A stretch of DNA of 29,941 nucleotides from a virus. A program made the translations under genes and the position numbers. Positions 1-29,941 of the stretch are shown here, one piece after another (position 1 is the first letter of the stretch; every line of letters starts with the position of its first letter). The stretch lies in the IMG/VR virus record IMGVR_UViG_3300030101_002139, positions 1 through 29,941 of that record, one strand, 5' to 3'. Below the pieces are notes generated by a model. It had not been told where the DNA came from and searched no databases. It saw nothing but the letters and a program-made list of their open reading frames with translations.

Positions 1-744
1 CAGGCTGATTCTTTATCGCTGAATGATGGTGATAGCATCGCATCATGGGCTGATTCAAGCGGTAATGGAAACGATGTAGCGCAGTCTGTTGCGGTGCGTA
101 AGCCCACGTTTCAAACTAACGAGTTGAACAGTAAGCCGGTCATTAGATACGACAACTCAAATGACCTCCTGAGTGACGGTGACATCGCTGACCTTGACGT
201 TGGAGCAGGAGACATTTGGTTTGCATGTGTCTTTAAATCTACTGATGACAGTTCAGAGCAGTTTGTATTTGAGAAAGACCCAAACAGTTTCGGGTTGATG
301 ACCAACGCAAGCGGAGAACTTCAAGCGCGTCTAGGTGGCAACACCAACATACCGAAGCAGTCAGCGGGAAACTGGAGCAGATCAGCCTTTGTCATTGTAA
401 CTGCTTCTCGTGTATCTTCGTCTTGCAACGGGTTTGTCAATGGTGATGGTATGACAACGACTGGAACAACGAACAGCACATCTATCAGCAACAGCAGCGT
501 CTTTGATATTGGAGCCCGTGCTGTAGCAGCCAGCCCGTTGAATGGTGACATCGCTGAAGTTCTGGTTGGCGGTGCAACTCTGGACACCAATGAACGGCAA
601 AAGATAGAGGGCTATCTGGCGCACAAATACGGCTTGCAAGGAAACTTGCCAAGTGATCACCCATACAAGTCAGCGGCTCCCGGATACCGCGTGCAGTTTG
701 GGATCTCATCCGGTCTGATTGATGGAGGCTTGATACAAGCATGA
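1..744 (+). CDS. LamG/concanavalin-like lectin tail adhesin (3' part; 5' end is at 29789)
   Basis: The reading frame is open from base 1 and joins, across the circular junction, to the ATG at 29789, giving a protein of about 265 aa. The start of the joined protein (MPDWDPSRLSAGTLTAWYKA, then ADS and a SWADSSGNGND stretch) is the classic entry of LamG/concanavalin-A-like jelly-roll domains found in phage and bacterial surface proteins. The C-terminal part has the usual end of that fold (GDIAEVLVG, then a helix with IEGYLAHKYGL), a signature widely seen in LamG-3 type domains. The likely role is glycan or surface binding by a tail fibre or appendage. It overlaps the next gene by 4 nt (ATGA at 741-744). 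Fold assignment is fairly sure; place in the virion is inferred from neighbours. Confidence 0.8.
   Translation, partial: QADSLSLNDGDSIASWADSSGNGNDVAQSVAVRKPTFQTNELNSKPVIRYDNSNDLLSDGDIADLDVGAGDIWFACVFKSTDDSSEQFVFEKDPNSFGLMTNASGELQARLGGNTNIPKQSAGNWSRSAFVIVTASRVSSSCNGFVNGDGMTTTGTTNSTSISNSSVFDIGARAVAASPLNGDIAEVLVGGATLDTNERQKIEGYLAHKYGLQGNLPSDHPYKSAAPGYRVQFGISSGLIDGGLIQA
2..99. repeat. Terminal direct repeat, left copy (circular closure)
   Basis: Identical over 98 bp to 29844-29941. The coding frame of the lectin runs through it, so the repeat is the overlap of one circular or circularly permuted molecule, not two genomic copies. Confidence 0.95.
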
Positions 745-1970
745 GCAACTTCGGTGACATCCAACAAGGCGAATCAATAAACGCCTTCTTCTCAACATCC
801 AGCCAAGCCGGTGCTGCTGCAACAATCACCAGCGGATCGGCAACGATCTACAAGGACGGCACAACATCCAGCAGCACAAGCGGCGTGACTCTATCTGTTG
901 ACGTTGATTCCAAAACAGGGTTCCACCGAGTAACTATTACTACCAGCAGTGATGCCTCGTACTACGCGGTTGGTTCTACGTTCTCGATTGTTGTGGCTGG
1001 CACTGTTGACTCGCAATCGGTCAGGGCTGTCATCGGCACGTTCTCGGTGCAAGCCCGTACAGGTGCAGGCGGCAGAGTGATCAGCCAGAACCTTGGACTG
1101 ATCGAACAGAACGAGGCGGTGTCTGTGGCAATCGGGCCGTTGCTTGATCCGACAAGTGGTGAGCCTGTGACCACATTGACCCCCGGCGACATCACAGCCA
1201 AGTTGATCAAAGACACAACGGCAAGCACACTAACCTTGACTGCAAGCGGCGGCAACAATGACTTCACCCACATTGCCAATGGCCTCTGGGCTCTTGAATT
1301 GACCACTGCCAACACAAACCATATGGGCCAGTTCAGTATCAGCCTTGTTGATTCAAACGTATTTGTGCCGATCTTGGCCTCGGGTGTTGCGGTGCGAACC
1401 CAAGCGTATGAGTCACTTGTGCTTGATGATGACACGCTGAACGTGGATGTCACGCAGGTTGGCAACTCGAACGTCACATCATCGAGCGGCGTGCTTGAAG
1501 TCAATACCAAGCAGATCAACGGTGACGCTTCTGCTGCTGCGGCCCTTGATGCAGCAATTGACAACAGCAACAACATCGTCGCCACGAACGTCACGCGGAT
1601 CGCCAACAGCACCACCAGTGCAAACAATCTGTCCGACTACACCGACGGCACAAGCAATCAGCCAGTTGATACGGTCAAGATCAGCGGCGACAGTGCTGCG
1701 GCTGACAGGCTTGAGGCCATGATGGACGCTTGCCCAATCGGGACCGTGGACAACACTTCCTTCACGCCGACCACCACGGCCTTTGAGACGAACATCACTG
1801 AAGCAACGGCGGACCACTTCAATGACCGCATCTGCTTGTTCGTCACCGGCAATCTTTCTGGACAGCAGAAGGCTGTGACCGACTACGCATTGAGCGGCGG
1901 TCGTGGCAAGTTCACGGTCAACGCTCTCACTGAGGCTCCTGCGAACGGTGACACGTTCATACTTGTCTGA
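741..1970 (+). CDS. Tail appendage protein with two Ig-like/baseplate-type domains
   Basis: This 409-aa protein is rich in Ser, Thr, Asn and Gly and has almost no Lys-rich segments, like many phage fibres. Residues 1-110 and about 111-225 look like two copies of one beta-sandwich: each ends in a strand pair (GTFSVQART; ASGVAVRTQA) after a substrate-like 'IVVAGTVD / ISLVDSNVF' strand. The middle (230-335) is low complexity with Asn/Ala repeats and a possible trimerising stretch (VDTVKISGDSAAADRLEAMM). The last 60 residues (LFVTGNLSGQQKAVTDYAL, then TEAPANGDTF) resemble the end of many phage host-specificity proteins. It is coupled by ATGA to the lectin gene upstream and by TGATG to the next gene. 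Structural role is inferred; the exact part of the virion is unknown. Confidence 0.65.
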   Translation: MSNFGDIQQGESINAFFSTSSQAGAAATITSGSATIYKDGTTSSSTSGVTLSVDVDSKTGFHRVTITTSSDASYYAVGSTFSIVVAGTVDSQSVRAVIGTFSVQARTGAGGRVISQNLGLIEQNEAVSVAIGPLLDPTSGEPVTTLTPGDITAKLIKDTTASTLTLTASGGNNDFTHIANGLWALELTTANTNHMGQFSISLVDSNVFVPILASGVAVRTQAYESLVLDDDTLNVDVTQVGNSNVTSSSGVLEVNTKQINGDASAAAALDAAIDNSNNIVATNVTRIANSTTSANNLSDYTDGTSNQPVDTVKISGDSAAADRLEAMMDACPIGTVDNTSFTPTTTAFETNITEATADHFNDRICLFVTGNLSGQQKAVTDYALSGGRGKFTVNALTEAPANGDTFILV

Positions 1971-2851
1971 TGGTTCTGCCCGTACTCGACAACCGGAACA
2001 GTAACGCAGCCAGTCCAACGGTCAAGGCGGTCACGCTTTGGCAAGGCACGACGAACTCGTACACGACCGGCGGGAACTGGAGCAACGGCGTTCCTGCCAA
2101 TGGTGGCGTTGTCTACTTTGCAGGCAACAACCAAGACGTTGGCGACAGCAACCAGAAGGCCGTGAACCTGCGTGAGTTCCGGGTGGCTGACTCGTACGGT
2201 GGCACGCTTGGCGGCGGGTCTTTGCAGATCAGTGCTTCATCAATGGTACTAGCATCAAGCCGTTGTGTGATCGGCATACGCCCGTTCGTTGAGGATCTGC
2301 ACATTGTCGCCATGCCGCGTGAGATGACGATTGCAGCAGGTCGCATCAACCGGCTGCACATCCACACTACCAACGGCGTGTTGACGATCAACCGTGGAGT
2401 TGTCAACGAACTGGTTGTGTCGCCCGGTTCAAGCCAAGTGACCATGAGTTTAAATGTCAGCACAGACAACCCGCTGGCAAGTGCAGGAGGTCCGTTCAAA
2501 CTGAGGGTTGGGCGAGGTACTCGGGCAACGTCAGCAGCACCAATGAACTTCGTGAACGCTTCAGGCTCGTTCGAGTCGAGTGCGACTATCGCCAACGCCA
2601 GTGCCAACGGTCGTGTTGGTCAAATCGAATCGTCAGGGTCAGCCATAACGACGCTTACGCTTAACGGTGGCGAACTACTTCTGAAGGATTCAGACACCAA
2701 CGCCACGCTGACCATCGGCAACGGTACGATCAACGGTGGTCGCATCAATGGCGTTAACAGCAACCGACGAATCACCAACACAAACCCGATGACCGTGCAA
2801 GGTGAGATCCAAGTGCAGTTGCTCAGCGGTCAAACAATCACGCTAATCTAG
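1970..2851 (+). CDS. Beta-solenoid-like appendage/spike protein, paralogue-like to 20360-21205
   Basis: A 293-aa protein whose residues 20-50 carry W-Q-G, NWSNGVPANGG and a hydrophobic strand, a pattern common at the start of autotransporter-like beta-solenoids. The rest alternates short hydrophobic strands with Gly/Asn turns (for example LTLNGGELLLKDSDTNATLT), as expected of a parallel beta-helix. No catalytic motif is visible. The start ATG shares one base with the previous stop (TGATG at 1968-1972), so translation is probably coupled. A protein of similar length and the same N-terminal W-x-G...NW pattern is encoded at the end of the tail operon (20360-21205). Spike, fibre or capsid-fibre are all possible. 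Confidence 0.6.
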   Translation: MVLPVLDNRNSNAASPTVKAVTLWQGTTNSYTTGGNWSNGVPANGGVVYFAGNNQDVGDSNQKAVNLREFRVADSYGGTLGGGSLQISASSMVLASSRCVIGIRPFVEDLHIVAMPREMTIAAGRINRLHIHTTNGVLTINRGVVNELVVSPGSSQVTMSLNVSTDNPLASAGGPFKLRVGRGTRATSAAPMNFVNASGSFESSATIANASANGRVGQIESSGSAITTLTLNGGELLLKDSDTNATLTIGNGTINGGRINGVNSNRRITNTNPMTVQGEIQVQLLSGQTITLI

Positions 2852-2885
2852 GTTCAAAATCATTCTGCTAACTAAGGATACCAAA

Positions 2886-3509
2886 ATGCAAATCGAGTGG
2901 AAGAACATTAAGGATGTCAAGCCTTACAAAAATAACCCCAGAGCAAACAACCCAGAAGAAAAAGTCGCAAGGTCAATTGAAGAGTTTGGTTGGCAGCAGC
3001 CGATTGTTGTTGACATGGAAGGTGTGATTATTGCAGGACACACCAGATATGGAGCCGCAAAGCATCTTGGCTTGGACAAGGTGCCCGTAGTGGTTGCAGA
3101 TTTGCCAGAGGATAAGGCGAACGCATATCGAATCGCGGACAATCGAACGAACGAGGATGCAGAATGGGACTTTGCCAAATTGACTGGCGAATTGACCAAA
3201 TTGCAGGAACTCGACTTTGACTTGGATCTGCTCGGCTTTGAGGAATCAGAACTTGAGAGCATGTTGACGATTGATAACCCAAATGTTGATTGGCTCAATA
3301 CCGATGACCACTGGAAGGACATGCCAGAGTTTGTGCATGAGGACCAAAGACCAGCCCGGACAATCTTTGTTCATTTTAGATCCGAGGAGGATGTTGCTGA
3401 CTTCTGTAAGGCAATCAAGGCAAAGATTACAGACAAAACAAAGTCCATTTGGCACCCGCCGCTGGTGGTCGAAAACAAAAAGGATCAAGTCTATGACTCG
3501 AAGAAATGA
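2886..3509 (+). CDS. ParB/Srx-fold N-terminal domain protein
   Basis: Residues 1-90 carry the ParB N-terminal signature: KPYKNNPRANN, then a helix, QQPIVVDMEGVIIAGHTRY (GHTRYGAAK at 51-59), KVPVVVADL, and IADNRTNE. This fold is known in plasmid partition proteins, sulfiredoxin, and phage proteins linked to DNA methyltransferases and base modification. The C-terminal half has an acidic linker and a small alpha/beta segment (TIFVHFRSEEDVADFCKAI, ending near IWHPP) but no partition-type HTH. There is no ParA partner in the genome, so partition is unlikely. A weak GGA lies 7 nt before the ATG (aaggataccaaaATG). It overlaps the glycosyltransferase gene by 17 nt. I infer a DNA-binding or DNA-modifying role paired with that enzyme. 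Confidence 0.8.
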   Translation: MQIEWKNIKDVKPYKNNPRANNPEEKVARSIEEFGWQQPIVVDMEGVIIAGHTRYGAAKHLGLDKVPVVVADLPEDKANAYRIADNRTNEDAEWDFAKLTGELTKLQELDFDLDLLGFEESELESMLTIDNPNVDWLNTDDHWKDMPEFVHEDQRPARTIFVHFRSEEDVADFCKAIKAKITDKTKSIWHPPLVVENKKDQVYDSKK

Positions 3510-4377
3510 TCCTCAGTTTCCGTTGTATATCCCAACCAAAGGTCGCGCAGACTCAAGGTTAACGATTCGCGCTCTGCAGAATATGGGTCTGGAATTCTTT
3601 GCAGTTGTTGAAGAGCAGGAGTATCAAGATTATGCGGCTGAAATTCCGAAACGGAATATCGTTGTTCTAGACAAGTCATATCAACGAGATTATGAAACTT
3701 GCGATGATCTAGGAGACACACGCAGCAAAGGACCGGGGCCGGCAAGAAACTTTATTTGGGATCACAGCATTTCGCTTGGCTTTGATTGGCACTGGACGAT
3801 GGATGACAACATCCGTAATTTTCGTCGATACAACAACAACAAGGGTTTGGTCTGTCATGATGGTCATCCATTTCGTGCAATGGAAGACTTTTGCCTTCGA
3901 TACAAGAACATCGCAATGGCTGGCCCGCAATACACCGCCTTTGTCGTTGAAAAGAATGGTGCGTATAAGCCGTTTGTCCCAAACACAAGAATCTATTCTT
4001 GCAACCTCATTCGAAACGATGTGCCATTCCGTTGGCGTGGCAGATATAACGAGGACACAATCCTTTCACTTGATATGCTCAAGGCGAAATGGTGCACTGT
4101 GCAGTTCAACGCCTTTCTGCAAGAGAAAATGGTGACGCAGAGTATTGGCGGTGGCAACACTGAAGAGTTCTATGCGAAGGAAGGCACAGTTGCAAAGTCA
4201 ACGATGCAGAAGCGAGTTCACCCTGATGTATCAAAACTTGTTATTCGCTTTGGTCGAGCGCATCACTACGTTGATTACCGCAAATTTAGAAAACAGAATG
4301 TGATGATACTTCGTGACGATATCGACATCAAGAATGGTGTAAACAACTATGGCAGCAAGGTCAAAAGGAAGAAGTAA
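3493..4377 (+). CDS. Putative TET-associated-type (GREB1-like) DNA glycosyltransferase
   Basis: A 294-aa protein. The start at 3493 was chosen because AAAAGGA lies 9 nt upstream and the family motif begins at once (LYIPTKGRADSRLTIRAL, residues 11-28). A second block holds VVEEQEYQDY (39-48) and a third has GPGPARNFIWDHS (80-92), followed by WHWTMDDNIRNFRR (99-112) with a DD pair as expected for sugar-nucleotide/metal binding. A later R-W-R-G-R-Y-NED-T (about 190-200) looks like the acceptor-side acidic motif of GT-A enzymes. The family is known from phages that glycosylate oxidised or hydroxymethylated bases. No TET/JBP dioxygenase or pyrimidine hydroxymethylase is seen here, so the acceptor is unknown. 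It sits between the ParB-like gene and the terminase genes. Family call is from remembered motifs. Confidence 0.7.
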   Translation: MTRRNDPQFPLYIPTKGRADSRLTIRALQNMGLEFFAVVEEQEYQDYAAEIPKRNIVVLDKSYQRDYETCDDLGDTRSKGPGPARNFIWDHSISLGFDWHWTMDDNIRNFRRYNNNKGLVCHDGHPFRAMEDFCLRYKNIAMAGPQYTAFVVEKNGAYKPFVPNTRIYSCNLIRNDVPFRWRGRYNEDTILSLDMLKAKWCTVQFNAFLQEKMVTQSIGGGNTEEFYAKEGTVAKSTMQKRVHPDVSKLVIRFGRAHHYVDYRKFRKQNVMILRDDIDIKNGVNNYGSKVKRKK

Positions 4378-4718
4378 TGCCCGCTTTGCTTAATATTGAT
4401 CACGATCAATTGCGAAAACTTGCAGCAATGCAATGCACCTTTGAGGAGATCGCTGCATGGTTTAACTGTTCCAGATCAACTCTATATGCTCGTGAGGATC
4501 TACGCAAAATCATAGAGCAGGAACGGTTGAAAGCACATGCAACCATGCGGCGGAATATGTTTCAATCAGCATTGGATGGCGATCGGCAAATGATGATCTG
4601 GCTAAGCAAGCAGTACCTTGGAATGCGCGAGAAAACAGAGCACTCCGGTGAGGGACTGCGACCACTGACAATTGAATTTGCAGAAGCACAACCACCAAAG
4701 GATGCTGATGAGGGTTGA
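4377..4718 (+). CDS. terS: Terminase small subunit (TerS)
   Basis: A 113-aa protein with an N-terminal helix-turn-helix (residues about 8-40: LRKLAAMQCTFEEIAAWFN, then SRSTLY), as in phage small terminases that recognise the packaging site. A central helical part (LKAHATMRRNMFQSALDGD, then MMIWLSKQYLGM) matches the usual TerS oligomerisation region, where 'W-L-K...G' type motifs occur. The start ATG overlaps the previous stop (TAATG at 4375-4379), and the 3' end overlaps the large terminase by 11 nt. Assignment rests on the HTH, size and position directly before terL. Confidence 0.8.
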   Translation: MPALLNIDHDQLRKLAAMQCTFEEIAAWFNCSRSTLYAREDLRKIIEQERLKAHATMRRNMFQSALDGDRQMMIWLSKQYLGMREKTEHSGEGLRPLTIEFAEAQPPKDADEG

Positions 4719-5991
4719 CTTGTTGCCAGCACAACTTAACTTCATCAGAGCCAAACAGCGAGAGGTGTTGTATTCGGGTGCATTTGGCGCTGGCAAGACT
4801 AGAGCGTTATGCATGAAGTTGGTTACCCGCTTGGTGGGAAACCCCGGCGCTCGTGAGGGTCTGGCACGAAAGCATCTTGTCAGTCTTAAAGCAACCACAT
4901 TGAGAACCTTGCTTGAGCAAGATGGCAAGTTGCCGCCTGTGCTTCCTGCAGGTACATATGAGCACAACAGAAGTGAACGTGTGATTAGATTATTTGGTGG
5001 CGGCAGCATCTACTACTTTGGCCTTGATGATTACGAAAAGATTGGTTCGTTGAACCTGTCCGGTTGTGCTGTTGATGAGGCTGTAGAACTTGTGCAAGGC
5101 GACTGGACCATGCTTCGTGGCCGTATACGTTTGGAACTGGATGGCTTGCCGATGCAGTTGTATGGCGCATGCAATCCCGGTGCGCCGACACACTTCCTAG
5201 CAACACGATTCGGTCTTGCGGGCGGTCATCAATGCGCTAAGAATTGTCTCGCAATACAGACTAGAAGTCCGGACAACTTCTTCTTGCCGAAGGCGTATCT
5301 TGACGATCTGATGAGTTTGGAGGGTGTGGCGTTTGAAAGATATGTTGAAGGCAAATGGCGTGGTGGCGAGGGCTTGGTATATGACCGCTTTGATCGGACT
5401 GTGCATGTGCGGGAACGCAGCGAGAATTGGCGACGAATCATTGTGGGTCAGGACGAAGGCTACACCAACCCGGCGGCACTTTTGGTTGTGGGCGAGGATG
5501 GCGACGGTCGATTGCACATCATCGAGGAGTTCTACAAGTCCCAGATGCTTGAAGTGGACGTAATCGCAACAGCGAAGGATATCGCAAGCCGATACAAAAT
5601 CGAGTCATTTGTGCTTGATCCATCAGCCGCCAAGTTGAAGGCAGCAATGCACCAATCCAACCTTGATGTGGCATCGGCTGACAATACCGTATTTCCGGGC
5701 ATACAAAAGGTGCAGCAGCGACTTGCCCGTGCTGGTGATGGTCAGCCTCGCCTGACGGTTGACCCAAAGTGCGAGAACACCATCCGTGAATTTGAATCCT
5801 ACGAATGGCTTGGTGGTTCAAGTGGCTACAAGGATGCACCGAAGAAAGAGATGGATCACGCGATGGATGCTTTGCGATATGCCGTGGTTCATTTCGATGG
5901 CAGCCGTGTCGAGCCGCGTGTGCGTGTTGCGGATAGGGCCGCAACTGGAGATAGGTTTGCCAACGATGACCGTATGTGGAGATCGCTGTAA
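4708..5991 (+). CDS. terL: Terminase large subunit (TerL)
   Basis: A 427-aa packaging motor. Walker A is SGAFGAGKT (23-31) and Walker B is AVDEA (residues 121-125), in the ATPase domain. The C-terminal RNase-H-like nuclease domain shows its acidic residues at D249 (GQDEGYTNP), D304 (VLDPSAAK) and D383/D387 (KEMDHAMDALRYAV). All key residues are present, so it should be active. Two ATGs are close together (4702 and 4708); I prefer 4708 because AAAGGA at 4696-4701 is then well spaced. It overlaps terS by 11 nt and shares a base with the portal gene (TAATG). Similarity to headful-type terminases fits a circularly permuted genome, but the packaging mode is not proven here. Confidence 0.95.
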   Translation: MRVDLLPAQLNFIRAKQREVLYSGAFGAGKTRALCMKLVTRLVGNPGAREGLARKHLVSLKATTLRTLLEQDGKLPPVLPAGTYEHNRSERVIRLFGGGSIYYFGLDDYEKIGSLNLSGCAVDEAVELVQGDWTMLRGRIRLELDGLPMQLYGACNPGAPTHFLATRFGLAGGHQCAKNCLAIQTRSPDNFFLPKAYLDDLMSLEGVAFERYVEGKWRGGEGLVYDRFDRTVHVRERSENWRRIIVGQDEGYTNPAALLVVGEDGDGRLHIIEEFYKSQMLEVDVIATAKDIASRYKIESFVLDPSAAKLKAAMHQSNLDVASADNTVFPGIQKVQQRLARAGDGQPRLTVDPKCENTIREFESYEWLGGSSGYKDAPKKEMDHAMDALRYAVVHFDGSRVEPRVRVADRAATGDRFANDDRMWRSL

Positions 5992-8900
5992 TGCTTGATG
6001 GGTTGAAATCCGCTTTTGGGTTCAAGGCAAAGCAAGACCGCCTTGATTATGTTCGGTCCACGATTAAGCCGGAAGCCACATATGGCATGAGCAGATCGTC
6101 GCAGGAGCAGGCGGCTGCGTTGCGTCTGATGACCGGGTACGTGTACGCGGCTGTCATGATGAACGCTCGAAGTATCGCCGCACAGCCTTTGCGGTTGTAC
6201 GCATCGCTTAACGCGCGCGGTGCAAAGCAGTTCCCAACAAAATCTATCAGCAAGAGCATGCAGCGGTATCTCAAGGGCGACGGCTCCATGCGTCCTGCCA
6301 AATCTGCGATGCTCGGATCGAATACCGGCGGCGAGGTGGTTGAAATCTATGACCACCCGATTCTCGATCTGCTGAACAAAGTGTCACCGTTCTACGACGG
6401 ATACAACTTCAACATTCTTCGCAAGACGTTCTTGCAAGTGACTGGCAACGAGTACCTGCACCCGATCATGGGACCTATGGGCTACCCGGTTGAAGTCTGG
6501 GTGATGCCGTCGCAGTACGTCAAGATCAAGCCAACCCGTGACGAGCGACTGATCGAAGGCTACGAATACGGGCAGCAACCGAACAACGCCTTCTTTGCAC
6601 CTGACGAAGTGCTGCACAACCGTGTGCCTGACCCGAACGATCCGCTGTACGGTCGTGGTTGGGTTGCCGCTGCGTCTGACGCGGCTGGCTTGTTGCAGTC
6701 TATGGACGGCTACGAGAAGCACCTGTTTGCGAATCAGGCCCGACCTGATTGGGGCATCTTTCTCAAAGAGACTCTGAACGAGACGCAGTGGAACCGCATG
6801 ATTGCGTACCTCGATCAGAACCTTCGAGGCAACCGCAACAGTGGTCGGCCTTACATCTTCGAAGGTGGATCAGACGCACGCCCGTTGCAGTTCAGCCCGC
6901 GTGATCTGTCATTTAGCGAAGGCGAAAACCGCAAGGTCGAAGTCATTGCTGCCGTGTCCGGCGTACCTGTCACCTTGCTCAAGGCCAACGATCCAAACCT
7001 TGCATCGGCACAGGTCGGCTTTGCGTCCTACATGCGTGACACGATTCACCCGTACTTGGTGGCTGATGCTGAGTTCTTAAACCAGTCGCTGCTGCCGCTG
7101 TTCGGTGGATTGGCTGACGATCTGTTCCTAGCCTACGACAATCCAGTACAGGAGGATGAACAACTCATCTCTGGAATCTTGCAGACCCAAGTTACCAATG
7201 GTATACGAACGATCAACGAGGCTCGTTCTGAACTTGGCTTGGAGCCCGCAGATGATGGTGATGATTTGCGGGTGAACGGTGTTCCCTTGGGTGTCTTGGC
7301 ACAGCCGCCTTTGCCGCCTCTTGGAGCGTTATCCGCTAACAGTGATGATACCTATACCAAGGCGAAGCCGGGCGAGGTCCGCGTAGGCTCGTGGGTGGAA
7401 TGGCGAACCAAGTCTGGTAAGTACCTCGGCAAGATTAAGAGGATCAAGATTGCTGGTGAGGAACCAAATGCCATCGGCGATGATGAGGCAAGCAAGGAAG
7501 ATCCGATTGCTATTGTTCAAGTGTATTTCAGAAACGATGATGGCACGCATACGCCTTCGGATCGGGAGGTTCCGATTGTTCTTTCTCGATTGAGTCCAGC
7601 AGAGGAACCAGAGATTGCAAAAAGTGTGAAGGCTGTAAGTGAACGCATTCGCAAGATACTGAAAGAAAAGGTCAAGGAGCATAACGAGGAGGTCAATGAT
7701 GCCAAAAGCAAAAGAACCACACTCGGCGTCTTGATCAAAGTATTTGAACGAGGCGTTGGCGCGTATCGAACGAATCCCGGTTCTGTAAGGCCAACGGTTG
7801 GTAGCGCTGACCAGTGGGGTCTTGGTCGTGTCAACGGATTCCTGCACGCACTGAAAACCGGCAAGTTCAAGCGCAAGCCATATGACACTGACTTGCTGCC
7901 CGAAGGCCACCCGTTGTCAAGCAAAGAGAAGGGTGACAAGGCAGGGCTTGAGAACTTCCCTGACGTATACACCACGCCAGAAGAAGCCGAGAGCCGTGCT
8001 GAGGTACTTGGCTGCGATGGCATCCACGAACACCCCGGCGATGCGTACGGCTATGACGGCGTGATCTACATGCCATGCTCGTCGCATCGTGACTACGAAG
8101 CAGCCATCAAGGATCAGCAGAAGAAGTACGAAGACATCGACTTCACACCGCCTGCTGACGTACAAGAAGAGGCACAGCGTGGCTTGGACTGGCGGGCCGA
8201 GCATGGACGCGGCGGCACTGCCGTCGGCGTGGCCCGTGCGCGTGACCTAAGCAATGGCGTGTCTGTCTCACCTGAGACGATCCGCCGATCAGTCAACTTC
8301 TTTACACGCCACGAGGTAGACAAAGAAGCAGAAGGCTTTGAGCGTGGCGAGGACGGCTACCCGTCTGCCGGTCGCATTGCTTGGGCGTTGTGGGGTGGTG
8401 ATCCGGGCAAGCGATGGGCCAACTCGATTCGTGATCGCATGGACGCAGAGGACGAACGCGGAGAGAAGGTGGCGCGGAGAGAAGGAGAGAGCCTAGACAA
8501 CTGCGTTGCACGTGGCATCGACAAGTTGATGTCTGAAGGCTATGACCGTGACCAAGCGGTTGCGATTGCGTATCGCCAATGCGGCACAGCCACCAAGCGT
8601 GCGGTTGCCTTCCTCACTGGTCTTGAGCCGGAAATGCAGAAGAAGGCGTTTGACGGACCAAGCAAGGAGGATTGGCCCGAACGCACAAAGGAAGCCCGTA
8701 AGGCCATCGAGGATGTGGAGGATTACGAACCGCAACCAGCAAGTGATGATATTCGCAAGGGGGAGCCAGCCAACCCCGCGCAACGAATACAAACCAATTT
8801 GGTGAAGGTCCTTGAAAAGCAGAAACGCGAAATCATCAACGCATTGCTTGGTGCAAAAGGTGGCAAAAAGCAATTCGGCCCGCAAGACTTAATGCGTTTA

Positions 8901-9512
8901 CTAACTGCAATGGGTGCCTTTGAGGTGCAGTATCAAGAGGCGGTAGCCGGCCCGATGGCTGAGGCGACTGCATCAGGCAGCACATTTGGTACAAATGAAG
9001 TTGGTGTTGCTGCGTCGTTTGATGTAACTAATCCGCGAGTGGCTGACTTTGCTGCGACATATTCCCAGCAGTTTGCAAGTGGTGCGGCAGGTGCCTCACT
9101 TCGCCGGGTACGAACGGTTATTGCTCGCGGTTTGGAACAGGGCCAAAGTGTTCAGCAGATTGCTGACCAAATCAGCACCGACTATGCGTTCAGCCCTGAG
9201 CGGGCGACCGTGGTGGCACGCACCGAGACTGCCCGTGCGTTCGTCGAAGGCGAGCGGCTTGGGTGGGAAGAGTCCGGCGTGGTGCGTGGCAAGCAGTGGC
9301 AACTCGCGGCAGGTGCATGTCCATTATGTCAACAAACCGCAGTGAAAGGGACAGCGAAGGTGTTTGCCTTGAATGAACCATTCTGGAAGAACGGCGACAC
9401 CATCTCGGCTGGAGGCGACACGTATTCCGTCCGATATGGCGATGTGCAAGGTGCGCCACTTCACCCAAACTGCCGGTGTGACATCCTGCCCGTGCTTGGA
9501 GATTCTGACTGA
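5991..9512 (+). CDS. Polyvalent portal protein fused to accessory domains and a C-terminal MuF domain
   Basis: A 1173-aa protein, more than twice a usual portal. Residues 1-450 are an HK97-type portal (QPLRLY near 64-69; NNAFFAPDEVLHNR; AVSGVPVTLL; LGLEPADDGDDLRVNG near its end). Then come: a Tudor-like segment about 463-480 (VGSWVEWRTKSGKYLG); a domain about 583-645 (ERGVGAYRTNPGSVRP, then LLPEGHPLSSKE); a segment about 657-696 (LGCDGIHEHPGDAYGYDG); a widespread phage domain about 730-815 (AEHGRGGTAVGVARARDL and GEDGYPSAGRIAWALWGGD); and a short helical motif 833-864. From about 925 to the end is a Mu gpF-like head protein with ARTETARA (about 1075), CPLC (about 1110) and HPNCRCD (about 1158), a likely zinc site. 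No stop or frameshift interrupts it. It may be cleaved by the phage protease encoded next. Confidence 0.88.
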   Translation: MLDGLKSAFGFKAKQDRLDYVRSTIKPEATYGMSRSSQEQAAALRLMTGYVYAAVMMNARSIAAQPLRLYASLNARGAKQFPTKSISKSMQRYLKGDGSMRPAKSAMLGSNTGGEVVEIYDHPILDLLNKVSPFYDGYNFNILRKTFLQVTGNEYLHPIMGPMGYPVEVWVMPSQYVKIKPTRDERLIEGYEYGQQPNNAFFAPDEVLHNRVPDPNDPLYGRGWVAAASDAAGLLQSMDGYEKHLFANQARPDWGIFLKETLNETQWNRMIAYLDQNLRGNRNSGRPYIFEGGSDARPLQFSPRDLSFSEGENRKVEVIAAVSGVPVTLLKANDPNLASAQVGFASYMRDTIHPYLVADAEFLNQSLLPLFGGLADDLFLAYDNPVQEDEQLISGILQTQVTNGIRTINEARSELGLEPADDGDDLRVNGVPLGVLAQPPLPPLGALSANSDDTYTKAKPGEVRVGSWVEWRTKSGKYLGKIKRIKIAGEEPNAIGDDEASKEDPIAIVQVYFRNDDGTHTPSDREVPIVLSRLSPAEEPEIAKSVKAVSERIRKILKEKVKEHNEEVNDAKSKRTTLGVLIKVFERGVGAYRTNPGSVRPTVGSADQWGLGRVNGFLHALKTGKFKRKPYDTDLLPEGHPLSSKEKGDKAGLENFPDVYTTPEEAESRAEVLGCDGIHEHPGDAYGYDGVIYMPCSSHRDYEAAIKDQQKKYEDIDFTPPADVQEEAQRGLDWRAEHGRGGTAVGVARARDLSNGVSVSPETIRRSVNFFTRHEVDKEAEGFERGEDGYPSAGRIAWALWGGDPGKRWANSIRDRMDAEDERGEKVARREGESLDNCVARGIDKLMSEGYDRDQAVAIAYRQCGTATKRAVAFLTGLEPEMQKKAFDGPSKEDWPERTKEARKAIEDVEDYEPQPASDDIRKGEPANPAQRIQTNLVKVLEKQKREIINALLGAKGGKKQFGPQDLMRLLTAMGAFEVQYQEAVAGPMAEATASGSTFGTNEVGVAASFDVTNPRVADFAATYSQQFASGAAGASLRRVRTVIARGLEQGQSVQQIADQISTDYAFSPERATVVARTETARAFVEGERLGWEESGVVRGKQWQLAAGACPLCQQTAVKGTAKVFALNEPFWKNGDTISAGGDTYSVRYGDVQGAPLHPNCRCDILPVLGDSD

Positions 9513-11554
9513 TGAACGAACTGAACCCAACCGAATACGGGTTGAAGTCTGATGTGCCAACTGTCTGGCGTGAACTGTCGATCAAGAACATCGAGATTGA
9601 CCAGCCCAAGCGCAGTGTGCTGGCGTACATCACCACGGAGCGCGTGGACGAAGAGGGCGAAGTAGTCGTGCCTGAAGGCATCGACTTCTCACGCTTCAAG
9701 AAGACTGGCACGGTGTTCTACAACCATGACTACGCAGCACCCTGCGGCGTCTGCACCAGCATCAAGCACACTGATCGTGGCATCATGGCGGTCACGCAGT
9801 TCCCTGAGCGGCCGGAAGGCTATGAAGGCAAGTGGCTACCTGATGAGGTGTTCGCCATGTTTGCCTCTGATCCGCCGATTGTGAAGGCGTTCAGCATCGG
9901 CTTTGCGTACACACAAGTGCGTCAGCCCACCAAGAAAGACTTTGACCGATACGGTCGGGATGACATCAAGCGCATCGTGAGCAAGTCACGAATGCTTGAG
10001 TACAGCGTTGCACCCTTACCAATGAATGAGGACGCAATCGCAGTACAAGTCACCAAGCAACTCAATGACAACGGCAACGTTGCCGATGTATGTGATTGTT
10101 CGCAGGCATCGTGCGAGAACCCTGAGGGCGTCAACTGTCGGCAGGCAGTTGAAGGAGCAGAGCAGGTATCCGCGACCCAGCCAGAGCGAAGTTCTATTGA
10201 TTCTAAAACAAAGGAAAAAACCATGTCGGAAGATATCCGAGCAAAAATGATGGTTGACCTCAAGCCGGACATGACAATCGGTGAACTGATGGCTGCGATG
10301 CAGATGTCAAAATCCGAGGAAGACCCAGACAAGGTCCGCAAAGAGGTCGAAGAAGAGGCCCGTAAGGCTGATGAGAAAGATGATGAAAAGAAGGCCAAGG
10401 AAGATGAGAAGGATGAAAAGGCTGCAAAGTCTGCCATTTCTCTTGTCGCTGATCTGGTCAAGAAGCAAGCAGCAGAAGGCCGCCGTCGTGTTGCCGCTGC
10501 CACGCCTGTCGTGACTGCTCCTGCTATGAAGGGAACACTCAAGCACCTGAACGACGCCGAAACCGCACACGGTCTTGGTCAGTTCTTCTTGGGTTCAATG
10601 GGCAACAAGTCCGCCCAACAGTGGGTGTCGGATCGATACGGTGCTAAGGCACACGGCGAAACCAACAACTCGCTTGGTGGGTTCTTGGTTCCTGACGAAC
10701 TGGAGCAAGCAATCATTGACTTGCGCGCACAGTTCGGCAAGTTCCGCGCCAACACCCGCGTGCTGAACATGAGCCGCGACACCTTGCTCATCAACCGAAT
10801 CGCTGGCGGCCTGACCGCTTCGTTCGTTGGTGAAGGTTCGTCGATCAGCGAAACTGATGCTTCGTTCGACCAAGTGTCTTTGGTTGCTCGCAAGGCTGCC
10901 ACGTTGACCAAGTACAGCCGTGAGTTGGCTGAAGATTCCGTTGTGAATCTTGGCGACTTCTTGGCTGGCGAAGTTGCTCGTGCTTTTGCAAACGCAGAAG
11001 ACGAAGCAGGCTTTAATGGTGATGGCACTTCAAGCAACGGCGGCATCGTCGGACTGAAGAACGCTGTTGGTTCTGCTGGTACAAAGACCCAAGGTTCGGG
11101 CAACACTTTTGCTGCTTTGACTCTTGCTGACCTGACCGGCACTGTTGGCTTGGCCCCTGAGTTTGTCTTCTCGCAAGGCACTCCAAAGTGGTACATGTCC
11201 ACCCAGTTCTATCACACGGTGGTGCTTGATATTCTTGCCGATGCAGGTGGCAACACCAACCAAACATTGGCAAACGGTGTGGCTGCTCCATCCTTGTTCG
11301 GCTACGAAGTCGTGCTTGCCGATGTGATGCCAAAGGCAACTGCTACCTCTACCCTCTGTGCGTACTTCGGCGCACTCGAACTCGGTGCAACGATGGGCGA
11401 CCGTCGGCCAACCGAGATTGCCGTGAGTGAAGATCGCTTCTTCGAGGCCGACCAGATCGGTGTTCGTGGAACGACTCGCTTTGACATCAACTGCCACGAC
11501 GTTGGTGACAGCAGTGCCGCTGGTGCTATTGTTGCCCTCAAGACCGGCTCCTAA
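9512..11554 (+). CDS. Prohead protease-scaffold-major capsid protein fusion (HK97 type)
   Basis: A 680-aa reading frame. Residues about 20-185 form an S78-type prohead protease: His72 in FYNHDYAAPCG and Ser128 in KAFSIGF are the expected catalytic residues. A linker (185-237) contains five Cys between 204 and 219. Residues 238-330 are a very charged coiled coil like a capsid delta/scaffold domain (KEVEEEARKADEKDDEKKAK). From about 380 follows an HK97-fold capsid (NNSLGGFLVPDELEQAIIDL; DGTSSNGGIVGL; VLADVMP; RFDINCHD). In many phages the protease and capsid are separate genes. Here one frame covers both, and an in-frame ATG with a strong ribosome site at 10223 could make the scaffold-capsid alone. 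It overlaps the portal stop (TGATG). Confidence 0.93.
   Translation: MNELNPTEYGLKSDVPTVWRELSIKNIEIDQPKRSVLAYITTERVDEEGEVVVPEGIDFSRFKKTGTVFYNHDYAAPCGVCTSIKHTDRGIMAVTQFPERPEGYEGKWLPDEVFAMFASDPPIVKAFSIGFAYTQVRQPTKKDFDRYGRDDIKRIVSKSRMLEYSVAPLPMNEDAIAVQVTKQLNDNGNVADVCDCSQASCENPEGVNCRQAVEGAEQVSATQPERSSIDSKTKEKTMSEDIRAKMMVDLKPDMTIGELMAAMQMSKSEEDPDKVRKEVEEEARKADEKDDEKKAKEDEKDEKAAKSAISLVADLVKKQAAEGRRRVAAATPVVTAPAMKGTLKHLNDAETAHGLGQFFLGSMGNKSAQQWVSDRYGAKAHGETNNSLGGFLVPDELEQAIIDLRAQFGKFRANTRVLNMSRDTLLINRIAGGLTASFVGEGSSISETDASFDQVSLVARKAATLTKYSRELAEDSVVNLGDFLAGEVARAFANAEDEAGFNGDGTSSNGGIVGLKNAVGSAGTKTQGSGNTFAALTLADLTGTVGLAPEFVFSQGTPKWYMSTQFYHTVVLDILADAGGNTNQTLANGVAAPSLFGYEVVLADVMPKATATSTLCAYFGALELGATMGDRRPTEIAVSEDRFFEADQIGVRGTTRFDINCHDVGDSSAAGAIVALKTGS
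10211..10225 (+). promoter_or_regulatory. Internal ribosome site and in-frame start for the capsid part
   Basis: AAGGAAAAAACCATG: a purine-rich ribosome site (ACAAAGGAAAA) ends a few bases before an ATG that is in frame with the protease-capsid fusion (codon 238). Translation from here gives a 443-aa scaffold plus capsid protein (10223-11554), the size expected of a stand-alone HK97 capsid precursor. The site lies exactly at the protease-scaffold boundary. It would let a few full-length fusions carry the protease into the prohead while most subunits are plain capsid. Confidence 0.7.
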
Positions 11555-11572
11555 TTGAAAGGCTGATACCAA

Positions 11573-11986
11573 ATGATCGCTCTTCAAGACATTACTTTCA
11601 AACACTTCTCTGAGTCCGACGCTTCAGCCCAAGACAAAGAGATTGATTGCCTCAACGCTGACTATCTTGTCGTTCAGTTCTTCACCTCTGGTGGATCAAA
11701 CGGCGCGATGGCAGAACTTCGATTGCTGGAATCTGATGCTTCGGGATCAGGTCAAGCAGAAATTTCTGGCACTGACTTGTCCAGCACCGTCACTTCTCCA
11801 AGTGCTGTTGCTGCTGACGATGGATGCGCCTTGTATTTCGTCGATCTTCGAGGCCGCAAGCGCTTCATCACCGTTGGCTTTGACGGCCCTGCCTCATCCG
11901 CCAACTACGTTGCAGCGTTTACTCTCAACGATCAGCGACCAATTACCGCTGCTTCTGCCGACTGGCAAGGCCGCGTGATCATCTGA
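11573..11986 (+). CDS. Possible capsid accessory/decoration protein
   Basis: A 137-aa, strand-rich protein with no clear family. It begins MIALQDITFKHFSESDAS and has alternating hydrophobic strands (DYLVVQFFTSGG, ALYFVDLRGRKRFITVGFDG, NYVAAFTLNDQRP), consistent with a compact beta fold. A GAAAGG sequence lies 12 nt upstream of the ATG. The place directly after the major capsid gene and before the connectors is where decoration or head-stabilising proteins are usually encoded. The function is inferred from position only. A hairpin follows the gene. Confidence 0.5.
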   Translation: MIALQDITFKHFSESDASAQDKEIDCLNADYLVVQFFTSGGSNGAMAELRLLESDASGSGQAEISGTDLSSTVTSPSAVAADDGCALYFVDLRGRKRFITVGFDGPASSANYVAAFTLNDQRPITAASADWQGRVII

Positions 11987-12017
11987 TCATTCACAACCCG
12001 TGACCTTCCTCTCAAAG

Positions 12018-12046
12018 GCCCGGCAGTCCATTCGTGGCTGCCGGGC
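12018..12046 (+). terminator. 9-bp GC-rich hairpin after the capsid genes
   Basis: GCCCGGCAG (12018-12026) and CTGCCGGGC (12038-12046) form a perfect 9-bp stem with an 11-nt loop in the 83-bp gap between the capsid accessory gene and the first connector gene. No U-run follows (TGAGGGGGG does), so full rho-independent termination is doubtful. It could attenuate transcription, or protect or process the capsid mRNA so that capsid outnumbers connector proteins. Confidence 0.6.
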
Positions 12047-12069
12047 TGAGGGGGGAACAGGAGACTCTG

Positions 12070-12957
12070 ATGGCTCTGGCTGACAACGCACTCGTATCTT
12101 TGGCCGATGCAAAAGCGTACATGGGGGTTGGCACATCCGGTGATGATGCCTTGATCGAACGTCTGATCAATGCAGAGTCAAGCCGCATCGAGCGGTACTG
12201 TGACCGCAACTTCAGAAAGCAGTCTTACCGAGAGTCGTACAACGGCTCCGGGCAGCGACGGCTGCGGCTTCGCAACTACCCGGTCATCGGAATCAGCCGC
12301 GTAGCCATCGGCAACAAGATCGCGTTCAGTGTCAGCAGTGACACCGCCAGCGACCTGCGTGCCGTTGTCGAGGTTCGCAACGACCGCTTGATTCTGACCC
12401 GTCACCAATCCGACGGCACGAAGACTTCAAGCAACTTGGTCTTCGCGTCGAGCAACAACGACACCGCTTCTGGTCTGGTCGATGCCATCAATGCTGTGTC
12501 TGGCTTCGATGCAACCCTGTCAACCAACTGCTTGAGCATTGACCTGTTCCGCCAAGGCGGCGTGAACGTCATGCTCTCAACTGCACAGATTGAGTTCCCT
12601 GACCGCGACGATATCCCCTACCGCATGCATGATGATCGTGCCACGCTTGAGTTCGTGGATTCAGCCGACATGCTGTTCTTTGGCAAAGCCACTGACGCAG
12701 GGCTGCCAATGCCTCACACCTTCGGTGGCATCCTCGTCGAGTATGACGCAGGCTTTGACGGCCTGAGCGAGATACCTGCTGATCTTGCACAAGCCTGCAT
12801 TGAGTTGGTGCAATTTGCATACAGCAACAAGGGTGAGAACCCGACCATGCAATCTGAGTCAATCGGCTCATACTCGTACACCCGTGCAGCCGACCCGATC
12901 CGCTCATCGGAGCGCATTCGGGAATTGCTCGCTCAGTTCATTGATAGGAAGTCATGA
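12070..12957 (+). CDS. Head-tail connector protein (gp6-like adaptor)
   Basis: A 295-aa protein starting at ATG 12070 with AGGAG upstream (gaacaggagactctgATG). The N-terminus has LVSLADAKAYMGV, then DDALIERLINAESSRIERYC and RNYPVIGIS, which is the signature of HK97 gp6/phiE125 gp8-like adaptor proteins that sit under the portal. The C-terminus has the second conserved helix (PADLAQACIELVQFAY). Between them (residues about 75-190) an inserted beta-rich region makes the protein longer than the usual 100-200 aa. It is coupled to the next gene by ATGA at 12954-12957. Confidence 0.75.
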   Translation: MALADNALVSLADAKAYMGVGTSGDDALIERLINAESSRIERYCDRNFRKQSYRESYNGSGQRRLRLRNYPVIGISRVAIGNKIAFSVSSDTASDLRAVVEVRNDRLILTRHQSDGTKTSSNLVFASSNNDTASGLVDAINAVSGFDATLSTNCLSIDLFRQGGVNVMLSTAQIEFPDRDDIPYRMHDDRATLEFVDSADMLFFGKATDAGLPMPHTFGGILVEYDAGFDGLSEIPADLAQACIELVQFAYSNKGENPTMQSESIGSYSYTRAADPIRSSERIRELLAQFIDRKS

Positions 12958-13328
12958 GCGTCACGGAACTCATTACCAAGCATGGCGTGTCAATCACCAT
13001 CCAGACCGCCGCAACCGCAAACGATGCGTCAGGCTTCCCAACGCTGACGTACTCGAACGGCTCAACCGTTACCGGGTTTATCCAGCCTGTTGGAGCGTCG
13101 GAGCCTCTGCAAGCCGGTCGTGACGAACTGGTAATCACGCACCGCGTGTACTTCGATGCAGGCGTGACCATCGCACCAACCAACCGCCTGAAGTTCACCG
13201 ATCCGGCTGACAGCAGCGTACGCTTCTTGGAAGTGGTGGGCGTGATCAAGCCCGGCATGTTCTCCGGTGCTGCGTCATTGGCTCACGTTGTTGTTGACTG
13301 TACAGAGGACTCGACGGCGGTAGCATGA
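12954..13328 (+). CDS. Head-closure/stopper protein
   Basis: A 124-aa beta-barrel-type protein. It has the order seen in SPP1 gp16/HK97 stopper proteins: a strand pair at the start (VSITIQTAATANDASGFPTL), a middle turn (GFIQPVGASEPLQAGRDELV), then HRVYFDAGVTIAPTNRLKF and a C-terminal FLEVVGVIKPG strand. The family closes the connector after packaging and joins the tail. It lies between the gp6-like adaptor and the gp10-like protein, with ATGA overlaps on both sides. The call depends on motif pattern and position. Confidence 0.7.
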   Translation: MSVTELITKHGVSITIQTAATANDASGFPTLTYSNGSTVTGFIQPVGASEPLQAGRDELVITHRVYFDAGVTIAPTNRLKFTDPADSSVRFLEVVGVIKPGMFSGAASLAHVVVDCTEDSTAVA

Positions 13329-13759
13329 GCCACGAATTCAACGTCAACTTGGGCAAGCGTATCGGTGAAAAGATTGCCGTTGCTGCTGTGATGGCGGCGG
13401 GTATCTTGTATCAAGGCGAAGTCAAAAAGCGATTGAACCGAGGCAAATCACCGCCTGCCTCTATAGCCCCTGACGGTCCGTTTAAGCAAACAGGTACTCT
13501 TGGTCGCAGCATTCAAGTGGATGATTCAAAAGCGAAAGGGCCAAATCCTTTTGTACGAGTTGGAACTTCTTTGGTTTATGCTGCACGCCTTGAGTTTGGC
13601 TTTATAGGAACAAACCGCAAAGGCCGACGTATCAACCAAGCCGCACGGCCATACATGCGTGACACGCTGGCAAAGAATGTGAAGAATATGCAGAAGGCTG
13701 GACTACGGGCCGCCAATGACACCTTCAAGAAGTTAGCCTCAAGAGGAGGTCAAGCATGA
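13325..13759 (+). CDS. HK97 gp10-like neck/tail-completion protein
   Basis: A 144-aa protein with the HK97 gp10-like pattern. An N-terminal helix with Lys/Arg (ILYQGEVKKRLNRGKSPPAS) is followed by GTLGRSIQVDD, VRVGTSLVYAARLEFG, and a C-terminal ARPYMRDTLAKNV. The 'Y-A...-E-F-G' and 'RP-(F/Y)-(M/L)-R' elements are those I associate with the family. It acts at the head-tail joint during assembly. ATGA overlaps occur at both ends. Confidence 0.75.
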   Translation: MSHEFNVNLGKRIGEKIAVAAVMAAGILYQGEVKKRLNRGKSPPASIAPDGPFKQTGTLGRSIQVDDSKAKGPNPFVRVGTSLVYAARLEFGFIGTNRKGRRINQAARPYMRDTLAKNVKNMQKAGLRAANDTFKKLASRGGQA

Positions 13760-14172
13760 GCCAAGACGTTGTGAAAGCGTTCTACACGCAACTGATAAGC
13801 CAGCCTCTGAAGGCTGATGGTCTGTTTGTCGCAGTAAGTGGACGGATCTACGAGCAAGAAGCACCAAGCATGGAAGCCGTGCCGTTGTGCATCTTCCAGT
13901 TGATCAGCGCACCGTTTGAGCAGACTTTCAACGGCAGCACCATCAAGGACTATCTGTTCCAAGTCGATATATACAACAGAAAGCAAGACGGTATGGCAGC
14001 CTTGGGAGCACTCCAAACCAAACTGTTTGACCTAATGCAGACTGGCACGCCGAGTATCGACAATCATGGTGCTGCTAAAATCGAATGTACCAACGACGGT
14101 ATCCGCTCAGTGGAGGGCGAGTACCTAAGAGTCATAACTGAATTCAGGCTTCGCACTGGGGCCGTCACCTAA
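13756..14172 (+). CDS. Tail terminator/completion protein (DUF3168-like)
   Basis: A 138-aa protein, in the position of the tail terminator between gp10-like and tail tube genes. It shows the DUF3168/gpU-like order: an N-terminal helix (KAFYTQLIS), GRIYEQEAPSMEAVPLCIFQ, a central strand KDYLFQVDIYNRKQ, a helix (LGALQTKLFDLM), and a last strand EYLRVITEFRLRTG. The family caps the tail tube. Start overlaps the upstream gene by 4 nt. Confidence 0.7.
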   Translation: MSQDVVKAFYTQLISQPLKADGLFVAVSGRIYEQEAPSMEAVPLCIFQLISAPFEQTFNGSTIKDYLFQVDIYNRKQDGMAALGALQTKLFDLMQTGTPSIDNHGAAKIECTNDGIRSVEGEYLRVITEFRLRTGAVT

Positions 14173-14182
14173 GGAGCCAAAC

Positions 14183-14599
14183 ATGGCAAACCGTATCACC
14201 GGATCCGACGGTCAATGCACCGTTGCAAACCACAACATCCTCTTCAACACTTGGTCAGCAACCTTCTCGCAGGTTGTCTCTGATGTCACCTCGTTTGCTG
14301 ACACCTTTGCACAGAAGCGCGGTGGCCTGATGTCCGGCACATTCTCTGCTTCTGGCATCATGCAAGACAACTCAGGCACAACCGAACCAATGCCAACCTC
14401 AACAGATGTGCTGAACTTCAGCAAGGCTGGTGAGGCTGTGGCTTTGCAAACCGGATCCACCACTAAGACTTTGAGCCAGTGGTCAGGCACGGCTGTCATT
14501 GGCAACGTGTCACCCACCAGCACGCAAGGCGGTGATGCCTCGATCAGTGTTGACGGTGAGTTCACTGGTGACATCACCTTGACTTGGGATGAATCCTAA
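14183..14599 (+). CDS. Major tail tube protein
   Basis: A 138-aa protein with its own ribosome site (AAGGAGCCAAACATG). Sequence is rich in Ser, Thr and Gly with beta strands (NTWSATFSQVVSDVTSFADTF; AVALQTGSTTKTLSQW; ASISVDGEFTGDITLTWDES). The final 'G-E-F-(T)-G-D-I-T-L-T-W' strand is typical of small tail tube proteins. It precedes the tail chaperone and tape measure genes with only one small gene between, the usual siphovirus order. The presence of a tube gene without a sheath gene indicates a non-contractile tail. Confidence 0.75.
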   Translation: MANRITGSDGQCTVANHNILFNTWSATFSQVVSDVTSFADTFAQKRGGLMSGTFSASGIMQDNSGTTEPMPTSTDVLNFSKAGEAVALQTGSTTKTLSQWSGTAVIGNVSPTSTQGGDASISVDGEFTGDITLTWDES

Positions 14600-14601
14600 G
14601 C

Positions 14602-14847
14602 ATGGCAAAAAAGTCGCCTGATGATTGGGTATCGGTCGTGCAGTTCAGAGGGCTGAAGACCGGCAAGATCATCACGAGGAAGTGCGGCTGCTCCTCTGAA
14701 ACACTTGAGGAAGCACAGCGTTGTGCTATCTCGCTCTATCGTTTGACCAACGACATCAACCGTTTGGTCAGTATTGAAACCAAGCGGCGGCGGGACTGGA
14801 CACAAACCACAGTCTCGCTGCCGCCACACTTGAGAGGAATGACATGA
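14602..14847 (+). CDS. Small protein of unknown function between tail tube and tail chaperone
   Basis: An 81-aa basic protein that I do not recognise. It has a central CGCSSETLEEAQRCAISLYRL segment with three Cys within 14 residues, followed by a Lys/Arg-rich patch (IETKRRRDW). The gene starts 2 nt after the tail tube stop and ends with an ATGA overlap with the chaperone gene, so it is co-translated with tail genes. A tail assembly role is possible but unsupported. Confidence 0.6.
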   Translation: MAKKSPDDWVSVVQFRGLKTGKIITRKCGCSSETLEEAQRCAISLYRLTNDINRLVSIETKRRRDWTQTTVSLPPHLRGMT

Positions 14848-15278
14848 TCAAAGAAGTCACGATTACACTTGACGGGCAAGAGTTCACTGTGCCACGCCTG
14901 ACGGTTCGCCAGATCCATGAGGTAGGGCAACGCATCTTTGAGGTACGCCGCAAAGAGATGATCAGCGATTGCCAAGCCGTCGGCCTGAATAACGAGCAGA
15001 CCGTGGCGAAGGTCTCTCAAATGCGTGAGGCTTGGGACCAAGGCACAGAAGTCAAGCGGCAGGCGTACACCGAACTTGGTGCGCGTCTGTTCATAGGTGC
15101 AGCCTTGACGGGTGCAAAGCATGAACCTGATGTGCTGGACGCAATCAGCGACCTCGGTGAATTGGCTTCAGCGTCTGCTGAGGTCTGCGGTCTTTGGAAT
15201 CCGTTTGCAGAAGGCAACGAACAGTCTGAAGAAACTGACCCGGACCTTGAGGAGATCAAACCGGACAATCAAGGCTGA
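14844..15278 (+). CDS. Tail assembly chaperone (gpG-like)
   Basis: A 144-aa protein with an N-terminal beta hairpin (MIKEVTITLDGQEFTVPRLT) then helices, and a very acidic tail (EGNEQSEETDPDLEEIKPDN). The 'T-L-D-G-x-x-(Y/F)' start and the position directly before the tape measure gene are those of the phage tail assembly chaperones that coat the tape measure protein. Such genes usually have a frameshifted longer form; a matching open stretch lies downstream in the -1 frame (15251-15430). Confidence 0.7.
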   Translation: MIKEVTITLDGQEFTVPRLTVRQIHEVGQRIFEVRRKEMISDCQAVGLNNEQTVAKVSQMREAWDQGTEVKRQAYTELGARLFIGAALTGAKHEPDVLDAISDLGELASASAEVCGLWNPFAEGNEQSEETDPDLEEIKPDNQG

Positions 15279-15430
15279 CGCCGGGCTTAAGTTGGGTGAA
15301 GCGTGATTGGACACGAGAACGTGCATTGCTTGCCCACTTCTTCCCCGGCGTTGGTGAGCCGATAGAACTAACATTGCCTGAGTGGAATGGACTGCTTGGG
15401 CAAGTGCAAGAGTTCGTCAAGTTGAGGTGA
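15251..15430 (+). CDS. Probable frameshift extension of the tail chaperone (gpT-like)
   Basis: This is the stop-free stretch in the -1 frame relative to the chaperone, overlapping its last 28 nt. It reads ...LTPGLSWVKRDWTRERALLA, then HFFPGVGEPIELTLPEWNGL and LGQVQEFVKLR, a protein-like sequence that fills the 155-nt gap before the tape measure gene. A -1 shift anywhere in 15251-15278 would yield a longer chaperone of about 195 aa. No canonical slippery heptamer is visible. The only internal start is GTG at 15296 (44 aa), and it has no ribosome site. The reading is plausible; the mechanism is not shown. Confidence 0.5.
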   Translation, partial: GDQTGQSRLTPGLSWVKRDWTRERALLAHFFPGVGEPIELTLPEWNGLLGQVQEFVKLR

Positions 15431-15433
15431 TTT

Positions 15434-16933
15434 GTGGCTGACATACCTGCTGGCTCTCTAACAGTTAAAGTCGATGCAAACCTCAAGCCATTGAAGGATG
15501 GCTTGGACGAAGCCAAGACCAAAGTCGCACAGGCTGACAAAGCGATTGAGCAGACTACTCAGAACACGAAGAAGGGATTCTTTGAGGCCGGTGGTCGAGT
15601 CCAAGACTTTCAATCCAAGTTATCTGCATCGCTTGGAGTCATTGCGGGCTTTGCCGCAGCAGCCCAACTGATCGGTGGTATTGCTGACGGCTTTGCGGCT
15701 GCCAGCGATGCAATCGAAGAATCAAATGGCGGTCTTGATGCGTTGGACAAAGGCACGGCTGCGTTCCTTGAGAAAGTGCCGATCCTCAACAACTTCGCCA
15801 ACTTTGGCCGCTCGCTCGCCATTGGTCTTGGTCTTGCGACCGACGAAGTCAAAGAGTTGCAAGAAGCCCTTGAGTCAGTCCGCCGCGAGCAAGCACTGTT
15901 CACGTCTGCGGTTGGCGGTCAGAACCAGTCACTTGCAAACCAAGCACAGATACAAGAACTGCTTGGCAACACGCTTGAAGCCAACAGACTCAAAGCCGAG
16001 CAAGCGTTTCAAGCACAGTTGAAACAAGCCCAAGAGTTGCGGGATGAGGCCAAAAGGTTTGCACAAGAAGAGGGTACTTCAGTCACCGAGGGCCGTGCAG
16101 GTGTGGCTTCAAGGCAAGCCGCAGAACTCGAACGTCAAGCAGAGATCATTCGTGATCTGACAATCCAAGCAGCCGAACGGGCAGAACAAGAAGCCAAGGT
16201 TGCTGCTGAACAAGCAAAGGCAAAAGAACAAGCAGCAGAAGCATTGCGCATCCAGCAAGAGCAGCAAAGGCTTGAGGATGCCAGATTGCAGAAGCAAGAA
16301 CAACTTGCACAGGCTGCGTTGTCTTCAGAGGAAGCACAAAACGAGCGGCTAGAGTTGGCAAGGTTGCAACTGCAAATTGCTGAAGCAACGGACGAGAAAC
16401 GCAAAGAAGAACTGCAGAACTTCTTGGAACTGGTTAAGGCTGAGAACGCATTTGAGAAATCTGTTGAGCGTGTCAATAAGTTGTTTGACCAGCGTGTTGA
16501 ACTTGCCAAACAAGGCGAAGAGTCTGAAGCCGACGTGGCCCGGTTGGAGCGAGAACGGCAAGCCGCGATTGACAGAGTCAAGCAAGAGTTTGAAGCCAAG
16601 GAACAACAGCGATCCATTGAGAACTTGCGCAAGCGCAAAGAACAGGCTGCCAGCCTTGCTCAAAAGCAAGCCGATGACGCCAAAAAAATCGCAGAGGCCG
16701 CAGCCAAAGAACAAGCCGAAGCAGAGAAAGCCGAACGTGAGAAGGCAAGGTTGGCAACTGCTGGAGAGACTGCTATTGGTGCGTTCAAGTTTGCTCTAAG
16801 TGGTTTGACCAAAGGTAACGATGCGGAGAAGAAGGCCGATCAAGAAGCACCAAAGCAGACTGAACTTCTACAAGACGCCGTGAACCTTTTGGATAGGATT
16901 GCCCGTGCGGGTGCTTCTGGAGTATTGACATGA
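15434..16933 (+). CDS. Tape measure protein (short)
   Basis: A 499-aa protein starting at GTG 15434 with GAGGTGA just upstream. The N-terminus (LTVKVDANLKPLKDGLDEAK) is typical of tape measure proteins. One hydrophobic Gly/Ala segment follows (LGVIAGFAAAAQLIGGIADG, about residues 66-85). From about 130 to 470 it is almost all helical, rich in Gln, Glu, Ala and Lys with heptad-like repeats (AEQAKAKEQAAEALRIQQEQ). At about 0.15 nm per residue the tail would be near 75 nm long. No lysozyme or peptidase domain is visible. It is coupled to the next gene by ATGA. Confidence 0.85.
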   Translation: MADIPAGSLTVKVDANLKPLKDGLDEAKTKVAQADKAIEQTTQNTKKGFFEAGGRVQDFQSKLSASLGVIAGFAAAAQLIGGIADGFAAASDAIEESNGGLDALDKGTAAFLEKVPILNNFANFGRSLAIGLGLATDEVKELQEALESVRREQALFTSAVGGQNQSLANQAQIQELLGNTLEANRLKAEQAFQAQLKQAQELRDEAKRFAQEEGTSVTEGRAGVASRQAAELERQAEIIRDLTIQAAERAEQEAKVAAEQAKAKEQAAEALRIQQEQQRLEDARLQKQEQLAQAALSSEEAQNERLELARLQLQIAEATDEKRKEELQNFLELVKAENAFEKSVERVNKLFDQRVELAKQGEESEADVARLERERQAAIDRVKQEFEAKEQQRSIENLRKRKEQAASLAQKQADDAKKIAEAAAKEQAEAEKAEREKARLATAGETAIGAFKFALSGLTKGNDAEKKADQEAPKQTELLQDAVNLLDRIARAGASGVLT

Positions 16934-17820
16934 CCGTGACATCAACCGAACTTGCCGACACCGGCGGCCTGCAATTCGATGCGTCTGGGCCAACCACCAC
17001 AACGCAGCGGCGGTTCGTGGTTAAGGCTGACTCAACTGAAGATCAACTGACAACTGACTTGCAAGCAATGAGAGAAACGGGTGTAGGTATCGGGTCGTTC
17101 CACCCGGACTACCCAACATTGGTATGCGTCAAGATTCAAGGCAAGCGAGATCCTGAAAACCCACTGGTCTGGCGTGTCACTGCGGACTACAGCACTGACT
17201 CACTGATTGGCCCTGACATTGGCCCCGGACCATCCTTCAGGCAAACTTGGAATCTTTCAGTGCAGGCGAAGTTCAAAGACGTATATCGTCGGCCGCCAGA
17301 ATCCGGTGTGACAGCACCCAGTCCTTATCAGAACCCGGTTGAAGGCGTTGAACTTGGTACAGACATCGGTGGCATTGCCATTGATGCTGCTGGTGATCCG
17401 CAAAGCGTTCTTGACACTGAACCTCGCCTTGTCATTGATATTGAGATGGAAACCAATCCGTTTCAAGCAATATCGCTTTTGTCTTCTCTGATGCGTTATG
17501 CAGGCATGCGAAACTCAAACACGTTCCTTGGTGCGGCAGTAGGACAACTGCTCTACATCGGAGCCAACAGCCGTTTCCTTGGCAACACGCAGTTTGGCGC
17601 TCGGTACTCTATCCAGCATGTGATTGCCTATGACAGGTTCCGCCATCGCGTGCAAGTTGCTGAACGTGATACTTTCAGGCAAGGCCAATACGTCGTACGA
17701 CTTGGCACTGAGGACAACATCGACGGCGGAGAACTATATATTGGAAAAGCATTCAAGGTAGTATGGCAACAGCCCTTTCCTGAACTCTTTGACTTCCGAA
17801 ACTTGGGCATTCAACTGTGA
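16930..17820 (+). CDS. Tail protein after tape measure, possible distal-tail-type
   Basis: A 296-aa protein with no confident family. It is mixed alpha/beta with many strands: RRFVVKADSTEDQLTTDL at the start, VWRVTADYSTDS, then MRYAGMRNSNTFLG, and a final GGELYIGKAFKVVWQQPFPE. The place directly after the tape measure gene is where distal tail or tube-adaptor proteins are encoded. Overlaps: ATGA with the tape measure gene upstream, GTGA with the next gene. Confidence 0.55.
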   Translation: MTVTSTELADTGGLQFDASGPTTTTQRRFVVKADSTEDQLTTDLQAMRETGVGIGSFHPDYPTLVCVKIQGKRDPENPLVWRVTADYSTDSLIGPDIGPGPSFRQTWNLSVQAKFKDVYRRPPESGVTAPSPYQNPVEGVELGTDIGGIAIDAAGDPQSVLDTEPRLVIDIEMETNPFQAISLLSSLMRYAGMRNSNTFLGAAVGQLLYIGANSRFLGNTQFGARYSIQHVIAYDRFRHRVQVAERDTFRQGQYVVRLGTEDNIDGGELYIGKAFKVVWQQPFPELFDFRNLGIQL

Positions 17821-18485
17821 GCCAAATACCACCAATCAATACTGGACTCGGAAACCTCACGCCAGAAGTGTGGTCGAGGATGTCAAACTCGATCTACGAA
17901 ACAGAAAAGTTAAATGGTCAAGTGAGACCGCGAAGACAAGAGGTGAACCCAAACCCGATCACGTTTCCTGCTTTGATCACTGGATACGACATGATCACGC
18001 AGAACGTATCGGGAGTTGCGCGGCGGGTGTATTACTACACTTGGAAGGAAGTTGCGATTAAAGCAGAGCCGACCGTGATAAATGTCGTGGACTTTGACGG
18101 ACAACGAACGAGTTCAGGCATCCCCGGTGGTGGCGGTGGTCCCGGTGGCCCTGCTAACCCATACCAAATCCCCGGCATCAATGGTGCTGAGTTTGGGATT
18201 CCCATTATTAAAGAGAGTGCCACCCTTGGCGTTGACTTGAGCAAATACCCTTCAAAGGTTGTGACGATGCCAGCCGTTCACCGATTCCAAGGGCCACCGA
18301 TCAGAGATGGTGATTCTGTTGAGACTTCCATTGAAACCGCAAGCGGTCCACTGGTGATGATGACGTTGTTGCGTTGCGTCTTTGAACCTGAAGAAGGTGT
18401 TGATGTGTTTGGCTCGCAGTTTAGAGAAGTCGCCTTCTTCTACTCTGCGTCGAAGATTGACGGTGATTGTGACGAGAGCGGCTGA
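17817..18485 (+). CDS. Tail-tip structural protein, unknown
   Basis: A 222-aa protein starting with GTG in a GTGA overlap. I do not recognise it. It begins with a polar segment (IPPINTGLGNLTPEVWSRM), has a strand pair around VARRVYYYTWKEVAI, then a Gly/Pro-rich flexible linker (GIPGGGGGPGGPANPYQ, residues about 100-116), and a C-terminal region with MMTLLRCVFEPEEG. The linker suggests two lobes. A role in the tail tip is inferred from its place in the operon. Confidence 0.55.
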   Translation: MSQIPPINTGLGNLTPEVWSRMSNSIYETEKLNGQVRPRRQEVNPNPITFPALITGYDMITQNVSGVARRVYYYTWKEVAIKAEPTVINVVDFDGQRTSSGIPGGGGGPGGPANPYQIPGINGAEFGIPIIKESATLGVDLSKYPSKVVTMPAVHRFQGPPIRDGDSVETSIETASGPLVMMTLLRCVFEPEEGVDVFGSQFREVAFFYSASKIDGDCDESG

Positions 18486-20092
18486 TGCACCCAAAGCGAT
18501 TCTGTTGTTGTCCGGGTGAATCTTTGGAGGTTGCACGGTATGTCGAAGTCGTGCCGGTGATCAGCATTCCGGCAAGTTCATACATGTACGACAACGTTAA
18601 GTTCTTTCTCGATCTTGGTGAAGACTCAGAATTGAATGATGACTTATTGCTGTATGAAGGCGGACCGGCAGCCACAGGCGGTGCGTTTGTTCGTTTGGGC
18701 TTTCTTGACGTGTTTGTTCCAGATAAAATGTCAGTTACATACGCCGACGGGATTGCAAGTACCGGAAACCTTGATAACATCAACGCACTAAGACACCGAG
18801 GCTGGAAAATCAAAGACAATGGCTTACGATTCAGCAACTTTGAATGGGAAACTGGCGACTTCAGTGACATGACTCGCGTAGAAATGGGCCGTCCGGGTAC
18901 TGCTGGAAGTCTTGAAGATCCTGTTAGCCAAGTCGATGAGGGTGGGTTCTACTTTCTTGCGGGCGAGTTCAGTCAAACGCCAGCACTGGTGACTGAGAAG
19001 ACTACTGTTGATCAAAATGGTGATGCAGTCAACTACTTCATTGGGTACAACCCAAGAAGAGAATGCTCAAAGCCTGAGCAGGCTAGAACCTACAACAGCA
19101 ACAGCGAAAGACTTCTGTTTGACTTCACCACTGTGTTTCCGCCCACAATCACCCTGACCTTTCGATACAGGTACAGATACACTTCCTCCTCGCCTTTCCA
19201 AGAGCAGGTAATCACAAGGACGTATCAAAAGTTTGTAGCAGGATCGGCAACTTTTCAAACAACTGAGTTGCTTGAAAGGAGCGATGGATTGGGCAACTAT
19301 CGAAACGTGGACGGGTATGTCACAGAAGAAGCGATTGATTCCGATTATATTTTATTCGGATATCGTGCAATTGACTGTACTGAAGAAAGAACAGAAAGTG
19401 ACGGCGATCTTGTTTATATCTCAGCACCAAGCATGCCGATCAAGTACTACAGTTTCGGAAAACGAGACATCTTTCAGCATGTTGGTGGGGTGATCAAGTT
19501 TGCGACTGGTGATGGTGGGCAAGGGCTTGCGAATGTCTTCACGGATGAAGATTTCAATCAATTCCAAGACGCAAACAATTTTATTCCTCACCAAACAAGA
19601 TTTGGTGCTGTAACGTCGGATCTGACTTATGGGCCAGATTGCCCGACGCTTGAAGAAGATACCAAATTACAAACGTTTTTTGGTACAGGATCGGTCCCTT
19701 TTGGAACTACGAATCCGGCCCAGGGCATTGGATACTCTTGTATGTCTTACAAGGGGCAAACGGAACTTCAAAGCATTCACACTTTGTCACTTGAAACTGG
19801 ATATGGACAAGGAGCAACATTTTTCCTTTTCCCAAGACTTCGCCGTGATGGAGACGGAGTACCCGGCAGCGGCAACCCCTCCAATATCACTCTTGTCAAT
19901 GTTGTCAATGATGATTGGGGATGGGGAACCATTGATATGCCGATCATCCACTTGGATTCTAAAACTGGAGCCGTAGGTTTGCGGTCACTGACCAACCCGC
20001 TTGGTGGTGCTTACCACTATTTGACTGACGGATTGACTTCCGGCTCTTTCTTTAGTTTGCCGATGCTGATACCAGATGTTACACAAGGATGA
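18485..20092 (+). CDS. Large tail-tip structural protein, unknown
   Basis: A 535-aa protein, the largest after the tape measure, starting in a TGATG overlap at 18485. It begins MHPKRFCCCPGES with three Cys in a row, which is unusual. The rest is rich in aromatic residues and strands (LTFRYRYRYTSSSPFQEQVI; VNVVNDDWGWGTIDMP). No enzyme motif was seen. By size and place it may be the tail hub or a central fibre. Base composition and codon choice look more AT-rich in places (19080-19460) than in the neighbouring genes. Confidence 0.55.
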   Translation: MHPKRFCCCPGESLEVARYVEVVPVISIPASSYMYDNVKFFLDLGEDSELNDDLLLYEGGPAATGGAFVRLGFLDVFVPDKMSVTYADGIASTGNLDNINALRHRGWKIKDNGLRFSNFEWETGDFSDMTRVEMGRPGTAGSLEDPVSQVDEGGFYFLAGEFSQTPALVTEKTTVDQNGDAVNYFIGYNPRRECSKPEQARTYNSNSERLLFDFTTVFPPTITLTFRYRYRYTSSSPFQEQVITRTYQKFVAGSATFQTTELLERSDGLGNYRNVDGYVTEEAIDSDYILFGYRAIDCTEERTESDGDLVYISAPSMPIKYYSFGKRDIFQHVGGVIKFATGDGGQGLANVFTDEDFNQFQDANNFIPHQTRFGAVTSDLTYGPDCPTLEEDTKLQTFFGTGSVPFGTTNPAQGIGYSCMSYKGQTELQSIHTLSLETGYGQGATFFLFPRLRRDGDGVPGSGNPSNITLVNVVNDDWGWGTIDMPIIHLDSKTGAVGLRSLTNPLGGAYHYLTDGLTSGSFFSLPMLIPDVTQG

Positions 20093-20360
20093 ATGTCTGT
20101 CGTATCCAGCCATGAATTGCAAATATCTGACGATTCAACTTGGCGAACGGCTATGCGGACTCAACCGGCACGAGCGCCCGACCGAAGAAGATTGTGCGGC
20201 CTGCAAAGAAGCGGGCCGGGATTCTATTGGTGGACTCGGTGACTCGCTTGCCCGATATATCAACAAGACACCGATGCGTCGATTGAAGCCGAAGGGCTGT
20301 GGCTGCAAGCAAAGGCAAGAACGGCTCAACAAATTGATGCCGGCAAAGGATTCTAACTGA
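20076..20360 (+). CDS. Small Cys-rich, probably zinc-binding tail-operon protein
   Basis: A 94-aa protein if started at ATG 20076, 82 aa if started at ATG 20112 (MNCKYLTIQLGERLCGLNRH), which looks like a natural N-terminus. Neither start has a clear ribosome site. Cys occur at MNCKY, RLCGL, EDCAAC and GCGCKQRQERLN. The last motif, Gly-Cys-(Gly)-Cys-Lys-x-Arg-x-x-x-Leu-Asn, is common in small proteins encoded at the end of phage tail operons. Function unknown. It shares a base with the next start (TGATG at 20358-20362). Confidence 0.65.
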   Translation: MLHKDECLSYPAMNCKYLTIQLGERLCGLNRHERPTEEDCAACKEAGRDSIGGLGDSLARYINKTPMRRLKPKGCGCKQRQERLNKLMPAKDSN

Positions 20361-21205
20361 TGGCAACTCTGATCTGGACAGGCGGCGAGTCAGCAACAAC
20401 CAAGACGTTTATGACTGCTGCGAACTGGGGTGGCACGGCTCCATCTAATGATGACACCTTGATCATTAACAGCAGCAGCGACACCATCGGCGGTGCGGCA
20501 ACTGGCCTGACCGGCATCACGTTCCGAGTGGGCAGCGGCTTCACCGGGACGATTGGCAGCAGCACGACATACCTTGACCTTGACGGGCCGCTGTGTGAGT
20601 TTGCTTCAGGTGGAACCACTGCGTTCCTCACAGGCACTTGGACAAACTTCCGGGTAACTGGCGGTTCTGCTTCGCCTTTGTTTCTCACGCTCAAAGGCAA
20701 CGCATCGACAGCAGTCACCACACTGCTCGCCAGCCGCTTGAGTGGAACAGTGACGGTCGGATCGTCTGCGGCTGTGACCACGGTGCAAATGAACGGTTCA
20801 AACGTCGGCACGATTGACCTTGCCAGCAGCATCACCGGGCTTGCCAACATTACGGTGACTGAAGGCTCAGTAGTATGTGCTTCAACAATCAGTGGCACAG
20901 CGTCTGTGATTGGTGGATCGTTGAGAACGTCTGGAACGTCTGCGTACCCAACCATCGAGATAGATACCAACGGATCGTGCGACTATCGAAGCAGCGGCAC
21001 GATCACCACGCTTAACATTTTTGACGGTGTGTTCACCAGCCGTGACAACGAAACCGCAGGCTTCACGATCACGACCGCCAACAACCACAGCGGTGGACGC
21101 TTACTGCTTGACGGGGCTTTAAACAACGCGACCGTGACCAACCCGATCAGCATGCTGGGCGGTGACGCCTCGTTTGCGGTGGGCAGCACGATCAGTCTTG
21201 GCTAA
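20360..21205 (+). CDS. Beta-solenoid-like appendage protein
   Basis: A 281-aa Ser/Thr/Gly-rich protein. Residues 4-30 contain LIWTGGESATTKTFMTAANW and a G-x-A-P turn, like the W-x-G...NW...P pattern at the start of 1970-2851. The rest alternates short strands with Gly/Ser turns (TLLASRLSGTVTVGSSAAVT; GSCDYRSSGTITTLNIFDG), as in a parallel beta-helix. No catalytic or chaperone motif was seen. It is the last gene of the tail operon, and its final 14 bp overlap the convergent minus-strand gene. Confidence 0.6.
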   Translation: MATLIWTGGESATTKTFMTAANWGGTAPSNDDTLIINSSSDTIGGAATGLTGITFRVGSGFTGTIGSSTTYLDLDGPLCEFASGGTTAFLTGTWTNFRVTGGSASPLFLTLKGNASTAVTTLLASRLSGTVTVGSSAAVTTVQMNGSNVGTIDLASSITGLANITVTEGSVVCASTISGTASVIGGSLRTSGTSAYPTIEIDTNGSCDYRSSGTITTLNIFDGVFTSRDNETAGFTITTANNHSGGRLLLDGALNNATVTNPISMLGGDASFAVGSTISLG

Positions 21206-21530
21206 ACAGTTCCAACTGATCACCGGGCTTCTGCCCAACAAAGTGCCAATGCAACGCCACCAGTAACTCGCCGTGAGCCATCTGCTGCACTGAGTGTTCC
21301 AGCAATGCCATCGCCAGCAAAATTACGCCCTGCGGTTCCTTTCCGTCAGCCCTGTCTGCAACGGACCACAGAGCCTCTGACAGGCGTTCTCGCAAAAATG
21401 TGAGTGATTCCTCATTCGACATGCTCTTGGCTGTCACAAGCCACTCACACGCCTCTACGCGGGCGTTGCGTGTCAAGCGGTCGTAAGCCGTGTAGGTTTC
21501 GACATTTTGAAAACCCATAAACCGCGTCAT
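21192..21530 (-). CDS. Lone minus-strand gene, unknown; possible regulator
   Basis: A 112-aa protein, MTRFMGFQNVETYTAYDRLT onward, mostly helical with an amphipathic middle (GVILLAMALLEHSVQQMAHG) and ending LELFSQD. I do not recognise the family and see no clear HTH. It fills a 366-bp stretch that has no + strand gene, reads protein-like throughout, and is divergent from the early operon, where a repressor or other regulator would sit. Its 3' end overlaps the tail operon by 14 bp. The start codon has only a weak upstream purine patch. An AT-rich region with an operator-like inverted repeat lies just upstream. Confidence 0.6.
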   Translation of the reverse strand: MTRFMGFQNVETYTAYDRLTRNARVEACEWLVTAKSMSNEESLTFLRERLSEALWSVADRADGKEPQGVILLAMALLEHSVQQMAHGELLVALHWHFVGQKPGDQLELFSQD

Positions 21531-21553
21531 AACTGCATCATCGTCGAGTAAGA

Positions 21554-21577
21554 AGCAAAAATGTAAAAAATTTTGCT
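21554..21577. promoter_or_regulatory. Operator-like inverted repeat in the divergent intergenic region
   Basis: AGCAAAA (21554-21560) and TTTTGCT (21571-21577) are perfect inverted arms 10 bp apart, within an AT-rich stretch between the minus-strand gene and the promoter-like sequence of the early operon. The position between two divergent genes fits an operator. No factor is known to bind it. Confidence 0.4.
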
Positions 21578-21618
21578 GGTTCTTTGTATTTCAACAAAAA
21601 ACAAGACGAAACATATGG

Positions 21619-21662
21619 TATATTGGCTACACCGGGCACCATCGCTCGGAAAGGAAACTGAA
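21619..21662 (+). promoter_or_regulatory. Early promoter-like box with leader hairpin (copy A)
   Basis: TATATT at 21619-21624 lies in GGTATATTGG and no good -35 is seen 16-18 bp upstream. It is followed by a hairpin, CCGGGC (21632-21637) with GCTCGG (21644-21649), and then AAAGGAAACTGAA before the lysozyme ATG at 21663. The same order (GGTATAATGG, hairpin, AAAGGAACTGAAA, ATG) occurs at 24624-24671. Confidence 0.55.
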
Positions 21663-22070
21663 ATGATCACCACACTGATTGCAACCGTAGCCCTGAGCAT
21701 TGACATGACACCGCTTGAGCGTGCCATCTGGAAGGTTGAAAGCAACTGCCGCACCGGCGAAATCTGGGGCGACAACCATACCAGCGCGGGCGCGTTCCAG
21801 ATCGGCAAGCCGTATTTCACAGACAGTAAAATCAAAGGCAACTGGCCCGATGCCGTCTTTGATCTTGATACCAGCGTTCTTTGCTTTCGGGCGTATATGG
21901 ACCGCTATGCCAAGCCGCACCGCATCCCGGAAGGCATGACTAAAGCAGAAGCGATGGCTCGTATGCACAATGGCGGCCCTGCTGCCCTGCGCGCCACGGG
22001 CAATAAAAAACAGAATCTTGATCGTTACTGGTCAAAAGTTCAAAAGGCACTGAAGGAGCAAATAAAATGA
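21663..22070 (+). CDS. Invertebrate-type (i-type/destabilase-like) lysozyme, probable endolysin
   Basis: A 135-aa protein starting at ATG 21663, directly behind AAAGGAAACTGAA. The order of motifs matches i-type lysozymes: Glu26 in WKVESNC, Asp37 in WGDNHTSAG, then AGAFQIGKPYFTD (42-54), YMDRY (78-82), ARMHNGGP (99-106) and YWSKVQ (122-127). The family cleaves the glycan strand of peptidoglycan, and Glu and Asp are its catalytic pair. Most of the disulphide Cys of animal enzymes are missing (only two Cys remain). Residues 1-13 (ITTLIATVALSI) are hydrophobic and may act as a short signal-like segment. It is the first gene of the early block, far from the holin-like genes. A general lysozyme-like transglycosylase is the alternative. 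Confidence 0.75.
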   Translation: MITTLIATVALSIDMTPLERAIWKVESNCRTGEIWGDNHTSAGAFQIGKPYFTDSKIKGNWPDAVFDLDTSVLCFRAYMDRYAKPHRIPEGMTKAEAMARMHNGGPAALRATGNKKQNLDRYWSKVQKALKEQIK

Positions 22071-22270
22071 AAACACCACACCGCATCGTGATGCAAAAGC
22101 AGGCAGATTCAAACAGATGGATCGTACGTGACACCATTGCCGGGGAGGAGGTTAGAGTTGGCGATGCTGACAACATTCGTCAGGCTGCTGACCTTGCCGC
22201 CGACTTCGTTTCAGTACACGACCAAATCGTCAACAACACAGATTCAAAGGAGACAACGACAGATGACTAA
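22067..22270 (+). CDS. Small early protein, unknown
   Basis: A 67-aa protein in an ATGA overlap with the lysozyme gene. It begins MKTPHRIVMQKQADSNRWIV, then a short strand-turn (GEEVRVGDADN) and one helix (RQAADLAADFVSVHDQIV), ending in a Thr/Asp-rich tail. This looks like a small alpha/beta fold of one sheet and a helix. No family recognised. Translation is probably coupled to its neighbours. Confidence 0.6.
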   Translation: MKTPHRIVMQKQADSNRWIVRDTIAGEEVRVGDADNIRQAADLAADFVSVHDQIVNNTDSKETTTDD

Positions 22271-22454
22271 TTCTGTACGCAAGCACATCGAAACCATTGC
22301 GATCAAGGACCCCGAGGCAATACGAATCGTAATTGAAGAGGCGTATTCCCGTGGCATTACCAGCCGTGGTGGTCGCCAGATTGCCGCTGCAATCATTAAG
22401 GAATGGCATAACAGACAAGCCAAGAAACCAACACCAATAACAAAGGAGTTCTAA
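22263..22454 (+). CDS. Small early protein, unknown
   Basis: A 63-aa basic protein. The ATG at 22263 was chosen because AAAGGAGA lies about 10 nt upstream and it overlaps the previous gene by 8 nt. The sequence is helical: KHIETIAIKDPEAIRIVIEE, then SRGITSRGGRQIAAAIIKEW, which resembles a small HTH-like or nucleic-acid-binding helix pair. Function unknown. The ERF gene follows 3 nt later. Confidence 0.6.
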   Translation: MTNSVRKHIETIAIKDPEAIRIVIEEAYSRGITSRGGRQIAAAIIKEWHNRQAKKPTPITKEF

Positions 22455-22457
22455 ACA

Positions 22458-23069
22458 ATGACAAACGAGAGGAAGGCCAATGTGTGGACGGCCCTGAAGA
22501 CCGCACAACAATCACTTGATGCCGTGGGCAAAGGTTCAAAGAACCAGTTTCACGGGTACAATTACACCAGTGCAGAGGACATGCTGAAGGCTTGCCGTAA
22601 GGCGTTGCATAATGCTGGACTTGTGGCATACCGCCGCTCATGGTCACTTGAACAAACCGATCTTGGTTGTATGGTCAAGAACCAATTTTGTGTGGCGTTG
22701 GCGGCAGATGACCAAGCCGAAGAGGACTGTCTGTGTGCAGAGGTTACATACCCTGCAATTCCCGGCAACGGTCGCCCGCTTGATAAGGCTGTAAGTGCCG
22801 CATTGACCACGGCGTTCTCATACTGGTTGCGCGACATTCTGATGTTGCCACGAGTTGACGGTCTGGAAGTGGACACGCGAGATGATTCAACCTACAAACA
22901 TGACGAGCAAGAGGCCATCGGTCTTGCGGTCGAGATTGAGGATCGGGCGACCGATGAACAGATGCAGAAGTTGCTCAGCACCTTGCCGAAATACAAGGCG
23001 AGCAAACTGGAAGAAGTACCCGTGGTCACACTGAGGTCGTGGCTTAAAAGAGTGAAGGAGACAGTATGA
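22458..23069 (+). CDS. erf: ERF-family single-strand annealing protein
   Basis: A 203-aa protein with a good ribosome site (AAAGGAGTTCTAAACAATG). Residues 5-150 carry the ERF signature: VWTALKTAQQSLDAVGKGSK, then FHGYNYTSAEDMLKACRKAL, AEVTYPAIPGNGRPLDKAVS and AALTTAFSYWLRDILMLPR. ERF proteins anneal single-stranded DNA during phage recombination and genome circularisation. The last 60 residues form a helical tail with no family match. Neighbours are a small SSB-like protein and, later, a replication protein, so this is the recombination module. Confidence 0.92.
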   Translation: MTNERKANVWTALKTAQQSLDAVGKGSKNQFHGYNYTSAEDMLKACRKALHNAGLVAYRRSWSLEQTDLGCMVKNQFCVALAADDQAEEDCLCAEVTYPAIPGNGRPLDKAVSAALTTAFSYWLRDILMLPRVDGLEVDTRDDSTYKHDEQEAIGLAVEIEDRATDEQMQKLLSTLPKYKASKLEEVPVVTLRSWLKRVKETV

Positions 23070-23317
23070 AGCAATACAACAAAGTCGGCAACGGATCGTT
23101 GCATAACAATGGTGAAGTCACAGGCAAGCAGCCGCCATATGGTGGTCCGATTGAGATTGACGGACGCAAGTTGCGAATGTCAGCGTGGATCAAAGAGAAG
23201 GATGGCAAGAGGTACTTCAGTATTGAGGTGCAAGAGGTTATTGAAATCAATGACCACCAAGGCACACAGCCGTCTAATACAAGACCAGCCATCGACGATA
23301 GTGAAATACCATTCTAA
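23066..23317 (+). CDS. Small SSB-like protein with an acidic DDSEIPF tail
   Basis: An 83-aa protein with a short beta-rich core (IEIDGRKLRMSAWIKEKDGK, then RYFSIEVQEV) and the C-terminal tip DDSEIPF, which copies the acidic Ile-Pro-Phe tip by which bacterial SSBs bind replication partners. It is much shorter than cellular SSB (about 160-180 aa), so it may be a compact OB-fold or an SSB mimic. It overlaps the ERF gene by 4 nt (ATGA). Annealing protein plus SSB is a known functional pair. OB fold is inferred. Confidence 0.65.
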   Translation: MKQYNKVGNGSLHNNGEVTGKQPPYGGPIEIDGRKLRMSAWIKEKDGKRYFSIEVQEVIEINDHQGTQPSNTRPAIDDSEIPF

Positions 23318-23329
23318 AGCAACAGCCAG

Positions 23330-23354
23330 AGACCACCGCACCGGGCGGTGGTCT
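23330..23354 (+). terminator. Perfect 9-bp hairpin after the SSB-like gene
   Basis: AGACCACCG (23330-23338) and CGGTGGTCT (23346-23354) pair perfectly around a 7-nt loop. Only TTGAACC follows, so it lacks a true U-run. It lies in the 68-bp gap before the next gene, which has its own ribosome site (AGAGAGGAAAC). It may be an attenuator, an mRNA-stability element or an intrinsic terminator with a poor tail. Confidence 0.55.
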
Positions 23355-23385
23355 TGAACCCAAACAAAATCAGAGAGGAAACAAA

Positions 23386-23691
23386 ATGAACCTACCGATA
23401 CAGGGGCCGGTCGATCCAAAGGATGACCACCACAACGATGAACAAATCTCAGAAGCGCGCGAGATAGTTCTAAGGCGAAGAGAGTGCTTGCATGATTGGC
23501 AAGAAATAAGCGATACCACTTGTTTGTGCCGACTCTGCGGCGAAGCGAAACGGTGGGAAGACATGCCCGCCAGCAACGACACCGTGATGATGAAGGCGTA
23601 TGGCATCACCTTCATAGTGCCAATGGACTGCTTGCCAGAATCATTCCAGAGAACAATTGAAATCCGACGAAACATAAAGGAAGGGAAGTGA
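23386..23691 (+). CDS. Putative zinc-binding early protein, unknown
   Basis: A 101-aa protein with a Cys/His cluster typical of a small zinc site: CLHDWQEISDTTCLCRLCG (residues about 35-53). The first 30 residues are acidic and polar and the last 30 are a helix (LPESFQRTIEIRRNIKEGK). The gene has a good ribosome site, GAGAGGAAAC, before the ATG. Function unknown. It sits between SSB-like and replication-protein genes. Confidence 0.6.
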   Translation: MNLPIQGPVDPKDDHHNDEQISEAREIVLRRRECLHDWQEISDTTCLCRLCGEAKRWEDMPASNDTVMMKAYGITFIVPMDCLPESFQRTIEIRRNIKEGK

Positions 23692-23694
23692 ACC

Positions 23695-23889
23695 ATGACA
23701 ACCATTCACATTGATACTGTCGAATTGCTTGCAATAATTGGCAAGTGCAAACAAATCAAAGAGGCTGCGGTTGACCTCAAGGGAACCGGAAGCGATCAAG
23801 ACTTGTTGCAAATTGAACAACATCTTGACGCGATTACCGATGTTGTCATTGAGGCTGCCAAGATCGAATTCGGAAAGGTGGATTCTTGA
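23695..23889 (+). CDS. Small helical early protein, unknown
   Basis: A 64-aa, mainly helical acidic protein (TVELLAIIGKCKQIKEAAVD; LLQIEQHLDAITDVVIEAAK). Ribosome site AAGGGAAG lies about 6 nt before the ATG. It shares one base with the next start (TGATG at 23887-23891). No family recognised. Confidence 0.6.
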   Translation: MTTIHIDTVELLAIIGKCKQIKEAAVDLKGTGSDQDLLQIEQHLDAITDVVIEAAKIEFGKVDS

Positions 23890-24581
23890 TGAATTTTGCA
23901 TACGTTAAGTGGTTCCCCGGTGCTTTCATGGCCGGCACAGCACACCTGTCCAATGAGGAGGTGGGTGCGTATATTCGCCTTTTGTGTTGGCAAGCACAAT
24001 CCACAGAATTGCCGAATGACTTTGACCGCCTTAGCCGTCTTGCCGATGGCATGAATGCTGACACATGGAAGGCGATACGCGATAAGTTCATTGTTGATGA
24101 TGACACTGGCGGGCTTTACAACCAGCGAATGCGTCTGGAAATGCTTACCGCCTCTGAGCGGGTCCAGAAAAGCAAATCAGCAGCCAACAAGAGGTGGTCA
24201 AAACGGAAGGATACAGACGCAGATGCAGATGCATATGCGGACGCATTGCCAAGGCATATGCCAAAGAAAGAAACAAAGAAACAACAAAACAAAGAAAACC
24301 AAACCATAGCCCTACCAGCAATCACCAATGAAAACCACCTTGCCATCGAAGGTCTAGATCCTGATGGTGAGACCTACAAACTTGAATTGTCCAGATGGGC
24401 GATGCACCATGGTGTGACCGCCGTGAATGCTTTCATTCTGCACAGACTGATAGTCGACCATCTAGGCGATGCACACAAAGGCAAGGATTGGTTGGTCAAT
24501 CTTGCACGCAAGGTCGAATCTGCCCGTGTACCAGCCGCATACTTGAGAAAAACATTGAAGGACACGTTTGGTCGACAATAA
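23889..24581 (+). CDS. DUF1376/YdaU-like replication protein
   Basis: A 230-aa protein. Residues 1-95 have the DUF1376 pattern: KWFPGAFMAGTAHLSNEEVG, AYIRLLCWQAQSTELPNDFD, LSRLADGM, and a GLYNQRMRLEM end, which matches the YdaU-like N-terminal domain of phage replication-initiation proteins. A low-complexity linker follows (DADADAYADA, then Lys/Gln/Asn-rich), and a C-terminal helical domain from about 155 to the end (PDGETYKLELSRWAMHHGVT; DWLVNLARKVESARVPAAYL). The ATG at 23889 overlaps the upstream stop. No helicase or loader gene accompanies it. It probably recruits host replication proteins to the phage origin. Confidence 0.8.
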   Translation: MNFAYVKWFPGAFMAGTAHLSNEEVGAYIRLLCWQAQSTELPNDFDRLSRLADGMNADTWKAIRDKFIVDDDTGGLYNQRMRLEMLTASERVQKSKSAANKRWSKRKDTDADADAYADALPRHMPKKETKKQQNKENQTIALPAITNENHLAIEGLDPDGETYKLELSRWAMHHGVTAVNAFILHRLIVDHLGDAHKGKDWLVNLARKVESARVPAAYLRKTLKDTFGRQ

Positions 24582-24623
24582 AACAAAAAACTTGCCGAAC
24601 CATCAAGATACGTCAAGAATCTT

Positions 24624-24670
24624 GGTATAATGGTTGCATCGGGAATGGTCCCGCAAAGGAACTGAAACAG
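24624..24670 (+). promoter_or_regulatory. Promoter-like box with leader hairpin (copy B)
   Basis: A perfect TATAAT at 24626-24631 lies in GGTATAATGG, with no clear -35. A small palindrome, CAAGAATCTTG (24614-24624), lies just before it. The leader has a hairpin CGGGA (24640-24644)/TCCCG (24649-24653) with loop ATGG, then AAAGGAACTGAAACAG and the ATG at 24671. The arrangement copies the region before the lysozyme gene. Confidence 0.6.
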
Positions 24671-25009
24671 ATGAATTCTACAGAACGTCAAATCAAGGCT
24701 CTGCAAGCCGAACTAGCCAAGGCACAACAACAGATTGAAATCTTGAAAGCAGCCTCACAAGGCTACCGCAAAACCGCCAAGATCCTTAGATCGCAATTCA
24801 CAGACCTTCGCGACGGAATACTTGCTCCCGTAGGCCGTAGATTGCTGGTCAGCCAAGCCCTTCGTGATCTTGATCAAATCGACTTGTACCCCACGCCGAT
24901 TCGCCTTGATCCTCCGCCCTACATGACAGAGCAGGAAATCGACACAGCCAATGAAAGGCTTGCCCATAACCAAGATGTTGCACTCGGTCTCAATAAGCAA
25001 GGCTGCTAA
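24671..25009 (+). CDS. Coiled-coil early protein, unknown
   Basis: A 112-aa protein starting at ATG 24671 after AAAGGAACTGAAACAG. The first 50 residues form a coiled coil (QIKALQAELAKAQQQIEILK). The middle has LVSQALRDLDQIDLYPTPIR and a Pro-rich stretch, and the last part a helix (TEQEIDTANERLAHNQDVAL). No family recognised. It is the first gene after promoter-like copy B. Confidence 0.6.
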   Translation: MNSTERQIKALQAELAKAQQQIEILKAASQGYRKTAKILRSQFTDLRDGILAPVGRRLLVSQALRDLDQIDLYPTPIRLDPPPYMTEQEIDTANERLAHNQDVALGLNKQGC

Positions 25010-25025
25010 GGCACAGTCCCCGGTC

Positions 25026-25077
25026 GCTCACCCTATGGGGTGGGCATCCGGCGATTCTGCCGTACAAGGAAACTGAA
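25026..25077 (+). promoter_or_regulatory. Leader hairpin and ribosome site (copy C)
   Basis: GCTCACCC (25026-25033) pairs with GGGTGGGC (25038-25045), with one G-U pair and loop TATG, flanked by CCGG on both sides. AAGGAAACTGAAATG follows at 25066-25080, identical over 15 nt to the start region of the lysozyme gene (21651-21665). No promoter box is visible upstream, so this looks like an RNA-level element inside the operon. Confidence 0.5.
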
Positions 25078-25293
25078 ATGACTAAACACGAAATTGAACA
25101 GAAACTTTGGCGATTACAAGAGCGAGCCGGCGACTTGGAAACCAAAATGGGCCGAATCTTGAGCAAGCATTGGGACAGCACCGCAAATGAAATCACTGGT
25201 CTTGGTGCGATGCAGTACGAAAAGGCATTTCAAAGTTTGTCATTAATAGAAAACGAGATTGGTGAATTGGAGGAACAATACGATGCAAACTGA
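25078..25293 (+). CDS. Small coiled-coil early protein, unknown
   Basis: A 71-aa helical protein (MTKHEIEQKLWRLQERAGDL, then LETKMGRILSKHWDSTANEI), ending in an acidic helix (LIENEIGELEEQY). It has a strong ribosome site in leader C and overlaps the next gene by 11 nt. No family recognised. Confidence 0.6.
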   Translation: MTKHEIEQKLWRLQERAGDLETKMGRILSKHWDSTANEITGLGAMQYEKAFQSLSLIENEIGELEEQYDAN

Positions 25294-25639
25294 ATCGTAC
25301 TACACAGACGAAGAGGCCAAGCAAATCGTTGACACCATGAGGCAACAAATGGGCTGGAATACCCTCGCTTGTATTGGTGCCCATATGATGTCGTTTGGAC
25401 AATGGCGTGGTCCGGGAACCGTCACATTACAGATCAAGACACGAAACTGTGCCCAACGCAATCGGTTCGTTCACATCACCTACGATTCAGGTCAAGACCT
25501 TTACAAGGTTGAGGCTGTCAATATCACCGGAGGCAAACGAAACATTGTTTGGCATGTTCACGATGTGTTCTTTCCTGAACTCGGCGACTTCGTTATTGAG
25601 GCTGCCGATTGGACGCCAACAAGGGAGCGATGGAAATGA
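25283..25639 (+). CDS. Conserved phage protein of unknown function
   Basis: A 118-aa protein; ATG 25283 was chosen for the upstream GGAGGAAC. The order of elements, a starting helix (DEEAKQIVDTMRQQMGW), LACIGAHMMSFG, a strand block (GTVTLQIKTR), FVHITYDSGQDLYKVEAV, and a last helix-strand (HVHDVFFPELGDFVIEAADW), reminds me of a family of small phage proteins with a 'G-x-N-x-(L/F)-x-x-x-x-G-A-K' start and a 'D-x-Y-x-(V/M)' strand. That family has no known role. Overlaps the previous gene by 11 nt and the next by ATGA. Confidence 0.6.
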   Translation: MQTESYYTDEEAKQIVDTMRQQMGWNTLACIGAHMMSFGQWRGPGTVTLQIKTRNCAQRNRFVHITYDSGQDLYKVEAVNITGGKRNIVWHVHDVFFPELGDFVIEAADWTPTRERWK

Positions 25640-25941
25640 GTACAGGCAGAGGCAAAGGGAAATCAAAGAAGGCAAACGATGAGTGTTCCAACAAGGCATA
25701 CGAACTTCGCGATGGCTCGCTGCAGAAGCGTGTCTATGACTTCATCGCAGAAAAGGGTATTACCACATGTGATATGGCTGAACTGTCTCTTGGACTGTCT
25801 CACCAGTCTTGTTCAGCCGCCTTCAACCACTTAATGAACAAAGGCAAAATCGAGAAGTCTGGATTGACCGCTACAACACGCTATGGCAGACAAGCAAATC
25901 TGTTTAGGGTGGTCGAGCGAGAAACACTGTTCCCGCTATGA
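25636..25941 (+). CDS. Winged-helix DNA-binding protein
   Basis: A 101-aa protein in an ATGA overlap. After a basic start (GRGKGKSKKAND), residues 30-100 form a wHTH: a first helix (SLQKRVYDFIAEKGITTCD), recognition helix region (LSHQSCSAAFNHLMNKGKIE) and a wing (KSGLTATTRYGRQANLFRV). Small proteins like this often regulate phage genes. It lies at the end of the early operon. No partner or site is known. Confidence 0.75.
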   Translation: MSTGRGKGKSKKANDECSNKAYELRDGSLQKRVYDFIAEKGITTCDMAELSLGLSHQSCSAAFNHLMNKGKIEKSGLTATTRYGRQANLFRVVERETLFPL

Positions 25942-26264
25942 GACGCATTAAGCACGGCTTTAATATCAAAATTAGACAAATGGATGCATTGTATTCGCAC
26001 TTTAACCCAAGGAGAGCAATCGAAAGATATCAGGTATTGGCAAATGAGCCACCTTGCCGCCTCTTTGACAAATGGAAGTGGAAGGTTGCAAGCAACTATG
26101 TTGGCGTTGGCTGTGAACTGTTTGAATACCCAACAATGGCGAGATATCTTAAAATCAGCGAAAATGACGCGAGATATATTTACAATGCATACAAGAAACG
26201 ATACGATATTACAGAACGTCTTGACAGACTTCAGCATGCTTGCACGATCGTTTCTAGGTGCTAG
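25938..26264 (+). CDS. Unknown protein at the end of the early block
   Basis: A 108-aa basic protein in an ATGA overlap with the winged-helix gene. It has aromatic-rich stretches (QMDALYSHFNPRRAIERYQ; LFDKWKWKVASNYVGVG) and a later HTH-like run (EYPTMARYLKISENDARYIY). Function unknown. Codon use is AT-richer than in the structural genes. The gene ends at 26264, at the edge of the largest gene-free stretch. Confidence 0.55.
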   Translation: MRRIKHGFNIKIRQMDALYSHFNPRRAIERYQVLANEPPCRLFDKWKWKVASNYVGVGCELFEYPTMARYLKISENDARYIYNAYKKRYDITERLDRLQHACTIVSRC

Positions 26265-26353
26265 TATATCAAACCACCCCTCCGACCGTCGTTGATCTGG
26301 CGACCAGCGGCGGCTTTCCTTTCTGTAGCGGCGTGTGGATGGGCTACTCGCCA

Positions 26354-26506
26354 GCCTCATTTGTTCGAAAGTGCAAATGAGGTGCTTGCCTCAAATAGGG
26401 CCCACAACTGTGTGGTGAGGCGACAATTCAGTTCCCTTGTCCTTCACTGGACGAATAGGCCCGTAGTCTTCAAACCGCTACGGGCTTGTTTATTGGCACC
26501 TATTCG
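26354..26506 (+). ncRNA. Candidate structured RNA: three hairpins in a row
   Basis: Between 26265 and 26540 I find no convincing gene. The stretch holds: H1, CCTCATTTG (26355-26363) with CAAATGAGG (26374-26382), perfect 9 bp; H2, GCCTCA (26388-26393) with TGAGGC (26416-26421), enclosing CCACA/TGTGG (26402-26406/26411-26415); H3, GCCCGTAG (26459-26466) with CTACGGGC (26478-26485), itself enclosed by CGAATAGG (26452-26459) and CCTATTCG (26499-26506). It could be a phage small RNA or the leader of the late operon. No known class is recognised. Confidence 0.4.
26459..26494 (+). terminator. Terminator-like hairpin with T-rich tail
   Basis: The 8-bp perfect stem GCCCGTAG/CTACGGGC with an 11-nt loop is followed by TTGTTTATT, the closest match to an intrinsic terminator in the window. 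It would end the early transcript after 26264. A competing outer stem (CGAATAGG with CCTATTCG) would include the T-rich tail, so the element could switch between two forms. Confidence 0.55.
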
Positions 26507-26513
26507 GACACTT

Positions 26514-26539
26514 TGCGCGCACACGCGCGCGCGTATATA
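26514..26539. repeat. Alternating purine-pyrimidine tract (Z-DNA-prone)
   Basis: Twenty-six bases alternate pyrimidine and purine without a break: a TGCGCGC start, an ACAC step, a run of CG steps, and a TATATA end. Such tracts can form Z-DNA under negative supercoiling. It lies immediately before the GTG start of the metallophosphoesterase gene, where transcription or replication may begin. Confidence 0.7.
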
Positions 26540-26540
26540 G

Positions 26541-27344
26541 GTGTGCCAAGCATCTGCCGATACTACAAACGTGGACACTGCACGCATCGCAGCCATTTCA
26601 TGTAGTCACTCGCCCTTCACGAGTCCGGTGGCTCACGCAAGGCTAATGGAGTTGCTCGATGACGTTGGCCCGACGCTCACCCACTTCGTACACTGTGGCG
26701 ACCTGCTCGAAGCAGCAGCAGCCAGCGTTCACGCAGGCGAGCATGACCACACGCTTGCTGACGAGTTCGAGCATGCCAGCAACTTCTTGCGGTCGATTCG
26801 GGAAGCCTTGCCTGAGTCCTGCCGTCTGATCTGGATGAACGGCAACCATGATGACAACATATTTAAGCGTGACCCGCGCCGAATTCCGAAGGCTCTGCGT
26901 GACATGATCGAGATAGGCCGCGACTCTCGATGGCCTGAGTTCTCTCATTGGTTACAACACCCGTATGCAAAGAACCAACGTGGGCAGGTACAGATTGGGC
27001 AGGTGGTCTTCTTCCATGGCTTTGATGCCGGGCAGACTTCGGACGAACTGGAAGCGTTGCAGTTCAACAACATCACTGGCGGTCATTCTCACCGTCTGTT
27101 CGTTCGTGGTCACACCCACCGACCCGTACCGCCTACACAATGCCACCGAACCCGCAAGGTACCTTTGCCTTACTGGTTCACGAACGTCGGTACTCTTGGG
27201 CCACTTACGCCGGACTGGGCAAGCCGCATGGATACCTCTGCTTGGGGCGCAGCGTGCCTCATCGCGGAAACAAAGACCGACAGGCCAAACCGGCTCTGTG
27301 CCAAAAATTGGGACGCGGAACTTATCCGCTTTCAGGAGATATAG
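26541..27344 (+). CDS. Calcineurin-like metallophosphoesterase
   Basis: A 267-aa protein if begun at GTG 26541; GTG 26571 (then VDTARIAAIS) is an alternative. Neither has a strong ribosome site. Metal-site motifs in order: AISCSHSPF (18-26, His23), CGDLLE (52-57), GNHDD (101-105), FFHG (157-160), and GHSH/GHTH (181-184, 190-193). The usual first Asp of D-x-H is replaced by Cys or Ser here, so one metal ligand may be missing. Such phage enzymes may act on nucleotides or nucleic acid ends; the substrate is unknown. It is the first gene of the last operon, ending 3 nt before the next start. Confidence 0.85.
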   Translation: MCQASADTTNVDTARIAAISCSHSPFTSPVAHARLMELLDDVGPTLTHFVHCGDLLEAAAASVHAGEHDHTLADEFEHASNFLRSIREALPESCRLIWMNGNHDDNIFKRDPRRIPKALRDMIEIGRDSRWPEFSHWLQHPYAKNQRGQVQIGQVVFFHGFDAGQTSDELEALQFNNITGGHSHRLFVRGHTHRPVPPTQCHRTRKVPLPYWFTNVGTLGPLTPDWASRMDTSAWGAACLIAETKTDRPNRLCAKNWDAELIRFQEI

Positions 27345-27347
27345 ACC

Positions 27348-27560
27348 GTGGCTACCCATCCAAGCACCAAGTTGCAAATGACCATTCTGAAAGTGTGTAG
27401 GTACATGAGCGTGGAGTGGGACATGAGCCTGCACGAGGTTCTAGGTGCGGTTGAGCAAGCCAAACTTACTTTGTGGAATGACTGGGATAATCTGAACCCC
27501 CCAGACCTTGATTCGTTGATCGAGTTTGACGCAGACGAGGATGATGATGATGATGATTAA
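27348..27560 (+). CDS. Small acidic protein with a poly-Asp end
   Basis: A 70-aa protein from GTG 27348 with a good ribosome site (AGGAGATATAGACC). It has a helix pair (LQMTILKVCRYMSVEWDMSL; HEVLGAVEQAKLTLWNDWDN) and ends DADEDDDDDD. The acidic tail is coded by six GAT repeats at 27541-27557, which in the next frame supply the multiple Met start of the following gene. The function is unknown. Poly-Asp tails are seen in DNA mimics and Ca-binding proteins, but nothing more supports that here. Confidence 0.6.
   Translation: MATHPSTKLQMTILKVCRYMSVEWDMSLHEVLGAVEQAKLTLWNDWDNLNPPDLDSLIEFDADEDDDDDD
27537..27558 (+). repeat. GAT/ATG trinucleotide repeat shared by two genes
   Basis: Six GAT triplets encode the poly-Asp tail of the upstream gene; read one frame over they give five ATG codons at the start of the dockerin-like secreted protein. 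Copy-number changes would keep both frames but alter the Asp count and the distance from the ribosome site (GACGAGG) to the used start. Confidence 0.85.
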
Positions 27561-28599
27561 TTGCTTGCTGTCACTGATTGTTGCACAAAGCGGGCCGCCT
27601 GCGGACCCCGATTCGGTCGCCATGTGGATTGATGACCTTGGACGCTTGACACCTTTTGGTCGCACGTTTGATGTCTATATTCAAACCGGGTTTGACCCTG
27701 ACTTCTCTTATCCCAACGGTGATGCTCGCCGGCCATACATGATCGGTTGCAGCCGTGGAAATGAGTCGCCATCACGATCATTTACTTGGATGATTCAGGG
27801 TGATGTGTTTAAAAACCACAGACCTGACAGCGTCTACCCTTGGCTAGAGAACTGCCAAGAGTGCATCGACTACTGGACAATCGACACCGGCATTGAGTGT
27901 CCTGTTCCAGGTGCTTACTGGGAATGCATTCAAGCCAACCCGTACCAACGCTGGATGTATCTGGGTATGAACTTTACCCCGATCAACTGGGTGTTTGAAG
28001 GCCCACAGGGATGCTGTCCCCGGACGGCTGATTTGGTTGACCTTGAGTACGCATGGTGTGACTCGTGGATTCTGCATGGTCCGTTGGGCAAGAAGTACGG
28101 GAACTCACAGCAATACAAGTATCCGTTGGTTCAGCAACAGCACAAGGATTTAATGAGTCCTAGTCCGACACTTGGTAGGATTATTAAGTACTGGAAGCCA
28201 CAGCCCGTAGGAGAGGTTCCCGGTCAAGTCTGCTGCTCGTCTCCATCGCAGAACGACTACGGCGACCTAATCCGTTGGAACGCTGACGTTGATTGGATGA
28301 GCGAGAAGTGGCCGGGTTCGTTTCATATCGCACGGTTCACTGGTCCCGACAGGTTCGTCTCGTCTGGCGTTGTTCGCTTTGCTTGTGGCAATGACCACCC
28401 GTGCGAACCATCGCCATACCAAGTCGCGTATGATGCGGACAACTCGTGTCCGTCAGATCTGAACGAGGATGGCTTAGTGGGTTTCCAAGATTTACTGCAA
28501 GTGCTGGGTGATGTGGCTGGCTACCGATACCACTACCAAACCAGCAACGGCTTTGACGCTATTGTCAAAGTTCTGTCGGAGTGGGGCCAATGCCCGTGA
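27541..28599 (+). CDS. Secreted protein with C-terminal dockerin-like repeat (planctomycete type)
   Basis: A 352-aa protein if begun at the first ATG of the ATG run; one of the later ATGs (27547 or 27550) is better spaced from GACGAGG. After the Met run comes a hydrophobic core (INCLLSLIVAQSG) like a signal peptide, though no Arg/Lys precedes it. The main domain (30-295) is rich in Trp, Cys and Pro, with Cys-x2-Cys and Cys-Cys pairs (LENCQECIDYW; EGPQGCCPRTAD; GQVCCSSPS), probably disulphide bonded; no family recognised. Residues 303-321 (CPSDLNEDGLVGFQDLLQV) form a Ca-loop of the dockerin/EF-hand type, and the end (GFDAIVKVLSEWGQCP) looks like a partial second helix. This is a frequent C-terminus in Planctomycetota proteins. 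A surface or host-cell role is possible. Confidence 0.7.
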   Translation: MMMMMINCLLSLIVAQSGPPADPDSVAMWIDDLGRLTPFGRTFDVYIQTGFDPDFSYPNGDARRPYMIGCSRGNESPSRSFTWMIQGDVFKNHRPDSVYPWLENCQECIDYWTIDTGIECPVPGAYWECIQANPYQRWMYLGMNFTPINWVFEGPQGCCPRTADLVDLEYAWCDSWILHGPLGKKYGNSQQYKYPLVQQQHKDLMSPSPTLGRIIKYWKPQPVGEVPGQVCCSSPSQNDYGDLIRWNADVDWMSEKWPGSFHIARFTGPDRFVSSGVVRFACGNDHPCEPSPYQVAYDADNSCPSDLNEDGLVGFQDLLQVLGDVAGYRYHYQTSNGFDAIVKVLSEWGQCP

Positions 28600-28790
28600 T
28601 GCGGGTTTGCCTTGGATGCCGTAAGTGTTTGCCCGTCTCTAAATTCTTCCCCGAAAAATTAGCAATAGACGGAGTAGGTCCCTTTTGTTGGGAGTGCGTT
28701 TGCAAAAGTCAAAATAATAGACCTACGGCAACAGATCCAGTTGCAACCAGCAAAAAACACTGGACAAAGATAAAATCAAGCAATGACTAA
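28590..28790 (+). CDS. Small zinc-ribbon protein
   Basis: A 66-aa protein from ATG 28590, with GGAG 7 nt upstream; ATG 28599, overlapping the previous stop as TGATG, is the alternative. Two pairs of Cys, VCLGCRKC and CWECVC, stand 24 residues apart with the 'F-x-x-x-x-x-x-D-G-x-x-x-x-C-x-x-C' spacing seen at the N-terminus of many HNH endonucleases. The HNH core is absent, so this is a free zinc ribbon or a truncated HNH gene. The gene is AT-richer than its surroundings. Confidence 0.65.
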   Translation: MPVMRVCLGCRKCLPVSKFFPEKLAIDGVGPFCWECVCKSQNNRPTATDPVATSKKHWTKIKSSND

Positions 28791-29139
28791 TTCTAAGCAA
28801 AAAGGCAAGCGTGGCGAATTAGAAGCGGCTAAGGCCTGGCAAACAGCGACTGGTCTCAGCGTGAGACGCACCGCGCAGGTTGACGGTTCTTTGTCCGCTG
28901 ATTTAACTGGCGTAGACGGTTTGCATATCGAGGTCAAGCGCAGGGCAAGAATCGCATCATTAGACTTTTTGTTGCAGGCAGAGACAGATGCAGCCGATGA
29001 ACAACAAAGCCACGGTGGCGTGCCGTTGGTGCTTATGCGTCAAGATAACGATTGCAACTGGGCTGTTATGGTTCGACTGGATCGTTTGTCTGACTTGGTA
29101 TCTGTACTTGCAGGGCAGGCATGGAATCAACGTACTTAA
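28783..29139 (+). CDS. PD-(D/E)XK nuclease, Holliday-junction-resolvase-like
   Basis: A 118-aa protein. The order of key elements fits the archaeal-Hjc-like resolvase fold: KGKRGELEAAK (7-17, Glu12), RRTAQVDGS, then SADLTGVDGLHIEVKRR with the Asp...Glu-x-Lys catalytic core (about residues 39-54). A later strand (GVPLVLMRQDND) and helix complete the fold. Such phage enzymes resolve branched DNA before packaging. The gene overlaps its neighbours by 8 and 19 nt. Together with ERF and the SSB-like protein it completes a recombination set. Confidence 0.8.
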   Translation: MTNSKQKGKRGELEAAKAWQTATGLSVRRTAQVDGSLSADLTGVDGLHIEVKRRARIASLDFLLQAETDAADEQQSHGGVPLVLMRQDNDCNWAVMVRLDRLSDLVSVLAGQAWNQRT

Positions 29140-29324
29140 CCGAATTGATAACACCTGCTAGCATCATCTTTGGTGTCGTGTTTGGTGCAGGCCGAGTCAA
29201 AGCGGCGATTGATGAACTGCGTCGGGCAGTAGATCGACTGGAAGCAGCGGTGCAACTGATCGAGACACGAACGCACGAGGTCGAGCAGCGTGTTGCTCGC
29301 TTGGAGGGCAAGACGGAAGCATGA
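29121..29324 (+). CDS. Small protein with a hydrophobic N-terminus and coiled coil
   Basis: A 67-aa protein: a hydrophobic stretch (LITPASIIFGVVFGAGR, residues 9-25) followed by a coiled coil to the end (IDELRRAVDRLEAAVQLIET). This is the inverse of XhlA, in which the coiled coil comes first, but similar in size. The gene is directly before a multi-span membrane protein gene (ATGA overlap at 29321-29324), so a lysis or membrane role is likely. Not assigned to a family. Confidence 0.6.
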   Translation: MESTYLTELITPASIIFGVVFGAGRVKAAIDELRRAVDRLEAAVQLIETRTHEVEQRVARLEGKTEA

Positions 29325-29755
29325 GGTACTTGCTGCCCATCTTGATGCTTGGTTGCCAGTCCACTCAGGGGGGTGGGCTGTCTTCCCCTTTTGCCAAAGC
29401 CATAGCGGAGTCACCAAGCAACGAGGTGGCTCATGCTTTGGACCCGCTCAAGTTCAGCGGCACGATTCTTATATTGACGGGCGGCGGCTTGCTGTTCGTG
29501 ACGAGAGGCAACCGGGGTTGGATACCGGTAGCCTTGGGCATAGCACTCACAGTGTTGATGGCAATTCTGGCGAAGGTGCTGGAGTCGCAGATATTCGTAT
29601 TCACACTCATAGCCGGACTCTGCCTGACAGCAGGAATGGCGGCACTCAATTTCAAGGAGATCAGAACATGGATCAAGTTATTTCCTTCCTCGCCCTCTCG
29701 TCGGGGTACATCATCGCTTTTGCCGTCGGTGCATGGATCGGCAGACCGCTCCTAG
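29321..29755 (+). CDS. Lipoprotein-like membrane protein, possible holin
   Basis: A 144-aa protein. The N-terminus (MRYLLPILMLGCQST) resembles a lipoprotein signal, although Met-Leu-Gly-Cys departs from the strict lipobox. Three hydrophobic segments follow: FSGTILILTGGGLLFVT (45-61), IPVALGIALTVLMAILAKVL (68-87) and IFVFTLIAGLCLTAGMAAL (91-109). Three spans in a small protein next to two other small membrane proteins suggest a holin. The last 35 residues are basic and overlap the next gene in another frame. No family recognised. Confidence 0.6.
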   Translation: MRYLLPILMLGCQSTQGGGLSSPFAKAIAESPSNEVAHALDPLKFSGTILILTGGGLLFVTRGNRGWIPVALGIALTVLMAILAKVLESQIFVFTLIAGLCLTAGMAALNFKEIRTWIKLFPSSPSRRGTSSLLPSVHGSADRS

Positions 29756-29787
29756 AACTCTTGAGCAATCGCATCTTGCGTAAGTGA
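29668..29787 (+). CDS. 39-aa single-span membrane protein
   Basis: A very short gene with an excellent ribosome site (AAGGAGATCAGAACATG). The product is one transmembrane span (VISFLALSSGYIIAFAVGAW) followed by a basic tail (LLSNRILRK). It begins inside the previous gene, in a different frame, with 88 bp of overlap. Candidates are an antiholin, a holin partner or a spanin-like part. It ends one base before the lectin gene start (29789). Confidence 0.55.
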   Translation: MDQVISFLALSSGYIIAFAVGAWIGRPLLELLSNRILRK

Positions 29788-29788
29788 T

Positions 29789-29941
29789 ATGCCAGACTGG
29801 GATCCATCTAGGTTGTCTGCCGGCACGCTGACCGCGTGGTACAAGGCTGATTCTTTATCGCTGAATGATGGTGATAGCATCGCATCATGGGCTGATTCAA
29901 GCGGTAATGGAAACGATGTAGCGCAGTCTGTTGCGGTGCGT
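29789..29941 (+). CDS. LamG-like lectin adhesin (5' part; continues at base 1)
   Basis: This is the ATG and first 51 codons of the protein whose rest lies at 1-744. Starting at MPDWDPSRLSAGTLTAWYKA, it continues without interruption through the 98-bp terminal repeat. A weak upstream purine patch (GTAAGTGAT) serves as ribosome site. The first base of the window reads C where the matching base at 29843 is A (Gln versus Lys codon), a variant or an edge error. Confidence 0.8.
   Translation, partial: MPDWDPSRLSAGTLTAWYKADSLSLNDGDSIASWADSSGNGNDVAQSVAVR
29844..29941. repeat. Terminal direct repeat, right copy (circular closure)
   Basis: Right copy of the 98-bp overlap with 2-99. Removing one copy gives a genome of 29,843 bp. 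The length is near a common assembler k-mer, which favours an assembly overlap over a true short terminal repeat. Confidence 0.95.

Follow-up and report, generated by a model that had tools for sequence, protein, structure and literature searches.

P0001 encodes an accessory phage protein that evolves independently of the phage backbones carrying it and has been exchanged repeatedly among unrelated tailed phages. The protein ends in a dockerin-like tail, and sequence comparisons support GC-type dockerin tails of Phycisphaerae (Planctomycetota) as the nearest bacterial relatives of this tail, with much poorer matches in Bacteroidota. We propose, at about even confidence, that P0001 is exported and held at a Phycisphaerae-type cell surface by its host-like tail, perhaps blocking further infection.

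The P0001 gene and its genome

The window (i.e., the whole stretch of 29,941 bp analyzed) belongs to a tailed phage, with terminase, portal-MuF fusion, and capsid genes present. Its ends share an identical 97-bp repeat (3-99 = 29845-29941), and this overlap points to a circularized, probably complete phage genome of ~29.84 kb. A LamG-like gene starting at ~29789 runs over the end junction into the ORF 94-744. The P0001 gene and its first two parts are:

27547..28599, + strand: P0001, 350 aa, probably secreted accessory protein with a dockerin-like tail (from the ORF, translation, relatives, and selection); candidate starts are the ATGs at 27547/27550/27553 or the TTG at 27526 on the same strand, with the start overlapping the end of the upstream ORF
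27547..27591, + strand: probable signal peptide at the N-terminus, variable and hydrophobic in 43/43 relatives checked (from hydropathy; cleavage site inferred)
27595..28446, + strand: Cys-rich body with the core motif GRLTPFGRT...IARFTGPD, which is common to divergent paralogs

Relatives of P0001 (60-93% identical) occur in at least 95 viral contigs, the 95 loci counted being those confirmed by the tail search alone. Purifying selection on the gene is strong, with dN of ~0.03-0.1 vs. dS of 0.57 to saturation. Fourteen Cys are conserved in the family (12 in the body and two in the tail), one of them in 91% of the sequences and the rest in all. The hydrophobic N-terminus is probably a signal peptide; because it is short in some relatives, where it also lacks a basic start, we regard secretion as likely, not more.

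For the body, no match was found in Pfam, NCBIfam, PHROGs, or PDB sequences, and a whole-protein scan of ~85,000 species genomes revealed no relative of it. Library searches of Pfam, NCBIfam, and PHROGs with the complete window protein gave nothing above cut-off, and no enzyme-like family match was obtained. Full-length modeling with AlphaFold from 46 sequences gave a poor result (pLDDT 51), and the Foldseek matches of that model were without meaning. A resemblance between the body segment NDYGDLIRW...ARFTGPD and NEYGNALRW...GLFRPGG of the host protein L287 (genome G452) was dismissed as not significant in a body-only search; the L287 segment stands upstream of a dockerin.

The dockerin-like tail

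The tail comprises the following features:

28447..28596, + strand: C-terminal dockerin-like domain, C301-P350, with two invariant Cys as brackets (from alignments and the domain model)
28456..28491, + strand: calcium-loop motif D304-x-N306-x-D308-G-x-V-x-x-x-D315 (from conservation; calcium binding predicted from the motif)
28483..28518, + strand: first helix, residues 313-324 (from the AlphaFold2 domain model)
28519..28593, + strand: degenerate second repeat without a calcium loop, with a helix at 334-344 and a WGxC end (from the alignment and domain model)

Residues 301-350 of P0001 read CPSDLNEDGLVGFQDLLQVLGDV...NGFDAIVKVLSEWGQCP. Within them, DLNEDGLVGFQDLL (28456-28497) stands between CP(S) and a half-repeat that ends in WGQCP. 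The calcium-loop tail described in the initial annotation, with CP before it and WGQCP at its end, is real and lies at exactly 28447-28596. The same annotation had described a partial second repeat; a second helix is predicted there, and the corresponding calcium loop is absent throughout the P0001 family.

The loop motif is unique among the six frames of the window and appeared in 0/20,000 shuffles of the P0001 protein. Among 57 distinct viral-contig sequences, all covered copies fit the first-loop pattern D-x-[DN]-x-[DN]-G-x-[VI]-x-x-x-D and keep D304, N306 (D in two copies), D308, G309, and D315; the four predicted side-chain calcium ligands are intact in every P0001 copy that covers them. 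C301 and C349 are found in all covered copies and W346 in 55/57 sequences, and the tail has a C-terminal position, flanking Cys, and a [W/F]G-x(1,2)-C end. The two terminal Cys could close this one-loop tail. Moreover, the tail ranks among the best conserved parts of P0001 and is kept across paralogs with only ~22-37% overall identity.

An AlphaFold2 model of the domain, for which the input alignment contained dockerins, has two helices and a mean pLDDT of 90. Foldseek with this 54-aa domain model found no PDB dockerin, and the best PDB dockerin matches of the tail were weak (E about 0.02). Neither the window protein nor any of 18 tails matched NF041540 (dockerin_GC, cut-off 29 bits), which some host tails pass or come near. 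An HMM search of the tail had been suggested in the initial annotation as a check. The tail stays below the cut-off of every dockerin model in the libraries, and its closest bacterial counterparts are the Phycisphaerae GC-type tails. Given these below-cut-off matches, "dockerin-like" is apt and "dockerin" would be too strong.

Bacterial relatives of the tail and candidate hosts

A tail-only scan of ~85,000 species genomes gave 16 confirmed loci, of which 11 bear the title Phycisphaerae or that of a subordinate taxon and one bears the title Planctomycetes. The other four are two Flavobacteriales-type loci, one labelled Chryseobacterium, and one from Gemmatimonadetes; the Flavobacteriales-type and Chryseobacterium loci match the first loop only. 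A whole-protein profile, searched with no preselection, found matches essentially via the tail only: 12/198 Phycisphaerae genomes (E <= 0.1, best 4.9e-9, both halves), 37/201 genomes of one Phycisphaerae order (E <= 0.01), and 3/198 Bacteroidia (best 1.3e-3, first loop only). In profile-profile comparisons, Phycisphaerae tails reached 98.9% (E 1.2e-17) vs. 95.4% (E 1.8e-8) for Bacteroidia tails. The score of alignment A3 is biased upward because A3 contains host tails that were found through the phage tail, and the argument for Phycisphaerae is therefore carried by the unselected profile searches. These searches and the tail-only scan both favor the planctomycete, Phycisphaerae-type reading of the tail put forward in the initial annotation.

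The host tails represent the NCBIfam dockerin_GC domain, which is present in tens of copies per genome. WGxC is the common ending of Phycisphaerae tails; Bacteroidia tails end in FGxxC, as do two Phycisphaerae tails. When one host tail was used to scan viral contigs, no further phage protein carrying that tail turned up.

Through this one domain, on which the host inference is based, the sequences support, if indirectly, the view that P0001 carriers share Phycisphaerae hosts. It is very unlikely, in our judgment, that the hosts are instead Bacteroidota (marine Flavobacteriales-type bacteria, which also use GC-type dockerins). Such hosts would agree with the occurrence of dockerin_GC in some Bacteroidia (6/80 genomes) and with a Bacteroidia G+C content of ~44-47%, which is closer to that of the low-G+C carriers, but the Bacteroidia matches are weaker and confined to the first loop, their profile score is lower, and their tails have the FGxxC ending instead of WGxC. 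Base composition itself was set aside as host evidence because the carriers are spread over 37-57% G+C (several T7-like and T4-like carriers at 37-45%); most Phycisphaerales loci have 55-68%, and one marine Phycisphaerae locus has 44%.

Matching of CRISPR spacers, which the initial annotation had proposed as a test of a planctomycete host, gave no match in support of such a host among 400 genomes of one Phycisphaerae order. Searches with the window, a T7-like carrier, and a T4-like carrier yielded nothing convincing: the window query had weak matches only, all without repeat arrays, and the two other queries had short divergent or low-complexity matches only, with arrays checked for the window query alone.

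The initial annotation had also hinted that the phage hijacks a cohesin-type system, and this idea found no support, as no Pfam cohesin was recognized in 13 dockerin-bearing genomes. Among the matches listed, 15 to 87 GC-type dockerins and no Pfam cohesin were seen in G001-G007, G028, G038, G057, and G071. The cohesin result, the family-wide loss of the second calcium loop, and the position of the tail under all dockerin cut-offs would fit a reading in which the tail derives from a host dockerin, has lost its anchoring function, and is now a mere calcium- and disulphide-stabilized C-terminal cap. We consider this unlikely in view of the high conservation of the tail, which is retained in the ~22-37% identical paralogs, and of a comparable one-loop tail in the Phycisphaerales protein L141.

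A cassette exchanged among unrelated phages

P0001 is present or absent at one exact site between close relatives. Its neighbors are:

26541..27344, + strand: metallophosphoesterase-like gene upstream (92-97% identical in relatives without P0001)
27348..27560, + strand: 70-aa ORF directly before the cassette, with the left edge of the empty site at its end (27557-27561; from the empty-site comparison)
28581..28790, + strand: 69-aa Cys-rich ORF after the cassette, with a homologous ORF directly after the 70-aa ORF in P0001-less relatives

Four loci with 89-92% identical terminases are without P0001, and their neighboring genes are intact, namely, the metallophosphoesterase gene, the 70-aa ORF, and the downstream genes. 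The match to these loci stops at the final codons of the 70-aa ORF, which the next gene follows directly. Since close relatives lack exactly P0001, it represents a dispensable one-gene cassette, and this dispensability suggests a benefit in competition or niche rather than an essential step. The ORF at 28581-28790 (CLGCRKCLP...CWECVC) possibly encodes a zinc-binding protein.

That P0001 aids the late opening or release of the host envelope, together with lysis genes, seems rather improbable. The gene does have a late-gene position, with the capsid gene before it in T4-like contigs and the connector gene after it in T7-like contigs; in the window, small membrane-type genes lie near it. Against this, close relatives dispense with it while keeping the neighboring genes, and the protein matched no enzyme-like family.

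Gene neighborhoods and PHROGs matches place P0001 in at least four unrelated tailed-phage backbones. The window has an HK97/MuF-like set, and the following gene served as its backbone marker:

4672..5991, + strand: terminase large subunit (missing from 17/18 other P0001-bearing contigs tested)

The T7-like carriers have a phrog_449 connector, a phrog_38 terminase, and DNA polymerase I. The T4-like carriers have a terminase and a phrog_45 tail tube, with sheath, capsid, and UvsW named by eye, and the fourth backbone has an unrelated portal. For some contigs, an initial T4-like label was dropped in favor of a separate backbone, as their terminases are only ~21-32% identical. In a P0001 tree of 69 sequences, the backbone label changes 19 times, where three changes would be enough. 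A monophyletic origin of the copies in the window's backbone group was rejected (AU p = 1e-5 for this group), and the window copy sits in a well-supported 14-row set that mixes three backbones.

Since phages with different virions exchange the gene, P0001 is expected to affect the cell rather than the particle. The opposite case, in which it would be part of the virion surface and dock particles to cells or debris of the host, is highly doubtful. In T4-like and T7-like contigs, P0001 does lie amid structural genes, as would suit a virion protein, but one protein would then need to fit four unrelated virion types, and the signal-like hydrophobic N-terminus found in 43/43 relatives speaks against assembly in the cytoplasm.

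Two other proteins accompany P0001 in some contigs. The small cluster 2 protein occurs in 27 P0001-bearing loci, often adjacent to P0001 (L020:15172-15654, L009:11047-11499, and L024:11014-11490); its N-terminus has a membrane segment, its hydrophobic C-terminus closes with basic residues, and a search for a family match was negative. Cluster 14 is a secreted-looking phage protein adjoining P0001 (L012:11082-11711, L022:2214-2849, and L154:2824-3459), and its C-terminus is weakly PEP-CTERM-like (Pfam E 0.018, below cut-off).

Divergent paralogs

The position following the capsid gene in T4-like contigs is occupied by P0001 alone in L012, by P0001 and a second tailed protein in L231, and by two divergent paralogs (32-37% identical) and the second tailed protein in L235. 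L236 and L237 have the same gene order as L235, with no visible capsid gene. The tandem paralogs are located as follows:

L235:4018-6116, L236:4070-6135, and L237:1763-4753: two or three divergent P0001 paralogs in tandem, all with the same tail

The core GRxTPxGxT and the loop-plus-helix tail are common to all of these proteins, and the shortest member has lost the cysteines. Tentatively, P0001 may form, with three or more divergent paralog groups, an undescribed superfamily that is displayed on Phycisphaerae via a one-loop GC-dockerin tag, excludes competing phages, and moves as a cargo cassette between tailed phages that are otherwise unrelated and infect one planctomycete class.

Proposed role

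As an exchanged surface protein, P0001 would be the product of a dispensable "moron"-type phage gene and would be exported from the infected cell. Its tail would mimic the GC-type dockerin tail found on many secreted proteins of Phycisphaerae, cut down to one calcium loop, and may bind calcium and be recognized by the host machinery that retains dockerin-bearing proteins. With such a host-type surface tag, P0001 would go where the tagged proteins of the host go, presumably the cell surface. In the most speculative step, the Cys-rich body would mask or alter a surface structure. The specific function that fits best may be to exclude superinfection or to prevent progeny from adsorbing again, a suggestion that we regard as possible but doubtful.

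Comparison with known systems

In the literature searched, we found no description of phage proteins of the P0001 kind. To our knowledge, few planctomycete phages are known. Phage-ZRK32 (21.9 kb) comes from a deep-sea planctomycete in culture and is described as chronic and as carrying nitrogen-metabolism genes (PMC10945688); it was compared with the window phage by description only.

The P0001 tail resembles GC-type dockerins (NF041540) in its C-terminal position, in the first loop CPxDLNxDGxV...DLL and its helix, and in a predicted second helix ending in WGxC, with Cys at both ends. Unlike these dockerins, it has no second calcium loop, scores below threshold, and is phage-encoded, and the body attached to it is unmatched in the bacterial genomes scanned. 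The type I dockerins of cellulosomes (PF00404) share the pattern of the first calcium loop and its helix, whereas P0001 has one loop instead of two and has terminal Cys residues, and the predicted host group yielded no cohesin in the 13 genomes.

A cohesin-dockerin "planctosome" has been proposed for freshwater Nemodlikiaceae (Phycisphaerae) in a study that does not mention phages (PMC6461901). This system concerns the same bacterial class and an extracellular dockerin role beyond cellulose degradation, but the model needs cohesins, and none was found in the 13 genomes here. Ltp is a superinfection-exclusion lipoprotein encoded by a phage surface moron (PMC3952083). Like Ltp, P0001 would be an accessory phage protein on the host surface. 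Ltp has a lipid anchor, whereas P0001 would be retained via a host-type dockerin-like tail, and exclusion is only proposed for P0001.

Passed among at least four unrelated kinds of tailed phages with a host-type tail, P0001 would mark both a likely host and a shared cell-surface trick. It is a sequence marker by which viral contigs of four or more unrelated phage types, at least 95 contigs in all, are tied to a single candidate host class. It also provides a testable claim on the role of the abundant, unexplained GC-type dockerin tails of Phycisphaerae. If the tail does not anchor the protein, its conservation across very different bodies needs another cause. If the tail does anchor it, a bacterial surface-sorting tag would have been copied by phages.
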